Shown one piece after another: positions 1 to 64,000 of a DNA stretch of 64,000 bases. The notes under the pieces were generated by a model. It had not been told where the DNA came from, did no database searches, and saw nothing but the letters and a program-made list of their open reading frames with translations. The stretch is from Nonomuraea antri (GTDB lineage: Bacteria > Actinomycetota > Actinomycetes > Streptosporangiales > Streptosporangiaceae), in contig NZ_JABCPZ010000015.1 in NCBI RefSeq assembly GCF_013283785.1, positions 21,494 to 85,493 on the forward strand. The letters are read 5' to 3'. Position 1 is the first letter of the stretch, and every line of letters begins with the position of its first letter. Both the position numbers and the translations under genes were made by a program.

Positions 1-205
1 CCGCGGCGCCGTCCAGCCGGGCGGCGGGCAGCAGGCAGGAGACCACGGGGTCGCCGTCGAGCAGGATCGTGCACGATCCGCAGACCCCGGCGCCGCACGA
101 CACCTTGGTGCCGCACAGGCCCATCTGTTCCCTGATGACGTCGGCGGCGCTCTCGTCGTCGCCGGCGGCAAGGTCGTGTGGACGGCCGTTGAACGTCGCG
201 CGCAT
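1..205 (-). CDS. [2Fe-2S] subunit of a xanthine/CO-dehydrogenase-type molybdenum hydroxylase, N-terminal part (cut by window edge)
   Basis: Reading leftwards from the ATG at 205, 68 codons run off the window edge. The visible part is a ferredoxin-like domain with the cluster motif CGAGVCGSC (Cys37, Cys42, Cys45) and a fourth cysteine at 57, the hallmark of the small iron-sulfur subunit of CoxS/XdhC-type enzymes. This subunit passes electrons between a molybdopterin subunit and a flavin subunit, both presumably encoded beyond the window. A GAAGGG ribosome-binding sequence sits 8 nt before the ATG. It lies downstream of the TetR gene on the same strand, with a palindromic operator between them. 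The substrate cannot be told from this fragment. Confidence 0.85.
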   Translation of the reverse strand, partial: MRATFNGRPHDLAAGDDESAADVIREQMGLCGTKVSCGAGVCGSCTILLDGDPVVSCLLPAARLDGAA

Positions 206-228
206 GGGTCAGCCCTTCTCTGCGCCTA

Positions 229-246
229 GGAGTGAATGTTCACTCC
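229..246. promoter_or_regulatory. TetR-type operator palindrome
   Basis: GGAGTGAATGTTCACTCC has perfect 8-bp arms (GGAGTGAA and TTCACTCC) around a 2-nt centre. It lies between the stop of the TetR gene and the start of the [2Fe-2S] subunit gene. Short-spaced palindromes of this kind are typical TetR-family binding sites, so the neighbouring regulator probably represses the molybdenum hydroxylase genes here. Binding is inferred. Confidence 0.6.
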
Positions 247-280
247 GCAACGGGGCCCTGTCAATGGCCCGCGGCGAGGT

Positions 281-868
281 TCACCCCTTGGCGAGCAGCC
301 CCCAGGTGGCCTCCTCGGCGGCTTCGAACTGCTCGGCATCGAGCCGCAGGCCGCCGGACACGGCCTTGAACAGGCCCACGAACGCGCCGTTGAGCAGGGC
401 GAGCAGCACGGCGGGCTCACCCTTCCTGATCTCGCCGGTGCGCTGGCCCCTGGTGACCAGTTCGAGCCCGAGGGTCTCCAGCCGGGTGGACAACATGCGG
501 CTGTCGGCGTCGAGGTAGATCTCGTGCTGCTGGAACTCCAGGAACGCGAACGCGTCGGGATGCTCGACCGCGAACTCGCGCAGCGCCGCCCACAGCCGGC
601 CGAACGTGACCCGGGCCGGCTCGTCGCCCGCCGAGCTCTCGGCCAGCCGGTCGAGCAGGCGCGACTTCCAGTGCCGGTAGACGGCGTTGCCCAGCGCCTC
701 CTTGCTGGGGAAATGCCGGTAGAGCGTGCCCACGGAGACCCCGGCGAGCTCGGCCACGGCGGCCACCGCGGTGTCACCGTAGGTGCGCTCGGTGAAGACC
801 GCGAGCGCCGCGTCGAGCAGCGCCTGCCTGGTGCGCGTGCCCGCGCGTTCGACCTTGGTCGGGCCCAT
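281..868 (-). CDS. TetR/AcrR family transcriptional regulator
   Basis: This 195-aa protein has the usual TetR length. Its N-terminal helix-turn-helix is clear: the segment DTAVAAVAELAGVSVGTLYRHF (about residues 33-54) contains the GTLYRHF recognition-helix signature. The remaining alpha-helical part (about 60-195) would be the ligand-binding and dimerisation domain, whose ligand is unknown. It starts at ATG 868 and is followed on the same strand by the [2Fe-2S] subunit gene, with an 18-bp palindrome in the 75-bp gap. This suggests local control of that oxidoreductase. Confidence 0.9.
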   Translation of the reverse strand: MGPTKVERAGTRTRQALLDAALAVFTERTYGDTAVAAVAELAGVSVGTLYRHFPSKEALGNAVYRHWKSRLLDRLAESSAGDEPARVTFGRLWAALREFAVEHPDAFAFLEFQQHEIYLDADSRMLSTRLETLGLELVTRGQRTGEIRKGEPAVLLALLNGAFVGLFKAVSGGLRLDAEQFEAAEEATWGLLAKG

Positions 869-1030
869 GCGGGTAAGTATTCGGGCACGTCGAGCCGGTG
901 GTCAACCGGGAACGGAACCACCCCGCCAGAGAAGGAAAAATTACCCTCTGTACATTGATTGTGACGCATCGTGCATGATTTCCCGCTGACCGGGTAACGC
1001 GTCTGCATTGGCTCCGCGAAGGAGGAAACG

Positions 1031-1828
1031 GTGGACATCAACCTAGGGCAAGGCGTGACGGATGCCTGGCGGCAGGTCGCGACGTTCGTTCCGAAGTTCG
1101 TCGCCTTCCTGCTGGTCCTCGTCATCGGCTGGATCGTCGCCAAGGCGCTGTCGAAGGTCGTCGACAAGATCCTGGTGCGCGTCGGCTTCGACCGGGCGGT
1201 CGAGCGCAGCGGCGTGCGCCGCTGGCTGGAGCGCAGCAAGTACGACGCCAGCAGTCTGATCGCCAAGCTGGTCTACTACGCGATCCTGCTGATCACCTTG
1301 CAGATCGCGTTCAGCGTGTTCGGCCCGAACCCGATCTCGGCCATGCTGACCGGGGTGGTGGCGTGGTTGCCGAAGGCGCTGGTCGCCATCGTGATCATCG
1401 TGGTGGCCGGGGCGATCGCCACGGCGGTGAAGGACGTGTGCGCCAGCGCGCTCGGCGGGCTGTCGTACGGCCGGTGGATCGCCACGATCGCATCGATCTT
1501 CATCTGGGCGCTGGGCATCATCGCCGCGCTCAACCAGATCGGGGTGGCCACGACCGTCACGATGCCGGTGCTGATCACGGTGCTGGCCACGATCGGCGCG
1601 GTCGCGGCGATCGGCCTGGGCGGCGGGCTCGTCCGGCCCATGCAGCAGCGCTGGGAGCGCTGGCTGGGCACGCTGGAGGCCGAAGGGCCCAAGGCGCGGG
1701 CGCACGCGGAGGCGTACCAGCGCGGCCGCGAGGACGCCGGCCAGATGGCGCCCGGCGAGCGGACCGCGCCCATCCGCGGCACCGGCCAGGGCGGCGGCGC
1801 GACCCGCGTCGAAGACCCGGAGCGCTGA
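1031..1828 (+). CDS. Conserved TM-helix (CmpX / mechanosensitive-channel-like) membrane protein
   Basis: A 265-aa membrane protein with about five hydrophobic segments (roughly residues 21-41, 78-100, 113-137, 149-170 and 176-198) and a hydrophilic, Gly/Arg-rich C-terminal tail. The repeated pattern of a glycine-rich helix followed by a basic turn (WIVAKALSKVVDKILVRVGFD) matches the conserved TM-helix family related to small-conductance mechanosensitive channels, such as CmpX. The full MscS beta domain is absent, so a role in osmotic or membrane-stress response is only likely. The GTG start has a GGAGGA ribosome-binding site a few bases upstream. It appears monocistronic, with a long hairpin just after the stop. 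Confidence 0.7.
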   Translation: MDINLGQGVTDAWRQVATFVPKFVAFLLVLVIGWIVAKALSKVVDKILVRVGFDRAVERSGVRRWLERSKYDASSLIAKLVYYAILLITLQIAFSVFGPNPISAMLTGVVAWLPKALVAIVIIVVAGAIATAVKDVCASALGGLSYGRWIATIASIFIWALGIIAALNQIGVATTVTMPVLITVLATIGAVAAIGLGGGLVRPMQQRWERWLGTLEAEGPKARAHAEAYQRGREDAGQMAPGERTAPIRGTGQGGGATRVEDPER

Positions 1829-1842
1829 ACCAGGACCGCGAA

Positions 1843-1876
1843 CCGGACCAGGGCGCCCGGGGCCGCCCTGGTCCGG
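1843..1876 (+). terminator. 13-bp perfect hairpin after the TM-helix protein gene
   Basis: CCGGACCAGGGCG (1843-1855) pairs perfectly with CGCCCTGGTCCGG (1864-1876) across an 8-nt loop. It begins 15 nt after the stop codon at 1828. There is no T-tract, as is common for actinobacterial terminators. Its right arm is also the first unit of a 10-bp tandem repeat. Confidence 0.65.
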
Positions 1877-1916
1877 TCTGGTCCGCTCTGGTCCGGCCTG
1901 GTCCGCTCTGGTCCGC
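1867..1916 (+). repeat. Five-copy 10-bp tandem repeat (YCTGGTCCGS)
   Basis: Five successive decamers, variants of TCTGGTCCGC, run head to tail in the gap between two convergent genes. The left arm of the adjacent hairpin (1843-1855) is complementary to the repeat core CTGGTCCG, so it could pair with more than one unit. Confidence 0.85.
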
Positions 1917-1927
1917 CGGTTCAAGGC

Positions 1928-2221
1928 TCAGGCGTAGCCGTGTTCCCTGGCCAGCCAGGCCACGGCGGTGAGCCGGAGCGCGGGCGGCTCGCTCTCGTCG
2001 GAGAAGGTCCAGCCGCGCAGCCGCAGCTCGTCCAGGAAGCCCAGCAGGTAGTCGCCGAGCGTCTCCCGGTCGAGCGCGATCGCGTCACGCAGCACGGCGG
2101 CATGCTGGTCGACGGCGGCGACCAGGCCCGGGTCGGTCTCCATGCGGGCGAGCTGGGCGTGGCCCAGAGTGTCCATCAGCCAGCGCAGCGGCGAGGACGC
2201 CCATCCTTCCTCGAAAAGCAC
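1928..2221 (-). CDS. Small uncharacterised actinobacterial protein (DUF6401-like)
   Basis: A 97-aa soluble protein with no signal peptide or membrane segment. The central DQHAAVLRDAI stretch (about residues 39-49) with flanking Leu-rich helices recalls small actinobacterial proteins annotated as DUF6401, but that match is from memory. The start used is the GTG at 2221; a ribosome-binding site is weak there, and an internal ATG (MDTLGHAQL) is an alternative. It lies downstream of pobA on the same strand and is separated from it by 57 bp. No function can be assigned. Confidence 0.55.
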   Translation of the reverse strand: MLFEEGWASSPLRWLMDTLGHAQLARMETDPGLVAAVDQHAAVLRDAIALDRETLGDYLLGFLDELRLRGWTFSDESEPPALRLTAVAWLAREHGYA

Positions 2222-2278
2222 CAGCCAACCTTAAAGCACTTCTGACCCTGCCTTGACGTGATCACCCAGGTCAGCGGC

Positions 2279-3439
2279 CTACCAGGGCAGTCCGACGTAG
2301 TTCTCGGCGAGCGTGGTGGCCGCCGGCTCCGAGGACGTCACGTAGTCCAGGTACGACAGCTGCAGCCGCCGCCCGTAGGCGTCGTCCTCCTCGAACGTGT
2401 GCAGCAGCGTCGTCATCCACCACGAGAAGTGCTGGGCCCGCCACACCCGCTTGAGACAGGCCGCCGAGTACCCGTCGAGCAGGTCGGACGAGCCGTGCTC
2501 GAAGAAGCGCGCCAGCGCCTCGGTCAGCACGCGGACGTCGGCCACGGCCAGGTTCAGCCCCTTGGCCCCGGTGGGCGGCACGATGTGGGCGGCGTCCCCG
2601 GCCAGGTAGAGCCGGCCGTACTGCATGGGCTCGGCGACGAACGACCGCATCGGGGTGACGCTCTTCTCCACGATCACGCCGGTGGTCAGGGCGAAGCCGG
2701 GCACGCTCTCCAGCCGGGCCTTCAGCTCGGCCCAGATCCGCTCGTCCGGCCATTCCTCGATCGTGGCGTCCGGCGGGACCTGCAGGTAGAAGCGGCTGAC
2801 GGTGGGCGAGCGCATGCTGTGCAGGGCGAAGCCGCGCTCGGTGCGGCAGTAGATCAGCTCCTCCGACGACGGCGGCACCGCGGCCAGGACGCCGAGCCAG
2901 GCGAACGGGTAGTCCCGCTCGAACACCGTCAGGACGCCCTCCGGGATGGACGGCCTGGACACGCCGTGGAAGCCGTCGCAGCCGGCGATCACGTCGCAGT
3001 CGAGCCGCTGCCCGCCGCCGAAGGTCACGTACGGCCGGGACTCCAGGGAGTGCAGCGCCACGTCCTCGACCTCGAACCGCACGTCGCCGCCTGCCGCCAG
3101 CCTCGCCGCGATCAGGTCCTTGACCACCTCCTGCTGCCCGTACACGGTGATGGCCCGGCCGGGCACCAGTTTCTCGAACGGGATGCGGTGCCCGGCGCCC
3201 TCGTACCTGAGCTCGATGCCGTGGTGCGGCAGGCCCTCGCGCCGCAGCCGTTCGCCCACCCCCGCCTCGACCAGCGTGTCCACGGTCCCCTGCTCCAGCA
3301 CGCCGGCGCGGACGCGGCGCTCGACGTAGTCGCGGCTGCGCCGTTCGAGCACCACCGAGGAGATGCCGCGCAGGTGCAGCAGATGGGACAACAGCAGTCC
3401 AGCGGGGCCCGCCCCGATGATCCCGACCTGAGTTCGCAT
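2279..3439 (-). CDS. pobA: 4-hydroxybenzoate 3-monooxygenase
   Basis: A 386-aa flavoprotein hydroxylase that converts 4-hydroxybenzoate to protocatechuate with NAD(P)H and O2, feeding the beta-ketoadipate pathway. The N-terminal FAD dinucleotide-binding motif GAGPAGLLL (residues 9-17), the RVRAGVLEQG segment near residue 42 and the C-terminal FAD motif LYLAGDAAHIVPPTGAKGLN (about 275-294) are characteristic of PobA. Length matches the family (about 390). It starts at ATG 3439 without an obvious ribosome-binding site. It is divergent from an IclR-type regulator, and a palindrome (3483-3499) lies between them, which points to PobR/PcaU-like control. Protocatechuate ring-cleavage genes are not in this window. 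Confidence 0.9.
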   Translation of the reverse strand: MRTQVGIIGAGPAGLLLSHLLHLRGISSVVLERRSRDYVERRVRAGVLEQGTVDTLVEAGVGERLRREGLPHHGIELRYEGAGHRIPFEKLVPGRAITVYGQQEVVKDLIAARLAAGGDVRFEVEDVALHSLESRPYVTFGGGQRLDCDVIAGCDGFHGVSRPSIPEGVLTVFERDYPFAWLGVLAAVPPSSEELIYCRTERGFALHSMRSPTVSRFYLQVPPDATIEEWPDERIWAELKARLESVPGFALTTGVIVEKSVTPMRSFVAEPMQYGRLYLAGDAAHIVPPTGAKGLNLAVADVRVLTEALARFFEHGSSDLLDGYSAACLKRVWRAQHFSWWMTTLLHTFEEDDAYGRRLQLSYLDYVTSSEPAATTLAENYVGLPW

Positions 3440-3482
3440 GAGGGAAGCATGCGGTGCCGGGCGGCGCGACGCCGAGTACGCC

Positions 3483-3499
3483 CTTCCACTGAGTGGAAG
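3483..3499. promoter_or_regulatory. IclR-type operator palindrome between pobA and its regulator
   Basis: CTTCCACTGAGTGGAAG has perfect 8-bp arms (CTTCCACT and AGTGGAAG) around one central base. It sits 43 bp upstream of pobA and 21 bp upstream of the IclR gene start at 3520. TTCCA/TGGAA half-sites are typical of IclR-family operators, so it probably serves both divergent promoters. Confidence 0.6.
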
Positions 3500-3519
3500 A
3501 ATCGGGCAGGATCGCCCCC

Positions 3520-4296
3520 ATGGCGGGAGGGTCTCGGGAGGCCGGGCGCACGGTGACGGCCAAGGTGCTGGCCATACTGGGCGCGTTCGACGCCGCGCAT
3601 CCGCGGCTCACGCTCACCGACGTGGCCAGGCGCAGCGGCGTGCCGCTGAGCACGGCGCACCGGCTGGTGGCCGAGCTGGAGTCCGGGCAGGCGCTCGGCC
3701 GCGCGCCCGACGGGCGGCTGCAGGTGGGCCCGCGGCTGTGGGAGCTGGGCCGGCTCGCCCCGGGCGGGCTGCGCGAGCTGGCGCATCCGTGGCTGCAGGA
3801 GCTGTTCCTGTCGACCGGCGAGAACGTGCACCTGGCCGTGCGTGACGGCGTGGAGGTGCGTTACGTGGACAAGGTGTACGGCAGGCGCGCGGTGCCCATC
3901 GTGTCCAGGACCGGCGGCCGGCTGCCCCTGCACCCGACCGGGGTGGGCAAGGCGCTGCTGGCCCACGCGCCCGACTGGTTCGTCACGTCCTACCTGGCCC
4001 GCGAGCTGGAACGGCCCACCCCGCACACCATCACCGAGCCCGGCCGGCTGGCCAGGGAGCTGGCGCTGGTGCGGGCGCAGGGACACGCGCTGACGTACGA
4101 GGAGATGACGCTGGGCTCCTGCTCGGCGGCGGCGCCCGTCCTGGTCGGCGGGCGGGCCGTCGCGGCGGTGGGCATCGTGCTCGCCTCGCGCCGGGCGCGC
4201 GAGCTGCCCCGGCTGGTCGAGCCGCTGAAGCAGGCCGCCGCCGAGATCGCCCGCGCGTGCTCGGCGACGGCGCACGGCCCGGACACCTGGGCCTGA
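3520..4296 (+). CDS. IclR family transcriptional regulator of pobA (PobR/PcaU-like)
   Basis: About 258 aa with an N-terminal winged helix-turn-helix (AKVLAILGAFDA...LTLTDVARRSGVPLSTAHRLVAELE) and a C-terminal effector-binding domain containing PLHPTGVGKALLA and the YEEMTLGSCSAAAPV segment, all standard for IclR proteins. The ATG at 3520 is preferred because a GCAGGA ribosome-binding sequence lies 8 nt upstream; an in-frame GTG at 3493 lies inside the operator palindrome and lacks one. Divergent arrangement with pobA and the shared palindrome suggest it senses 4-hydroxybenzoate or a related aromatic acid. It ends 2 bp before the convergent ThDP-enzyme gene. Confidence 0.85.
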   Translation: MAGGSREAGRTVTAKVLAILGAFDAAHPRLTLTDVARRSGVPLSTAHRLVAELESGQALGRAPDGRLQVGPRLWELGRLAPGGLRELAHPWLQELFLSTGENVHLAVRDGVEVRYVDKVYGRRAVPIVSRTGGRLPLHPTGVGKALLAHAPDWFVTSYLARELERPTPHTITEPGRLARELALVRAQGHALTYEEMTLGSCSAAAPVLVGGRAVAAVGIVLASRRARELPRLVEPLKQAAAEIARACSATAHGPDTWA

Positions 4297-4298
4297 CG

Positions 4299-6056
4299 TC
4301 ACATCTTCTGGATCTTGTCCTTGGCCAGCGTGGTGGCGATCGACGCCTTGTGCGGCTGGCCCTTGAGGAACGCCTGGGCGAAGCTCTTGGCCTGGTCGTA
4401 GGAGACCTTGCCGGGCATGGGCGGCTCGTTCGGGTTGACGTCCACGTCCACCAGGGCCGGGCCGTCGTGCGCGAGCGCCTGCTCGACGGCGCTGCCCAGG
4501 TCCTTCGACTTGATGATCTTGGCGCCGAAGCCGCCGCAGGACCTGGCCCAGGCGGAGAAGTCGGCCTCCGGCCGGTTGAAGCGCACGCCGTGCTCGGGGT
4601 AGCCGAGGACCATCTGCTCCCACAGGATCTGGCCGAGCGAGTTGTTGTTGTTGATGATCACCTTGATCGGCAGCCGGTGCTGCACGGCGGTGAGGAACTC
4701 GGCCATCAGCATCGCGAAGCCGCCGTCGCCGACGAACGCGATGACCTGCCTGCGCGGGTAGGCGATCTGCATGGCGATCGCGTACGGCAGCCCGGGCGCC
4801 ATCGTGGCCAGCGTGCCCGACAGGTAGAACTCGCGCATGCCGCGGATCGTCCAGTGCCTGGCCGCCCAGGTGGCGATCGTGCCGCTGTCGCAGGTGAGTA
4901 TGGCGTCGTCGGTGGCCAGCTCGTCCACCACGGACATGAGGTACTGGGGCGCGATCGGGTCGCGCTTGCCGTTCTCCAGCGCCTTCATCTCCGCGCGCCA
5001 CTCGGTCATCAGCTTGTGGTAGCGGGCGACGTGGTTCGGCTTGCGCGGGGTGAGCAGCGGCAGCAGCGCCTTCAGCCCCTCCTTGGCGTCGCAGACGATC
5101 GGCACGTCGGTGGGGATCCTGGTCCCGGCGCGCACCGGGTCGGCCTCCAGCTGCACCACCTGGGCCTTGCCCGGCGAGGGCAGGAACTTGGTGTAGGGGA
5201 AGTTGGTGCCGACCATGAGCAGCGCGTCGGTGTCCTCCATCAGCTCCTCGCTCGGCTTGGTGCCGAGCAGGCCGATGCCACCGGTGGTGTACGGCGAGTC
5301 GTCGGGCACCACGGCCTTGCCGGGCAGCGTCTTGACCACCGGCGCGCTCATCGCCTCGGCCACGGCCAGCACCTCGTGCCTGGCGTGCAGCGCGCCCTGG
5401 CCGACCAGGATGGCCGGGCGCTTGGCGGCGTTGAGTATCTCGGCCGCGCGGGCGATGTCCTCCTGGCGCGGGATCCCGGCCGGGCGCAGGTAGGTGGCCG
5501 CCGTCTGCGGCGCCCTGACCGGCCCGACCGTCTTGTACGGCTCCTCCCCCGCCTCGGCCACCTGGATGTCGTTGGGCAGCGTCAGGTGCGACACGCCGCG
5601 CCGGGCGTACGAGGTCCTGATCGCCAGGTCCACCAGCGAGGGGAGCTGGGTCGGGTTGGTGACCATCATGTTGTACTCGGCGACGTCCTGGAACAGGTGG
5701 TCGAGGTGGACCTCCTGCTGGTAGCCGGTGCCGAGCACGGCCGTCTCCTGCATGCCGGTGATGGCCAGCACGGGCACGTGGTCGAGCTTGGCGTCGTAGA
5801 GGCCGTTGAGCAGGTGCACGCCGCCGGGCCCGGACGTGGCCAGGCACACCCCGATCTTCCCGGTGGCCTTGGCGTAGCCGGTGGCCATGAAGGCGGCCGC
5901 CTCCTCGTGGTGCACGAGGACGAAGCGCACCTTGTCCTGGTGGCGCCGCAGCCCTTCCATGATGCCGTTGATGCCGTCGCCCGGCATGCCGAAGATGGTG
6001 TCCACACCCCAGTCGGCGAGCCGTTCTATCAGGGATTCTGATGCGATTCGAGCCAT
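4299..6056 (-). CDS. Thiamine pyrophosphate-dependent enzyme, pyruvate oxidase/pyruvate dehydrogenase (quinone)-like
   Basis: A 585-aa protein with the three-domain layout of the ThDP/acetohydroxyacid synthase family. The N-terminal PYR domain carries the catalytic glutamate in VHHEEAAAFMA (about residues 48-58) and SGPGGVHLLNGLYDAK. The central FAD-type domain follows, then a C-terminal PP domain with the ThDP-Mg motif GDGGFAMLM...NNNNSLGQI. Similarity is closest to PoxB-like pyruvate oxidases rather than acetolactate synthases, but substrate cannot be proven. The ATG at 6056 is preceded by GGGGTAGGGCC. It is divergent from the NmrA-like reductase gene, with mirrored leader sequences. Confidence 0.8.
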   Translation of the reverse strand: MARIASESLIERLADWGVDTIFGMPGDGINGIMEGLRRHQDKVRFVLVHHEEAAAFMATGYAKATGKIGVCLATSGPGGVHLLNGLYDAKLDHVPVLAITGMQETAVLGTGYQQEVHLDHLFQDVAEYNMMVTNPTQLPSLVDLAIRTSYARRGVSHLTLPNDIQVAEAGEEPYKTVGPVRAPQTAATYLRPAGIPRQEDIARAAEILNAAKRPAILVGQGALHARHEVLAVAEAMSAPVVKTLPGKAVVPDDSPYTTGGIGLLGTKPSEELMEDTDALLMVGTNFPYTKFLPSPGKAQVVQLEADPVRAGTRIPTDVPIVCDAKEGLKALLPLLTPRKPNHVARYHKLMTEWRAEMKALENGKRDPIAPQYLMSVVDELATDDAILTCDSGTIATWAARHWTIRGMREFYLSGTLATMAPGLPYAIAMQIAYPRRQVIAFVGDGGFAMLMAEFLTAVQHRLPIKVIINNNNSLGQILWEQMVLGYPEHGVRFNRPEADFSAWARSCGGFGAKIIKSKDLGSAVEQALAHDGPALVDVDVNPNEPPMPGKVSYDQAKSFAQAFLKGQPHKASIATTLAKDKIQKM

Positions 6057-6060
6057 ATGA

Positions 6061-6141
6061 CCGGCCCTACCCCGCTCTTTGCCGTGCAGACGCCGCCGCC
6101 AGATTCATTGTCAATTCGAGGGAATGCGGGGTAGGGGCCGG
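6061..6141. repeat. Imperfect 15/16-bp inverted repeat framing a divergent intergenic region
   Basis: CCGGCCCTACCCCGC (6061-6075) is the reverse complement, apart from one extra base, of GCGGGGTAGGGGCCGG (6126-6141). Each arm lies directly upstream of one of the two divergent start codons (6056 and 6145), so both messages begin with nearly identical G-rich leaders containing their ribosome-binding sites. Confidence 0.75.
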
Positions 6142-6144
6142 TGC

Positions 6145-7040
<896 letters not shown>

Positions 7041-7044
<4 letters not shown>

Positions 7045-8285
7045 CCGCCCTCCGCCGGCCTGCGCCCGGGACGGCGGGCCGTGCGCGGATCGGCCCAGTC
7101 GACGCCTTCCCACGGGTCGTAGTCGACCTCCAGCGGCTCCTGCGGCGGCCGCTCGGACTCCGGCACGTGCTGCAGGTTGACCCTGATCCGGTACCACACG
7201 CTGCTGCGCCCGCGCATGCCGTCGACCAGCACGTCGGCGGGCTCCAGCCGGGCGGCCACCTCGGGGTGGCGGGCCTTCCAGCGCTCGAACCCGGCCATGG
7301 CCTCGTCCTTGTGCTGGGCCTTGGCGATCTCGATCAGCGGCATGGTCTGCTGCCTGCGCCCGCTGCCCTTGGGCGGCTTGGGCGCGGGCCCCAGCTCCTC
7401 GGCCAGCTCCAGCAGGCCGTCGAGCGAGCCGGCGTGCAGGTCCATGTCCTCCCACGGGTCGCCGCGCTCGGCCAGCCGCTTCGGCACGGTGTCGACGGTG
7501 AACGCCTCGGGCCGGCAGCCGGGCACCTCGTCCCAGGTCAGCGGGGTGGACACGCGGGCATCGGGCACCGCGCGGACCGAGTAGGCGGAGGCCACCGTGC
7601 GGTCGTAGGCGTTCTGGTTGAAGTCGACGAACACGCCGTGCCGCTCTTCCTTCCACCACCGGCTGGTGGCCAGGCCGGGGGCGCGCCGCTCGACCTCACG
7701 GGCCACGGTCTCGGCGGCCTTGCGCACCTTGGCGAACGGCCATCTCCGCTCGATGCGGGCGTAGACGTGGAAGCCGCGCGAGCCCGACGTCTTGGGCCAG
7801 GCGGTCAGCCCGTGGTCTGCCAGCACCTCGCGGGCCACCTGCGCGGTGGCGAGCACGTCGGCCCACTCCACGCCGGGCACCGGGTCGAGGTCGATGCGCA
7901 GCTCGTCGGGGTGCGCGAGGTCGTCGGCGCGGACGGGATGCGGATTGAGGTCGACGCACCCCAGGTTGACCACCCACAGCAGCTGCGCCAGGTCGGTGCA
8001 GACCACCTCTTCCGCGCTCAGACCGGACCGGTAGCGCAGCTCGGCCACCTCGATCCAGTCGGGCCGCTTGGCGGGGGCCCGCTTCTGGAAGAACGCCTCC
8101 TCCTCGATGCCGTGCACGAACCGCTTGAGCACCATGGGCCGCCCGTGCACCCCGCGCAGCGCCGCCTCGCCGACCGCCTGGTAGAACCGGATCAGGTCGA
8201 GCTTGGTGTGCCCCGACTGCGGGAAGACCACCTTGTCGGGGCTGGTGACGCGGACTTCCCGCCCGGCGACCTCGATGTCAGGCAT
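7041..8285 (-). CDS. Stand-alone LigD-type DNA polymerase/primase (archaeo-eukaryotic primase fold)
   Basis: About 414 aa. The first ~290 residues match the polymerase domain of LigD: VTSPDKVVFPQSGHTKLDLIRFY start, the metal-binding motif ELRIDLDPVPG, and the nucleotide-binding motif KTSGSRGFHVYARI. This domain fills gaps and adds ribonucleotides in bacterial non-homologous end joining. There is no ligase or nuclease domain fused to it, and no Ku gene is nearby, so it is a separate polymerase. A ~110-aa basic, Pro-rich C-terminal extension follows. The ATG at 8285 (MPDIEVAGREV) is chosen because homology begins there. The stop overlaps the convergent neighbour by 4 bp. Confidence 0.85.
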
Positions 8286-8376
8286 AAGGTCACGATACGC
8301 GGACGGTCCGACAATCCTCCCGAGGTGCACGCTACGGTTCGTGCAATCGATCATCTTTGACCTACGGGGGTCTTCG

Positions 8377-9813
8377 ATGCGCCGTATTGTGCCGGCCTGT
8401 CTCCTCGTGCTCGCGCTCGCGTCCTGCTCGGACGCGGGTTCCCAGGCGGGGCCCACGTCCGCGCCCGTCACCTCGTCCAGTGCCGCCAGGGAGCAGCCGC
8501 CGCCGGCCCCGCGCATCGAGCCGGAGGCGATGGCGGAGTACGACGCCTCGGCCGAGCACAGCCCCAACCTCGTCCCGGTGGCCGCGCTGACCAGGACGTC
8601 GCCGTTCGACACGCACGCGGCGGTCGGCTCCGACCTGGCCTTCACCGGCGACTACGCGATCGCGGGCAACTACGAGGGCTTCACGATCTACGACATCTCC
8701 CAGCCCGAGCGGCCCGCCGTGGTCAGCCAGGTGCGCTGCCCGGGGCCGCAGAACGACGTGACGGTCAGCGGGAACCTGCTGTTCCTGTCGGTGGACCTGC
8801 CCATGGACGGCCCCGGCTGCGACAGCACCACGAACCTGCGCGGCGGCGAGGACTGGGAGGGCCTGCGCATCTTCGACATCGCCGACAAGCGCAACCCGCG
8901 CTACGTCGGCGCGGTCGACACCCCGTGCGGCTCGCACACGGCCACGCTCGCCCCCGGCACCTCCCCCGACGTGCTCCACCTGTACGCCACCTCCTCACCC
9001 GGCCGCGTCGGCGGCACGGAGTGCGTGGACATCGCGGGCCGGATCAGCGTGGTCAGGGTGCCGGTCGCCGACCCGGCCAAGGCGTCACTGGTCGCCAACG
9101 CGCTGATCATGCCCGACGGCGGCACCAAGCCGGCCGCGGACATGATCGTCGGCGGCTGCCACGACATCACCGTGTACGCCCCCAAGCGGCTCGCCGCGGC
9201 CTCCTGCCTGGGCGACGGCCTCATCCTGGACGTCTCCGACCCGGTGCACCCGAAGGTCCTCGACCGGGTCCAGGACAAGGAGAACTTCGCCTACTGGCAC
9301 TCGGCCGTCTTCTCCGCCGACGGCTCGAAGGTGGTCTTCTCCGACGAGTTCGGCGCGGGCCGGTCCACCGAGTGCGACCCGAAGACCGGCGGCAAGTGGG
9401 GCGCCAACGGCGTGTACGACCTGGCCGCCGACGGCAAGCTGACGCTGCGCGGCCACTTCAAGATCCCGCGCAAGGCGCTGGCGCCGAAGACGTGCAGCGC
9501 GCACAACGGCTCGCTGGTGCCCGTCACCGGCCGCGACGTCATGGTCCAGGGCTGGTACGAAGGCGGCGTCTCGGTCATCGACTTCACCGACCCCGAACGC
9601 GCCGAGGAGGTGGCCTGGTTCCAGCGGGGCAGGCCCCCGGTGCCGGACGCCGACGTGCCCGGCGGCGTGACGGGCGGCTCCTGGGCGGCCTACTACTACA
9701 ACGGCTACATCTACTCCAGCGACATGTTCAAGGGCCTGGACGTGCTCAAGCTCACCGGGCTGCCGCTGCGGGAGCAGCGGCTGACCGAGTTCAACCCGCA
9801 GACCCAGTTCTGA
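8377..9813 (+). CDS. LVIVD-repeat beta-propeller lipoprotein
   Basis: A 478-aa exported protein. The N-terminus is a lipoprotein signal (MRRIVPACLLVLALASC) with lipobox LASC, so Cys17 should be lipidated at the outer face of the membrane. The mature part has repeated blade motifs (GFTIYDISQPERPAVVSQV, GLRIFDIADKRNPRYVGAV, GLILDVSDPVHPKVLDRV, GVSVIDFTDPERAEEVAWF) typical of LVIVD propellers, and conserved cysteines and histidines such as GGCHDITVY. Function in this family is not established. The ATG at 8377 follows an ACGGGGGT ribosome-binding sequence. It is divergent from the LigD-type gene. Confidence 0.85.
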   Translation: MRRIVPACLLVLALASCSDAGSQAGPTSAPVTSSSAAREQPPPAPRIEPEAMAEYDASAEHSPNLVPVAALTRTSPFDTHAAVGSDLAFTGDYAIAGNYEGFTIYDISQPERPAVVSQVRCPGPQNDVTVSGNLLFLSVDLPMDGPGCDSTTNLRGGEDWEGLRIFDIADKRNPRYVGAVDTPCGSHTATLAPGTSPDVLHLYATSSPGRVGGTECVDIAGRISVVRVPVADPAKASLVANALIMPDGGTKPAADMIVGGCHDITVYAPKRLAAASCLGDGLILDVSDPVHPKVLDRVQDKENFAYWHSAVFSADGSKVVFSDEFGAGRSTECDPKTGGKWGANGVYDLAADGKLTLRGHFKIPRKALAPKTCSAHNGSLVPVTGRDVMVQGWYEGGVSVIDFTDPERAEEVAWFQRGRPPVPDADVPGGVTGGSWAAYYYNGYIYSSDMFKGLDVLKLTGLPLREQRLTEFNPQTQF

Positions 9814-9843
9814 CCTCCCGCCGAAATGTCGGTTCCATCCACC

Positions 9844-11133
9844 ATGATGAAGGTCATGGACGAGCTGAAGAGCATGATCAGCGGACGGGTGCTGGTCGAG
9901 GGGGACGACGGGTTCGACGAGGCGCGCACGCCCTGGCACCTGGGTGTCGACCAGCGGGTGCGGGCGGTCGTCGAGGTGGCGGGCGCGGCCGACGTGGTGG
10001 CCGCGGTGCGCTACGCGCGCGAGCACGGCCTGACCGTGACCGCGCAGGCCGGCGGGCACGGCGCGAGCGGCACCGCCGACGGCGCGATCCTGCTGCGCAC
10101 GGGGGCGCTGGGCGGTGTCGAGATCGACGGGCGGGTGGCCCGCGTGGGCGCGGGCGTGCGCTGGGGCGAGCTGCTGGCGGCCGCCGAGCCGCTGGGCCTG
10201 GCCGGTCTCGCGGGCAGCTCACCGGTGGTGAGCGTGGTCGGCTACACGCTGGGCGGCGGCGTGAGCTGGTTCGGCAGGAAGTACGGGCCGGCCTCCGACC
10301 ACGTGCGGGCCTTCGACGTGGTGACCGCCGAGGGCGAGCAGGTGCGGGTCGACGCCGCGTCCGACCCCGACCTGTTCTGGGCGCTGCGCGGCGGCGGTGG
10401 TGACTTCGCGGTGGTCACCGCGATGGAGTTCGACCTGTTCCCGCTGCCCGCGCTGTACGGCGGGCGCATCACGTGGCCGTTCGAGCAGGCGCGCCGGGTG
10501 CTGGAGACCTACCGCGAGGTCACCGCCGAGGCGCCCGACGAGCTGGCGGTCTGGTTCACCGCGCTGCGCATCCCCGGCGGGCCGAGCTTCGTCACCGTCG
10601 ACACCACCTACCTGGGTGAAGACCCCGGCGACCTGCTGGCGCCCTTCGACAAGATCGGCGGCGCGATCGGCGACACGCGGGCGGTCCTGCCGGTGTCCGA
10701 GCTGGGCACGATCGCCGACGAGCCGACCGAGCCGAGCGCCGGCGTGACCAGGTTCAGCACGCTGTCCGACCTGTCAGGCCCGGTGATCGACGTGCTGCTG
10801 AACGCGCTCGACGCGCCGGTGGTCGGTGCGGCGCTGCGGCACCTGGGCGGGGCGCTGGCCAGGCAGGCCACAGGCGGCGGCGCGGCAGCGCCGCTGGCCG
10901 AGCCGTACTACCTGCAGTTCGTGGGCATGCCCGCGCCGGACACCGACGAGCGGATCGACGCGCTGCTGGCGTCGCTGGCCGACCACCGGGGGCGGCTCAA
11001 GCCGTTCAACGGGTTGTCGGAGGGCGAGCGGGTCTCGGAGGCGTTCCCCGAGGCGGTGCTCGATCGGCTGCGGCGGATCAAGCGCGAACGCGACCCGCGG
11101 GGTGTGATCACCGCCAACCACCCGGTGTCCTGA
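9844..11133 (+). CDS. FAD-binding oxidoreductase of the BBE/VAO family
   Basis: About 429 aa. The FAD-binding PCMH domain occupies the first half, with the AGGHGASGTADGAIL segment (near residue 64) whose histidine is the usual covalent FAD attachment site in berberine-bridge-type enzymes. The GYTLGGGVSWFGRKYG segment (about 135-150) follows. The C-terminus ends with the family-typical KRERDPRGVITANHPV element. Such enzymes oxidise alcohols, sugars or natural-product intermediates. Several in-frame ATGs (9844, 9847, 9856) exist with no clear ribosome-binding site, so the start is uncertain by a few codons. Substrate is unknown. Confidence 0.8.
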   Translation: MMKVMDELKSMISGRVLVEGDDGFDEARTPWHLGVDQRVRAVVEVAGAADVVAAVRYAREHGLTVTAQAGGHGASGTADGAILLRTGALGGVEIDGRVARVGAGVRWGELLAAAEPLGLAGLAGSSPVVSVVGYTLGGGVSWFGRKYGPASDHVRAFDVVTAEGEQVRVDAASDPDLFWALRGGGGDFAVVTAMEFDLFPLPALYGGRITWPFEQARRVLETYREVTAEAPDELAVWFTALRIPGGPSFVTVDTTYLGEDPGDLLAPFDKIGGAIGDTRAVLPVSELGTIADEPTEPSAGVTRFSTLSDLSGPVIDVLLNALDAPVVGAALRHLGGALARQATGGGAAAPLAEPYYLQFVGMPAPDTDERIDALLASLADHRGRLKPFNGLSEGERVSEAFPEAVLDRLRRIKRERDPRGVITANHPVS

Positions 11134-11141
11134 CGCGTTGT

Positions 11142-11169
11142 CGCGCGCGTCCCGGCCGGGGCGCGCGCG
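11142..11169. terminator. Bidirectional hairpin terminator between convergent genes
   Basis: CGCGCGCG then TCCC, a GGCC loop, GGGG and CGCGCGCG form a 12-bp stem with one T-G wobble. It fills almost the whole 38-bp gap between two convergent genes and could end transcription from both sides. Confidence 0.7.
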
Positions 11170-11171
11170 GT

Positions 11172-11921
11172 TCAGATCTGGTCGAAGGCGCCGTGCCGGC
11201 CCGCGCCCGCCGCGAACCTGGCGGCGCCGCCGACCGCGTCGGGCAGGGAGACCAGGCCGTGGCGCAGCTCGTTGCGCATCGCGTCCGCCTCGGGCAGGCC
11301 CTCCTGCTCCAGGGCCGACAGCCGGTCGCCGCGCAGGCACGCCTGCGGGAACCCGGCGATGCGCCGGGCCAGCTCCTCGGCGTGCCGCCGCGCGGTCCCG
11401 TTCGGGACGAGCCGGTTGGCCAGCCCCATCGCGTGCGCCTCCGCGCCGCTCACCGGCCGCCCGGTGAGGATCATGTCCATCGCCCTGGACGTGCCGATGA
11501 GCCGCGGCAGGCGTACCGTGCCGCCGTCGATGAGCGGCACGCCCCAGCGGCGGCAGAACACCCCGAACACCGCGTCCTCCTCGGCCACCCGCAGGTCGCA
11601 CCAGAGCGCCAGCTCCAGCCCGCCGGCGACGGCGTGCCCGGCCACGGCGGCGATGACCGGCTTGGACAGCCGCATCCTGGTCGGCCCCATCGGGCCGTCG
11701 CCCTCCTCGCCGACGTGGTTGTCGAGCGCCTTCAGGTCGGCCCCGGCGCAGAAGGTCCCGCCCTCGCCCCACAACACGGCCACGGCCGCGTCGGAGTCCT
11801 CGAAGTCGCGGAAGGCGTCGGTCAACGCGTCGGCGGTCTTGCGGTCGACCGCGTTACGCGTCTCGGGACGGCTGATGACGACGGTGGTGACGGGTCCTTC
11901 GCGCTCTACCCGGACGGTCAT
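11172..11921 (-). CDS. Enoyl-CoA hydratase/isomerase (crotonase) family protein
   Basis: A 249-aa crotonase-fold protein with the oxyanion-hole segments GEGGTFCAGADLKAL (about residues 51-65) and HAVAGGLELALWCDLRVA (about 94-111). In hydratases a glutamate follows near RWGVPLIDGGTV; here the position reads D-G-G-T, so the exact activity (hydratase, isomerase or thioesterase) is open. The ATG at 11921 is preceded by GAGGAG. It lies just downstream of the AidB-like acyl-CoA dehydrogenase on the same strand, so both may act in acyl-CoA breakdown under the PaaX-type regulator. Confidence 0.85.
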   Translation of the reverse strand: MTVRVEREGPVTTVVISRPETRNAVDRKTADALTDAFRDFEDSDAAVAVLWGEGGTFCAGADLKALDNHVGEEGDGPMGPTRMRLSKPVIAAVAGHAVAGGLELALWCDLRVAEEDAVFGVFCRRWGVPLIDGGTVRLPRLIGTSRAMDMILTGRPVSGAEAHAMGLANRLVPNGTARRHAEELARRIAGFPQACLRGDRLSALEQEGLPEADAMRNELRHGLVSLPDAVGGAARFAAGAGRHGAFDQI

Positions 11922-11987
11922 GAGAACTCCTCACGAAGACCTGCCGAGCGTACGTCCATCCGGCCGCCCGGCCAACAGGCGCGGCCG

Positions 11988-13700
11988 TCAGCCCGCGAAC
12001 GCCCCGGACACGAGGTCGTCGAAGCGGTCCAGTTCCTCGGCCGGGCGGTCGATGCCGCGCAGCGGGCCGGGATCGGCCAGGTGGGCGGCGGCGTAGAGCC
12101 GGGCGACGAGCGTCTTGCGGTCGCCGTGGCCGGCGCGTTCCTCCCAGCCCGCCTGCTCCAGCAGGACGGCCGCGGCGTAGACGTCCGCCATGAGCTGGGC
12201 CAGCGGGAACAGGCGTGCCTCCGCCACCGCCGGGTCCAGCCCGGACCAGGCGGCGATCGCCTTGCCCAGGTCGGCCAGGCGCTCGCGCACCAGCGCCACC
12301 GTGCCCGGGTCTCCGGCGGGCGCCTGGCCGAGCGCGCTCTCCAGGCGGTCGATGAACGGCTCGTGGGCGTTCTCCTTCAGCATGGCGCGGCGCACGTCCA
12401 GGCAGAGGATGTTGTCGCCGCCCTCCCAGATCGGGTTGACCTGGGCGTCGCGCAGCAGCCTGGCCACCGGCCACTGCTCGATGTAGCCGTTGCCGCCGTG
12501 CACCTCGATCGCGTCGCCGGCGGCGGTGACGCCGAGCCTGGCCGCGCGCAGCTTGATCAGGGCGGGGGCCAGGCGCAGCCGGGGGCCGACCAGGCCGTCG
12601 AAGACGAGCGCCTGGGCGGCCTCGACCTCGACGATCAGCTCGGCCAGCTTGCGGCGCATGAGCGGCTGGTCGATGAGCGGGCGGCCGAACGCCTCGCGGA
12701 CGCGGGCGTAACACAGCGACTCCACCAGCGCCCGCCTGGCCACGCCGGCGCCCATCATGGCGACGCCGAGCCTGGAGGCGTTGGTGAGCTTCATCATCGT
12801 GCCCAGCCCGGAACCTGAACCTGTACCCGTGCCGGTCAGATCCATCAGCGGGAAGGCCTCGGCGCCGGTGAACTCGACCTCGGCCGAGGCGACCGACCGG
12901 GTGCCGAGCTTGTCCTTCAGCCGCCTGATGCGCACGCCGTTGCGGGTGCCGTCCCTGCGCTCCCACAGGACCAGGAACGGCGCGACGGCGCCGGCGTCGG
13001 TGCGGGCCAGCACGACGAACGCCGAGCCGTTGGCGTTGGAGGCGAACCACTTCAAGCCCGACAGCAGCCAGGAGTCGCCGTCGGGCACGGCGGTGGCCTC
13101 CAGGGCGGCCAGGTCGGAGCCGCCGGTGCGCTCGGTGAACATCTGCGCGGCCTCGCCCGAGTAGTACCCGTCGGCGAAGATCTCCCGGACCCGGTCCCTG
13201 ACGTCCGGGGGCGCGTGCTTCTCGGCGAGCGAGACCACCATGTCGCCGCCCGTGCCGAGCGCGCAGCCCATCCCGATGTCGGCCTGATCGAGCAGGTACG
13301 TCCAGGCCGCACCGAGGGCGAGCGGGTTCGCCCCGTTCGCGCGGGCCTGCTCGGCGAACGCCGGGGAGGTGAAGTTGTTGGCCATGAGCGCCTGCCTGGC
13401 CGTGTGGAACGACGGCGGCATGACGACCTGGCTGACGTCCCTGCCCCAGCGGTCGTACTTCTCCAGGCGCGGCGGGTTGCGGTCGGTCTCCTCGGCGCAC
13501 TCGGCCACCAGCCCGCCCATCAGGGCGCCCAGCTTGTCGAGGTACGGCTCGGCCCAGGCGTACCCGTCGCCGAGATGCCGGCGCATGAGCAGGCGCAGCG
13601 CGGGATCGCAGCTCCACCAGTTGCGGCCGGCGGCGCCCTGGTAGCGCTCGGTGGCGTAGCGGTCACTGCGGTCGAACGGCTCGATGAGATAGTGGCCCAT
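11988..13700 (-). CDS. AidB-like acyl-CoA dehydrogenase
   Basis: A 570-aa flavoprotein, longer than typical acyl-CoA dehydrogenases and matching the AidB/ACAD10-11 subgroup. The N-terminal RWGRDVSQVVMPPSFH segment (about residues 82-97), MFTERTGGSDLAALEATAV (about 181-199) and the C-terminal IEVHGGNGYIEQWPVARLLRDAQVNPIWEG stretch are diagnostic. AidB-type proteins bind FAD and act in alkylation-damage protection or in branched acyl-CoA oxidation. The ATG at 13700 lies 26 bp from the divergent PaaX-type regulator start. The downstream crotonase on the same strand suggests an acyl-CoA pathway. Confidence 0.85.
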   Translation of the reverse strand: MGHYLIEPFDRSDRYATERYQGAAGRNWWSCDPALRLLMRRHLGDGYAWAEPYLDKLGALMGGLVAECAEETDRNPPRLEKYDRWGRDVSQVVMPPSFHTARQALMANNFTSPAFAEQARANGANPLALGAAWTYLLDQADIGMGCALGTGGDMVVSLAEKHAPPDVRDRVREIFADGYYSGEAAQMFTERTGGSDLAALEATAVPDGDSWLLSGLKWFASNANGSAFVVLARTDAGAVAPFLVLWERRDGTRNGVRIRRLKDKLGTRSVASAEVEFTGAEAFPLMDLTGTGTGSGSGLGTMMKLTNASRLGVAMMGAGVARRALVESLCYARVREAFGRPLIDQPLMRRKLAELIVEVEAAQALVFDGLVGPRLRLAPALIKLRAARLGVTAAGDAIEVHGGNGYIEQWPVARLLRDAQVNPIWEGGDNILCLDVRRAMLKENAHEPFIDRLESALGQAPAGDPGTVALVRERLADLGKAIAAWSGLDPAVAEARLFPLAQLMADVYAAAVLLEQAGWEERAGHGDRKTLVARLYAAAHLADPGPLRGIDRPAEELDRFDDLVSGAFAG

Positions 13701-13726
13701 AACCGGAGATTACATATCCTGTACGC

Positions 13727-14446
13727 GTGACGGAAGAGCGTAATACCCTCAGTGCCCGATCGGCCGTGCTGAGCGCGCTGCTCGGCAGCCACCCGCCGCG
13801 CCTGTCGGCCCGCCATCTCGTCCGCATCGGCGCGTTGTTCGGCATCGCGGAGGGCACGGTGCGGGTGGCGCTGTCGCGCATGGTCGCGGCGGGCGACCTG
13901 ATCCAGTCGACCGGCCGTTACACCCTCTCCCAGCGGCTGATCGAACGCCAGGCCCGGCAGGACGAGAGCCGCGACCCCCACACCAGACCCTGGGACGGGA
14001 CCTGGGAGGTGGCCATCGTCACCGCCGAGCGGCGCGCCCCGGCCGACCGGGCCGCCTTCCGCCACACGATGGCCACACTACGCCTGGCCGAGCTGCGCGA
14101 AGGCACCTGGATGCGGCCGGCCAACCTGGTGCGCGACTGGCCGGAGCTCGTCAGCGGCCAGTGCACGCTGATCGACGGCCGGCCGCACGGCGACCCGACC
14201 CCGCTGCTGTGGGACCTGGCCGGCTGGGCGGCAGAGGCGCGGCGGCTTGAGGGGGCGCTGGATCGGGCCGACGGGCTGGCGGAGGGTTTCCTCGTCTCGG
14301 CCGCGGTGCTGCGCCACCTGCTGGCCGACCCGCTGCTGCCGGCGGCGCTGCTGCCCGCCGACTGGCCGGGCGGCGAGCTGCGCGCCCGCTACGACGACTT
14401 CGACCGGGCCTACCGCGAGGTGCTGATGAAGCACCTGCGCGACTGA
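13727..14446 (+). CDS. PaaX family transcriptional regulator
   Basis: A 239-aa regulator with an N-terminal GntR-like winged helix (SARSAVLSALLGSHPPRLSARHLVRIGALFGIAEGTVRVALSRMV) and the PaaX central and C-terminal domains (DGTWEVAIVTAERRAP...). PaaX proteins usually respond to aryl- or acyl-CoA thioesters, which fits the divergent AidB-like acyl-CoA dehydrogenase. The GTG start at 13727 has no ribosome-binding site, but TATCCT lies 7-12 nt upstream, so the message may be leaderless. An autoregulated bidirectional promoter in the 26-bp gap is likely. Confidence 0.85.
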   Translation: MTEERNTLSARSAVLSALLGSHPPRLSARHLVRIGALFGIAEGTVRVALSRMVAAGDLIQSTGRYTLSQRLIERQARQDESRDPHTRPWDGTWEVAIVTAERRAPADRAAFRHTMATLRLAELREGTWMRPANLVRDWPELVSGQCTLIDGRPHGDPTPLLWDLAGWAAEARRLEGALDRADGLAEGFLVSAAVLRHLLADPLLPAALLPADWPGGELRARYDDFDRAYREVLMKHLRD

Positions 14447-14474
14447 CATCCATAGGAGCATCCCGCCGAGCCGG

Positions 14475-15506
14475 TCAGAGCGGGACGCCGAAGACGATGC
14501 GGCGGTTCCTGAACTCGGTGACGCTCCACAGCCTGCCGCCCTGCACCGTCAGGTCCTCCGGGCCGATGCAGTACGGCCGCGTGACGGCCTTGCCGTCGCG
14601 CTGCTGCACCAGCAGCTTGCCGTTGGTGCCGGCGTCGGCCGCCTGGCTGAGGTACCAGGCGCCGTCCCAGGAGATCGCGCCCTGGATCTTCGGCGCGCCG
14701 GTGACGAACGCGTCGCGCGGCGCGCCGTCGCCCAGCCCCAGCTCCCAGCGCGCGACCCGGCCGCCGGGCTCGCTCTGGTCGTACTCGCCGGAGATCAGCG
14801 AGCCGCTCGTCCTGTCGATCGACACGAACGAGAACACCGCGCCGGGGGCCGTCACGCGCCAGAAGTCGGTCTGGGGGATCACGTACCGGTAGCCGAAGGC
14901 GTGGAACCTGCCGCCGTGCCGGCCGATCAGCTTGCCGTCGCCCAGGTCGTTCTGCGCGGTACGCAGGTCGAGCAGGTGGTTGACGTCGAAGACGCGCAGC
15001 CCCCTGGTGGTGTCGGCCACGTACAGCAGGTCGCCGTGCCAGGCGATGCCGCCGGCGTGGATGTTGATCGGCCCGTACGAGCCGTCCGGCTTGGCCTCCA
15101 CCAGCAGCGCGTGCTGATACTTGAGCGTCTTCGGGCTCAGGAAGGTGACCCTGATCCCCCGCTCGGGCACCGGCGGCCTGGGCTTGAAGTACCAGCTCAC
15201 CGCGAACACCGGCACGCCCACGTTCCCCGAGTCCTCGCCGCAGGTCAGGCCCTGCGGGTACCAGTCGGGGGTGTCCTGGTCCCCGGCGTCGAAGGCGTAC
15301 CACTCGACCGGCCTGGGCCGCATCCTGCCCAGCGCGCCTGCCGCCCCGCGGCGCGCCGCCGTCCTGTTGGCCTGGGCGAGCAGCGCCTCGACGCCGGTCG
15401 CGCCGATGTCCCCGGCGAGTTTCTCCGCCCCTTCGGCCAGCGTCCCCGTCGCCCGCCTTAAGGTGAAGGCCGCCTTCTCCGTGGACACCATCCCCGTGAA
15501 CGCCAT
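14475..15506 (-). CDS. Uncharacterised protein, probable beta-propeller fold
   Basis: About 343 aa with no signal peptide or membrane segment. After an Ala-rich N-terminal helix region (residues 1-60), the rest has propeller-like repeats such as GGIAWHGDLLYVADTTRGLRVFDV and GAISWDGAWYLSQAA. The conserved-looking DWYPQGLTCGED segment lies near residue 80. The ATG at 15506 is preceded by GGGGGAG, a convincing ribosome-binding site. I do not recognise a characterised family. It lies 28 bp from the convergent PaaX-type gene. Confidence 0.6.
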   Translation of the reverse strand: MAFTGMVSTEKAAFTLRRATGTLAEGAEKLAGDIGATGVEALLAQANRTAARRGAAGALGRMRPRPVEWYAFDAGDQDTPDWYPQGLTCGEDSGNVGVPVFAVSWYFKPRPPVPERGIRVTFLSPKTLKYQHALLVEAKPDGSYGPINIHAGGIAWHGDLLYVADTTRGLRVFDVNHLLDLRTAQNDLGDGKLIGRHGGRFHAFGYRYVIPQTDFWRVTAPGAVFSFVSIDRTSGSLISGEYDQSEPGGRVARWELGLGDGAPRDAFVTGAPKIQGAISWDGAWYLSQAADAGTNGKLLVQQRDGKAVTRPYCIGPEDLTVQGGRLWSVTEFRNRRIVFGVPL

Positions 15507-15571
15507 CTCTCCCCCACTCTTCCGTCCTGTTGCCAAGTGTGACGGACCGGGCGGCCACAAGGTTGTCGTTT

Positions 15572-16969
15572 CTAGGGCCACAGATGCACCGGCAGCCCCG
15601 TCAGCGCCAGCTCCCGGTAGCGCCGCACCAGCCGTTCGGTGTCGCCGCCGAGCCGCTCCAGCGTCTCGCGCTGCCAGGCCGCGCCGGTGCGGCGCAGCCG
15701 GGTGCGCTGGGCGATCACGTCCAGCGCCCGGTCCACGTCGTACGGCGTCACCCCGGCCGCCAGCAGCGCCGCCCGCGCCTCGGGCAGCAGCCGCAGCACC
15801 AGGTCGGCGGCCTCGTGCTCGCCGTCGAGCCCCGGCCAGGACAGCTTGGCGTCCAGCCCGTGCATGGCGGCCCGGTAGAAGTTCTGGTACGCCTCGGCGA
15901 AGCGGTAGCCGGTCAGGTCGCGCTCGGCCTGCGACAGCGTCAGCCCGAGCAGGAACGCGGTGTTGGCCGCCATGTCCGCGCACGAGGGCCCGGCCGGCAG
16001 GGCGCGCAGCTCGATGCGCAGGTGGCCGCCGTCGGCCGGGTCGTAGACGGGCCGGTTCCACTGCCAGATCGTGCCCTGGTGCAGGCGCAGCTCGGGCACC
16101 TCGCGCGGGTCGGCGTCCGCGCTCAGGTCGGGCACCACCGGCTCGTAGTCGCGCACGTACCGCTCGAACAGCTCGTAGGCGCCCTCGCGCACCCAGTCGG
16201 AGCCGAACGTGACGCGGCCGTCCCTGCGCTCGGGCCGCTGCACGTCCCGGTCGTCGGCGGCCTCCTCCATCAGCGCGATCCTGGTCTCCTCCCACAGCCG
16301 CCTGCCCAGGAAGAACGGCGAGTTCCCACACGCCGCGAGCACCGGCCCGATGGCGAGCTGGGCGGCGTTGAACAGCCGGGCGAACCGCTCGGGCGGCGTG
16401 CGGACGTGCACCTGCCAGGAGGTGTTGGCGGCCTCGAGTATCACGTCCTCGACCGACAGCTCCAGCTCGTCGATCTTGACCAGGAACGGTTCGAGCCGCA
16501 GCCGGCGCAGGCCCCGGCTCATCGCCCGGTACCGCTTCTGGTCGCTCATCGCGCCGGGGGTGAAGTCCTCGGTGCTCAGCGTGGGCAGGATGCCGATGGG
16601 CAGCGCGCCGCCGCCCTCGACCGTCTCGTCCACCTTGGCCAGGGTCTCCTGGATCTCCGCGCCGAGCCGTTCGAAGGGTTCTCCGGCCAGTGACATCGGG
16701 GTGAGGTTGACCTCCAGGTTGAACCGGCCCAGTTCGAGCACCACGCGGGGGTCGTCGAGCCGGTCTCGGGTCTCGCTGTTGCGCGGCAGCGGCCTGCCGT
16801 GCTCGTCGATGAGGAACAGCTCCAGCTCGGCGCCGATCGTGGTCGGGCCCTGGCCGAAGCCGGGGGTGTCGAGCAGCTCGCGCAGGACGCCGAGCTGCTC
16901 GTCGAGCCGTTCGCCGAAGCGCACGAACTCCGCCTCGGTAAAGCGCTCTTTATCCAGGTCTCGTCCCAT
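15572..16969 (-). CDS. Glutamate-cysteine ligase family 2 (GCS2-type carboxylate-amine ligase)
   Basis: A 465-aa protein with GCS2 features: an N-terminal GAELELFLIDEHGRPL motif (about residues 45-60), FNLEVNLTPMSL, and a C-terminal RIELRALPAGPSCADMAAN segment that would bind substrate and metal. The family makes gamma-glutamyl amides, for example gamma-glutamylcysteine; in actinomycetes some members act in ergothioneine or secondary-metabolite pathways. The ATG at 16969 is preceded by a GGGGG ribosome-binding sequence. The gene lies downstream of the SDR gene on the same strand with a 35-bp gap. No ergothioneine genes are nearby, so the role is unclear. Confidence 0.8.
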   Translation of the reverse strand: MGRDLDKERFTEAEFVRFGERLDEQLGVLRELLDTPGFGQGPTTIGAELELFLIDEHGRPLPRNSETRDRLDDPRVVLELGRFNLEVNLTPMSLAGEPFERLGAEIQETLAKVDETVEGGGALPIGILPTLSTEDFTPGAMSDQKRYRAMSRGLRRLRLEPFLVKIDELELSVEDVILEAANTSWQVHVRTPPERFARLFNAAQLAIGPVLAACGNSPFFLGRRLWEETRIALMEEAADDRDVQRPERRDGRVTFGSDWVREGAYELFERYVRDYEPVVPDLSADADPREVPELRLHQGTIWQWNRPVYDPADGGHLRIELRALPAGPSCADMAANTAFLLGLTLSQAERDLTGYRFAEAYQNFYRAAMHGLDAKLSWPGLDGEHEAADLVLRLLPEARAALLAAGVTPYDVDRALDVIAQRTRLRRTGAAWQRETLERLGGDTERLVRRYRELALTGLPVHLWP

Positions 16970-17004
16970 CACCCCCTTCTGTCCGATTGGTGTGGATTGA
17001 CACC

Positions 17005-17721
17005 TCACCAGCGGATCGGACCGGCATCCTCCAGGTAGGCGCCGGTAGGCCCGTCCGCGCCGAGCGTCGCGAGCTCGACCGCGATGGCCGCGCCCTGCTC
17101 GGCCGTGCGGAGGCCGCTGTGCCCGTTCAGGTCGGTGGCGCAGTGGCCCGGGTTGGCCGCGTTCACCTTGATCGGGGTGTCCCACAGCTCCTTGGCGTAG
17201 CTGACCGTGATCATGTTGAGCGCGGACTTGGAGGAGTTGTACGACAAATAGTTGTGCACCCAGAACGGCCCGTCCACGTCCATGGCCAGGCCCAGCGACC
17301 CGAGCTCGCTCGACATGTTCACGATCCGCGCCGCCGGCGCCCTGCGCAGCAGCGGCAGCATCGCGTTGGTGACCGTGACCACGCCGAACACGTTGGTCTC
17401 GTAGACCCGCCTGAGGTCGTCGACCGGGGTCGCGCTCGGACCGGCGTCCTCGTTCCAGATGACGATGCCGGCGTTGTTGACCAGGATGTCCAGCACCCCG
17501 TACTCGTGCTCGATCCACTTGGCGGCGGCGGTGACGCTGCCGGCGTCCGTCACGTCGAGCCGGACGAACGGCTGGCCGAGCCGTTCCGCGGCGGCCCGCC
17601 CGCGCTCCTCGTCGCGCGCTCCCACGATCGCGGTGATGCCGCGCTCGCCGAGCAGGCGGGCGATCTCGTAGCCGATTCCCTTGTTGGCGCCCGTGATGAG
17701 GGCGGTCTTCGTCATGCCCAT
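17005..17721 (-). CDS. Short-chain dehydrogenase/reductase
   Basis: About 238 aa, classical SDR length. Visible motifs are the cofactor site TGANKGIGYEIA (about residues 9-20), the structural NNAG (about 85-88), the catalytic serine in NMSSELGS and the YNSSK (YxxxK) pair (about 161-165), followed by NPGHCATDL. The arrangement resembles carbonyl-reductase-like SDRs that use NADPH. The start is taken at ATG 17721 (MGMTKTALITG); ATG 17715 is equally possible. It is divergent from the zinc alcohol dehydrogenase. Substrate is unknown. Confidence 0.85.
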   Translation of the reverse strand: MGMTKTALITGANKGIGYEIARLLGERGITAIVGARDEERGRAAAERLGQPFVRLDVTDAGSVTAAAKWIEHEYGVLDILVNNAGIVIWNEDAGPSATPVDDLRRVYETNVFGVVTVTNAMLPLLRRAPAARIVNMSSELGSLGLAMDVDGPFWVHNYLSYNSSKSALNMITVSYAKELWDTPIKVNAANPGHCATDLNGHSGLRTAEQGAAIAVELATLGADGPTGAYLEDAGPIRW

Positions 17722-17896
17722 CACGTTCGCGCAGGCAGGAGCCCCGCGGGAGAGACCCGGCGAGGCTGGGATCGGCGATACCACCCACGCGGGCCACGGC
17801 CTGCGCGGCGCCGGGTTCGCCGCGGTCCGGACGGAACCCGAGGCCGAGCAGCGCAGGGCTTGCGCGCGTCGCGGCGGTTGACCCTAAGCTCGTGAG

Positions 17897-18934
17897 ATGC
17901 GCGCGGTTGCCTTCGACGTCTTCGCCGGTGAGCTGGACCTACGTGAGCTCCCCGACCCTTCGCCCGCTCCGCACGGGGCGGTGATCAGGGTCGAGGCGAC
18001 CGGGCTTTGCCGCAGCGACTGGCACGGCTGGCAAGGACACGATCCCGACATCACCGTGCTGCCGCACGTGCCGGGACACGAGCTGGCCGGCGTGGTGGAG
18101 GCGGTCGGCTCCGGCGTGCGCCACTGGCGGCCGGGCGCCCGCGTGACCGTCCCGTTCGTGTGCGCCTGCGGGAGCTGCCCGTCCTGCGCGGCCGGGCAGC
18201 AGCAGGTGTGCGAACGCCAGACCCAGCCCGGCTTCACCCACTGGGGGTCGTTCGCCGAGTACGTGGCGATCGACCACGCCGACGTCAACCTGATCGCCGT
18301 CCCCGACGACATGACCGACGTGACCGCCGCCGGGCTCGGCTGCCGGTTCGCCACCGCGTTCCGTGCCGTCGTCCAGGTGGGCGAGGTGCGGCCGGGCGAA
18401 TGGGTGGCCGTGCACGGCTGCGGCGGGGTCGGGCTGTCCGCCGTCATGATCGCGACGGCCGCCGGGGCGCGTGTGGTGGCCGTGGACGTCAGCGCCGACG
18501 CGCTCCACCTGGCCGAGCTGGCCGGGGCCACCCACTTCGTCAACGCCGCGGCCGGCGACGCGGCCGCCCAGGTGCGCGAGCTGACCAGGGGCGGCGCGCA
18601 CGTCTCCATCGACGCGCTGGGCAGCGCCCAGACCTGCGCCGCGGCCGTCGAGAGCCTGCGCCGCCGGGGCCGGCACGTGCAGGTCGGGCTGCTGCCCGGC
18701 GGGCCGACGCCGGTGCCGATGGACCGGGTCATCGGCCACGAGCTGCGGCTGCTCGGCAGCCACGGCATGGCCGCGCACGCCTACCCGCCCATGCTGGAGA
18801 TGATCAGGGCCGGCGTGCTGCAGCCCGACCAGCTCGTCACCCGCACCATCGGCCTGGCCGACGCGGGCAAGGCGCTGGCCTCCATCGGCTCGGTGCCGGG
18901 CGTCACGATGATCACTCCTCGATTTCCACTCTGA
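17897..18934 (+). CDS. Zinc-dependent alcohol dehydrogenase
   Basis: A 345-aa medium-chain dehydrogenase. The catalytic zinc ligands are visible in [12 protein letters not shown] (Cys38 region), [10 protein letters not shown] (His/Glu pair near 63) and the later cysteine in GLGCRFAT. The structural zinc loop [17 protein letters not shown] (about residues 92-108) is complete. The Rossmann motif [13 protein letters not shown] (about 176-188) binds NAD(P). The ATG at 17897 begins close to the divergent SDR gene, so paired alcohol/carbonyl conversions are possible. Its last 23 bp overlap the convergent CMD-family gene. Confidence 0.9.
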
Positions 18935-19400
18935 GCGTCCTGAGCACCAGGGCGAGCATGCCGTAGTGGGCCACCAGCATGACCAGCTCGATCCTGCTCG
19001 CCTCGTCGTAGCGGTCGCACAGGGCGGCCCAGGTGGCGTCGGTCAGGTCGCCGGCGTAGTGCAGGTCGTCGGCGACCTGCAGCACCAGGCGGTCCTCGAC
19101 CGGCCAGAGCGCGTCGGGCTGGCGCACCCACTCGATCTCCTCCGCGCTCAGTCCCGCCTCGCGGCCCAGCCGCGCGTGCTGGTGCCATTCGTAGGCGCTG
19201 CCGCTGTGGTAGGCGGTGCGCAGAATGGCCAGCTCGCGGTCGCGGGGCGGGAGCGTGCCGTCCAGCAGCGCGCCGCCGAACCGCAGCCAGGCGCGGTAGA
19301 GCGAGGGATGCCGGCCGAGCGTGGTGAAGATGTTGTACGGATTGGCCTTCTGGAAGTCGTCCCATTCTTCCGGTGGTAAGGGCCGTACGCGGGGAGTCAT
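18912..19400 (-). CDS. Carboxymuconolactone decarboxylase (CMD)/AhpD-like family protein
   Basis: About 162 aa. The sequence [47 protein letters not shown] is the classic CMD-family core, with an E-W-x2-H pattern instead of the CxxC redox pair of AhpD. It is therefore unlikely to be a peroxidase reductant; the reaction is unknown. Both ATG 19400 ([13 protein letters not shown]) and ATG 19412 are possible; a GCGGGGGA stretch precedes them. It overlaps the convergent zinc alcohol dehydrogenase by 23 bp and is divergent from the response regulator. Confidence 0.8.
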
Positions 19401-19555
19401 GATGTGTACCATTCCCCCGCATTTCAGAATATGAGCAGGCGTCGGACAGGAGATCGGGTCTGACCGCGATGCGGCCGACACTTTTCACATCAGGGTCAAT
19501 ACGGCAGGATGAAGTCACCTGACGGGTGTTGTCCAGTGAACGGCAAGGACCGCAA

Positions 19556-20161
19556 GTGATCCGAACGTTGCTCGCTGAGGACATGAATCTGGTACGTGGC
19601 GCGATCGTGGCGTTACTGGCCTACGAGGAGGACATCGAGGTCGTCGCGGAAGTCGAACGAGGCGACCACATCCTGGCCGCCGCCACCGCCAGCCGCCCCC
19701 ACGTGGCGGTCATCGACATCTCACTGCCCGGCCAGGACGGCCTGTCCGCCGCCGCCGAACTGCACGACAAGCTGCCCGAGTGCGGCGTGCTGATCCTCAC
19801 CGGGGTCGGGACACCCGGGCTGCTCAAGCGGGCGCTGGACGTGCACGTACGCGGCTTCATGGCCAAGGACGCCCCGCCGTCGCAGCTCGCCGACGCCATC
19901 CGCAGGGTGGCCGGCGGCGAGCGCGTGATCGACTCCGAGCTGGCGATCGCCGCGATGAAGCCGACGGAGGCCCCGCTGACGCAGCGCGAGCTGGACGTCA
20001 TCGAGGCCGCCGCCGACGGCGCGTCGATCGCGGAGATCGCCGCCACGCTGTTCCTGGCCGAGGGCACGGTCCGGAACTACCTGTGCCGGACCACCGCCAA
20101 GCTGGGCGCGCGCAGCAGGATCGACGCCATCAGGATCGTGCGCGAGTCGGGCTGGATCTGA
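19556..20161 (+). CDS. NarL/LuxR-type response regulator (RamR-like position in a lanthipeptide locus)
   Basis: A 201-aa two-domain regulator. The receiver domain has the acidic pocket residue Asp9 (LLAEDMN), phospho-acceptor Asp54 (VIDISLPG), Thr82 (ILTGVG) and Lys104 (FMAKDA). The C-terminal helix-turn-helix (about 136-190, LTQRELDVIEAAADGASIAEIAATLF...GTVRNYL) is LuxR-type. The GTG at 19556 has AAGGA 6 nt upstream. It converges on the end of the lanthipeptide operon. SapB-type loci are known to contain a dedicated regulator of this class (RamR/AmfR), so this is the likely activator, perhaps paired with the histidine kinase at the other end of the cluster. Confidence 0.85.
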   Translation: MIRTLLAEDMNLVRGAIVALLAYEEDIEVVAEVERGDHILAAATASRPHVAVIDISLPGQDGLSAAAELHDKLPECGVLILTGVGTPGLLKRALDVHVRGFMAKDAPPSQLADAIRRVAGGERVIDSELAIAAMKPTEAPLTQRELDVIEAAADGASIAEIAATLFLAEGTVRNYLCRTTAKLGARSRIDAIRIVRESGWI

Positions 20162-20166
20162 GCCGC

Positions 20167-20220
20167 GCGTCGGGTCCGGTGTGCGCGGCCGGTCAGGCGT
20201 CGAGTCCGGTGTGCGCGGCC
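20167..20220. repeat. Near-perfect 24-bp direct repeat duplicating the end of the prolyl oligopeptidase gene
   Basis: The 24-bp units at 20167-20190 and 20197-20220 differ at a single base (20173/20203). The second unit encodes the last codons of the peptidase (AAHTGLD) and the first lies beyond its stop codon, in the short gap to the convergent response regulator. The 30-bp offset points to slippage duplication. Confidence 0.8.
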
Positions 20221-22205
20221 AGGAAGGCCAGGACGTCGGCGGCCAGCCCGATCGAGCGGCTGACCGCCCGCGCGCCGTGGCCGACCCCGGTCTCGTTCCT
20301 GAGCAGGACCGGCCGGCTCCCGCCGGTCGCCCACTGCAGGGCCGCGCACATCTTGCGCGCGTGCATCGGATCCACCCGGGTGTCGGACGCCGAGCAGGTG
20401 AACAGCGTCGCCGGATAGTCCACGCCGCGGCTCACCCGGTGGTAGGGCGAGTAGGCCAGCAGCCAGCCGAGCTGCGCCGGGTCGTCGGGGTCGCCGTACT
20501 CGCCGGTCCAGGACGCGCCGAGGCCGCTGCGGTGGTAGCGGACCATGTCGAGCAGCCCGGCCGAGCACACGGCCGCCGCGAACAGGTCAGGCCGCTGGGT
20601 GATCGCCGCGCCCACGAGCAGGCCGCCGCCCGATTCGCCGCAGATGCCGAGCCGCCCGGGCGTCGTCCAGCCGTCGGCGATCAGCTTCTCGGCGGCGGCG
20701 GTGAAGTCGTCGAAGGTGTTCTGCTTGCGCTCCAGCATGCCGTCGCGGTGCCACGACTCGCCTTCCTCGCCGCCGCCGCGCAGCCCGGCGATGGCCAGCA
20801 CGCCGCCCGCCTCCACCCAGGCCAGCGAGTCGGCGGCGTAGCCGGGCGTCAGGGGGATGCCGAAGCCGCCGTAGCCGGTCAGGATGGCCGGGCGCGGCCC
20901 CTCGCGGCCCGCCAGGGCGACCACGACCATGCGGACCCGGGTGCCGTCGGCGGAGGCGTACTCGACATGGTGGCTCTCCATCGCGGGCATCGCCATGCCG
21001 GCCGGCGCCGGCGTTCCGCCCGGCCCAGGGGACCAGGGGGTGGTGTCGCCGGTCTCGGCGTCGTAGCGCCACACCCGGCCGGGGGTGACGGCGTCGGTGT
21101 AGACGAACCACGCCTCCAGGCCGCCCTCGGGACGGCAGGTGAGCGAGGCGATCGAGCCGCTGCCCGGCAATGGCACCTCCCCCGTCCGCCGGCCGGAACC
21201 GTCGTAGCGGACGATCTCGCCGACCGCGTGCCTGGTCCTGGACACCAGCAGGGTGCCGTCCTGGAGCACGGTGAACGCGCCCAGCACGGCCTCCGGGTCC
21301 TCCGGGACGAGGTCCCGCCAGCGCGCGGGCTCGGCGGGATCGGCGACGCAGAGCCGGCGGCGCGGCGCGTCCCTGTCGGTGAGCAGGTAGAGCCGGCCGT
21401 CGCAGGCGACGCCGCCCGCCGTCCTGGCCGCCACCCCCACCTGCGCCGGGCGCGGGCCGAGCTTGTCCGGCGGCCCGGCCGACAGGTCGGCGAGCCACAG
21501 GTCGTTGCCCGTCGGGGTGGCCGCGGAGATCGCCAGCCAGCGGCCGTCCGGGCTGATCTGCACGCCGTACGAGACCGGGCCCCTGGTGAAGACCGGCACG
21601 TCGGCGCCGCCGAGCGTGCGCAGCCGAACGCCCTCGCGGAAGCGCACGTAGTAGAACGCCTGCCCGCCGGGCAGCCAGGCGACCGGCGAGTACCGGCAGC
21701 CGCCGACGGGGCCGTCCACCGGCTCGCCCGAGTCGACGTCGATGACGTGCAGGTCGGCCCGCTCGTCGCCGCTGCGCGAGATCTGGTAGGCCAGGCGGCG
21801 TCCTTCCAGGTCGGGCTGCCAGTCGTCGAGCGTGGTGAGCCCGGACGGGTCCAGCGCCATCGGGTCGAGCACCGGCCGGTCGTCGCAGTACAGCACCGGG
21901 TGCTCCTGGCAGGCCGTCTGGCTCTGGTGGAAGCGCCGGCCGCCGCGCCAGACCGGCGGGCTCACCATGCCGGTGACGCTCAGCTCGGTCAGCCGGGCGG
22001 CGAACCGCTCGCGCCCGGGCAGCCGGGCCGCGCCCTCGCGCCACAGCTCCTCCTGCTCCACGAGCCAGGCGGCGGTCCTGGGGTCGTGCGGGTCCTCCAG
22101 CCATCGGTACGGGTCGGCGATCCGATGGCCGTGACGGTCGTCGACGACGTCGTGCCGCTCGGCGGCCGGGTGGGTGGCGGGCCGGGCTTCATCGGGCAAG
22201 GTCAT
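20193..22205 (-). CDS. Prolyl oligopeptidase (S9A), probable lanthipeptide leader peptidase (FlaP-like)
   Basis: A 670-aa serine peptidase with the S9A layout: N-terminal RIADPYRWLEDPHDPRTAAW, a beta-propeller (about 80-410) that screens substrates by size, and a C-terminal alpha/beta hydrolase domain. The catalytic triad is visible as Ser525 (GESGGG), Asp608 (SDTRVDP) and His643 (GVGHGA). There is no signal peptide, so it acts in the cytoplasm. It overlaps the upstream ABC gene by 4 bp (ATGA) and is the last gene of the lanthipeptide operon. In the flavipeptin system a prolyl oligopeptidase removes part of the class III leader by cutting after proline; Pro12 of the precursor here would be the matching site. 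Confidence 0.9.
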   Translation of the reverse strand: MTLPDEARPATHPAAERHDVVDDRHGHRIADPYRWLEDPHDPRTAAWLVEQEELWREGAARLPGRERFAARLTELSVTGMVSPPVWRGGRRFHQSQTACQEHPVLYCDDRPVLDPMALDPSGLTTLDDWQPDLEGRRLAYQISRSGDERADLHVIDVDSGEPVDGPVGGCRYSPVAWLPGGQAFYYVRFREGVRLRTLGGADVPVFTRGPVSYGVQISPDGRWLAISAATPTGNDLWLADLSAGPPDKLGPRPAQVGVAARTAGGVACDGRLYLLTDRDAPRRRLCVADPAEPARWRDLVPEDPEAVLGAFTVLQDGTLLVSRTRHAVGEIVRYDGSGRRTGEVPLPGSGSIASLTCRPEGGLEAWFVYTDAVTPGRVWRYDAETGDTTPWSPGPGGTPAPAGMAMPAMESHHVEYASADGTRVRMVVVALAGREGPRPAILTGYGGFGIPLTPGYAADSLAWVEAGGVLAIAGLRGGGEEGESWHRDGMLERKQNTFDDFTAAAEKLIADGWTTPGRLGICGESGGGLLVGAAITQRPDLFAAAVCSAGLLDMVRYHRSGLGASWTGEYGDPDDPAQLGWLLAYSPYHRVSRGVDYPATLFTCSASDTRVDPMHARKMCAALQWATGGSRPVLLRNETGVGHGARAVSRSIGLAADVLAFLAAHTGLDA

Positions 22206-23977
22206 GAGACGGGCTCCGGGTTCCAGTGGCCGGTGAGGTCGGCGTACAGCGGGGAGACGGGCACCAGTTCGTCGTGGGTGCCGAGCAGGGCCCGCTCGCC
22301 GTCCATGAGCAGGATGCGGTGCGCGCGGCGGGCCGAGGTGAGCCGGTGCGCGATCACGACGAGCGTGCCGCCGCGGCGCGCGAACGCGGTCTCGACGCGG
22401 GCCTCGGCCGCGTGGTCCAGATGGCAGGTCGCCTCGTCCAGGATGACCAGCGGCGCGTCGGCGAGGTAGGCGCGCACCAGGGCGACGAGCTGGCGGCGGC
22501 CCGGCGACAGCGCGGCCGGGTCGAGCACCGCGTCGTGGCCGCCCGCGCGGTCCGCCAGGTCGGCGGCGCCGAGCGCGGCGAGCGCGGCGGCCAGCCGCTC
22601 GTCGGGCACGTCGGCGGCGCACAGGTAGGTGAGGTTCTCGCGGAGCGTGCCGCGGAACACGTACGCCTCCTGCGGGATCAGCACCCGCGAGGCGGGGCCG
22701 ACCTCGGGCGCGGGGACGCCGCCGATCAGGATCTCGCCCCGGTCGGGGCGCAGCAGGCCGGTGATCAGGCTCGCCAGCGTGGACTTGCCCGCGCCGCTCG
22801 GCCCGACGACGGCCAGGTGCTCGCCCGGTTCGAGGGTGAGGTCGAGGCCGTCGACGACCGGGGCGGCGTGCGGACCGTAGGAGAAGGTGACGCCGCGCAA
22901 CCGCACGACGGCGTCCGGCCTCGAAGGCGCGGGTGCAGGCGCGGGTGCAGGTGCGGGCCCGGCGGCGGGCACGGCGGCCTCCGCGGGTGGCGGGGTTTCT
23001 CCCGTGATGCGGTTCAGCGCCGCGAACAGCCGGATCGCGCTCACCCCGAGCCCCTGGACCAGGCCGTTCAGCGCGGGCGCGAGCGACTGGGTGACGTAGG
23101 CGAGCGCGCCCACCACGACGCCCGGCCCCGCGCCGCCGTCCAGCAGCCACGGGGTGCCGGCGAGCACGAGGAGCACGGGCAGCCAGCCGCCGACCGCGAG
23201 CGCCGCGGTGCGCGCGGCCGTCACAGCGGCCAGGGAGCGGGCCGCCGCCGCCTGGCACTCCACCCGGCCGCGCAGCCGGTCGCTCACGCCGTCCTCCAGC
23301 CCGCAGGCCTCGATGTCGCGCAGCGCGCCGGCGGCGGCGGTCATGCTCTCGTTCAGTTCCTCGTCGGCCAGCAGGAACGCGCGCTGGCTGCGGGCCAGGC
23401 GCGGCAGCGACGCCAGGAACAGGCCGAGCCCGGCGGCGAACGGCGGCAGCACCAGCACGAGCGCCTGCGGAGCCAGCGTCAGCAGCCCCAGCACCACGCT
23501 GACCAGCGTGAACGCGAACCCGCGCACGGTGGTGACGACGGCCGCGAAGGCGTCTCTGGCCAGCTCCACCTGCAGCCCGGCCCGGGCCACGGCCGAGCTG
23601 TCCCCCCTGGCCGCGCCTGAGCCGCCGGGCCGCGCCGCCTCGCCCAGCGTCCGGTGTACGACGTGGGTCAGCAGGTCGTCGCGGAACGGCTCGGCCATCG
23701 CGGCCACCGCCAGCACCACCTGGCGGGCCGCCACGGCGGCCAGCAGCCACACGCCGCCGAGCGCCGCCAGCCAGGCCACGCCGGTCAGCGGGCGGGCGGC
23801 GGCGAAGCCGTCCTCGATGGCGCGGGCGACGGCGTGCCCGATCAGGAACGCGGGCCCGGCCTCGACCAGCGACCACAGCCCCAGCCTGAGCAGCAGGGAC
23901 GGCTCCCGGCGCAGCGCCGCCCACACCATCGCCCGCCCGGCACGGCTGCCGGACGGCGGTCGCTCCCGCCGGTTCAC
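22202..23977 (-). CDS. ABC exporter half-transporter, second subunit (lanthipeptide export)
   Basis: About 591 aa: a six-helix transmembrane domain (residues ~20-320), an Ala/Pro linker (about 328-350) and an ATPase domain. Walker A is GPSGAGKST, Walker B is LVILDEATCHLD with the catalytic glutamate, and the H-loop is IAHRLT. The signature motif is degenerate (LSPGRRQ instead of LSGGQ). The GTG start at 23977 overlaps the stop of the first ABC gene (GTGA), and its own stop overlaps the peptidase start (ATGA). It resembles RamB/AmfA-type exporters of SapB-like loci and most likely works as a heterodimer with the preceding subunit. Confidence 0.85.
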   Translation of the reverse strand: MNRRERPPSGSRAGRAMVWAALRREPSLLLRLGLWSLVEAGPAFLIGHAVARAIEDGFAAARPLTGVAWLAALGGVWLLAAVAARQVVLAVAAMAEPFRDDLLTHVVHRTLGEAARPGGSGAARGDSSAVARAGLQVELARDAFAAVVTTVRGFAFTLVSVVLGLLTLAPQALVLVLPPFAAGLGLFLASLPRLARSQRAFLLADEELNESMTAAAGALRDIEACGLEDGVSDRLRGRVECQAAAARSLAAVTAARTAALAVGGWLPVLLVLAGTPWLLDGGAGPGVVVGALAYVTQSLAPALNGLVQGLGVSAIRLFAALNRITGETPPPAEAAVPAAGPAPAPAPAPAPSRPDAVVRLRGVTFSYGPHAAPVVDGLDLTLEPGEHLAVVGPSGAGKSTLASLITGLLRPDRGEILIGGVPAPEVGPASRVLIPQEAYVFRGTLRENLTYLCAADVPDERLAAALAALGAADLADRAGGHDAVLDPAALSPGRRQLVALVRAYLADAPLVILDEATCHLDHAAEARVETAFARRGGTLVVIAHRLTSARRAHRILLMDGERALLGTHDELVPVSPLYADLTGHWNPEPVS

Positions 23978-25671
23978 GACGGGTCTCCGTCGGCGGCCGG
24001 CTGGAAGACGGCGCGGTAGTCCGGGTCGTGCCAGAGCAGGTCGTGCGGGCCGCAGGCGCGTACCTCGCCGCGCTCCAGCCAGACGATCCGGTCGGCGCGG
24101 GCGGCGGTGGCCAGGCGGTGCGCGACGATGAGGCTGGTCCTGCCGTGGGCGGTGAGCGCCCGGGTGACCTGGCGTTCGGTCACCGTGTCGAGGCTGGAGG
24201 TGGCGTCGTCGAGCACCAGCAGGCGCGGCGTGCGGGCCAGGGCCCTGGCCAGGCCGAGCCGCTGGCGTTCGCCGCCCGACATGGGGGCCGCCGACAGCCG
24301 GGTGGCGTAGCCGTCGGGGAGCTGCCGGACGAAGGCGTCCGCGCAGGCGGTCCGCGCCGCCTCGACCACCCGCTGGTCCGGCACGCCGGCCGCGCGCCGC
24401 CCGGAGTGCGCCGGGTGGCCGTCGATGGCGGCCGCGATCGTCTCGCCGATCAGCGCCGGACGTTCGAAGGCGCAGCCCACCGCCTGACGCAGCGCCGGGC
24501 GGGCCAGCTCGCGCAGCGGGACGCCGTCCAGCAGGACCGCGCCCTCGGCCGGGTCGGACAGGCGGGCGGCCAGCGCCGCCAGCAGCGACTTGCCCGAGCC
24601 GGAGAGACCGACCACGGCCGTCACCGAGCCGCCGGGCAGCACCAGGTCGCCGACGCGCAGCCCGTCGGCACGCACGCCGCGGAACTCCAGCCGCCCCGGG
24701 CCGCAGGGCAGCGACCGGGTTCCGTAGGGCGTGGCGGGCACGTCGAGCACCTGGGTGACGCGTTCGGCCGCGGCCCGCGCCCTGGCCAGGCCGCCGAGGT
24801 AGCCGAGCGAGGTGCTCAGCGCCGCGCCCAGCACGGCGTAGCGGGCGGCGGCGTACAGCTCGCCCACGCTGAGCTCGCCCGCGGCCAGCCGGAGCCCGCC
24901 GACGGCCAGGACGGCCACCTCGACCAGCGGCACGACCAGCCCGGCCTGGACCCCCGCCGAGGCGTTGGCCCGCCACAGCCGCAGGCCGTGCTCGCGCAGG
25001 CGCGGCAGCGGCGTCAGCACCCGGCGCGCCTCGCGCCCGGCGGCGCCGGCTGCGGCGATGGTCCTGGCCCCGGTCAGCGCGTCGACCAGGCGGGACGCGA
25101 TCTCCCCCTGGACCTCCTGGTAGCCGCCCGCGATCGTGGTCGTGGTGCGCAGGAAGGCGCGCAGCACGTACAGGATGAGGACGATGCCGGCCGCGAGCGT
25201 GAGCGTCAGCAGCGGGTCGATGAGGGTGAGCGCGACCAGCGCGCCGACGGTGGGCACCAGCGTGCCGAGCGCGCTGGTGACGGTGTCGGGGGCGCGGCCC
25301 ACCTCCTCGGCGTTCAGCCCGGCCCTGGTGACCAGCTCGCCTTCGGGGAAGCGGCGGGTCATGGCGTGACCGGCGCCGAGCACGTGGCGCAGCACGCCGA
25401 GCCTGAGCCTGGCCGCCGCGTACGCGCCGCTCGCGCCCCGGGCCCAGACGCCCAGCGCCTCGCAGACCATGACGAGCGCGACCACCGACGCGCACAGCGC
25501 CAGCCAGGACAGCGCGGGCCGGCCCGCGACGAGGAGGTCCACGGTGCGGCCGACCAGGTAGGGGACGGCCAGTTCCGCGGCGGCGCCCAGGACGGCGGTG
25601 GCGGCCAGCACGGCCGGCCACGGTCCGCCGCGCCGCACCGTGCGCATGACCAGCCGGTCGGCTGCTCGCAC
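23974..25671 (-). CDS. ABC exporter half-transporter, first subunit (lanthipeptide export)
   Basis: About 565 aa with an N-terminal transmembrane domain (six helices within residues ~15-290) fused to an ATPase domain. Walker A is GLSGSGKS, the signature MSGGERQRLGLARAL is canonical, and the H-loop is VAHRL. Walker B reads LLVLDDATSSLD, with Asp in place of the catalytic Glu. The GTG at 25671 is chosen because GGGAGG lies 6 nt upstream; longer in-frame starts lack a ribosome-binding site and would overlap a hairpin. It follows the precursor gene after a 109-bp gap. Together with the next gene it would export the modified peptide. Confidence 0.85.
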   Translation of the reverse strand: MRAADRLVMRTVRRGGPWPAVLAATAVLGAAAELAVPYLVGRTVDLLVAGRPALSWLALCASVVALVMVCEALGVWARGASGAYAAARLRLGVLRHVLGAGHAMTRRFPEGELVTRAGLNAEEVGRAPDTVTSALGTLVPTVGALVALTLIDPLLTLTLAAGIVLILYVLRAFLRTTTTIAGGYQEVQGEIASRLVDALTGARTIAAAGAAGREARRVLTPLPRLREHGLRLWRANASAGVQAGLVVPLVEVAVLAVGGLRLAAGELSVGELYAAARYAVLGAALSTSLGYLGGLARARAAAERVTQVLDVPATPYGTRSLPCGPGRLEFRGVRADGLRVGDLVLPGGSVTAVVGLSGSGKSLLAALAARLSDPAEGAVLLDGVPLRELARPALRQAVGCAFERPALIGETIAAAIDGHPAHSGRRAAGVPDQRVVEAARTACADAFVRQLPDGYATRLSAAPMSGGERQRLGLARALARTPRLLVLDDATSSLDTVTERQVTRALTAHGRTSLIVAHRLATAARADRIVWLERGEVRACGPHDLLWHDPDYRAVFQPAADGDPS

Positions 25672-25737
25672 CCCTCGCCTCCCTTGCGGTGGCCGGCTCA
25701 CGCCTTTACGAAGTATGTCTGTTTTATCCGGGGGAGC

Positions 25738-25764
25738 CCCCGCGCCGTCGGTGACGGCGCGGGG
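25738..25764 (-). terminator. Hairpin attenuator between the precursor gene and the transporter genes
   Basis: CCCCGCGCCGTC (25738-25749) pairs perfectly with GACGGCGCGGGG (25753-25764) around a 3-nt loop, giving a 12-bp GC-rich stem. It starts 16 nt beyond the precursor stop codon. Partial terminators in this position are common in lanthipeptide operons, where they let precursor message exceed transporter message and protect its 3' end. Confidence 0.7.
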
Positions 25765-25780
25765 ACCCGGCACCACGTGA

Positions 25781-25912
25781 TCAGTGGCACAGAGCGACAC
25801 TCAGGTTGCTCGGCTTGCCGGAGTGACACGTGAGAGCAGTCAGCGTGCTGCCGCCGCTGGCCACGTCGCTGGCCGCGGGAGCCTCCAGACCCTGCAGGTC
25901 GAGAAGAACCAT
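25781..25912 (-). CDS. lanA: SapB-like class III lanthipeptide precursor peptide (43 aa)
   Basis: The ATG at 25912 starts 5 nt after the synthetase stop and uses the AAGGAGGTG inside the end of that gene. The 43-residue peptide begins MVLLDLQGLEAP, an amphipathic leader with the DLQ-x-LE signature of class III precursors that binds the LanKC enzyme. The core holds two copies of the ring motif S-x2-(S/T)-x3-C: Ser22/Thr25/Cys29 (STLTALTC) and Ser35/Ser38/Cys42 (SNLSVALC), joined by HSGKP. SapB (RamS) has the same two-ring plan. Dehydration at the Ser/Thr residues and cyclisation to Cys would give two lanthionine or labionin rings, probably a surface-active aerial-growth peptide. Confidence 0.93.
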   Translation of the reverse strand: MVLLDLQGLEAPAASDVASGGSTLTALTCHSGKPSNLSVALCH

Positions 25913-25917
25913 TTTCG

Positions 25918-28476
25918 TTACACCTCCTTCCGGGGGGCTCCGAGGTCAGGCCGCTCGGGTGCGGCCTGGAGGAACGGCAGGTGGCCCGGTCGGCCGCCCA
26001 GGGCGGTGCCGAGGGCGAACAGGACACCCGCCGTGCCGGTCGCGAAATCCATGGACAGGCGCAGCAGTTGGTCGCCGGGGAACGCCAGCCCGCCGCCGTA
26101 CGGCAGCGCGTGCCAGCGCAGTCCCGCGATCTGCGCCTCGAGGTGCGGGTCGAGCCGGTCCGGTGCGAGCGGGTCGCGGGCGAAGGCGGCGATGATGCCG
26201 GCCCGCCCGGTGAACAGCCCGGACTGGACGAAGAAGCCGGAGCGGGCGACCAGTCTGAGGTCGCCGAGCGCGCGGCGGAAAGTCTCGTCGTCGCGGTGCA
26301 CCAGGTAGCGCTGGAGCACCAGGGCGATGCCGGCCGAGCCCTCGTCGAGGTACGGCAGCAGCCGCCAGCCCTGGTTGACCTGGAGTGATCCGTCGTCGGC
26401 TGCCCGGCAGCGCCTCAGGTCCTGGCGGAGCGCGGTGGCGGCCAGGTCGAGCAGCGCCGGGTCGCCGGTGTGCTCGTAGGCGTGCAGGAACAGCAGGGCG
26501 GGGCCGCACGAGCCGTGCAGGAGCCCGGCCCTGGGGTTCGTGCCGCCGCTGGTCTCCGGGACGTCGTCGGCGCCGCCCAGCCGCTCGGCGCAGATGTCGG
26601 CCGCGCGCAGGGCCAGGTCGCGTTCGCCGAAGTGGAGCAGGTTCAGCCCGATGCCGGACAGCCCGGACGACAGCGCCGACTCCAGCTTGTCCCACTTCTC
26701 GCGCAGGCAGACGGTGAGCAGGTCGCGCGCGTCCTGGTGGTGTCCGAGCAGGTCCAGCACGTACGCGATGCCGTGCAGCCCGTCGTACAGGCCGAGTCCC
26801 GAGCCCTGGACCGGGCGGCGGGCGCGATCGCGCAGCCACTTCTCGTGGTCGGGGAACGGGCCGAGCCCGGCGTGGTGGAGCGCGTAGAGCACGCCGGCCG
26901 CGCCGTGCGCGAGGTTGAGCCCGCCGCCGGGCTGGAACTGGGCGATGTCGCCGGGGAAGAGCCGGTCGTCGCGGTCCGGGGTGGCCGCCGCGGTGATCGC
27001 GCGGCCCATCGCGTCGCGTAACTCGGGCCAGGCGCCGGGCAGGTCTCGGGCCGGTGGCTCGCCGTCGTCCGTCCCGCGGATGAGGTGGACGGCGGGTGCG
27101 AGGTCGGCGTCGGCGAGGGGGAACGTGTCGGCGACGATCTCGCCGAGCTGGACGACCTTCGCCCGGTGCAGCGGCAGCATGATGGTGCACTGCGGGGCGA
27201 ACAGGCCCAGGCGCAGGCAGGCCATCGCGTACTTGTCGGCGTCCACGCCGAGCCGGTCGGCCGGGGCGGCGAAGGCCGGGTGCGCGAGCGCGGCACGGGC
27301 CCGGTCGGCGGCCAGGGTGGCGACCTCGTAGTCGATCAGCACCACCCGGCCGCTCTCGGTGAGCAGGATGTTGTCCGGGTGCAGGTCGCCGAAGACCACC
27401 CCGCGCTCGTGCAGCGACTCGACGGCGTCCGCCACCTGCCGCAGCGTGTCGAGCGCCCAGGTGGTGTACTCGGCCAGGTCGTCGGGGGTGCAGGTGGCGC
27501 TGGTGAGCGGGTAGCGGCGGACGAGCCTGCGTTGCAGCGGCGTGCCGTCCACGAACTCCTGCACCAGGAAATGGTGCTCGCCGAGGGTGAAGTAGTCGCG
27601 GAAGGCGGGCGCGGCGGGCAGGCCGCTCAGGCGCTGGAGTATGTCGCGCTCGTGCTCCAGCCTGGCGACCGCGTCGCGGCCGGCCGCGTCGAGCCCGGCG
27701 TGCGGCCTGGCCTCCTTCAGCACCAGCCGCTCCCCCGTGCGGGTGTCGGTGGCGAGGTAGACGCCGCCGCCGTTGGAGAAGTGCAGCACGCTCTCGATCC
27801 GGTACGGCAGCTCGCCGGTGGTCACCGCGTTGCGCGCGGCCAGGTGGGATTCGAGGAAGGCCGGCAGGGTCGTCCACGGCGGGACGGAGAAGGTCGAGCC
27901 GCGCACGTCGGGCACCAGCGTGCCGTCGCCGTCGGCCACGGCCAGGACGCGTTCGCCCGCCCCTGACAGGCAGTGCCGCTCGGCGAATCCGCCGTAACGG
28001 ACGAACAGCGGGCCCTGGCCGTAGCGCAGGTCACTGAGGATGTACGGGCCCTGGACGCCGCGCAGGAGCTCGTCGAGTTCCTTGAGCACGAGTTCGAGCT
28101 GGACCTCGTCCCTGGGGTAGATCGTGATCAGCTTGCCGCTGGAGGCCCGGGAGGCGGCCTTGGAATTGACCATGATGAGCACCGGGGCGCCGCGCAGGAA
28201 TTTGAACGCGATCGCGTGGGATACGCAGTAATCCCAGACGGTCTCGATGGCCTTCTCGGCGTCGTCCAGCCGGGCGGACACGTGGATCTTCCAGCCCTGG
28301 GCGGGCAGCGGCGCCTCGCCCAGCGGGGCGTAGTAGCACCAGGTGTCCGTGGCCTGGTGTGCCCATCCTTCGGGGAGGGGTCTGCGCAGAATGGGGAAAT
28401 CAGCCTCTGCCGCGCTGTGATCGAAGGTGTCGTAGAAATTGGGATCTGCGAGGCAGTACAGCTCGTACTGCTCCAT
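25918..28476 (-). CDS. lanKC: Class III lanthipeptide synthetase LanKC (RamC-like)
   Basis: An 852-aa three-domain enzyme. Residues 1-220 form the phospho-Ser/Thr lyase domain (YCLADPNFYDTFDH start typical of RamC-like proteins). Residues ~225-480 are a Ser/Thr kinase domain with glycine loop SNGGGVYLA (234-242), Lys254, catalytic Asp364 (FGDLHPDN) and metal-binding Asp382 (IDYE). Residues ~515-850 are a LanC-like cyclase with repeated G-x-x-G helices (NLAHGAAGVLYAL, YDGLHGIAYVL, FATGTAGVLFAL); the C-H-G zinc ligand motif is absent (LFTGRAG instead), as expected for class III. It phosphorylates, eliminates and cyclises Ser/Thr and Cys of the adjacent precursor. The gene starts 87 bp after the histidine kinase stop. 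Confidence 0.93.
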   Translation of the reverse strand: MEQYELYCLADPNFYDTFDHSAAEADFPILRRPLPEGWAHQATDTWCYYAPLGEAPLPAQGWKIHVSARLDDAEKAIETVWDYCVSHAIAFKFLRGAPVLIMVNSKAASRASSGKLITIYPRDEVQLELVLKELDELLRGVQGPYILSDLRYGQGPLFVRYGGFAERHCLSGAGERVLAVADGDGTLVPDVRGSTFSVPPWTTLPAFLESHLAARNAVTTGELPYRIESVLHFSNGGGVYLATDTRTGERLVLKEARPHAGLDAAGRDAVARLEHERDILQRLSGLPAAPAFRDYFTLGEHHFLVQEFVDGTPLQRRLVRRYPLTSATCTPDDLAEYTTWALDTLRQVADAVESLHERGVVFGDLHPDNILLTESGRVVLIDYEVATLAADRARAALAHPAFAAPADRLGVDADKYAMACLRLGLFAPQCTIMLPLHRAKVVQLGEIVADTFPLADADLAPAVHLIRGTDDGEPPARDLPGAWPELRDAMGRAITAAATPDRDDRLFPGDIAQFQPGGGLNLAHGAAGVLYALHHAGLGPFPDHEKWLRDRARRPVQGSGLGLYDGLHGIAYVLDLLGHHQDARDLLTVCLREKWDKLESALSSGLSGIGLNLLHFGERDLALRAADICAERLGGADDVPETSGGTNPRAGLLHGSCGPALLFLHAYEHTGDPALLDLAATALRQDLRRCRAADDGSLQVNQGWRLLPYLDEGSAGIALVLQRYLVHRDDETFRRALGDLRLVARSGFFVQSGLFTGRAGIIAAFARDPLAPDRLDPHLEAQIAGLRWHALPYGGGLAFPGDQLLRLSMDFATGTAGVLFALGTALGGRPGHLPFLQAAPERPDLGAPRKEV

Positions 28477-28536
28477 TCCGACCTCCCGGGGTGAAGTTCC
28501 ATGGAAATCCTGCCCCGGGAGCGCGGTGGCGGGCTA

Positions 28537-28550
28537 GTAACACCCGTTAC
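28537..28550. promoter_or_regulatory. Palindrome upstream of the lanthipeptide operon (candidate regulator site)
   Basis: GTAACACCCGTTAC has 5-bp arms (GTAAC and GTTAC) around four bases and lies about 60 bp upstream of the lanKC start, in the gap after the histidine kinase gene. On the coding strand, TTGTGA and TTTAAA spaced by 17 bp lie just upstream, inside the kinase 3' end, and could be a promoter. Both are candidates only. Confidence 0.35.
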
Positions 28551-28563
28551 CATCGATATGTGG

Positions 28564-29748
28564 CTATTTAAATGGCATTTGTGTGTTTTTCACAATGGAT
28601 TGGGTGGACATTGTTTTCTTCCACGGGACGTAAACGCTGAAGGTGAATTGGCCCGTCCGCGAAGACCTGGCCTCCAGCCAGCCGCCCAGCACGGACACGC
28701 GGTGGGCGAGGTTCGGCAGCCCCAGGCCGGGGTCGCCGGGCCGGCTGCACGGGCGGACGCCGTCGTTCCTGATCGACAGGCGCACCATCTGCTCGCGCTG
28801 GAGCAGCTGGATGTAGCACTGCCGGGCGTCGGCGTGCCGCAGCACGTTGGTCACGCCTTCACGCAGGGCGTGCGTCAGCGCCTCCTCGACGTCCTCGGGC
28901 AGGTCCTGGCAGGACGCCTGGATGTAGCAGCGCACCTGCACCGACTCCAGCAGCCCACGCGCCGAGCCCAGCTCGGCCACCAGGGACGAGCCGCGCAGCC
29001 CGTGCGCCACCGCCCGGACGTCGGCCGACACGCGGCGCAGCAGTTTCAGGGTCTCCTCCACCTCGTCCATGGCCTTGGCGTCCTTGGCCTTCATCAGGCG
29101 TTCGATGAGCTGGACCTTCAGCACCAGCGCGGTGAGCCGGTGCCCGACCAGGTCGTGCAGGTCGCGGGTGAAGCGGCGGCGCTCGCGGCGCACGGCCTCG
29201 TGCAGGTCGTCCGCGCGGGCCTCGCCCAGGGCGTGCGCGCGCGTCGCCAGCGACACCAGCGCGTACTCGGTCAGGCCGATCAGCGGGACCAGGAACGCCC
29301 AGAGCACGTCGGCGTCGGTGCGCCCGGAGTCGGCGAGCCCGACGAATCCGCTCGACAGCGCCGCCACCGCCGCCGCCAGCCCCGCCACCAGCGACCGGCT
29401 CTGCGTCGCGGCCAGCAGCAGCGCGCCCGCCAGCAGCCCGCACACCGGCATCCAGCCCGCGCCAACGAACGGCAGCGGCGGATACGTCACGGCCGCGAGC
29501 ACGGCCACGATCCACCACTCGACGTCGTGCCCGAGCAGCGCGTTGACCACGAACTTGGCGTGCAGGACGAGCACCACGATCAGCAGCGCCGCCCCCTGCA
29601 GCGCGAAGCCGGCCTCGGCCAGGCGCAGCTGGACCGGCGCGGCCAGCGCGGTCGCGCCGGCCAGCAGCCCGAGTCCGCCGAGCCACAGCGGAGACGACGA
29701 TGTGATGACCCGTAATCTGCGAAGGAGTAGGCGCTGCGTGCTTTCCAC
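28564..29748 (-). CDS. Two-component sensor histidine kinase (HisKA_3 type)
   Basis: About 394 aa: an N-terminal membrane part with roughly six to seven hydrophobic segments (residues ~20-165) and no large extracytoplasmic domain, then a HisKA_3 dimerisation domain with the phospho-acceptor His198 in RRFTRDLHDLVGHRLT. A HATPase domain follows (EGVTNVLRHADARQC, NDGV, GLGLPNLAHRVSVLGG). HisKA_3 kinases pair with NarL-type regulators, and the only such response regulator in the window is at the opposite end of the lanthipeptide cluster. The GTG at 29748 is preferred because GGGGG precedes it; an in-frame GTG at 29814 would add 22 residues. Confidence 0.85.
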   Translation of the reverse strand: MESTQRLLLRRLRVITSSSPLWLGGLGLLAGATALAAPVQLRLAEAGFALQGAALLIVVLVLHAKFVVNALLGHDVEWWIVAVLAAVTYPPLPFVGAGWMPVCGLLAGALLLAATQSRSLVAGLAAAVAALSSGFVGLADSGRTDADVLWAFLVPLIGLTEYALVSLATRAHALGEARADDLHEAVRRERRRFTRDLHDLVGHRLTALVLKVQLIERLMKAKDAKAMDEVEETLKLLRRVSADVRAVAHGLRGSSLVAELGSARGLLESVQVRCYIQASCQDLPEDVEEALTHALREGVTNVLRHADARQCYIQLLQREQMVRLSIRNDGVRPCSRPGDPGLGLPNLAHRVSVLGGWLEARSSRTGQFTFSVYVPWKKTMSTQSIVKNTQMPFK

Positions 29749-29933
29749 CTCACCCCCTGTACATGTTTGGTCAGAATGAATACGGAGTGTGGCGAGAACA
29801 CTCACCCGTGTCACGTCCCTCTAATCGACCCTGATGCGGGCCATTGTGTAAAGGCCCTATGTCCTGCGTGAACACGCTGGCCTTCCCTGACACGGACGAC
29901 TTAGGCAGACCATCGGGTCATAAGCTGGGCGCT

Positions 29934-30905
<972 letters not shown>

Positions 30906-31213
30906 GCTCGCTCGGGCTTGACGGGCATGGGCCTGCGCCGAACGGCGCGCTCCGCGCGATCGGGGCTCCGGGCCGCGTCCCGTGGGGGGCTCCGCGCCCC
31001 CCACACCCCCACAAGGGCATCGCCTTCGCTCCGCTCAGACCCCCTGCTGGGGGCTTTCGCCCCCGGGCGAGGGGCTTCCGCCCCTCGCGCTCCCCGGCCC
31101 TCTGGCCAGTCGGGTGAAACGAGGAGACCCTTGCGCGGCTGGAGGGAAACGTACGTCTCAGATGGCGGAATCCGGATTCGGATGGGCGGTCGCCACGGCA
31201 GGCCGACTGTTGA
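30906..31213. other. Gene-free 308-bp spacer with GC-rich hairpins
   Basis: No convincing coding sequence is seen between the aldo/keto reductase stop and the convergent kinase stop. The spacer holds three separate GC hairpins (listed separately) and stretches of C-runs and G-runs. The remaining part (about 31095-31213) shows nothing I recognise. Confidence 0.6.
30983..31088. repeat. Cluster of three related GC hairpins
   Basis: TGGGGGGC/GCCCCCCA (30983-31003, loop TCCGC), GGGGGC/GCCCCC (31049-31064, loop TTTC) and GCGAGGGGC/GCCCCTCGC (31067-31088, loop TTCC) share the pattern of a G-run, CT- or TC-containing loop and C-run. They may act as a bidirectional terminator array between the convergent genes, or be copies of a palindromic repeat family. 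Confidence 0.65.
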
Positions 31214-31900
31214 TCAGCGTGGCCGGATCTCCCAGCTGGGCCGCTGGAGCCGATCGTTGTGCACGATGATGTCGGCGCGCTCGGCCGGGCGGACCGTGGC
31301 GAAGTAGAGCCGCTGGGAGGGGATGTAGCGGTCGCGCCAGGACCGTTCGATCTCGGCGGTGCCGGCGGCGGAACCGGCCGGCGCCGTCCCGCGCTCCCTG
31401 GCGCGATCCACCGTCCGCTCGAACGGGACCGACACGAAGATGCTCAGGTCCCACCGGTCGATGAGTTCCGGGCGCAGGAGGAAGACGCCGTCGAAGAGCA
31501 GCACGGCGTTCGCGGGAGCGGTCGCGGCCGGCGGGGACGCCGGGGCGTCGGTGTCCCGGTCGTAGACCGCGTGCTGGAACCTCCGGTCTCCGCCCGGGCC
31601 CAGCGGATCGAGCAGGACTCGGCGCAGCGCCGCGTGGTCGTGGGCGTCGAAGTAGCAGCTTTCCGCCGAGTACCGGCCGCGCCGGTAACGCTGTGCGCGG
31701 GGGAAGAGGAAGTCGTCGATGCCGGCGCGGATCACGTCGCGGGCCTGCGCGCGCAGGACGACGGCGAGTTCGTCGGCCAGCGTGGTCTTGCCCGCGGCGG
31801 GCGGCCCGTCGATGGCGACCCGCAGCGGGTGCGCGGCCGTGACGGATCCGATCGCTTCGGTCAGCGCGCTGATGAGCTCACCGCGGGTGCCATGATCCAT
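31214..31900 (-). CDS. Uridine kinase-like P-loop nucleoside kinase
   Basis: About 228 aa with a Walker A motif GPPAAGKTTLA (about residues 29-39), a DDFLFPRAQRYRRGRYS segment matching the nucleoside-binding region of uridine kinase/phosphoribulokinase-type enzymes, and VLLFDGVFLLRPEL as the Walker B-like strand. Such proteins phosphorylate nucleosides or related small molecules with ATP; the substrate is not known. The ATG at 31900 is supported by GGAGAGGGG upstream. It stands alone between a hairpin-rich spacer and an SMI1-like gene on the same strand. Confidence 0.75.
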   Translation of the reverse strand: MDHGTRGELISALTEAIGSVTAAHPLRVAIDGPPAAGKTTLADELAVVLRAQARDVIRAGIDDFLFPRAQRYRRGRYSAESCYFDAHDHAALRRVLLDPLGPGGDRRFQHAVYDRDTDAPASPPAATAPANAVLLFDGVFLLRPELIDRWDLSIFVSVPFERTVDRARERGTAPAGSAAGTAEIERSWRDRYIPSQRLYFATVRPAERADIIVHNDRLQRPSWEIRPR

Positions 31901-32077
31901 TGCCGCCCCTCTCCGTTTAGTACTGCGCGCGTGAGCCCACGACTCGCCGCCGCTTGTTCCGCTTGTTCCGCGCAACGGCGAGATGGCGATCACCGTACGC
32001 GGCCTGATCCGGGACGACTCGCCTCTGGGACGGACACCCGAACCGCCGGCCATGACCATGCCGGCCCGTACGGCCTC

Positions 32078-32704
32078 CTACGACTCCGGGTAGAAGCCCG
32101 GGCAGCCCAGTTGCTCGAACCAGCTCGGCGGTTCGGGTGCGGTGAACGCGGTGGTCATCGCGTCCAGCCAGGCGGTGAACGTGGGGAAGTCCGGGGTGGT
32201 GTTGGCCGGGTCCTCCCAGTTCCCGTCCTCGACGTAGCGGGCGCGCCCGTCCTGATCGTCGTAGTGGTGGTAGTAGACCGGGTACTCGCCGTCCGCGTCC
32301 GGCTGGGTGACGTCGAAGCACCAGACCGCGTCGTGATCCGCGTCCGCGAGGGCGAAGCCGACCAGGTGGTTGGTGGACAGCCACCGGCCGTCGCCGCGGT
32401 CCACGCGCTCGGGCATGTGCACGAGATCGGAGTTCAGCTCGACGATGGCGTCGTCACCTACGACGACGAACTCGATGGACGCGTCGGACGAATCGTCCCG
32501 GCGCATACAGGCGAAGGTGTTGTGCTCGGCGAGGAATGCCCGGTAGCTGGGCGGAGCCGTCCAGTCGACGGTTCCGAAATGGGGCTTCAGCCCTGTCTCG
32601 CGGTCGCGGACGGCTGCGGCGGAGGCGGGCTCCGACGCCGTGATGACGACCGTTCCGGATTCGGCGGCGCGGCGGAGGATCGCCAGACTCTCGTGTATCG
32701 ACAT
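32078..32704 (-). CDS. SMI1/KNR4-type protein
   Basis: About 208 aa, soluble, acidic and aromatic-rich. The APPSYRAFLAEHNTFA segment (about residues 50-65) and the later acidic strand pattern (FVVVGDDAIVELN, GFALADADHDAVWCFDV) fit the SMI1/KNR4 superfamily, many members of which are immunity proteins against polymorphic toxins. No toxin gene is adjacent, so that role is not shown. The ATG at 32704 has AAGGA 5 nt upstream and is preferred over the GTG at 32707. The 177-bp gap downstream contains no supported gene. Confidence 0.65.
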   Translation of the reverse strand: MSIHESLAILRRAAESGTVVITASEPASAAAVRDRETGLKPHFGTVDWTAPPSYRAFLAEHNTFACMRRDDSSDASIEFVVVGDDAIVELNSDLVHMPERVDRGDGRWLSTNHLVGFALADADHDAVWCFDVTQPDADGEYPVYYHHYDDQDGRARYVEDGNWEDPANTTPDFPTFTAWLDAMTTAFTAPEPPSWFEQLGCPGFYPES

Positions 32705-32827
32705 CACGGTCCTTGATCGGGGGATCGTACGGCTATGCGGGCGTGGGCCCGACGACTACAGGTGCTTGATTGTGGCCGATTTCGAAGACGATGAGCGGTC
32801 CGCAGACCGAAGATCACCGGACGATCC

Positions 32828-33310
32828 TCAGCGATCGTTCGCGGGTTCGCGCTGCTCCGGGTGCCACACGTATCGGATGTCCGGCTCACTCTCCTCGTTG
32901 CCGTGGCCGTCGGTGCGTTCCACGGCGACGAAGCCGTGCCGCTCGTAGAAGCGTTGCGCCGGGACGTTGACCTGGAACGTCCACAACGCCAGCCCGTCCG
33001 GACGGCGCTGCTTGGCCAGGTCCACGAGGCGATCGCCGATGCCCCGGCCCCGCCAGGACGGGTCGAGGTAGAGCTGGTCCAGGTCCTCCTCGCCCAGCAC
33101 CATCATGCCGACGACCGGGCCGTCGACCGTCGCCACCCAGGTCTCACGGCCGGGCACGACTACGTCCCGGAACCAGGACCGCACCTCATCGTCGGTGTGG
33201 GCTCGGCGTACGGTCGGAAGTGCGGCGGTGTAGGAGCGCAGCCACACCTCGGCCACCGCGGCGGCGTCGGCGTCGGTCGCGCGGCGGACGACAAGGTTCT
33301 CATTCTTCAC
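32828..33310 (-). CDS. GNAT family N-acetyltransferase
   Basis: About 160 aa. The N-terminal VRRATDADAAAVAEVWLRSY and the acetyl-CoA-binding motif LYLDPSWRGRGIGDRLVDLAK (R-x-x-G-x-G/A pattern), followed by NVPAQRFYERHGFVAVE, are typical GNAT elements. It transfers an acetyl group to an unknown amine. The start is taken at GTG 33310; no strong ribosome-binding site is visible. It lies downstream of the membrane-anchored XRE protein on the same strand with a 68-bp gap. Confidence 0.85.
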   Translation of the reverse strand: MKNENLVVRRATDADAAAVAEVWLRSYTAALPTVRRAHTDDEVRSWFRDVVVPGRETWVATVDGPVVGMMVLGEEDLDQLYLDPSWRGRGIGDRLVDLAKQRRPDGLALWTFQVNVPAQRFYERHGFVAVERTDGHGNEESEPDIRYVWHPEQREPANDR

Positions 33311-33378
33311 AGCGACGCATGCTCGCAGAATCACCCCGGGGACCGCATCCGAGTTCTCCGTTCCTGGCGAGGGGGCGG

Positions 33379-33870
33379 TCAGTGGAGTTCGGATCGGGCG
33401 ATCTCCAGCGCCGTCCAGTCCTCGAAGGAGAGCCCGTAGGCCGAGGAGAGCCTTTTCAGGGTTTCCGCGCTCGGGACGGCGGCGGCGCGCTCGAAGTCGT
33501 CGATGGTCGATGCCGCGATCCCGGCGCGTTCGCCCACCGTCCGCACGGTCAGACTGGCACGTTCCCGTGCGGCGCGCAGGTTCCTGGCCAGTTCCCCGGC
33601 GGGGCCGGACGGGAAGGTGGCCGGGGCGGTCGGTTGCGGGCGTGACCGGTTGCCGGACTCCGAGGCGACCGGCGCGGAATCCGGTAGCGTCGCCCATCCA
33701 GCGGCCAGGACCACGACCGCGAGCACCGCGACCGCCAGGATCCAGGGCACGCCGCCGCCACTGCCGCCTGTATCGGATGAACCGGAGGTGGGGGTTCGGC
33801 GCGCGTGCGCACGTACTCGCGTTACCTTGCCGCTTTTGAGGCGTCGCCAGTGAGACCGGACGGGAACCAT
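33379..33870 (-). CDS. Membrane-anchored XRE-type helix-turn-helix protein with reversed domain order
   Basis: A 163-aa protein. Residues 1-25 are strongly basic (RSHWRRLKSGKVTRVRAHARR), a single membrane segment follows (about 43-61, ILAVAVLAVVVLAAGW), then a Ser/Pro-rich linker and a C-terminal helix-turn-helix (about 90-150, LARNLRAARERASLTVRTVGERAGIAASTIDDFERAAAVPSAETLKRLSSAYGL). RodZ-like proteins have the opposite order. By the positive-inside rule the N-terminus should be cytoplasmic and the XRE-like domain outside, which would rule out DNA binding unless topology or processing differs. Function is unknown. Confidence 0.65.
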   Translation of the reverse strand: MVPVRSHWRRLKSGKVTRVRAHARRTPTSGSSDTGGSGGGVPWILAVAVLAVVVLAAGWATLPDSAPVASESGNRSRPQPTAPATFPSGPAGELARNLRAARERASLTVRTVGERAGIAASTIDDFERAAAVPSAETLKRLSSAYGLSFEDWTALEIARSELH

Positions 33871-34090
33871 GCGGCGAGATTAAGCTCCGCCTCCGACAGG
33901 ATTTCCGGCAGCGGCGGCGAAAGTAAGTGAATTACATCGGTGTCGCGAGGTTTAGCTTACTGAGGCGTTAGCCTGACGCCATTCTCCCTCAGGTCGGGGC
34001 TTGTGCCGCGAAAACCATTTCCGGGGTTCGGATTTCCTCGGTTCAATCGAGGGATGCGAACCATTCCCGCCGTGATCCCGTCCCTTCCCG

Positions 34091-35005
34091 ATGGCCGCGA
34101 TGAGCGACACCGTCGCTGAGCCCGCCGAGCTCAAGGACGCCGACGCCGTACTCGCCTACGTCCGCGCGCACCCGGACGACGTCGCGCTGGTGACGCAGGG
34201 CCTCAGCCACAATGCCGAGCGTCCCACCACGGTGGCGTCGGTCGTCAAGATCGTCCATCTCGCCGCTTACGCCGACGCGGTCCGCGCGGGAAGAGCCGCG
34301 CCGGACGAGCCCGTTCCCGTGCGGCTGTGGAACGCCTACCACCTGCCCGAGACCGATGGCGGCGCCCACGACGCGGCGCTCAACCGGCTCCGGCCCGGCG
34401 CGCACGTCACGCTGGACCAGCTCGTCTCCGCCATGATCGAGGAGAGTGACAACGCGGCCGCCGACCTGCTGCGCGACCGGCTCGGCGCCGACGCGCTCGA
34501 CGAGATCGCGCGAACTCGCGTCGGCACCGTCAACGGCGAGGCATTGCGTATTTACGGCGGCTGCACGCTGCCTCCCGACGTCTGCCTGCGGAACTACGTC
34601 GAGGCTGGAGAACGGGTGCGGCTCACGTCTGTTGACTATGAGCAGGAGGTGGAACTGGTCAGCACCGTTTCCCGCGTCGCGCCGGGCGTGTTGCACGGAG
34701 TTCTCGGCGAATTGAGGAAGGACGAACTGGCGAGCCGGCACCTGGAATGGCCGATGCGCCTGCCCGGCGCCGATCCCGGTGACCGGCTGATCGGCGCGAA
34801 GACGGGCGCCATGCCAGGCGTGCTCAGCGAGGCCGCCTACCTGGTGCGGCCGGGTGCGGAGCCGCGTGAGATGGTCCTCGTCCTGCGGCGGCTGGCCGAG
34901 ACGACCGTGCGCTCCGGGATGCGCGGTTACGCACCCCATTCCTTCCTCATGCGCATGGCGGCCGACCCGCGCTTCTTCGCGAGCGTTCGCGCCGCACTGG
35001 AATGA
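34091..35005 (+). CDS. Class A beta-lactamase-fold serine hydrolase without signal peptide
   Basis: About 304 aa. The three penicillin-recognising motifs are present in order: SVVK (S-x-x-K, about residues 50-53), ESDN (S-D-N, about 118-121) and AKTGAMPG (K-T-G, about 236-243). The usual exported-protein signal is missing: the N-terminus is MAAMSDTVAEPAELKDADAVL, so the product should be cytoplasmic. The class A E166-containing omega loop is not obvious. It may be a serine hydrolase or esterase rather than a resistance enzyme. ATG 34091 or ATG 34100 may be the start; neither has a good ribosome-binding site. Confidence 0.75.
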   Translation: MAAMSDTVAEPAELKDADAVLAYVRAHPDDVALVTQGLSHNAERPTTVASVVKIVHLAAYADAVRAGRAAPDEPVPVRLWNAYHLPETDGGAHDAALNRLRPGAHVTLDQLVSAMIEESDNAAADLLRDRLGADALDEIARTRVGTVNGEALRIYGGCTLPPDVCLRNYVEAGERVRLTSVDYEQEVELVSTVSRVAPGVLHGVLGELRKDELASRHLEWPMRLPGADPGDRLIGAKTGAMPGVLSEAAYLVRPGAEPREMVLVLRRLAETTVRSGMRGYAPHSFLMRMAADPRFFASVRAALE

Positions 35006-35018
35006 GGACGGCTGATCC

Positions 35019-35417
35019 TCAGCCGTCGACGACCGCGATCGCGTCGACCTCGATCAGATATTCGGGCCTGGCCAGTGTCTCCACTCCCACGAGGGTGTCG
35101 ACCGGCTTGTGGTCCCCGAACAACGCCACCCGGGCCGCCTCGATCACCGGCAGGTATTCGGGGCGGTGATGAACGACGAAAATCGTCATCTTGGCGACCT
35201 GTTCGGGCCGGGCTCCCGCGGCGGCCAGTGCCCGGCCGAGGTTGGCGAACACCTGACGCGCCTGGGCGGCCAGGTCGCCGGGGCCGACGAGGGCCCCTTG
35301 GGCGTCCTCGGGTTCCTGACCGGCGATGAAGACCATCCTGCTTCCCGTCGCCACGATGACGTGGGTGTAGGTGGGCGGAGTGGGCAGGCTGTCCGGGTTG
35401 ATGAGTTCGAGTGCCAT
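35019..35417 (-). CDS. RidA/YjgF family protein
   Basis: A 132-aa RidA-like protein. The N-terminal INPDSLPTPPTYTHVIVA, the IAGQEPEDAQGALVGPGDLAAQARQVFANL stretch and the C-terminal YLIEVDAIAVV match the family, which deaminates reactive enamine/imine intermediates. The key arginine of canonical RidA (R105 in the EVEAIA region) is replaced: RPEYLIEVDAI has its Arg a few residues earlier, so activity on 2-aminoacrylate is uncertain. It is convergent with the beta-lactamase-fold gene. Confidence 0.82.
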   Translation of the reverse strand: MALELINPDSLPTPPTYTHVIVATGSRMVFIAGQEPEDAQGALVGPGDLAAQARQVFANLGRALAAAGARPEQVAKMTIFVVHHRPEYLPVIEAARVALFGDHKPVDTLVGVETLARPEYLIEVDAIAVVDG

Positions 35418-35626
35418 CGAAGCGGTTCCGTCCTGTTCGTGATGCCGTGGACTGCGGGCGCCACGGCCGTCGCTGATGCGGGACGGGGCTCGCCGCCGGT
35501 CGCGGAGCCGGGGGCAGCCCCGGAGCGCGCGGCGCGGACGCTCCGCGAAGGCCCGCGCCCATGAGGCATTAAATCTCCTGATGAGCCCGTGCTTTTTTCG
35601 TCGGAGCCAGATCCTAAGGTGGTTGC

Positions 35627-37306
35627 ATGCGGGCTAATGAGGAGGCGGCGGCAGCGCTGCAGGAGTATGCGGAGCTGTTCGCCCTGAGCGGGGGCGACGC
35701 GTTCCGGGTGCGGAGCTACCAGAAGGCGGCCAAGGCGATCGCCGGGTTCCCCGAGGACATCTCGGTCGTCGACGTGCGCAGCGTGCCCGGGGTGGGCGAG
35801 GCGATCGCCAAGAAGATGGAGGAGTTCCTGCAGCGCGGGAGCTTCCGGCAGCTCGACGACCTGCGCGGGCGGGTGCCCGACGGGGTGCGGCGGCTGACGC
35901 GGGTGCCGACGCTGGGGCCGAAGACGGCGATCATGCTGTACGAGGACTTCGGCATCGACTCCACCGAGGCGCTGGGCGAGGCGATCTCGTCCGGGCGGCT
36001 CGACGGGGTCAAGGGCCTCGGCCCCAAGACCCTGGCGAACCTGCTCAACGGCATCGAGCACCTCGAACAGGCCGGCCGCCGGGTGCACGTCGGCGTCGCG
36101 ATGGCGCTGGCCGAGCAGGTGCTGGCGTCGTTGAAGGCCGAGCGGCTGGCGTACGCGGGGTCGCTGCGGCGGATGAAGGACACGGTCGGCGACATCGACA
36201 TCCTGGCCGTGGCGCCGGAGTCCATCATGGCGGAGTTCCGGGCGCAGCCGTACGTGGCCGAGGTGATCGCGGCCGGCGACAAGAAGACGTCCATCCGCAC
36301 CACGACCGGCATCCAGGTCGACCTGCGGCGCATTCCCGCCGAGTCGTGGGGCGCGGCGATGCAGTACTTCACCGGCTCCATGGAGCACAACATCGCCACC
36401 CGCGAGCTGGCGGTGAAGAAGGGCTGGAAGCTGTCGGAGTACGGGCTGTTCGAGGGCGAGAAGGTGATCGCCTCCGAGACCGAGGAGGAGATCTACCAGG
36501 CGCTCGGCATGCAGTACGTCCCGCCGCCGCTGCGCGAGGACGGCGGCGAGGTCCAGGCGGCGCTGCGCGGCGAGCTGCCGCGGGTGGTGGAGCTGTCCGA
36601 CCTCAAGGGCGACCTGCACACCCACACCAACCTGACGGACGGCGTGGCCTCCCTGGAGGACATGGTGGCCGCCGGTCACGCCCGCGGATACTCCTACTAC
36701 GCGGTCACCGATCACGCCCCTGACCTGGCGATGCAGCGCATGACGCTGGACAAGGCGCTGGAGCAGCGGGAGCAGGTCGCCAAGCTGCAGCGCGAATATC
36801 CCGGCATGCGGATCCTGCACGGCACCGAGCTCAACATCGCGCCCGACGGGTCGGTCGACTGGCCCGAGGAGGTGCTGCGCGAGTTCGACGTGTGCGTGGC
36901 GTCGGTGCACTCGCACTTCACGCTGTCGCGGGAGGAGATGACGCGCCGGTTCATCGCGGCCTGCGAGAACCCGTACGTGGACATCATCGGCCATCCGACG
37001 ACCCGCAAGATCGGCAAGCGCGCTCCGGTGGACGCCGACTGGGACGCGATCTTCCGCTGCGCGGCCCGCACCGGGACGGCCATGGAGATCGACTCGTTCC
37101 CCGACCGCTCCGACCTGCCGTCCGACCTCGTGCGGCTGGCCAAGCACCATGGGGTGAAGTTCTCGATCGACAGCGACTCGCATGCGATTCCGCATCTGTT
37201 GAACCAGCGGTTCGGGGTGGGGATCGCCCAGCGGGCCTGGCTGACGACGGACGACGTGATCAACATGTGGCCGCTGGATCGGCTGCTGGAGTTCCTGGGG
37301 CGGTGA
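35627..37306 (+). CDS. polX: DNA polymerase/3'-5' exonuclease PolX
   Basis: A 559-aa family X polymerase fused to a PHP domain. Helix-hairpin-helix elements (VPGVGEAIAKKMEEFL, LGPKTAIMLYEDFG, VKGLGPKTLANLL) occupy residues ~50-140. The nucleotidyltransferase site GDIDILA with a later aspartate in IQVDLRR follows (about 187-230). The PHP nuclease domain from ~325 carries DLHTHTNLTDG, DHAPD, HGTELN, SVHSHF, HPTTRKIGK and DSDSHA, the metal ligands of active PHP enzymes. It acts in base-excision repair gap filling. The ATG at 35627 matches homologue starts. A 12-bp hairpin lies 61 bp after the stop. Confidence 0.93.
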   Translation: MRANEEAAAALQEYAELFALSGGDAFRVRSYQKAAKAIAGFPEDISVVDVRSVPGVGEAIAKKMEEFLQRGSFRQLDDLRGRVPDGVRRLTRVPTLGPKTAIMLYEDFGIDSTEALGEAISSGRLDGVKGLGPKTLANLLNGIEHLEQAGRRVHVGVAMALAEQVLASLKAERLAYAGSLRRMKDTVGDIDILAVAPESIMAEFRAQPYVAEVIAAGDKKTSIRTTTGIQVDLRRIPAESWGAAMQYFTGSMEHNIATRELAVKKGWKLSEYGLFEGEKVIASETEEEIYQALGMQYVPPPLREDGGEVQAALRGELPRVVELSDLKGDLHTHTNLTDGVASLEDMVAAGHARGYSYYAVTDHAPDLAMQRMTLDKALEQREQVAKLQREYPGMRILHGTELNIAPDGSVDWPEEVLREFDVCVASVHSHFTLSREEMTRRFIAACENPYVDIIGHPTTRKIGKRAPVDADWDAIFRCAARTGTAMEIDSFPDRSDLPSDLVRLAKHHGVKFSIDSDSHAIPHLLNQRFGVGIAQRAWLTTDDVINMWPLDRLLEFLGR

Positions 37307-37367
37307 CCGGCCCCGGCGCGACGGCGGCGGTCGCACGGCGGCGGGGGTAGAGCGGGCGGCGATGGCA

Positions 37368-37407
37368 GGGCTCGGAGCACAGTGACATGTGGCTCTGCTC
37401 CGAGCCC
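37368..37407 (+). terminator. Hairpin terminator after polX
   Basis: GGGCTCGGAGCA (37368-37379) pairs perfectly with TGCTCCGAGCCC (37396-37407) across a 16-nt loop. It lies between convergent polX and the A-T-TE gene. A second TGCTCCGAG at 37423-37431 could pair with the same left arm, giving an alternative structure. Confidence 0.65.
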
Positions 37408-37502
37408 CCACGTCTCACCACCTGCTCCGAGAATCGGATTTAACACCATAAATCGGGATATTTTGCTGCCCGCTCCCCGATCCGCGGGCGCGGGCTTCAC
37501 CC

Positions 37503-40358
37503 TCACGGCTCACCCAGCGCCTGCGCGAGTTCGCACCGCAGGATCTCCTGGAAGGCCGCCACGTGACGCGGGCCCAGCATCGTGTAGTGATCCCCGGGCA
37601 CCTCGGCGTACCGGTTGGGGTGGTGGCTGAAGTCGTCCCACTCGTGGATCGCCTGGAGCCAGTGTTCGGCGCTGACGCCCGGAGGGCGCCGGGTGTGCAG
37701 GACGGTCATGGACGAGACCGCGCCGCCGAGCCGATGGGACGGGACGAATCCGCTCATCGCATGCGCGACCGCCACCCAGGCCCCCAGCCGCTCGGCGTCG
37801 AGGTCGAGTTCGGCCAGGCGGCGCGGCGCGGACGAACGCACCAGCAGCTCCAGCCGCGCGTCCCGAGTCAGCGGACGGAGCCGGGCGGGCAGGTCCTCGG
37901 CCTGGGCGGGGGTGAGGAGGTCCAGCACGGTGAGGACGAACACGGCGGTCTCGGCCCAGTCCCGGTCCGGCAGGAACCGGCCGGGGAACGGCGGCATGTC
38001 GATGATGCCGAGGAAGGCGACCCGCTCGCCGGCCGCTTCCAGGCGTTTGGCGAGCTCGAACGCCACGAGGCCGCCCAGCGACAGCCCGGCGATCGCGTAC
38101 GGCCCGCGCGGCTGCCGCCGGACGATCGCCTCGGCGTATGCCCCGGTCATCTCCTCCAGCGACGAGAACGGCTGTTCGCCGGGGTTCAGGCCGCGGGCCC
38201 GCAAGGCGTGCACCGGCCGCTCGTCCGCGAAGTGCCTGGCCAGGTTCACGAAGGCGAGCACGTCGCCGCCCAGCGGGTGCACGCACAACAGCGGCGTCCC
38301 GCTGCCGCCGGCCTGCAGGGTCACCAGCGGCTGGTAGCCGCGTCCGTCGACATGCGCGCGGGCTCCCGTACAGCCGTCCAGGTGGGTGGCCAGGTCGCGG
38401 ACGGTCGGGCCGGCCAGCACCGCCGACAGCGGCACGTCGACGCCGGCGTGGGCGCCGAGGTGGCGTTGGAGTCTCAGCAGCTCCAGCGAGGTGCCGCCCA
38501 GGTCGAAGAAGCTCGTGGTCGCGCCGACCGCCTCGGGGGCGAGGTTCAGGGTCCGCGCGAAGATCTCGGCCAGCGCCTGCTCCTGCCGCCCGCGCACGGG
38601 TTCACGTCCGTGACCGAGCAGGCGTTCGGTGGCTGCCTGCTCGGCGGCGTACGCGCCGGCCTCGAAGCGCTGCCGCAGCAGCGAACGCTGGATCTTGCCC
38701 AGGCCGGTGCGCGGAAAGGCGTCCTTGTCCAGGAGCAGCACGGACGAAGGAGCGAACCCCCAGTGCGTGACGGCGGCGTGGCGGACGGCAATGAGCAGCC
38801 GCCGTCGTGCCCGCGAGTCCCGGCAGGTGCCGGACAGGGCGATGACCAGGTGCTCGGTGTCCGCGCCTGGCGGCCGGGTGGGGAAGGCGGCGACGTGGCC
38901 GGCTTCGACGTCGTCCAGTTCGTTCAGCCGGTTCTCCAGGTCCTGGCTGAAGTAGTTGACGCCGTTGACGATGATGCTGTCCTTGCCGCGTCCCGCCAGG
39001 GTGACCCAGCCGCGATCCTGTTCGGCCAGGTCGCCGGTGCGCAGCCAGCCGTCGCCGGTGAACGCGGCCCTGGTGGCGTCCGGGTCGCGGTGATAGCCGG
39101 AGAAGACCACCGGGCCGCGTATCTGCAGCTCACCGGTCTCCCCGTCGGGCAGCGGACGGCCGGAGCCGTCGGCGACGCGTACCTGGACGCCGGGGCCGGG
39201 AGCGCCGACGGCGGCGAACTCGGCGCCCGCGTCCGCGCCGGGGAAGGCGTGGTTGAACAGGCATCCGCCGGACGTCTCCGTCATGCCGAACGTGGGCCAC
39301 ACCGTCCCGCGGTCCAGGCCGTGCGGGGCGAACAGGTCGAGGAAGGCGGTGCCGGTGCCGACCGCGGTGGCCTCGCCGCCGGAGGCGACGCATCGGACGC
39401 AGGACAGATCCGCCTCCAGCGGCGCCTGCCGGAGGGCTTCGTTGATGAGGCCGAGCAGGAAGTTCGGCGCGAACGTGACGCTGGCGCGGTGGTGGTCCAT
39501 CGCGCGCAGCAGGGCCACCGGGTCGGTCATGACGGCCTGCGGGGTCAGCTGCACCTGGCAGGCCGACACCGAGACCGCCAGCAGGTGCATGACCAGGGCC
39601 GCGACGTGGTCGAAGGCGATCCAGTTGAGGAAGACGTCGTCGCCGGTGCAGCGCATCACCCGCGTCTGGCCGCGCACGGCGGACAGGACGTTGGCGTGGG
39701 AGAGTTCGACGGCTTTTGGGGTGCCGGTGGAACCTGAGGTGAGGATCAGCAGCGCGAGGTCGGACGGGTCGAGACCGCCCGCCCCCTCCCGGTCGCTCAC
39801 GTCGGGGGCGGCGCGCAGGTCCTCGATGGAGACGGTGGTGAAGTCGCGCAGTTCCGGGTCGGCCGCCAGGCCAGGCGTGGTGATCAGCAGCGGGTCGTCC
39901 AGGAGCCGCCGGACGTGACGCAGTTGCCCGCTCCAGCGCTGCTGGTCGGCGCCCGGCAGGGGCAGCGGGCACACCGGGATCCCGCCGATCAGGCCGGCCC
40001 ACAGCAGTGGCAGCAGGTCGTCGGGACGCTCCAGCAGCATGGCGGCCACCCGTCCGCCCCCGCTGCTGGCAGCGGCGCACCCCTCGTGCGCGCGCAGGGC
40101 GGCGAGCAGGAGTCTCGCTTCCCGCAGCAGTTCGCCGTACGCCTGCACGCGGCTGCCCGCGAGGTCGGTGTTCAGGCAGTAGCGGACGTGGCGGGTCTCG
40201 TCGCGGGCCGCGCGCACCAGCAGGTCGCCGAGCAGCGCGGGCTCGTGGAGCTGCGGGCGGTCGGCCGGGCGGTCGGGCGGGCGCGGATCGTGGAGTACGG
40301 ACACAGGGCGTGCACTGCCCGGTGTGCTCGCCCGGCGAACGAAGCGGCGGCTCCGCAC
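37503..40358 (-). CDS. Mono-modular A-T-TE nonribosomal peptide synthetase-like enzyme
   Basis: A 951-aa protein with three domains and no condensation domain. The adenylation domain (about 35-590) shows LTSGSTGTPKAVELSHAN, PTFGMTETSG, LRTGDLA, GKDSIIVNGVNY and the C-terminal lysine in TGLGKIQR. A carrier domain follows (about 600-680) with the phosphopantetheine serine in DLGGTSLELL. A type I thioesterase (about 700-951) has GLSLGG and a late histidine in GDHYTMLG. The order matches RalA/TdiA-type synthetases that condense two aryl-pyruvate units into furanones or quinones; fatty or aryl acids are alternatives. GTG 40358 or GTG 40304 may be the start. Confidence 0.85.
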   Translation of the reverse strand: MRSRRFVRRASTPGSARPVSVLHDPRPPDRPADRPQLHEPALLGDLLVRAARDETRHVRYCLNTDLAGSRVQAYGELLREARLLLAALRAHEGCAAASSGGGRVAAMLLERPDDLLPLLWAGLIGGIPVCPLPLPGADQQRWSGQLRHVRRLLDDPLLITTPGLAADPELRDFTTVSIEDLRAAPDVSDREGAGGLDPSDLALLILTSGSTGTPKAVELSHANVLSAVRGQTRVMRCTGDDVFLNWIAFDHVAALVMHLLAVSVSACQVQLTPQAVMTDPVALLRAMDHHRASVTFAPNFLLGLINEALRQAPLEADLSCVRCVASGGEATAVGTGTAFLDLFAPHGLDRGTVWPTFGMTETSGGCLFNHAFPGADAGAEFAAVGAPGPGVQVRVADGSGRPLPDGETGELQIRGPVVFSGYHRDPDATRAAFTGDGWLRTGDLAEQDRGWVTLAGRGKDSIIVNGVNYFSQDLENRLNELDDVEAGHVAAFPTRPPGADTEHLVIALSGTCRDSRARRRLLIAVRHAAVTHWGFAPSSVLLLDKDAFPRTGLGKIQRSLLRQRFEAGAYAAEQAATERLLGHGREPVRGRQEQALAEIFARTLNLAPEAVGATTSFFDLGGTSLELLRLQRHLGAHAGVDVPLSAVLAGPTVRDLATHLDGCTGARAHVDGRGYQPLVTLQAGGSGTPLLCVHPLGGDVLAFVNLARHFADERPVHALRARGLNPGEQPFSSLEEMTGAYAEAIVRRQPRGPYAIAGLSLGGLVAFELAKRLEAAGERVAFLGIIDMPPFPGRFLPDRDWAETAVFVLTVLDLLTPAQAEDLPARLRPLTRDARLELLVRSSAPRRLAELDLDAERLGAWVAVAHAMSGFVPSHRLGGAVSSMTVLHTRRPPGVSAEHWLQAIHEWDDFSHHPNRYAEVPGDHYTMLGPRHVAAFQEILRCELAQALGEP

Positions 40359-40373
40359 CTCGTCAAGAAACGG

Positions 40374-41735
40374 TCAGTCCCAGTCCAGCTCGCCGTCGCC
40401 GGTGACCGACGGGGTGAGACCTCTCAGGGGGCGGCCGCGCTCGACCGCGTCCGCGATGCCCTCCAGCAGGTCCACGTACGACGGCCAGCCGGCGCCGCCC
40501 CGGAACGTGATCACGTCGTCGTTGTAGGACGTGCCAACCCGGCCCTTACCGTCGACGATCAGGCGCACCTCCCCGCTGTCGGCGGCGAACGGGATGGCCG
40601 AGCCGTGCCACCACCAGCCCTCCGGGTTCACGTAGCCCTTCCGCGGCCCGGGTGCCTGTCCCTCGCCGAATCTCCGCTGGACCTCGCACAACATCTGCCA
40701 GGTGGCGACGATCTCGGCGACCGACAGCGGGTCGTACACCCACCACAGGTAGGTGCCCCTGCCGGATTTCTGGCCGTCGTGGCGGAGCAGCGAGGCCTTG
40801 AGGTCGTCAGGGAATCTGACGCCCATGGCGGCCTCCGCCGCGGCGATGGCGCGCGGCCGCGCGGGCGGGGCGAGTCCGCGGCGGGTGCCGGGGGCGTGCG
40901 CGGCCGTCCAGCGTTCGAGACGCCGCCAGACGGCCTCGACCCGGCGGACGGTGCGCGGCGCGGGCGGGCGCACGACGGGTTCGCGCGCCTTTCCCGGCGG
41001 CGGCGGAGCGCATCGGGACGGATCACCCGAAGAGCCCCCTCGGTCCACCTTCGAGGGATCCGCTTCCGGTGAATCCGCCACCCGGTGGGTCGGCTCCACA
41101 CCGGGCGACGGAACGGCGGGACGCCCGGACGCGTCGGTGGGGAGCCCGGGTGCGTCGGCGGTGGCCGACAGTGCGGCGAGTGCCACGATCGCCGGCACCC
41201 GCACCACGCGCAGCCACCGCCGAATCCGCCGCCGTCGGCCTCGATGGATGGGCAACGTGGGGATCCCGGCCGACGCCACGAGACCCGCCCGCACCCCCGT
41301 CATGATCAGCACCGGCGGCCCGTACACCCAGATGATCGAGATCGCGTCGTGCGACGGCAGCCCCTCCAGGAACCGGGTGCAGACCGGGCCCATGGTGGCG
41401 AAGTAGATCCGCGAGGCGATGCCCGCGAGCACGTTCTCGGCCACGATCGCGCCGAGCCCGGCCGCACCGGCCAGCAGGTGCACGCGTGCCGTCGGACGTC
41501 GCGCGATCAGCCACGTGAGCAGCGCCGCGACGACCACCTGCCCCGGCAGGAACCAGTCACGGACGTGCTCGAGCACGAGGTGGATCGGCGGCAGCCGCTC
41601 GCCGTCCGTGAAGCAGGCCTGCCAGCCCGCCTGGTCGGCCGCCCTGACGGGCACGGACAGGAGCGGCAGGGTCACCCAGGCGGCGAGATGTAACCCCGTG
41701 GCCAGAGACCACCAGAAGATCGGACGCGGAGGCAC
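40374..41735 (-). CDS. Membrane protein with C-terminal SMI1/KNR4 domain
   Basis: A 453-aa protein. Residues 1-200 contain about five hydrophobic segments (starting IFWWSLATGLHLAAWVTLPLL) and a basic patch HRGRRRRIRRWLR. A low-complexity Pro/Ser linker (about 195-260) leads to a C-terminal SMI1/KNR4-like domain (about 270-453) with AAAEAAMGVRFPDDLKASLLRHDGQ and IPFAADSGEVRLIVDGKGRVG. The domain occurs in immunity and regulatory proteins; a membrane-tethered form is uncommon. It ends 15 bp before the A-T-TE gene on the same strand, so co-transcription is possible. Confidence 0.7.
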   Translation of the reverse strand: MPPRPIFWWSLATGLHLAAWVTLPLLSVPVRAADQAGWQACFTDGERLPPIHLVLEHVRDWFLPGQVVVAALLTWLIARRPTARVHLLAGAAGLGAIVAENVLAGIASRIYFATMGPVCTRFLEGLPSHDAISIIWVYGPPVLIMTGVRAGLVASAGIPTLPIHRGRRRRIRRWLRVVRVPAIVALAALSATADAPGLPTDASGRPAVPSPGVEPTHRVADSPEADPSKVDRGGSSGDPSRCAPPPPGKAREPVVRPPAPRTVRRVEAVWRRLERWTAAHAPGTRRGLAPPARPRAIAAAEAAMGVRFPDDLKASLLRHDGQKSGRGTYLWWVYDPLSVAEIVATWQMLCEVQRRFGEGQAPGPRKGYVNPEGWWWHGSAIPFAADSGEVRLIVDGKGRVGTSYNDDVITFRGGAGWPSYVDLLEGIADAVERGRPLRGLTPSVTGDGELDWD

Positions 41736-41805
41736 CGCTGGACCTTATCGCCAACCCCAAGGACAGCCGCCACCGCTGGACCCCGCCGCCAGCCCCCCGG
41801 AACGC

Positions 41806-42219
41806 CTACCGCCGCAGGCCGGTGATCCGGGTCAGGGTCTCGAAGCCGTCGTCCGTGCCCGGCCAGTGCCGTCGTACCGCCTCCAGCCCGGCCCGCCGCA
41901 CCACCGACCGCAGCACGGCCGTGACGATGATGGCGTCGTCGGCGTACCCGAGCACGGGGATGAAGTCCGGGATCAGGTCGAACGGCAGCGCCAGGTACAC
42001 CAGCAGCGCCCCGAGCAGCACCCGCACCCCGCGCGGCAGGCCGGGGTCGGCGGCCAGCCGCCGGACGAGCCGCAGCACGTCCGGGAGCAACCGCAGGGAC
42101 TCGCGCAGCAGCCCGCCGCGCGGACGGACCGCGACCAGCACCGCGACCAGCGCCACCCAGCACACCGCGAGGGCGACGGCCAGCCCGATGGCCAGGTCCG
42201 CCCACCACATCCCGGTCAC
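41806..42219 (-). CDS. DUF1232 (YkvA-like) small membrane protein
   Basis: About 137 aa. An N-terminal membrane segment (about residues 8-30) is followed by the DUF1232 core VYLALPFDLIPDFIPVLGYADDAIIVTAVLRSVVRRAG (about 75-112), which is diagnostic. Function in this family is unknown. The GTG at 42219 has AAGGAG 4 nt upstream, so it is chosen over the ATG at 42210. Confidence 0.85.
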   Translation of the reverse strand: MTGMWWADLAIGLAVALAVCWVALVAVLVAVRPRGGLLRESLRLLPDVLRLVRRLAADPGLPRGVRVLLGALLVYLALPFDLIPDFIPVLGYADDAIIVTAVLRSVVRRAGLEAVRRHWPGTDDGFETLTRITGLRR

Positions 42220-42400
42220 GAGGCTCCTTGAACGTCCGGATCGAAGGACACGCGAGTGCTCATTGTTCACGAAGCCGCGCGCCGGCGCCGCATCCACCCC
42301 CTGGAGCTGGGGATGAACCAGGTATGGAACGTTCCCGGCAATCACGACAGGTTCGGCGAAGGGGTGGAGCGAACGAGCCTCGGCCGATAGATTAGATGTA

Positions 42401-42413
42401 TTCCTAGTAGGAA
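42401..42413. promoter_or_regulatory. AT-rich palindrome in the promoter of the sulfite-oxidase-fold gene
   Basis: TTCCTAGTAGGAA has perfect 6-bp arms (TTCCTA and TAGGAA) around one base and sits in an unusually AT-rich stretch 25 bp upstream of the TTG start. It is a plausible operator or promoter element; the regulator is unknown. Confidence 0.4.
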
Positions 42414-42438
42414 ATAGAGACTAGGAGGAGGTGCCGGC

Positions 42439-43485
42439 TTGAAGCAGGATCTGAGAACGATCGTCAAGGCATTGCCCGACCACCTGTTCACCGTCCACGA
42501 CGGCAACGCCGAGATGCGCTGGGAGGCGATGGCCGGGCAGGGCTACCACACGCCGACCGACCGCTTCTTCGTCCGCAACCACACCGCGACCCCGGTGATC
42601 GACCTCGACACCTGGCGGCTGCGCGTGCACGGCCCCGGCGTGCGGCACCCGGCGAGCTACGACTACGGCGACCTGCTCGCCATGCCCGCCCGCACGCTGG
42701 ACGCCGCCATCGAGTGCGCGGGCAACGGCCGCCGCTTCTACGACGTCCAGCAGCACGACCCGGCCCCGGGCACGCAGTGGGGACTGGGCGCGATCGGCGT
42801 GGCGCGCTGGCGCGGGGTGCCGCTCAGGTATCTGCTCGCCCGTTCCGGCGTGACGGGCGACGCCGTGGACGTGCTGCCCACCGGCCTGGACGCCGAGTTC
42901 GAGCACCACGGCCACGTCCGCCGCCCGCTCCCGGTCGCGAAGGCCATGGACGACGTCCTCGTCGCCTACGAGATGAACGGCCGCGCGCTGCCCGCCGACC
43001 ACGGATTTCCGGTGCGCCTGGTGGTGCCGGGATGGGTGGGAGTGGCGTCCATCAAGTGGCTCGGCGATATTCAGGTTTCGCGGGAGAAATTGTTCACCCC
43101 GTGGAACACGGTGTTCTATCCCGACGTCACCACGCAACCGGTGAAAAGCGCGTTCGAGCTGGAATGGAATGCCGTCCTGCCGATGGGCGCGCCGCTCATG
43201 CTGCGCGGCAGATCGTGGTCGGGGCGGGGCAGGATCGTCCGGGTCGAGGTCAGCTTCGACCGGGGCCGGAGCTGGCGCCGGGCGGAGCACCACGGGCAGC
43301 ACCTGGTCAGCGCATGGTTGCCGTGGCACGTCGAGTGGGCGCCGACCTATCCGGGCCCTCGGGTGCTCATGGCCAGGGCCACCGACGAGACCGGCGCGAC
43401 CCAGCACCTGGTCATTCCCAAGCACCCGTTCGGCTACCACTTCGACGCGGTCGTGCAACACCCGATTCAGGTTGTCCATGGATAG
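42439..43485 (+). CDS. Sulfite oxidase-fold molybdopterin oxidoreductase
   Basis: A 348-aa protein of the sulfite oxidase family. The Moco domain (residues ~20-240) contains DRFFVRNH, the molybdenum-coordinating cysteine in AAIECAGNGR (about residue 93) and FPVRLVVPGWVGVASIKWL. The C-terminal dimerisation domain follows (about 250-348). There is no Tat signal or heme domain, so it is probably cytoplasmic, and its electron acceptor is unknown. The start is a TTG at 42439, supported by GGAGGAGG 7 nt upstream. It is monocistronic, preceded by an AT-rich palindromic promoter region. Confidence 0.85.
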   Translation: MKQDLRTIVKALPDHLFTVHDGNAEMRWEAMAGQGYHTPTDRFFVRNHTATPVIDLDTWRLRVHGPGVRHPASYDYGDLLAMPARTLDAAIECAGNGRRFYDVQQHDPAPGTQWGLGAIGVARWRGVPLRYLLARSGVTGDAVDVLPTGLDAEFEHHGHVRRPLPVAKAMDDVLVAYEMNGRALPADHGFPVRLVVPGWVGVASIKWLGDIQVSREKLFTPWNTVFYPDVTTQPVKSAFELEWNAVLPMGAPLMLRGRSWSGRGRIVRVEVSFDRGRSWRRAEHHGQHLVSAWLPWHVEWAPTYPGPRVLMARATDETGATQHLVIPKHPFGYHFDAVVQHPIQVVHG

Positions 43486-43582
43486 ACAATTGTCACCGAT
43501 CCCGGCTGAGCTGGCCATTCCCTGAACCGGTGTGCGGAGCCGGCGAATTCATCTGAAAGACTCTCGCGGAAACGTGGCGGAA

Positions 43583-43619
43583 ATCCCCCCGTGCGACGCT
43601 GATCCCCCGTGCGACGCTG
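43583..43619 (+). repeat. Tandem 19/18-bp repeat upstream of the WS/DGAT gene
   Basis: Two copies of ATCCCCC(C)GTGCGACGCTG, differing only by one C, lie head to tail in the 28 bp just upstream of the acyltransferase ribosome-binding region. A slippage product or a regulator half-site array are possible readings. Confidence 0.7.
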
Positions 43620-43647
43620 ACTTCCCGCCACGAGAAAGGGAGCCCGG

Positions 43648-45180
43648 ATGCGCCAGCTGACCCCCCTCGACGCGCAGTTCCTCAATGTCGAGTCGGAGAC
43701 CACCGCCGCCCACGTGGCGGGGCTGGCCGTGCTCGATCCGGCGGAGGGAGCGCTCACCAGGGAGTCGCTGGCGCAGCTGCTGCTGGCGCGCATGCATCTG
43801 GCGCCCGCGCTCGGCCTGCGGCTGGTGGAGGTGCCGCTGGGGCTGGACCATCCGTACTGGGCCGCCGATCCTGGCTTCGACCTCGCCCATCATCTGTTCG
43901 AGACGACGCTGCCCGCGCCTGGCGACGAGGGCGCGCTGGCCGACGTCGTGGCCGAGCTGCACGCCCGCAGGCTCGACCGGGCGCACCCGCTGTGGGAGAT
44001 GCACCTGATCCACGGGCTGCGCGGCGGCCGGGTCGCGCTCTACACGAAGGTGCACCACGCGGCCATCGACGGCGTTTCCGGCGCGGAGACCCTGGCCGCG
44101 CTGCTCGACCTCTCCCCCTGCCCGCCGCCACCACAGAACCCGCCGCAGAACCCGCAGAACCCGCCGCAGAACCCACCGCACTCCGCCGAAGCGGCGCGGC
44201 CGACGCAGAACGCGGCGCCCAGCCTGGCGAGCATGCTGGCGGGGGCGGCGGTCCGGACGTTCACGCATCCGGCCCGGGCCCTGCGCTCGGTCGTCCGGGC
44301 GGCCGGTGACCTGGACGCCATCCCGCTCGCCTCCGGCCTGCCCGGGGCGAGGCTGATCGCCAAGGCGGCGCGCGCGGTGGCGGGTGACGCGCATCCACGT
44401 CCCGAGCTGCCCAGTCTGTCCGTGCCGCGGACGCCGCTGAACGGCCCGATCAGCGGCCGCCGCCGGTTGTCGTTCGGCTCGGTGTCGTTCAAGGACGTCA
44501 GGAACCTGGCCAGGGCGCACGGCATGAGCGTCAACGACGTGGTGATGGCGCTGTGCACGTCGGCGCTGCGCTCGTGGTTGCGCGAGCGCGACGCGCTGCC
44601 CGCCGGGCCGCTGATCGCGGCGGTGCCCGTCGCGGTGCGCACGGGCGGCGCGCGAGAGGTGGTGGGCAACCAGATCTCGGCCATGGTCGCGCCGATGCCG
44701 ACGCACCTGCGCGATCCGCGGGAGCGGCTGCACGCGGTGGGCGCCGTGATGAGCCGGGCCAAGCGGCGTTTCGCGACGACGCGGGCGAGCTGGCTGCACG
44801 AGTTGTGCTCGCTGCTGCCGGCCCCGGTCGCCGGTCAGGTCACGCCGGCGATCTTCCGGCTGGCGGCGCTGGCGTTCCCGCCGATCAACCTGATCATCAG
44901 CAACGTGCCCGGCCCGCAGTTCCCGCTCTACCTGTGTGGCGGCCGGGTGTTGTCGTACTACCCGCTGTCGGTGCTGACCGACGTCAGCGGCGCGCTGAGC
45001 ATCACCTGCTTCTCCTACGACGGCATGCTCGATTTCGGCATCGTGGCCTGCCCGGAGCGCGTGGACGACGTCTGGGGCCTGCTCGGCCACCTGCGCGCGG
45101 CGCTGGACGAGCTGCTGCTAGACGAGGGAGTGGGCGATGAGTTCCGCCACGGCGTCGGGGTCGATCTGGTGGCCGGTTAA
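43648..45180 (+). CDS. Wax ester synthase/diacylglycerol acyltransferase (WS/DGAT)
   Basis: A 510-aa bifunctional acyltransferase that makes wax esters or triacylglycerol from acyl-CoA. The active-site motif HHAAIDG (HHxxxDG, about residues 138-144) is intact. The N-terminal RQLTPLDAQFLNVES and the C-terminal PPINLIISNVPGPQFPLYLCG segment (the NVPGP motif) are typical. A Pro/Asn/Gln-rich repeat (about 158-176) interrupts the N-terminal domain. It has a GAAAGGG ribosome-binding site. Its last 63 bp overlap the convergent TetR gene. Storage lipid genes of this family are common in actinomycetes. Confidence 0.9.
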   Translation: MRQLTPLDAQFLNVESETTAAHVAGLAVLDPAEGALTRESLAQLLLARMHLAPALGLRLVEVPLGLDHPYWAADPGFDLAHHLFETTLPAPGDEGALADVVAELHARRLDRAHPLWEMHLIHGLRGGRVALYTKVHHAAIDGVSGAETLAALLDLSPCPPPPQNPPQNPQNPPQNPPHSAEAARPTQNAAPSLASMLAGAAVRTFTHPARALRSVVRAAGDLDAIPLASGLPGARLIAKAARAVAGDAHPRPELPSLSVPRTPLNGPISGRRRLSFGSVSFKDVRNLARAHGMSVNDVVMALCTSALRSWLRERDALPAGPLIAAVPVAVRTGGAREVVGNQISAMVAPMPTHLRDPRERLHAVGAVMSRAKRRFATTRASWLHELCSLLPAPVAGQVTPAIFRLAALAFPPINLIISNVPGPQFPLYLCGGRVLSYYPLSVLTDVSGALSITCFSYDGMLDFGIVACPERVDDVWGLLGHLRAALDELLLDEGVGDEFRHGVGVDLVAG

Positions 45181-45663
45181 CTGGCAGAGGTTCTCCTGGT
45201 AGAGCAGGACGGCGGCGAACGTGGCCGCCGCCACCTCCAGCCTGGCGGCGTCGCCGCGGGCGCCGGGCAGCGCCAGTTCGAGCGCGAACCTGGCGCGCCT
45301 GATCAGCTCGCCGTTGAGCCGGCCCAGCCGGTCCTTGACCGAGCCGTGGGTGTCGGCCTCGCGGAACAGGATGCGCCGCATCGCCGGTGAGGCGCGCAGC
45401 GGAAGCCGGCGCGCCAGCTTCGACAGCGTGCGTGCCGGGTCGCCGGGCACCGCGTCGACGTCGCGGTCCTCCTCGACGAGGGTGCGTTCGTCCACGAGCG
45501 CCACCAGGACGTCGATCTTGCGCGGGAAGTAGTGGAACACCAGCCCCTTGGGCACGTGGGCGAGCCTGGCGATGACCGCGGTCGGCGTGGCCTCGTAGCC
45601 ACCGCCGGCGAACAACTCCTCGGCCGCGTCCAGGATGCGCGTGCGCGCGTCACCGATCACCAC
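45118..45663 (-). CDS. TetR/AcrR family transcriptional regulator
   Basis: About 181 aa with the N-terminal helix-turn-helix ARTRILDAAEELFAGGGYEATPTAVIARLAHVPKGLVFHYFPRKIDVL; the GLVFHYF recognition helix is a TetR hallmark. The rest should bind a ligand. Tandem GTG codons at 45663 and 45660 are the likely starts. It overlaps the end of the WS/DGAT gene by 63 bp on the opposite strand and is divergent from a second TetR gene. Target and ligand are unknown; the lipid acyltransferase is a possible target. Confidence 0.88.
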   Translation of the reverse strand: MVIGDARTRILDAAEELFAGGGYEATPTAVIARLAHVPKGLVFHYFPRKIDVLVALVDERTLVEEDRDVDAVPGDPARTLSKLARRLPLRASPAMRRILFREADTHGSVKDRLGRLNGELIRRARFALELALPGARGDAARLEVAAATFAAVLLYQENLCQLTGHQIDPDAVAELIAHSLV

Positions 45664-45747
45664 AGCTCGAACCCTAACGCGACCTGCGCATACATCGCCA
45701 TGCCGGGAAGGCGAGAGGCCCGTGCCCGCACTCGTTGACACTCTCTT

Positions 45748-45792
45748 GTATCGTTTGAGACGAAAATGTCGCAACTGATACGAGGATGTATC
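45748..45792. promoter_or_regulatory. Candidate TetR operator region with GTATC half-sites
   Basis: GTATC at 45748-45752, its complement GATAC at 45777-45781 and GTATC at 45788-45792 lie in the leader of the TetR-MFS operon. A further imperfect palindrome TCGTTTGAGACGA is at 45751-45763. The last half-site overlaps the ribosome-binding region, so binding would block expression of the regulator and pump. Confidence 0.4.
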
Positions 45793-45793
45793 G

Positions 45794-46366
45794 ATGATGA
45801 CAAGCCGTGACCAGATCATGACCGCGGCGATCCAGCACTTGAACGAGGACCCGACCGCGTCGATGGCGCGGCTCGCGGAGGCGGTCGGAGTCAGCCGGGC
45901 CACCCTGCACCGGCACTTCAGCAGCCGCGAGGAGCTGATGATCGCCCTCGGCCACCGCGCGCTGGAGCAGTGGAGCCAGGTCCAGCGGGCCGCGGGCATC
46001 ATCGACGCGGCGGCCTCGGCCGATCCCGCGGCCATCGAGCGTGCCCTCGGCGACCTACTGACCGGCCTGATCGAGGTCGCCGACGCCTACGGCTTCGGGC
46101 TCACCGACCACGCCATGGCGGTCAATCCAGACCTGCTGCGCCGCTCCGACGAGCTGGAGGAGCACGAGATCGCGCTGTTCGCCGCCGCCCAGCGGGCCGG
46201 GCTGCTGCACGCGAGCCTGCCCCCGCGCTGGGTAAGCAACGTGGTGTACGGCCTGCTCGTGGCCGTGCGCGAGAGCCTGCGGCGCGGCGACGTGGCCCGC
46301 AGGGACGTCCCCCGGCTGCTCATCGACACCTTCCTGCACGGCACCGCACCTCGGGGGAACTCATGA
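45794..46366 (+). CDS. TetR/AcrR family regulator of an adjacent MFS pump
   Basis: A 190-aa TetR-type regulator. The helix-turn-helix is SRDQIMTAAIQHLNEDPTASMARLAEAVGVSRATLHRHFSSREEL, with the RATLHRHF recognition helix. The start ATG 45794 has GAGG 8 nt upstream; ATG 45797 is the next codon. The stop codon overlaps the MFS start (ATGA), so the two genes are translationally coupled. It is most likely the local repressor of the pump, acting at the GTATC half-site region in its own leader. Confidence 0.9.
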   Translation: MMTSRDQIMTAAIQHLNEDPTASMARLAEAVGVSRATLHRHFSSREELMIALGHRALEQWSQVQRAAGIIDAAASADPAAIERALGDLLTGLIEVADAYGFGLTDHAMAVNPDLLRRSDELEEHEIALFAAAQRAGLLHASLPPRWVSNVVYGLLVAVRESLRRGDVARRDVPRLLIDTFLHGTAPRGNS

Positions 46367-47874
46367 CGACCACCGCCTCGCCGGTCTCCACCCGCCGCCG
46401 CTGGGCGGGCTTGGCCGTGTTGTCGGCGAGCCTGCTGCTCGTCGTCATGGACATGACGGTGCTGAACGTGGCGCTGCCCGCGATCACCGAGGCGCTCAAG
46501 CCGGGCAGCATCGAGCTGCTGTGGATGGTGGACGTCTACGCGCTGGTCCTGTCCGGTCTGCTGGTCACGGTGAGCGCGCTGGGCGACCGGTGGGGGCGCA
46601 AGCGCATGCTGCTGACCGGGTTCGCCGTCTTCGGCGTGGCCTCGCTGGCGATCCTGGTGGCCGAGTCGCCGGCCGCGGTGATCGCGGTGCGCGCGCTGCT
46701 CGGCGTCGGCGGTGCGATGATCATGCCGTCCACGCTGTCCATGATCAGGAACCTGTTCACCGACCCGCGCGAGCGGGCCACCGCGCTCGGCGTGTGGGCG
46801 GCGATGGCCGCGGTCGGCGGCGCGCTCGGCCCGATCCTGGGCGGCTTCCTGCTGGAGCACTTCAGCTGGCACGCCGCGTTCCTGGTGAACGTGCCGGTCA
46901 TGATCGTGGCGATCGTGGCCGGCCTGATCCTGCTGCCCGAGTCGCGCAACCCGAACCCCGGCCGCTGGGACGCCCTGGGCACGCTGCTGTCGATCGTCGG
47001 CATGGTGTCGCTGGTCTACGCGATCAAGTACTTCGGCAAGGACGGCATCACCGACCCCGGCGCGCTGGCCGGGACCGCGATCGCCGCGCTCACGCTGGGC
47101 TGGTTCATCGTGCGCTGCCTGCGCAGGCCGGACCCGCTGCTGGAGATCAGGCTGCTGCGCAACGGCGCGTTCTCCTCGGGGGTGGTGGCGGCGCTGGCCA
47201 CGTCGATCGCGATGGCCGCGGTGATGTTGCTGATGGCGCAGTGGATGCAGCTCGTGCAGGGCTACTCGCCGCTGGAGACCGGGGTGCGGCTGCTGCCCGC
47301 CGCGATCGCCGCGCTGATCGCCTCGCCGCTGGCCCCGGCGCTGGCCCACCGCATCGGCGCGCGCGTGGTGCTGGCCGGCGGGCTGGCCATCGCCGGGCTC
47401 GGCTTCCTGGTGCTCTTCCTGGCGCCGCACCCGCTGAGCTACGGGCCGGTGGCGGCCATGCTGGTGCTGATCGGCGTCGGTGAGGGCGCGCTGGCGATCG
47501 CCTCGGCGGTCATCATGTCCGGCACGCCGGCCGCCAAGTCGGGCAGCGCCGCGGCGATCGAGGAGACCAGCTACGAGCTGGGCGGCGCGCTCGGCGTGGC
47601 CGTGCTGGGCAGCGTCGCGGCCGCCGTCTACCGTGACGAGCTGGGCTATCGCGGCCCGTCCGCCGGGATCGCCAGTGAGTCGCTGGGCGCGGCGCTCGAC
47701 GTGGCCAGCGACCTGGGATCGGCAGGGACCCGGCTGGCCGCGCAGGCCAAGACGGCCTTCACCGACTCACTCGTGCTCACCAGCGGCGCGGGCGCGGCGC
47801 TGATGCTGGTCGCCGCGCTGGCGATCTGGCTGCTCACCCCGCGCGGGCTCAGCCTGGCCGCCACCCATCACTGA
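46363..47874 (+). CDS. MFS drug exporter, DHA2 (14-TM, QacA/EmrB-like) family
   Basis: A 503-aa membrane protein with about 14 hydrophobic helices. Motif A reads GDRWGRKRMLL, the DHA2 motif is seen in LVVMDMTVLNVALPAI (membrane-embedded Asp, motif D1), and motif C-like LGPILGGFLLEHFSWHAAFLVNVP is complete. Such proton antiporters export cationic drugs, dyes or antibiotics. It is coupled to the TetR gene upstream by a 4-bp overlap. Its last 7 bp overlap the convergent esterase gene. The physiological substrate is not evident; no biosynthetic genes touch it. Confidence 0.9.
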   Translation: MTTTASPVSTRRRWAGLAVLSASLLLVVMDMTVLNVALPAITEALKPGSIELLWMVDVYALVLSGLLVTVSALGDRWGRKRMLLTGFAVFGVASLAILVAESPAAVIAVRALLGVGGAMIMPSTLSMIRNLFTDPRERATALGVWAAMAAVGGALGPILGGFLLEHFSWHAAFLVNVPVMIVAIVAGLILLPESRNPNPGRWDALGTLLSIVGMVSLVYAIKYFGKDGITDPGALAGTAIAALTLGWFIVRCLRRPDPLLEIRLLRNGAFSSGVVAALATSIAMAAVMLLMAQWMQLVQGYSPLETGVRLLPAAIAALIASPLAPALAHRIGARVVLAGGLAIAGLGFLVLFLAPHPLSYGPVAAMLVLIGVGEGALAIASAVIMSGTPAAKSGSAAAIEETSYELGGALGVAVLGSVAAAVYRDELGYRGPSAGIASESLGAALDVASDLGSAGTRLAAQAKTAFTDSLVLTSGAGAALMLVAALAIWLLTPRGLSLAATHH

Positions 47875-48830
47875 ACGCCGATCGCCTTCTTCAGCATCGG
47901 GTACGCCCGGTGCAGCTCCTTCTGCCAGAACGCGTGGTTGTGCCCGCCGCGGTAGAAGTGGGTGCGCACCGGGATGCCCAGCTCGCCGAGCCGTCCCACG
48001 AACGCCCTGGCCGCCCGGCCGGCCAGGTCCTCCACCAGGTCGCCAGAGCCGGCGGCGACGTAGAGCGCGACGCCCTTGAGCTCGGCGGCCCGGTGGTACG
48101 GGTTGTGTGCCCGCCAGATGTCGCGTTGTTCGTCCGGGTCGCCCCAGATGCGCTTCCAGTCGGTGCCGAAGCAGCCGATCGTGGTGCCGGCCATGACGGC
48201 CTGCGGCACGCCGGGTTCGAGTATGTGCACCGCCCCGCTGAACGAGGCCGCCGCGCGGAAGTGGCCCTCGGCGGCGTACAGCATGGCGCCCTGGCCGCCC
48301 ATCGAGTAGCCCGCCACCGCCCGCCGGTCGCCGGCCCGGTACCGGGATTCGAGCAGCGGCAGCAGTTCACGCAGGTGGTAGGTCTCCCAGGCCGGGGCGC
48401 CGCCGTCGCCGCCGTTCCACCAGTCTGAGTAGCTGCCGCACTTGCCGCCGTCGGGCATCACCACCATGACGCCGTCGTCGCGGGTGAGCGCGTCCACGTC
48501 GGTCCTGGCGGTCCAGGAGGTGTGGTCGTCCAGGCCGCCGTGCAGCAGCCACAACACCGGCCAGTCGGGGCGGGTCTCCCAGCCGTCCGGCAGCAGCAGC
48601 CGTACGCGGGTGGTGGCGCCGAGCGCGGCCGACCTGATCGTCAGCTCCATCCTGCGCGCGTCGAGCCGCCGCTCACCGACGACCGGGTCGGGCGTTTCCA
48701 CCGCGGAGGGTTTCGGTCGCGGCGTGTCGCCGGCGTTGAATCGGACCGCCAGGATCGCCGCCAGGACCACCAGGAACAAGCCGCCGGCGACAAGCGCACC
48801 GATCAGGCATCCGCGTAATCGGGGCGCCAT
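47868..48830 (-). CDS. Exported alpha/beta-hydrolase esterase (antigen 85/esterase D-like)
   Basis: A 320-aa protein with an N-terminal membrane anchor or uncleaved signal (CLIGALVAGGLFLVVLAAILAV, about residues 8-29). The esterase domain has VLWLLHGGLDDHTSW, the nucleophile elbow GYSMGGQGAM (Ser near 175), the SYSDWWNG segment and a C-terminal HFYRGGHNHAFW carrying the catalytic histidine. This layout matches the antigen 85/mycolyltransferase-esterase D superfamily. The ATG at 48830 has AAGGAGG upstream. It is divergent from an aldo/keto reductase. The substrate outside the membrane is unknown. Confidence 0.85.
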   Translation of the reverse strand: MAPRLRGCLIGALVAGGLFLVVLAAILAVRFNAGDTPRPKPSAVETPDPVVGERRLDARRMELTIRSAALGATTRVRLLLPDGWETRPDWPVLWLLHGGLDDHTSWTARTDVDALTRDDGVMVVMPDGGKCGSYSDWWNGGDGGAPAWETYHLRELLPLLESRYRAGDRRAVAGYSMGGQGAMLYAAEGHFRAAASFSGAVHILEPGVPQAVMAGTTIGCFGTDWKRIWGDPDEQRDIWRAHNPYHRAAELKGVALYVAAGSGDLVEDLAGRAARAFVGRLGELGIPVRTHFYRGGHNHAFWQKELHRAYPMLKKAIGVQ

Positions 48831-48866
48831 CGCAGCCTCCTTGTTGGATGCGCGGATAATAGCCGC

Positions 48867-49814
48867 ATGAGATCGATAGGCACCACGGACCTGTCCGTTT
48901 TCCCGATTTCGCTCGGTACCAATGTCTTCGGGTGGACGGCGGACCGCGACACGTCCTTCGCCGTGCTCGACGCGTACGTCGACGGCGGCGGCAACTTCAT
49001 CGACACGGCCGACGTGTATCCGGCGTGGGAGACGGGAGAGTCCACGGCGGAGATGATCATCGGCGAGTGGCTGGCCAAGCGGCACAACCGCGACTCGCTC
49101 GTCCTGGCCACCAAGGTCGGCATGCTGGAGGGCCTGCGGGGGCTGGCCCCGGCGACCATCCGCACGGCGGTGGAGAACTCGCTGCGCCGCCTCGGCACCG
49201 ACTACCTCGACCTGTACTGGGCGCACTTCGACGACGCCGACACGCCCATGGCCGAGTCGCTGGGCGCCTTCGACGCGCTGGTGCGCGAGGGCAAGGTGCG
49301 CCACGTCGGCGCGTCCAACCACACCGCCGAGCGGCTCACCGAGGCGCTGCGGATCTCCGAGGAGGAGGGACTGGTCAGATACGCGGCGCTGCAGCAGCCG
49401 TACAACCTGGTCGAGCGCGGGTACGAGGGGCCGCTGCGCGACGTGGTCACCGAGGCCGGGCTGGGCAGCACCCCGTACTACGGGCTCGCCCGCGGCTTCC
49501 TGACCGGCAAGTACCGGCCCGGCGTCACCATCGACAGCCCGCGCGCGGCCAAGGCGGCCGAATACCTGCACACCGAGCACGGGCCGCGCACGCTGGAGGC
49601 GCTGGCCAAGGTGGCCGCCGAGCAGGAGGTGGAGCCGGCCACGGTGGCGCTGGCCTGGCTGGCCGCGCAGCCGACGATCACCGCGCCGATCGCCAGCGCG
49701 CGCAACGTGGAGCAGTTGCGGCCGCTGCTGGCCGCCGCCGAGCTGGAGCTGACGGCCGAGGAGCTGGCACTCCTCGACGCGGCCTCCCGCCAGGAGCCCC
49801 GGCCGGAGTCCTGA
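48867..49814 (+). CDS. Aldo/keto reductase
   Basis: A 315-aa AKR barrel. FIDTADVYPAWETGES (catalytic Asp and Tyr, about residues 45-60), LVLATKVG (Lys) and LYWAHFDD (His) make up the active site, and TAPIASARNVEQL binds the NADPH phosphate. It is related to but not close to the other AKR at 29934. The ATG at 48867 lies 36 bp from the divergent esterase start, so a bidirectional promoter is likely. It is convergent with the prenyl synthase gene, and a hairpin separates them. Confidence 0.88.
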   Translation: MRSIGTTDLSVFPISLGTNVFGWTADRDTSFAVLDAYVDGGGNFIDTADVYPAWETGESTAEMIIGEWLAKRHNRDSLVLATKVGMLEGLRGLAPATIRTAVENSLRRLGTDYLDLYWAHFDDADTPMAESLGAFDALVREGKVRHVGASNHTAERLTEALRISEEEGLVRYAALQQPYNLVERGYEGPLRDVVTEAGLGSTPYYGLARGFLTGKYRPGVTIDSPRAAKAAEYLHTEHGPRTLEALAKVAAEQEVEPATVALAWLAAQPTITAPIASARNVEQLRPLLAAAELELTAEELALLDAASRQEPRPES

Positions 49815-49838
49815 CGCGAGCCGGGTCCTGACGCCGCC

Positions 49839-49859
49839 CACCGGGCTCCGGCCCGGGTG
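49839..49859. terminator. Hairpin between convergent aldo/keto reductase and prenyl synthase genes
   Basis: CACCGGGC, loop TCCG, then GCCCGGGTG form an 8-bp stem with one bulged G. It lies in the 49-bp gap between two converging stops and probably ends transcription from both sides. Confidence 0.5.
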
Positions 49860-49863
49860 CGGC

Positions 49864-50898
49864 TCAGGAGATGCGGTCGACCAGGGAGGCGAACAGGTCT
49901 CGCAGGTCGGCGGCGTCCGGCAGGCACTCGTCCATGGTCTGCTCGGCCGACGACAGGTAGCGCTCGGCCAGGGCCAGTGACGCCGTCCGCCCGCCTGCCT
50001 CGTCCACGAGGCAGGCGGCGCGGCGCAGGCTCGCGTCGTCGGCCGCGCCCGAGGCCAGGAGCGCGCCCAGCTCGTGGGCGGCCTGGCCGCCCGAGGCCAG
50101 CGCGGCCAGGACGGGCAGCGTCTTCTTGTCGCGCCGCAGGTCGCTGTGCACGGGTTTGCCGGTGACGAGCGGATCGCCCCAGATGCCGAGCACGTCGTCG
50201 GCGATCTGGAAGGCCACGCCGAGGTCCCTGCCCAGGCCCCACATGCGTTCGGCCAGCTCGGGAGCGCCGCCCAGGGCCACGCCGATCGCCGCGGCGGCGC
50301 CCAGCAGCCCGCCCGTCTTGCCCGCGGCCATCCGGGTGTACTCCTCGACGGTGACGGCGTTCGGGCCGCTCCACGGGCGGTTCTCGAACGCCATGTCCGC
50401 CGTCTGCCCCTGCACCAGCTCGACCAGGGCCCGCGACAGGTACGTCATCGCCGCGGGCGCGCTCGCCAGCTGCTTGACGGCCAGCGCCAGCAGCGCGTCG
50501 CCGGCCAGCAGCGCCGGTCCGACGCCGTAGGCCTTCCACAGCGCCTCGCGGTGCCTGCGCTGCTCGTCGCGGTCGATGATGTCGTCGTGCACCAGCGAGA
50601 ACGCGTGCACCAGCTCCACCGCCACCGCCCCGGGCAACGCGGACTCGGCGCTGCCGCCGACCGCCTCGGCGCCGAGCAGCACGACGGCCGGGCGCAGGCC
50701 CTTGCCGCCCGCTCCCCCGGCGGCTACCCCGTGCGGCCGCCCGTCGGCGTCCGACCAGCCGAGCGTGAACGCGGCCATCCTGGCGCTCCACGGATGCAGG
50801 ACGGAGACCGCCTCGCGGAGCGCGGGTTCGACCAGCCTCCGGCAACGGGCGACGGCGTCACCACCGGACCTGGCGGCGGCCGGCCGGCCGAGATTCAT
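49864..50898 (-). CDS. Polyprenyl diphosphate synthase (GGPP synthase-like) of the diterpenoid locus
   Basis: A 344-aa trans-isoprenyl diphosphate synthase. The first Asp-rich motif is LVHDDIIDRDEQRR (DDxxD, about residues 103-116) and the second is FQIADDVLGIWGD (about 231-243); the GKGLRP substrate site is at about 65-70. Length and layout fit actinobacterial GGPP synthases, though chain length depends on residues before the first motif and is not certain. It supplies the C20 precursor to the two cyclases on the opposite strand. It is divergent from the P450 gene, with a candidate promoter in the gap. Confidence 0.88.
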   Translation of the reverse strand: MNLGRPAAARSGGDAVARCRRLVEPALREAVSVLHPWSARMAAFTLGWSDADGRPHGVAAGGAGGKGLRPAVVLLGAEAVGGSAESALPGAVAVELVHAFSLVHDDIIDRDEQRRHREALWKAYGVGPALLAGDALLALAVKQLASAPAAMTYLSRALVELVQGQTADMAFENRPWSGPNAVTVEEYTRMAAGKTGGLLGAAAAIGVALGGAPELAERMWGLGRDLGVAFQIADDVLGIWGDPLVTGKPVHSDLRRDKKTLPVLAALASGGQAAHELGALLASGAADDASLRRAACLVDEAGGRTASLALAERYLSSAEQTMDECLPDAADLRDLFASLVDRIS

Positions 50899-50922
50899 GG
50901 GCGCTCCAACCTTCGATCGATC

Positions 50923-50951
50923 TTGAATCTAATAGGTGATCATGTGATACT
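50923..50951 (+). promoter_or_regulatory. Candidate promoter for the P450-cyclase operon
   Basis: TTGAAT (50923-50928) and GATACT (50946-50951) are separated by 17 bp in the AT-rich gap between the divergent prenyl synthase and P450 genes. Spacing and sequence fit a housekeeping sigma-factor promoter reading rightwards. Confidence 0.4.
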
Positions 50952-51016
50952 CCACCCCGAAGATTAACTTTTGTCAGGAAATGTCCGTCCCTTGGGATGG
51001 ACGCGATGGAGGTCGC

Positions 51017-52366
51017 GTGCCCAGGGGTTCCGAGCGGGTGCTCGCCGCCAGGACACTGTCGTTCCTGAACGCCTTCATGCGTGATCCACGCACGCCGGTC
51101 CGCGCGTTCGAGCGGGTCAGCGCCGAGGCGAACGGCGAGGTCGTCCGGCTGAACATGGGGCCGTTCCGGCCGTACCTGATCACCCACCCCGATCACGTGC
51201 AGCACGTGCTGAAGACCAACCAGCCCAACTACCTGCGGGCCGGGATGTTCTGGGACCCGCTCTACCCGCTGCTCGGCCAGAGCATTCTGACCGACGGCGA
51301 GACCTGGTCGGCGGCCAGGAAGATCATGCAGCCGATGTTCACCGCCAAGTACATCAACACGCTCACCGAGCAGATGTCGGCCGTGCTCAACGAGCTCATC
51401 GACACCAGGATGGTCGCCGGCACGCCGTTCAACGTGGCCGAGGGCATGTCCGTCCTGATCCATCCCACGATGGTGCGGCTGTTCCTGGGCGCGACGATCT
51501 CCGACGGCGACATCGCGCGGCTCGTGCCCGCCTACGACACCGGCGCCACGTCCCGGTCGATCCGGCTGCTGCTGCCGTTCGTGCCCGAGCGCTTCCCGCT
51601 GCCCGGCGACCGCGCGTTCAGGCGGGCGACCAGGATCATCGACGAGGTCGTCTACCCGCGCATCACCCACGCCAAGGAACGCGACGAGAGCGACGGCCGC
51701 GACCTGGTCTCACTGCTGTGGCAGGCCAGGAAGGGCGAGGCGGACGCGGACCGGCAGGTCCGCGACGACATGGTCAGCGTGCACGCCGCCGCGACCGAGA
51801 CCACCGCCATCGCCATGGCCTGGGTCTGGCCGGTGCTGGACGAGCATCCCGAGATCGCCGCCCGCGTGTACGAGGAGATCGACCGGGTCATCGGCGACGG
51901 GCCGGTCACCATCGCGCACCTGGACGAGCTGACCTACCTGCGGGCCTTCATCGACGAGCTGGTCCGCATGTATCCGCCGGGCTGGATCATCCCGCGCCGG
52001 GCGATGACCGACGACGTGGTCGGCGGGGTGCGGATCCCGGCCGGCTCGACCGTGGTGATCAGCCCGTACCTGTCGCATCGGCTGCCGGAGTTCTGGGAGC
52101 GGCCGCTGGAGTTCGACCCCGAGCGTTTCGCGCCGGGCCGCGAACGCGGGCGGCACCCGTACGCCTACTTCCCCTTCGGCGGCGGGCCGCACGTCTGCCT
52201 GGGCAAGTACCTGTTCCTCATGGAGGCGAAGGTGATCATCGCCGGGATCCTCAGCAAGTACCGACCGGTGCTGCACGCGAACGGTCCCGTCACGCCGCGC
52301 CTGGCGTCGTCGCTGCGGCCCAACCACGACCTGGCCATGACGCTCGTCCCGGCGGGCAGGCGATGA
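51017..52366 (+). CDS. Cytochrome P450 of the diterpenoid locus
   Basis: About 449 aa. The I-helix oxygen-binding motif is HAAATETTAIAM, the K-helix ExxR is DELVRM, and the heme-binding loop is FPFGGGPHVCLGKYL with the axial cysteine. The GTG at 51017 is preferred because GGAGG lies 4 nt upstream; an ATG at 50981 would add 12 residues but its AGGA is too close. The stop overlaps the class I cyclase start (ATGA). It should hydroxylate or oxidise the diterpene made by the next two enzymes; redox partners are not encoded nearby. Confidence 0.92.
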   Translation: MPRGSERVLAARTLSFLNAFMRDPRTPVRAFERVSAEANGEVVRLNMGPFRPYLITHPDHVQHVLKTNQPNYLRAGMFWDPLYPLLGQSILTDGETWSAARKIMQPMFTAKYINTLTEQMSAVLNELIDTRMVAGTPFNVAEGMSVLIHPTMVRLFLGATISDGDIARLVPAYDTGATSRSIRLLLPFVPERFPLPGDRAFRRATRIIDEVVYPRITHAKERDESDGRDLVSLLWQARKGEADADRQVRDDMVSVHAAATETTAIAMAWVWPVLDEHPEIAARVYEEIDRVIGDGPVTIAHLDELTYLRAFIDELVRMYPPGWIIPRRAMTDDVVGGVRIPAGSTVVISPYLSHRLPEFWERPLEFDPERFAPGRERGRHPYAYFPFGGGPHVCLGKYLFLMEAKVIIAGILSKYRPVLHANGPVTPRLASSLRPNHDLAMTLVPAGRR

Positions 52367-53289
52367 CCGGCGCCGCTCAGGAGCCGGCCATCGGGCCGGT
52401 CCTGGGCGCGGCGTCAGGGCTGGGACGGACGGCGGCGCTGGGCGCGGCGTCAGGGCTGGGGCGGACGGCGGCGCTGGCCGTCGCGTGCGCGCGCGACCTG
52501 ACCAGGCACGCCGCCGAACATCGTGACCTGTTCCCCGAGCGTCCCTTCGACCCGGGTTTCTTCCACTCGCTCGGGCTGGTCAGCGCGTTCGGCTCGCCGG
52601 GCGCGACGGTGGACGGGCTGCGCCCGGTCGGCCGGGCCTCGCTCTGGGTGTTCGCCGCCGACCTGCTGATCGACCACGTCGCGAAGACGCGCGAGGAGGT
52701 GACCGCGCTGGTCGCGGAATGCCTGGCCGTGGCCGCCGGCGCCGAGCCCGCGACGCCCGTCACCCGGTTCCTGGCCGGACTGCGCGACCACGCCGCCGCC
52801 GGGACGGGGACGCTCGGCGCCGACCCGCGCTGGCGCGACCAGCTCGCCCGGATGCTCACCGCCATGGCCGCCGAGTGGGACTGGCGCGCCGGCGACGTCC
52901 GGATCGGCCTGGACGACTACCTGGCCAACGCCGGCAGCTGCGGCTCCTCGTTCGTCAACCTCACGCACTGGCTGGCCACCGGCGACGACTGGACGCGCGC
53001 CCACCTGGACGAGGTGCGCGCGGCCGGCGACGAGGCCCAGCGTTACCTGCGCCTGCTGAACGACCTGACCACGTACGACAGAGAGGCCCGCTGGGGCGAC
53101 GCCAACGCCCTGACGCTGGGCGCGGACCGCGACGAGGTGACCAGGCGGATGGCCGGGCACGCGGGCACGGCCGCCGAGCTGATCGGCGGCCTGCGCGGCC
53201 CGAGCCCGGCGACCGCTCTCTACCTGGAGCGGCAGCTCGGCTTCAACACCGGTTTCTACGGCGTCTCGGACTACTGGGGAGAGCTGTGA
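52363..53289 (+). CDS. Class I terpene synthase (diterpene type) with variant Asp-rich motif
   Basis: A 308-aa class I terpene synthase fold. The NSE motif is intact as NDLTTYDRE (Asn233, Thr237, Glu241). The first Asp-rich motif is unusual: ADLLIDHVAKTREE (Asp100, Asp104) instead of DDxxD. The C-terminus GFYGVSDYW replaces the usual RY pair. It presumably ionises the diphosphate formed by the class II cyclase and completes the diterpene. Residues 14-37 hold a duplicated 12-residue unit (LGAASGLGRTAA twice). It overlaps the P450 stop and the class II cyclase start by 4 bp each. Confidence 0.8.
   Translation: MTGAAQEPAIGPVLGAASGLGRTAALGAASGLGRTAALAVACARDLTRHAAEHRDLFPERPFDPGFFHSLGLVSAFGSPGATVDGLRPVGRASLWVFAADLLIDHVAKTREEVTALVAECLAVAAGAEPATPVTRFLAGLRDHAAAGTGTLGADPRWRDQLARMLTAMAAEWDWRAGDVRIGLDDYLANAGSCGSSFVNLTHWLATGDDWTRAHLDEVRAAGDEAQRYLRLLNDLTTYDREARWGDANALTLGADRDEVTRRMAGHAGTAAELIGGLRGPSPATALYLERQLGFNTGFYGVSDYWGEL
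52402..52473 (+). repeat. In-frame 36-bp tandem duplication inside the class I terpene synthase gene
   Basis: Units at 52402-52437 and 52438-52473 differ at one synonymous base (GGA versus GGG). Each encodes the same 12 residues (LGAASGLGRTAA) near the N-terminus, before the catalytic domain. The near identity suggests a recent duplication. Confidence 0.9.
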
Positions 53290-54809
53290 ACATCAAGCGC
53301 GAGGCCGACGCCTTGGTCGCGACGCTCATGGCCACGCCGTGGGGCCAGGTGTCGGCCTCGATCTACGAGACGGGGCGGCTGATCACGCTGGCGCCCTGGC
53401 TCACCGGGCACCGGGAACGCATCGCGTACCTGCTGAACAGCCAGCGTCCGGACGGTTCGTGGGGCGCGCCGGGCGGCTACGGCCTGGTGCCCACGCTGAG
53501 CGCCACCGAGGCGTTGCTGTCCGCCGCGTCCGGCGGCGGTCCCGAGGACGAGCCGCTGTGCGAGCCGGCGCTCAGGGGGCTGGCCGCGCTGCGTGAGCGG
53601 CTGCCCACGGCGGAGCTGCCGGACATGCCGGCTCTGGACCTGATCGTCCCGTCGCTGGTGACGCTCATCAACGCGCACGGCGTGGGCGAGCCGCTCGCCC
53701 TGCCCGCCGGCCTGGACTTCTCCCGTTACGAACGCGTCCAGCACGTGGTGGCCTCGGGCGCGGAACTGCCGGAGAAGCTGCTGCACGCGCTGGAGGTGGC
53801 CGGGCCCGCGGCCGGCGGGGCGAGCGTGCGGCCGACCGCCATCGGCACCATCGGCGCCTCGCCCGCCGCCACCGCCGCCTGGCTGGTGCGCGACGTCTGG
53901 CCGGGCGGCCCGGCATTCCTGGACGCCGACCTGGTCAGGAGCCACCTGGAGGCGGTCGCGCTGCGATACGGCGGCCCGGTGCCGGTCGGGTTGCCGATCA
54001 CCGTGTTCGAACGCGGCTGGGTGCTGAGCTGGCTGACCAGGGCGGGCATCCCGGTCGACGTGCCGCCGGAGATGGTGGCCGACCTGCGCGCGGCGATCGG
54101 TCCGCGCGGCGCCTCGGCCGGGCCAGGGCTGCCCGCCGACGCCGACACCACGTCGGTGGCGCTGTACGCGCTGGCCCTGCTCGGCCTGCCCCGCGACCCG
54201 GAGAGCCTGCTGAACTTCGACGCCGGCACCCACTTCTGCACCTGGCAGGGCGAGGACGGCTTCTCGATCAGCGTCCAGGCGCACGTGCTCGACGCGTTCG
54301 GCGCGTACGCGGCGGCCAGGCCGGAGCGGGCGGCGGCGTACCTGCCGGTGATCGACCGGCTGGCGCGGCTGCTGGCCGAACGGCAGCAGCCCGACGGGAG
54401 CTGGGACGACCGCTGGCACGCCTCCCCCTACTACGCGACGCTGAGCTGCGTGCTGGCGCTCGGCGAGTACGGCGGCCCGCACGCGGGCGACGCGGTGGCC
54501 AGGGCCAGGGCGTGGGTGCTCGACACCCAGCGGCCGGACGGCTCGTGGGGGCGGTGGGACGGCACGGTCGAGGAGACGGCGTACGCGGTGCAGGCGTTGC
54601 TGCTACCGACCCAGTCCGGGAGCGGGGCCGAGGCCAGGGCTGCTGCCCGTGGTTATGAGTATTTACGCTCCTCGGGCGAAATGTCGGATTATCCGCCCCT
54701 CTGGCATGACAAGGACCTTTACACCCCGATAGCCATAGTCAAGGCGGCGACCCTGGCGGCGCTTTATCTGACCGCACAACATCCGACCACTCAAGAAATT
54801 CGGACTTAG
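53286..54809 (+). CDS. Class II diterpene cyclase (copalyl diphosphate synthase-like)
   Basis: A 507-aa alpha-barrel terpene cyclase of the bg-domain type. The protonation motif reads DADT (Asp285, Asp287, Thr288; PADADTTSVAL) instead of DxDD; the central acid is kept. QW-like repeats QRPDGSWG (about 53), QQPDGSWDDRW (about 368) and QRPDGSWGRW (about 418) are present. No class I domain is fused, so ionisation falls to the preceding gene. The GTG at 53286 overlaps the upstream stop. It should protonate and cyclise GGPP to a bicyclic diphosphate; the exact skeleton is unknown. Confidence 0.85.
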   Translation: MNIKREADALVATLMATPWGQVSASIYETGRLITLAPWLTGHRERIAYLLNSQRPDGSWGAPGGYGLVPTLSATEALLSAASGGGPEDEPLCEPALRGLAALRERLPTAELPDMPALDLIVPSLVTLINAHGVGEPLALPAGLDFSRYERVQHVVASGAELPEKLLHALEVAGPAAGGASVRPTAIGTIGASPAATAAWLVRDVWPGGPAFLDADLVRSHLEAVALRYGGPVPVGLPITVFERGWVLSWLTRAGIPVDVPPEMVADLRAAIGPRGASAGPGLPADADTTSVALYALALLGLPRDPESLLNFDAGTHFCTWQGEDGFSISVQAHVLDAFGAYAAARPERAAAYLPVIDRLARLLAERQQPDGSWDDRWHASPYYATLSCVLALGEYGGPHAGDAVARARAWVLDTQRPDGSWGRWDGTVEETAYAVQALLLPTQSGSGAEARAAARGYEYLRSSGEMSDYPPLWHDKDLYTPIAIVKAATLAALYLTAQHPTTQEIRT

Positions 54810-54943
54810 CGTATCTTACTATGAATTACCCGGCTTGAGTGGGGTTTGCCCCGTTGCTATGGTGTTCCGGGCATCGGATCAAGGGCGCTCCTAACTGCCT
54901 TGACTCCGCGCTTTGACGCAACCCCCTAATCTGGACGGCTGAT

Positions 54944-57310
54944 ATGCGTTTGCGCAACTCGCGCGTGCGGACAAAAGTGACAGCTCTCCTGGTGTCGCTC
55001 GTCGCGCTGTGGGCTTTCGCCGCCTGGGTGACGCTGCGTGAAGGCGTGAACCTGATCGGCGCCAACACGGTCTACAGCGGCGCGGTCGAACCCAGCGAAC
55101 GCCTGCGCTCAGAACTGCAGCGCGAGCGCCGCCTCACCCTGGTCGCCCTGGGCAACGGCGCCACGACCCCGGACAAGGCCCTGCGCGACCAGCGGGCCAG
55201 GACCGACGTCGCGCACCAGGAACTGGTGAAGTCGGCCACCACCACCACGGTCGAACTGGCCTCCGACGACACGCTGAGAAAGCGGCTGCGCGAGGCGTTC
55301 ACCCGCGTGGAGAGCCTGCGGGCGACCAGGAAGGCGGTCGACGCGCGCGCGACCGACCGCACCAGGACCGCCGACGCCTACAGCGACGTCATCGACGCGC
55401 TCTTCCGCGTGTTCGACTCGGTCGCCGCGCTCGACGACAAGGAGATCGCCAAGGACGCCCGCACCATGCTCGCCGTCAGCCGCGCGGCCGAATACCTGGC
55501 CCGTGAAGACGCGCTGGTCGCCGGCGCCCTGGCCAAGGGCGAGCTGACGCCCGCCGAGCGCACCGAGTTCGTGCGCATCTCCGGCGTGTCCGTCTTCACG
55601 CTGGAGCAGGCCGCCGCCCAGCTCCCGGAAGCACAGGCGGCCGCCTACGAGGCGTGGCGGACCAGCCGTCCGGTGACGCAGTTGCGCGCGCTGGAGGCCA
55701 AGCTCACCGAGCAGGCGGAGACCGGGTTCGGGCCGGTGGTGACCGCCGCCGAGTGGCGGGGCGCGATCGAGCCGGCCCGGGCCGGCCTGGAGAAGGTCAT
55801 CCTGGACGGCGGCGCGAGCCTGCTCGACCGGGCGGTCCCCGGCGCGGTCGGCGTCATCGTCCGGCTGGTGCTGGCCGGCGGGCTCGGCCTGATCGCGGTC
55901 ATCGCCTCGATCATCCTGTCGATCACCACCACCAAGTCGCTGCTGGCCCAGCTGAAGAAGCTGCGCGACGCCGCGCACGAGCTGTCGGACGAGCGGCTGC
56001 CCGGCGTGGTCGAGCGCATCGGCCACGGCGAGGAGGTGGACCTGGCCAAGGAGGCCCCCGACCTGGACTTCGGCGACGACGAGATCGGGCAGGTGGGCCA
56101 GGCGTTCAACACCGTCCAGCGCACCGCCGTGGCGGTCGCGGCCGAGCAGGCCGAGCTGCGCCGCAGCATTCGCGACATCCTGCTGAGCCTGGCCCGCAGG
56201 ACTCAGAGCCTGGTGCATCGCCAGCTCACCGTGCTCGACGTGATGGAGCGCCGCGAGACCGACCCGCAGGAGCTGAAGGAGCTCTTCAGGCTCGACCACC
56301 TGGCCATCCGCATGCGGCGCAACGCCGAGAACCTCATCGTCTTGTCCGGCTCGTCCCCGGCGCGAACCTGGCGCCGCTCGGTGCCCATGGTGGACGTCGT
56401 GCGCGGCGCGCTGGCCGAGGTCGAGGACTACACCCGGGTCTCGCTGCTGCCGATGGGCGAGGTCGTGCTGATCGGCCGGGCCGTGGGTGACGTCATCCAC
56501 CTGCTCGCCGAGGTGATCGAGAACGCCGTCTCGTTCTCGCCGCCCTACACGAACGTGCAGGTGAGCGGGCAGCTGGTGGCCAACGGCTACGTGGTCGAGA
56601 TCGAGGACCGCGGCCTGGGCATGAAGCCCGAGGACCTGGCCGAGGCCAACGAGCGCATCTCCGACCCGCCCGAGTTCCGCATCACCGGCACCGCCAGGCT
56701 GGGCCTGTACGTGGTCAGCCAGCTGGCCAGGCGGCACGACATCCAGGTCGTGCTGAAGGCCTCGCCGTACGGCGGGACCACGGTCGTGGTGCTGCTGCCG
56801 CAGGAGCTCGTCGAGGTGGACCCGAACCCGGCCTACCCCGACGGCGACCCGGGTCTGGGCCTGCCGCGCAGGACCAGCGCGGTGGCCACGGCGGTGCGCC
56901 CCGCGCCGGCCGCAGAACGGGTGCGCGCGCTCCGGGTCGCCCCCGCTCCGGAGCCGGAACGGCCCGGGGAACGTCCGGGAGCGGAGGAGCAGGAGCCCAT
57001 AACGCGGCACGTGGGCGCCGAACCGGCGCCGAGCGGGACCGCGCCGGAGGCCGAACCCGCGCCCGATGCCGGACCCGCGCCGGCCGCGGCCGCGTTCACG
57101 CCGTCCGGCCTGCCGTTCCGCGTCCCTCAGACCAATCTCGCGCCGGCCCTGCGCGCCGAGACGCCCCCGCAGCCCGAACCCGAGGAGGACGATGACGAGC
57201 GCTCGCCGGAGGAGATCCGGGCGATGATGGGATCCCTGCAGTCGGGCACCCGGCTGGGCCGCACCGAGGCGGCCAGGCTGATGGAGGAGCAGTCGGGGGG
57301 CGAATCATGA
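54944..57310 (+). CDS. cvnA: Conservon sensor histidine kinase with NIT domain (CvnA-type)
   Basis: A 788-aa membrane kinase. A membrane segment (about residues 10-30), a large extracytoplasmic nitrate/nitrite-sensing-like helical region (about 45-290), and a second membrane segment (about 300-323) precede a HAMP-like region, a helical dimerisation domain (RRSIRDILLSLARRTQSLVHRQLTVLD) and a HATPase domain (VIHLLAEVIENAVSFSPP, EDRGLGM, ARLGLYVVSQLA). A long Pro/Ala tail ends the protein. This is the first gene of the four-gene conservon set found widely in actinomycetes, where it forms a membrane complex with the next three products. The ATG at 54944 is preceded by GGACGG. Confidence 0.9.
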   Translation: MRLRNSRVRTKVTALLVSLVALWAFAAWVTLREGVNLIGANTVYSGAVEPSERLRSELQRERRLTLVALGNGATTPDKALRDQRARTDVAHQELVKSATTTTVELASDDTLRKRLREAFTRVESLRATRKAVDARATDRTRTADAYSDVIDALFRVFDSVAALDDKEIAKDARTMLAVSRAAEYLAREDALVAGALAKGELTPAERTEFVRISGVSVFTLEQAAAQLPEAQAAAYEAWRTSRPVTQLRALEAKLTEQAETGFGPVVTAAEWRGAIEPARAGLEKVILDGGASLLDRAVPGAVGVIVRLVLAGGLGLIAVIASIILSITTTKSLLAQLKKLRDAAHELSDERLPGVVERIGHGEEVDLAKEAPDLDFGDDEIGQVGQAFNTVQRTAVAVAAEQAELRRSIRDILLSLARRTQSLVHRQLTVLDVMERRETDPQELKELFRLDHLAIRMRRNAENLIVLSGSSPARTWRRSVPMVDVVRGALAEVEDYTRVSLLPMGEVVLIGRAVGDVIHLLAEVIENAVSFSPPYTNVQVSGQLVANGYVVEIEDRGLGMKPEDLAEANERISDPPEFRITGTARLGLYVVSQLARRHDIQVVLKASPYGGTTVVVLLPQELVEVDPNPAYPDGDPGLGLPRRTSAVATAVRPAPAAERVRALRVAPAPEPERPGERPGAEEQEPITRHVGAEPAPSGTAPEAEPAPDAGPAPAAAAFTPSGLPFRVPQTNLAPALRAETPPQPEPEEDDDERSPEEIRAMMGSLQSGTRLGRTEAARLMEEQSGGES

Positions 57311-57723
57311 CCCCCGGCGCGGGCACCGACCTGAACTGGCTGCTCGACGACCTCATCGGGCGCATCGACGAGGCCGAGCACGCCATCGTGCTCTCCTCCG
57401 ACGGACTGCTCATGGCCTCGTCGGCCGGGCTGGAGCGCACCGACGGCGAACATCTGTCCGCCGTGGCCTCCGGGCTGCAGAGCCTGGCCAAGGGCGTCTC
57501 CGACTACGTCAGCGGCGGGCAGGTCAAGCAGACGGTGGTGGAGTGGCGTTCGCGCTTCCTCATCGTCACCACCGCCGGTCAGCGGGCCTGCCTGGCCGTC
57601 CTGTGCTCGCAGAGCGCCGACATCGGCCTGATCGCCTACGAGATGGCCATGCTCGTGGCCCGCGTCGGCCAGTACCTGACCTCGGGTGCCCGCGTGGACG
57701 CGGTGGCCAGGAGCGAACGGTGA
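57307..57723 (+). CDS. cvnB: Roadblock/LC7 domain protein (CvnB-type)
   Basis: A 138-aa roadblock/LC7 protein (LNWLLDDLIGRIDEAEHAIVLSSDGLLMASSAGL... core). In conservons it acts as a GTPase-modulating partner. It overlaps the kinase gene by 4 bp (ATGA) and is followed, also with overlap, by the DUF742 gene. Confidence 0.92.
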   Translation: MTPGAGTDLNWLLDDLIGRIDEAEHAIVLSSDGLLMASSAGLERTDGEHLSAVASGLQSLAKGVSDYVSGGQVKQTVVEWRSRFLIVTTAGQRACLAVLCSQSADIGLIAYEMAMLVARVGQYLTSGARVDAVARSER

Positions 57724-58109
57724 GCCCGACCGGCGGCGCCGGCGAGGAGCCGGCCGACGAGCATTGGATAGACCCGGAGATCATCCGCCCGTACGTGGTG
57801 ACGCGGGGCCGCACGCAGCCCGCCCACGGCAGGTTCGACCTGATCTCCATGGCACTCGCGGTGGGGCCGATGCCCGGGCCGGACTCCGGGCTCGACCCCG
57901 AGCACCTGTCGATACTGCGGCTGTGCCGTGAGCCGAAGTCCGTCGCCGAGATCGCGGCGCACCTGGACCTGCCCGCGGGCACGATCCGGGTGCTGCTCGG
58001 CGATCTGTTCGACCGCGAACTCGTCTCTGCCCAGGAACCCCGATCCGAGGTGGACATGCACGACATGAACATGTACAAGGCGGTGCTCGATGGTCTTCGC
58101 TCGCTCTGA
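57720..58109 (+). CDS. cvnC: DUF742 protein (CvnC-type)
   Basis: About 129 aa. The RPYVVTRGRTQPAHGRFDLISMALA segment and the winged-helix-like RLCREPKSVAEIAAHLDLPAGTIRVLLGDLFDRELV are typical of DUF742. The GTG at 57720 overlaps the roadblock stop. Its last 20 bp overlap the GTPase start. It is the third conservon gene and may couple the complex to DNA. Confidence 0.92.
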   Translation: MSPTGGAGEEPADEHWIDPEIIRPYVVTRGRTQPAHGRFDLISMALAVGPMPGPDSGLDPEHLSILRLCREPKSVAEIAAHLDLPAGTIRVLLGDLFDRELVSAQEPRSEVDMHDMNMYKAVLDGLRSL

Positions 58110-58677
58110 CCGTCCTCGTCTGCCCACGGCCATCAAGATCCTGGTCGCCGGCGGGTTCGGCGCGGGCAAGACCACGCTGGTCGGCGCGGTCTCGGAGACC
58201 AGGCCGCTGCGTACCGAGGAGATACTCACCGACCGCGGCGTGGGCATCGACGACCTCACCTCGGTCGAGGCCAAGCGCACCACCACGGTCGCCATGGACT
58301 TCGGCCGGATCACGCTGAACAACGACTACGTGCTGTACCTGTTCGGCACGCCGGGGCAGGAGCGGTTCTGGTTCGTCTGGGACGAGCTGGCCGAGGGCTC
58401 GCTGGGCGCGGTCATCCTGGCCGACACGCGGCGGCTGGCCGACTGCTTCCCCTCGGTCGACTACTTCGAGCGGCGCGGCACTCCGTTCGTGGTGGCGGTC
58501 AACTGCTTCGAGGACGCGCCCACGTTCGAGCTGGACGAGGTGCGGCTCGCGCTGCAGCTCGACCCGTCGATCCCGATCGTGTTGTGCGACGCCAGGAAGC
58601 GGAACTCCAGCAGGGAGGTCCTGATCACGCTGGTACAGCACTCGGCCAGGCTCCGCGCGGAGCCGGTGAGCACCTAG
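58090..58677 (+). CDS. cvnD: Small ATP/GTP-binding protein (CvnD-type)
   Basis: A 195-aa Ras-like GTPase. The P-loop GGFGAGKTT (about residues 21-29), switch region TTTVAMDFG and the G3-like DYVLYLFGTPGQERF are visible, followed by VAVNCFED as the G4-like strand. It is the fourth conservon gene and would cycle between nucleotide states under CvnB. Its stop overlaps the convergent MFS stop by 4 bp (CTAG). Confidence 0.92.
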   Translation: MVFARSDRPRLPTAIKILVAGGFGAGKTTLVGAVSETRPLRTEEILTDRGVGIDDLTSVEAKRTTTVAMDFGRITLNNDYVLYLFGTPGQERFWFVWDELAEGSLGAVILADTRRLADCFPSVDYFERRGTPFVVAVNCFEDAPTFELDEVRLALQLDPSIPIVLCDARKRNSSREVLITLVQHSARLRAEPVST

Positions 58678-60020
58678 CGCACTTCGCCGGCCGCGGGCGA
58701 GGGGACGTCTCCGTCCCCTCGCCCACCTGGCTCCTGCGCGGGTGACCCGGACGGGCCTGGCACGTCCGGTACGTCTGGCACGGCGGGCGCGTCCGGCCTC
58801 TGGCTGGCAGACAGAGGGCGGGAGGACAGGCGGCGGGCGGCGGGCACGAAAGCGACCGCCGCCACCAGCAGCACCGCGCCGGAGGCGACCAGCGAGCCCG
58901 CGACCCCCAGCCCGCCCGCCGCCGGGCCGCCGGCCGCGACCCCGACGATGGTGACGTTGACCATCACCGCGTTGAGCAGCCCCACCCCGCGCCCGCGCGT
59001 CTCCTCCGGCAGGTCGCGCAGCACCATGTTGGCCACCGGGACCTGGAACAGGCTCGCGAACGCCCCCATCAGCAGACACCAGCCGGCGATCACGCCGAGC
59101 GCCGGCCGGTCGCCCAGCCACGCGGGTGTCAGCAGTGCCGCGCCGAACAGGCCGCCGCAGGTCAGCAGCAGCCCGGGGGCGGCGCCGAAGCGCCTGATCA
59201 GCGCCGGCCCCAGCAGCGCGCCCAGGATCGCCCCGCCGGCCAGCAGCCCCTGCGCCGTGCCGTACTCCAGGGCCTGCAGGTCGAAGACGGTCAGCAACTG
59301 CGCGTTGACGTTGGTGGTGAACACCCCGCTGACCAGCATGACGGGCACCAGGAAGGCGAACAGGAACCGCAGGGTGGGCACCGCGAGCACGCCGCGCACC
59401 CCGGTGCGCAGCGCCGTCCAGTACGGCTCGGCCGCCCGCCCCGCCTGAGCCGGCCCGTCGCGCAGCACGCCCAGGCTGCCGAGCAGCAGCGCGGAGACGA
59501 CGAACGTGGCCGCGTTCAGCGTCAGCACGACCGGCGTGCTGCCCAGCGCCACCAGCACGCCGCCCAGCGCCGGGCCGAGCAGGTTGACCGTCTGGTTGGT
59601 GGTCTGGAACAACGCCACCGCGGACGGGATGTGATGCGAGCCGACGATCTTCGGGATGGCGGTGACCCGCGCGGTCTCGAACACCGCCTTGCCCGCACCC
59701 TCCAGCAGGATCAGCGCGAGCAGCCAGCCGATCGAGTCGAGCGCCGGGATCATGGCGAGCACCACGGGCACCCGCACCAGGTCGGAGCCGATCAGCAGCA
59801 GCCTGGCGGGCAGCCGGTCGGCCAGCGGCCCGACGAACGCGCCGAGCAACCCGGACGGCAGCAACTGCGACAACACGACCAGCGAGATGACGACCGGGCT
59901 GTCGGTGAGCCTGGCCGCCACGTAGACGAGGGTCACCCTGGTCATCGCGTCGCCGAGGAAGGAGACGACGACGGCCAGCCAGTAGCGCAGGTAGGTGCCG
60001 TCCTTGAGGAGTTCGATCAC
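58674..60020 (-). CDS. MFS exporter (12-TM)
   Basis: About 448 aa with around 12 hydrophobic helices and a Pro/Asp-rich cytoplasmic tail (from ~400). Motif A-like GPLADRLPARLLLIG and the N-terminal LRYWLAVVVSFLGDAMTRVTLVY resemble MFS_3 exporters of the enterobactin exporter/MefA type. The GTG at 60020 (VIELLKDGTYLRYW) is taken as the start from homology. Being convergent with the conservon, it may export the nearby diterpenoid, but that is only positional. Confidence 0.85.
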   Translation of the reverse strand: MIELLKDGTYLRYWLAVVVSFLGDAMTRVTLVYVAARLTDSPVVISLVVLSQLLPSGLLGAFVGPLADRLPARLLLIGSDLVRVPVVLAMIPALDSIGWLLALILLEGAGKAVFETARVTAIPKIVGSHHIPSAVALFQTTNQTVNLLGPALGGVLVALGSTPVVLTLNAATFVVSALLLGSLGVLRDGPAQAGRAAEPYWTALRTGVRGVLAVPTLRFLFAFLVPVMLVSGVFTTNVNAQLLTVFDLQALEYGTAQGLLAGGAILGALLGPALIRRFGAAPGLLLTCGGLFGAALLTPAWLGDRPALGVIAGWCLLMGAFASLFQVPVANMVLRDLPEETRGRGVGLLNAVMVNVTIVGVAAGGPAAGGLGVAGSLVASGAVLLVAAVAFVPAARRLSSRPLSASQRPDAPAVPDVPDVPGPSGSPAQEPGGRGDGDVPSPAAGEVR

Positions 60021-60286
60021 GGCACGACGGTAAGCGCCGCGACCACCGGGGACGTGCCGCTTACGCCCGCGGCGGATCCGCCCAGAGCGCACCCGGCCCA
60101 GAGCATGACGCCGTGAACGTCCCGCCTGGCCCGTTCGCCTGGCTCTGGCCCCGCGCCGCGACCGTTCGTCTTGCGAATGGGACCTTTCATCGCAAGCCCC
60201 CACCAACTGAACGCCGTTCGGCGTCACCTCGGCGAAGAACCCCGCTACGGATCTCCACGCCGGGTAGGTTGCGCTCTTACGTTGAG

Positions 60287-60302
60287 CGTGATCCGCATCA
60301 CA
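60287..60302. promoter_or_regulatory. CRP/GlxR-like palindrome upstream of the acetate permease operon
   Basis: CGTGATCCGCATCACA fits the GTGA-N6-TCAC consensus bound by CRP-family cAMP regulators. It lies just before the GGAGG ribosome-binding site of the DUF485 gene. Its closeness to the start suggests repression. In related actinobacteria the acetate uptake system is controlled by GlxR/CRP, which fits. Confidence 0.5.
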
Positions 60303-60313
60303 GTGGAGGTCTC

Positions 60314-60643
60314 GTGACGACTAGAGAACATGACGCATCGGTCTATGAACAAGTTCAGGAGAGCAGTGAATTCCAGGATCTGAAACGGCGCTTCCGCCGC
60401 TGGACCTTCCCCATGACCGTGGCGTTCCTGGCGTGGTACCTCCTCTACGTGGTGCTGTCCGGCTGGGCGCGTGACTTCATGGGCATCAAGCTGCTCGGTG
60501 AGATCAACGTCGGTCTGGTGCTCGGGTTGCTGCAGTTCGTGTCGACGTTCCTGATCGCCTGGGCCTACGCCAGGCACGCGGAGAAGAAGCTCGACCCCAT
60601 CGCCGACAAGCTCCGTCACGAGGTGGAGGAGAAGACTCAGTGA
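60314..60643 (+). CDS. DUF485 membrane protein, partner of the acetate permease
   Basis: About 109 aa with two membrane helices (about residues 34-53 and 64-90). The RRFRRWTFPMTVAFLAWYLLYVVLSGWARDFM segment is the DUF485 signature. Such proteins are nearly always encoded directly before ActP-type permeases. The GTG at 60314 has GGAGG 4 nt upstream. Its stop overlaps the permease start by 4 bp (GTGA). Confidence 0.92.
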   Translation: MTTREHDASVYEQVQESSEFQDLKRRFRRWTFPMTVAFLAWYLLYVVLSGWARDFMGIKLLGEINVGLVLGLLQFVSTFLIAWAYARHAEKKLDPIADKLRHEVEEKTQ

Positions 60644-62259
60644 GCTCCACGACCCTGGGGATGATCCTCTTCCTCACCTTCGTCGCGGCCACGCTCGGCA
60701 TCACGTTCTGGGCCAGCCGTCAGACCAAGACGGCCGCCGACTACTACGCGGGCGGCCGGTCGTTCAGCGGCGTGCAGAACGGCCTGGCGATCGGCGGCGA
60801 CTACATGTCGGCCGCCTCGTTCCTGGGCATCGCCGGCATCATCGCGCTGTCCGGCTACGACGGGTTCCTGTACTCCATCGGCTTCCTGGTGGCGTGGCTG
60901 GTCGCGCTGCTGCTGGTGGCCGAGCTGATGCGGAACTCCGGCAAGTTCACCATGGCGGACGTGCTGGCCTTCCGGATGAGCCCGCGCCCGGTGCGCACCG
61001 CGGCGGGCGTGTCCACGATCGTGGTCAGCATCTTCTACCTGCTGGCGCAGATGGTCGGCGCGGGCGCGCTGGTCGGCCTGCTGCTGGGCATCGACGACCC
61101 GGCGGGCAAGCAGTGGACGATCGTCGCCGTCGGCGCCCTGATGATCGTCTACGTGGTGTTCGGCGGCATGAAGGGCACCACCTGGGTCCAGATCGTCAAG
61201 GCCGTGCTGCTCATGGGCGGCGCCGCGCTGGTGACCGTCCTGGTGCTGGGCAAGTACGGCTTCAACCTCTCCTCCCTGCTCGGGCAGGCCGCCGCCACCA
61301 GCGGCCCGAAGGCGAACCCGGACGCCTTCCTCAGCCCCGGCGGCAAGTACGCCACCGAGGCGCAGGGCCTGGCCGGCAAGATCGACCTGATCAGCCTGGG
61401 CCTGGCGCTGGTGCTGGGCACGGCGGGCCTGCCGCACATCCTCATCAGGTTCTACACCGTCCCCACCGCGAAGGACGCCAGGAAGTCGGTTCTGTGGGGC
61501 ATCGGCATCATCGGCGTCTTCTACCTGCTCACCCTGGTCCTCGGCTTCGGCGCCGCGGCCCTGGTCGGCAAGACGGCGATCGCCGCCGGCGACCCGGCGG
61601 GCAACACCGCCGCGCCCATGCTGGCACAGCGGATCGGTGAGGAGATCTTCGGCCCGGTCGGCGGCACGATCCTGCTGGCGCTCATCGGGGCGGTGGCGTT
61701 CGCGACCATCCTGGCCGTGGTCGCCGGTCTCACGCTGGCCTCCTCCTCCAGCTTCGCCCACGACCTGTACGCGCACGTCTTCAGGCGCGGCCAGGCCACC
61801 GAGCGGCAGGAAGTGGTCGTGGCCAGGCTCTCCGCCCTGGTGATCGGCGCCGCGGCGATCGGCCTTGGCATCCTCGCCCAGGGCCAGAACGTGGCCTTCC
61901 TGGTCGCGCTGGCGTTCGCGGTGGCGGCCTCAGGCAACCTGCCGGCGATCCTGTACAGCCTGTTCTGGAAGCGGTTCAACACCGCTGGCGCGGTGTCGGC
62001 GATCTACGGCGGCCTGGTCTCGGCCCTGCTGCTGGTGATCTTCTCGCCGGTGGTCTCCGGCGGCCCGACCGCGCTGTTCAAGACGGCCGACTTCGCCTGG
62101 TTCCCGCTGAGCAACCCGGGCATCATCTCGATCCCGCTCGGCTTCCTGTGCGGCTGGCTCGGCACCGTGCTGAGCAAGGAGTACAACGCGGCCAAGTACG
62201 CCGAGATCGAGGTTCGCTCCCTGACCGGCGTGGGCGCCGAGCAGGCCACCCCGCACTGA
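60640..62259 (+). CDS. actP: Acetate/solute:cation symporter (ActP-like)
   Basis: A 539-aa sodium:solute symporter with about 13 membrane helices. RQTKTAADYYAGGRSFSGVQNGLAIGGDYMSAASFLGIAG near the N-terminus is the ActP signature. GLPHILIRFYTVPTAKDARKSV marks the centre. It imports acetate and other short monocarboxylates with a cation. It is coupled to the DUF485 gene and preceded by a CRP-like site. The stop is followed by a short terminator hairpin. Confidence 0.92.
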   Translation: MSSTTLGMILFLTFVAATLGITFWASRQTKTAADYYAGGRSFSGVQNGLAIGGDYMSAASFLGIAGIIALSGYDGFLYSIGFLVAWLVALLLVAELMRNSGKFTMADVLAFRMSPRPVRTAAGVSTIVVSIFYLLAQMVGAGALVGLLLGIDDPAGKQWTIVAVGALMIVYVVFGGMKGTTWVQIVKAVLLMGGAALVTVLVLGKYGFNLSSLLGQAAATSGPKANPDAFLSPGGKYATEAQGLAGKIDLISLGLALVLGTAGLPHILIRFYTVPTAKDARKSVLWGIGIIGVFYLLTLVLGFGAAALVGKTAIAAGDPAGNTAAPMLAQRIGEEIFGPVGGTILLALIGAVAFATILAVVAGLTLASSSSFAHDLYAHVFRRGQATERQEVVVARLSALVIGAAAIGLGILAQGQNVAFLVALAFAVAASGNLPAILYSLFWKRFNTAGAVSAIYGGLVSALLLVIFSPVVSGGPTALFKTADFAWFPLSNPGIISIPLGFLCGWLGTVLSKEYNAAKYAEIEVRSLTGVGAEQATPH

Positions 62260-62282
62260 CCCGCATCACCCCGCGCGGGCCC

Positions 62283-62300
62283 GGCCTCACCCCTGAGGCC
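62283..62300 (+). terminator. Terminator hairpin after the acetate permease gene
   Basis: GGCCTCA and TGAGGCC form a perfect 7-bp stem around a CCCC loop, 23 nt beyond the permease stop. A short T-containing stretch follows. Confidence 0.55.
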
Positions 62301-62376
62301 AGGCTCTTCTCACGTGTCGTGATCGAACGACTACTGTCCGCTTGCCGGTGAACGGCCGCTGTGCTGAGGTGAGCGG

Positions 62377-63417
62377 GTGACCTCTTGCCAGGACCGGGTG
62401 GCCCGCGAGCTGGCGGCCGTGATGCGGCCGGGCGTGCCCGCGGGCGAGGTGGGCGCGGCCGTCTCCGCGGCCATCGCGCCCTGGGTGGAGCACGACGCGT
62501 TGCGCCTGGTGGGCACCAGCCCGGCGACCGGGCTCGGGCAGGGCTCGTTCAGCTTCTGGCACGGCTACGAGCGGGAGCTCGTCCGGGCGCTGCTGTTCCA
62601 CCGGTACGCCGAAGGCGATCCCGTCCGGCCGGCCGCGCTGGCCGGGCGGCCGGTGCCGATGGGCGTGGCCGGCGCGGACGAGCGGGCCCGCGCGGTGTTC
62701 GCGGCGCACGGCGCGGCCTGCGAGCTGCGGCTGGTGCTGCGCGACTCGCGCGGCGTGTGGGGGCTGCTCGGCCTGGTCCGCGCGGCCGGCCGCCGCCCGT
62801 TCGACGACGCGGACGCCGCCAGGGCCGCGCTGCTCGTGCCCGCGCTGGTGGCCGCGTTACGCCGGCACGTCACCACCGCCCCGCTGGCGCCGACCGTGCC
62901 CGCGCTGCCCGCCGGGGTGGTGATCGTCGGCCCGGACGACGCCATCCGCGCGATCACCCCGCAGGCGCGGGCCTGGCTGGAGCGGCTGCGCGGCCAGGAC
63001 CGGCCGGGGGCGCCCGGCTGGCTGGCCGAGGCGGTCGTGACGGCGCTCGCGCTGGACGCCCGCGAGCACTCGCGCGACCCCGGCTCCTGCCGCCCGCTGG
63101 TGTGCGCGCCGCCGGCCGCGTTCGGCCGCTGGCTGGCGCTCGAAGGCCAGTCGCTCGACGAGGACGGACGCGGCGACGTGGCCGTGGTGATCCAAGCGGC
63201 GGCGGGCGCGACGATGCTCGACTCGTTCTGCGACTGGTACGCGATCACCCCGCGCGAGCGCCGCGTGCTCGGCCTGCTGTGCCAGGGCGTCGCGCCGAAG
63301 CGGATCGCCCGGGTGCTCGACCTGTCGGTGCACACGGTCAACGACCACCTCAAGGCGATCTTCCGCAAGACCGGCGCCGGCGGCAGGGACGAGCTCATGG
63401 CGGCGTTCACCGGCTGA
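62377..63417 (+). CDS. LuxR family transcriptional regulator with GAF/PAS-like sensor part
   Basis: A 346-aa protein with a variable N-terminal sensory region (about residues 1-200, GAF-like pattern EHDALRLVGTSPATGLGQGSFSFWHGYE) and a C-terminal LuxR helix-turn-helix (about 285-346: TPRERRVLGLLCQGVAPKRIARVLDLSVHTVNDHLKAIFRKTGAGGRDEL). No phospho-acceptor domain is seen, so it probably senses a ligand. The GTG at 62377 follows GAGGTG. Two small exported-protein genes lie downstream on the same strand and may be targets, with a palindrome between. Confidence 0.85.
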   Translation: MTSCQDRVARELAAVMRPGVPAGEVGAAVSAAIAPWVEHDALRLVGTSPATGLGQGSFSFWHGYERELVRALLFHRYAEGDPVRPAALAGRPVPMGVAGADERARAVFAAHGAACELRLVLRDSRGVWGLLGLVRAAGRRPFDDADAARAALLVPALVAALRRHVTTAPLAPTVPALPAGVVIVGPDDAIRAITPQARAWLERLRGQDRPGAPGWLAEAVVTALALDAREHSRDPGSCRPLVCAPPAAFGRWLALEGQSLDEDGRGDVAVVIQAAAGATMLDSFCDWYAITPRERRVLGLLCQGVAPKRIARVLDLSVHTVNDHLKAIFRKTGAGGRDELMAAFTG

Positions 63418-63425
63418 GCGCCACC

Positions 63426-63439
63426 CCCCAAACCTGGGG
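63426..63439. promoter_or_regulatory. CCCCA-N4-TGGGG palindrome before the small exported protein gene
   Basis: CCCCAAACCTGGGG lies 9 nt beyond the LuxR stop and about 70 bp upstream of the next gene. Its symmetry fits a binding site for a dimeric regulator such as the adjacent LuxR protein; it is only a candidate. Confidence 0.35.
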
Positions 63440-63511
63440 ATGTCCCCGCCTCGGGGCCCGGATCTAGCTTTGGAGCGTTCCAGAGAGCCCCGGACCCCGA
63501 GGGGGAAGACG

Positions 63512-63898
63512 ATGCGTTCACGATTCCAGGCCCGTGTCGCGGTGGCGGCCCTGTCCCTGCTGGCCGTCACGGCCCCGCCGCCCGCCGCCCACGCTGCCGC
63601 CGACCAGAACTACACCGTCGAGCTGCAGAACTACTCCAGCCAGGGATTCGACGAGGCGGTCCTGGCCGTCACCAGGTTCAGCAACCCGGTGCCCGAGATC
63701 ATGAGCCGGGCGAACGTGCCCCCGTTCACCGTGGTCTCCTTCGACCTCGGGCCGTGCGCGGACGTCCACAAGTACGCGCTCAGCGGCATCGTCGGGGGCG
63801 AGCGCGTGTTCACCACCGGCGACGTGGACGCCGACCACGCCGGCTGCAACGACGTCGTGACCGTCGGCGACGCGGGCGCCGTCAGGAGGGCGGGGTGA
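63512..63898 (+). CDS. Small exported protein
   Basis: About 128 aa. The N-terminus RSRFQARVAVAALSLLAVTAPPPAAHAA is a Sec signal with a likely cleavage near AHA-A. The mature domain of about 98 residues has two cysteines (in GPCAD and AGCND) that could form a disulfide, and the YTVELQNYSSQGFDEAVLAV start. I do not recognise a family. The ATG at 63512 has GGGGGAAG upstream. Its stop overlaps the next gene start (GTGA), so the two may act together. Confidence 0.7.
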   Translation: MRSRFQARVAVAALSLLAVTAPPPAAHAAADQNYTVELQNYSSQGFDEAVLAVTRFSNPVPEIMSRANVPPFTVVSFDLGPCADVHKYALSGIVGGERVFTTGDVDADHAGCNDVVTVGDAGAVRRAG

Positions 63899-64000
63899 GG
63901 CGGGCCGCGTGCGGGCTGCTCGCCGCCGCGTCCTGCCTGGCCGCCGCGCCCGCGCCGGCCACCGCCACCGCCGCCGCCACCACCGCCGCACCCCCCGCCG
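63895..64000 (+). CDS. Exported protein, N-terminal part (cut by window edge)
   Basis: A GTG at 63895 overlaps the previous stop by 4 bp. The 35 visible codons encode RRAACGLLAAASCLAAAPAP and then an Ala/Thr-rich stretch, a signal peptide. AASC could be a weak lipobox. The rest lies beyond the window, so function cannot be stated. Confidence 0.6.
   Translation, partial: MRRAACGLLAAASCLAAAPAPATATAAATTAAPPA

Follow-up and report, generated by a model that had tools for sequence, protein, structure and literature searches.

The DNA analyzed, called the window here, is a stretch of 64,000 nt from a contig of Nonomuraea antri (NZ_JABCPZ010000015.1). On its minus strand, the genes for a histidine kinase, a lanthionine synthetase (LanKC), a small precursor peptide (LanA), two ABC transporter subunits (ABC 1 and ABC 2) and a prolyl oligopeptidase follow one another in that order (Table 1). 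An earlier note on this DNA had correctly placed the precursor frame between the synthetase stop codon and the ABC genes but left its strand unstated, and while it named the synthetase and ABC genes as neighbors it overlooked the prolyl oligopeptidase.

Table 1. Genes and signals of the lanthipeptide locus, with positions in the window.
Feature	Position	Strand	Matches and remarks
LuxR-type response regulator	19526..20161	plus	PF00072, 63.9 bits; PF00196, 52.1 bits; convergent with the operon
Prolyl oligopeptidase (FlaP-like), 670 aa	20193..22205	minus	PF02897, 188.8 bits; PF00326, 162.7 bits
ABC transporter subunit 2 (ABC 2)	22202..23977	minus	ATPase domain PF00005, 86.5 bits
ABC transporter subunit 1 (ABC 1)	23974..25671	minus	membrane and ATPase domains; PF00664, 72.4 bits; PF00005, 76.1 bits
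Hairpin between LanA and ABC 1	25738..25764	minus	perfect 12-bp stem, 3-base loop, without a U tract
LanA precursor gene	25781..25912	minus	43 codons; 43-aa peptide MVLLDLQGLEAPAASDVASGGSTLTALTCHSGKPSNLSVALCH; ring motifs S22/T25/C29 and S35/S38/C42; leader Pro12; linker Pro34
Ribosome-binding site of LanA	25922..25929	minus	AAGGAGGT; within the final LanKC codons; from the sequence
LanKC, class III lanthionine synthetase, 852 aa	25918..28476	minus	RamC_N, kinase and LanC-like domains
Sensor histidine kinase	28564..29814	minus	HisKA_3, HATPase_c; upstream of LanKC; part searched 28564-29778

LanKC matched NF038151 at 1066.9 bits (cut-off 575) and adjoins the precursor gene, which assigns the cluster to class III. 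Its domain matches were PF25816, PF00069 and PF05147, and LanKC relatives in the PDB were also matched. The GTG at 25671 is the probable start codon of ABC 1, judged by eye from a GGGAGG site, and for ABC 2 no membrane domain match was listed in the Pfam profile search. The prolyl oligopeptidase is the last gene of the operon, and its ATG overlaps the stop codon of ABC 2 (ATGA). It aligns lengthwise with the prolyl endopeptidase 2bkl (419.7 bits), and Ser525, Asp608 and His643 occupy what we take to be the places of the catalytic triad. A second prolyl oligopeptidase gene, with a product 56-60% identical to the clustered one, is present on another contig of the same genome (C568; L214 4229-6268, minus strand); within 10 kb around it there was no match to the LanKC, ABC, kinase or regulator sequences of the window at E 1e-5. 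Contig C499 carries a weaker, partial match.

The ATG of the precursor gene sits five bases past the LanKC stop codon (AAG GAG GTG TAA CGAAA ATG). The ribosome-binding site claimed for it previously is real, ending nine bases 5' of the ATG, and a GGAGG-like site no more than 22 nt ahead of the precursor was also found at 111 of 131 related loci. Comparison with the sequence and the frame listing likewise upheld the coordinates, the length of 43 codons, the leader start MVLLDLQGLEAP and both ring motifs. LanA carries the LxLQ-type leader and the S-x2-S/T-x2-5-C ring motifs of class III precursors; Pro12 lies ten residues ahead of the first ring serine, and the spacer between leader and core reads AASDVASGG.

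The hairpin that follows the precursor gene gave a z of -2.87 on thermodynamic folding (117 nt). Among 127 loci, the 90 nt 3' of the last precursor folded at z < -2 relative to shuffled sequences in 98 and fell short of this in 29, the genus set contributing 23 of its 35 loci to the former. Perfect stems of at least eight pairs occur 3' of LanA at 60 of the 127 loci, and the letters of the hairpin differ between genera. Scans of 25600-30000 did not list the window hairpin among consensus terminators and gave no sigma-70-like promoter, and Rfam gave no match at gathering thresholds. The hairpin is likely an attenuator or a terminator, and we read it as an attenuator.

Family membership and conservation of the precursor

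LanA matched two family models over its full length: NF033212 (SapB/AmfS family lanthipeptide; 48.1 bits, cut-off 25, E 9e-13, residues 1-43) and PF19402 (RamS; 46.0 bits, cut-off 24.3, E 7.3e-12). A protein search with LanA (E up to 10) yielded 167 proteins, and all 120 of those listed carry a RamS domain in precomputed annotation. The best match among those listed, P0006, is 95% identical, and LanA of the window may itself be part of that entry. P0008, P0009 and P0011 are 91-93% identical to LanA, and since such relatives are already publicly named (P0008 and P0009 appear at NCBI as 'SapB/AmfS family lanthipeptide [Nonomuraea]'), this type of peptide has not gone unrecognized. With the adjacent LanKC, these matches and names bear out the proposal that the frame encodes a class III precursor of the SapB/AmfS family. 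The core had also been described as different from that of SapB, and it is, as is the linker; new it is not, as an identical core occurs in two further genomes of the genus (L069 and L070), and those of the database proteins P0009 and P0029 are one residue away. In a 2020 survey, 55% of class III precursors were without annotation (PMC7268733).

Conservation in relatives, on which the earlier note had staked its reading, was found: at E <= 0.001, a LanA match is present in 34 of the 54 genomes of the genus, N. antri counted in, and absent from 20. In the bacterial family, 158 of the 298 genomes drawn had a RamS-family match. The precursor is under purifying selection within the genus, with an uncorrected pN/pS of 0.20 (34 genus sequences, 31 distinct) that divides into 0.087 for the leader, 0.30 for the spacer and 0.225 for the core. 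When LanA was aligned with 42 of the 120 listed matches, S22, T25, C29 and S38 did not vary, and conservation of S35 and C42 was 90% or more. As the frame is short and 16 kb of this DNA hold 108 frames of at least 35 aa, one might think of a decayed or untranslated frame kept through overlap with other DNA signals. Such an explanation is barely credible, given the full-length family match and the ribosome-binding site in place; scores above the cut-offs of both models, occurrence in 34 of the 54 genomes and the low pN/pS put the frame beyond chance.

The genome of N. antri encodes a second class III synthetase, on contig C55 (L213 4959-7496, plus strand; NF038151, 947.8 bits), which is 43% identical to LanKC of the window. 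About 2 kb from it and on the other strand (2830, minus) is a candidate single-ring precursor, MELANILELQKLESAPEYDELPGSGASTITC, preceded by AAAAGGAGGTG. This candidate resembles one-ring precursors of lipolanthine type.

Core type and the clustered protease among relatives

A set of 131 loci was compared, comprising the window, 34 further places in the genus (two of them in G307), two Kribbella loci, the best 93 of the 137 matched family genomes outside the genus, and a record of Nonomuraea gerenzanensis (NZ_LT559118.1, L068) that gives the same match values as L088 of the set (genome G269 of the genus) and probably represents that genome. This 11.85-Mb record is titled 'plasmid I' and filed among plasmids, and its size suggests a chromosome. 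Full-flank loci, where 6.5 kb or more follows the precursor, numbered 119, and the protease was called present where tblastn exceeded 200 bits. It was found at all 71 full-flank loci with a PSN-type ring B core, including L136, where one of three precursors reads PSALS, and at none of the 48 with other cores. These 48 comprise 11 loci with cores of the form SLLLCGDSSLSxTTC, which we label SapB-like, 26 of a PHENSS type, four of a CDK type and seven others. The 12 short-flank loci were kept out of the count: two have the protease and a PSN-type core, five have other cores and no protease seen, and at the remaining five, with a PSN-type core and the protease unseen, the downstream flank stops at 45 to 2947 bases.

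The 73 protease-bearing loci yielded 79 distinct peptides, every one with S-x2-T-x3-C followed by S-x2-S-x3-C, a proline in the leader and another directly ahead of ring B; a single peptide has an additional Cys motif by the same rule. The 48 protease-free loci yielded 68 distinct peptides, in none of which did this rule find a mid-ring Thr. A text pattern for the triad matched 71 of the 73 proteases, the unmatched ones being those of L154 and L157. The leader proline was tried as a marker of the clustered protease and rejected; it also occurs at 33 of the 48 protease-free full-flank loci and, for that reason, does not predict the protease on its own. It is the core type, rather than the leader proline, that tracks the clustered protease.

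How often this association arose can be read from a FastTree phylogeny of LanKC, which covers 127 of the 131 loci (115 labelled; four dropped for a short or broken match) and shows long branches in places, along with a warning that L113 and L158 meet. The protease label amounts to one change on this tree. Repeated independent gains of the protease are therefore rejected as support for a functional link, and the association counts as one event inherited by many, not as repeated evidence. The 11 loci with SapB-like cores fall on the opposite side of one branch from the protease-bearing loci. The protease gene is the immediate downstream neighbor of the precursor at the two Kribbella loci and follows ABC 2 at the other 71, and its retention although the position differs lends modest extra support to the link.

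Two other arrangements were seen among the relatives. PHENSS-type loci (e.g., L155, L159 and L163) have the core SNLSLLxCTPHENSSLSxxCG, with ring B as S-x2-S-x2-C; a leader proline was present in those looked at, and there is no clustered prolyl oligopeptidase. In loci of genus g5 (e.g., L114 6001-6674, L112 and L120), a cluster can hold as many as four precursor genes in tandem, with identical or nearly identical cores and Gly/His-rich spacers between leader and core.

These comparisons bear on whether the locus encodes a strict SapB/AmfS-type morphogen, with the same rings, unlinked proteases and RamR-type control, next to which the prolyl oligopeptidase is a chance neighbor. LanA does belong to the same NCBIfam and Pfam family, and the gene set resembles that of ramCSAB-ramR in having a synthetase, a precursor, two ABC genes and a response regulator (PMC13380574; PMC4255298). 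Such leaders can also be processed by M1 proteases: AplP/AlpP, which is unrelated to the prolyl oligopeptidase, reportedly cleaves the SapB and flavipeptin leaders (PMC12328550), and the genome of N. antri has six PF01433 (Peptidase_M1) matches. A chance neighbor would, however, hardly concur with core type at 119 of 119 full-flank loci or be kept by two Kribbella loci with a different gene order, and neither the mid-ring A Thr of LanA, foreign to the protease-free loci, nor the histidine kinase encoded upstream suits this explanation, which we consider quite improbable.

Proposed maturation and role

We favor, at a probability of roughly 85%, the reading of LanA as a FlaA-type precursor of the SapB/AmfS family that would be dehydrated and ringed by LanKC, exported by the ABC transporter and cut after Pro12 by the prolyl oligopeptidase of its own operon. 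Weighing against this reading are the leader prolines of protease-free loci, the single origin of the association, the five short-flank loci with a PSN-type core and no protease seen, the second prolyl oligopeptidase gene, the M1 proteases and the Brevibacterium clusters with weak flaP homologues (PMC5719810). The cluster has two hallmarks of the flavipeptin type, a prolyl oligopeptidase gene and a leader proline (Pro12) upstream of the core. The LLDLQ leader would be the recognition element for LanKC, upon which S22, T25, S35 and S38 would each lose water, and two rings, either (methyl)lanthionine or (methyl)labionin, would be formed with C29 and C42; which of the two a synthetase forms is hard to foretell from the enzyme (PMC13380574). 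With all four waters lost (-72.04 Da), the computed monoisotopic mass is 2882.380 Da for residues 13-43 ([M+2H]2+ 1442.197) and 2167.067 Da for residues 22-43 ([M+2H]2+ 1084.541). The two predicted ABC proteins would export the ringed peptide, and the prolyl oligopeptidase would cut the modified peptide after Pro12, as reported for FlaP, which cleaves FlaA efficiently after Pro(-12) only when the macrocycles are installed (PMC10885120). An aminopeptidase may then trim the remainder of the leader. The hairpin downstream of the precursor gene could hold the level of precursor mRNA above that of the transporter and protease mRNA, and the flanking histidine kinase and response regulator may switch the operon on.

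By analogy with SapB, AmfS and durhapeptin, for which roles in aerial growth are described (PMC13380574; PMC4255298), the LanA product may act at the colony surface during aerial growth. We leave this at near even odds. Alternatively, a class III peptide built in the same way could have antibiotic or other activity and no developmental role. Antiallodynic and antiviral class III peptides have been reported (PMC12328550; NAI-112), and the patchy distribution, with a match missing from 20 of the 54 genomes of the genus, would agree with this. Against it, the strong conservation of the core across genera would be more in keeping with a peptide of structural or self-directed function than with an antibiotic in an arms race, and the antimicrobial activity of actinobacterial class III peptides is said to be limited (PMC12328550); on balance, a non-developmental product seems rather unlikely.

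The flavipeptin-type reading can be extended, tentatively and with the odds leaning against it, to one clade made up of Streptosporangiaceae and Kribbella, in which the ringed core licenses removal of the leader. The core signature (a mid-ring A Thr and a Pro immediately ahead of ring B) would have been co-inherited with the clustered post-proline protease, which would free the peptide only once it is finished. Control of the operon would lie with the flanking kinase and regulator. Such a clade would possess a self-contained, quality-checked module for a surface peptide, distinct from SapB.

Should the surface role be true, lanthipeptide-assisted development, mostly studied in Streptomyces, would reach Nonomuraea and its relatives. 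The core-plus-protease signature can be used for sorting further clusters.

Comparison with characterized lanthipeptides

SapB (RamS) and AmfS likewise belong to the NF033212 and PF19402 families, with an LLDLQ leader, two rings, a synthetase gene adjoining the precursor gene, two ABC genes and a response regulator; ramR itself was found solely in streptomycetes by a 2013 survey (PMC4255298). The LanA cluster differs from theirs in the core and linker, the Thr in ring A, the Pro before ring B, the prolyl oligopeptidase in the operon and the histidine kinase upstream. The SapB plan assigned by the earlier note therefore stands as to family and gives way as to type, where flavipeptin (FlaA/FlaP) is the better fit for the core, for the leader proline and for a prolyl oligopeptidase gene that closes the operon. 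Durhapeptin, from Streptomyces durhamensis, also has an L-L-D-L-Q leader and a response regulator by its cluster, and its two S-x2-S-x3-C motifs follow the same ring plan as LanA. Unlike LanA, it has a different and very hydrophobic core, for which MS supports two labionins, and its five-gene cluster is described without a prolyl oligopeptidase (PMC13380574).

The flavipeptin strain, Kribbella flavida DSM 17836 (PMC5719810), encodes a RamS-family protein, P0175 (Kfla_2467), that is 66% identical to LanA and, from the identity of the strain, is probably FlaA. P0175 and LanA have in common the LLDLQGLEAP leader, the ring spacing, a ring A Thr and a ring B with PSNLS, whereas the AASDVASGG spacer of LanA is replaced by a Gly run in P0175. 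LanKC relatives in K. antiqua and K. pittospori are 63% and 62% identical to that of the window, and in both species a closely similar precursor and a prolyl oligopeptidase are encoded after LanKC; the K. antiqua protease is 61% identical to the clustered enzyme of N. antri. Whereas the prolyl oligopeptidase gene stands at the operon end in the window, both Kribbella loci have it directly behind the precursor.

FlaA and SapB have been assigned to a single type III subfamily (PMC11251773), and in Brevibacterium weak flaP homologues are described for six clusters, with a leader proline in only one of the six precursors (PMC5719810). Among the genera for which a 2022 protease survey lists FlaP-type clusters are Kribbella, Streptomyces, Amycolatopsis and Jiangella; neither Nonomuraea nor Streptosporang- occurs in its main text. 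A search of the openly available literature found no paper joining Nonomuraea, lanthipeptide and prolyl oligopeptidase. Of the characterized relatives, the flavipeptin precursor, not SapB, is likely the closest to LanA. Within the SapB/AmfS family, the cluster is best assigned to the flavipeptin type, a shift from SapB-like to flavipeptin-like that adds a likely maturation protease.
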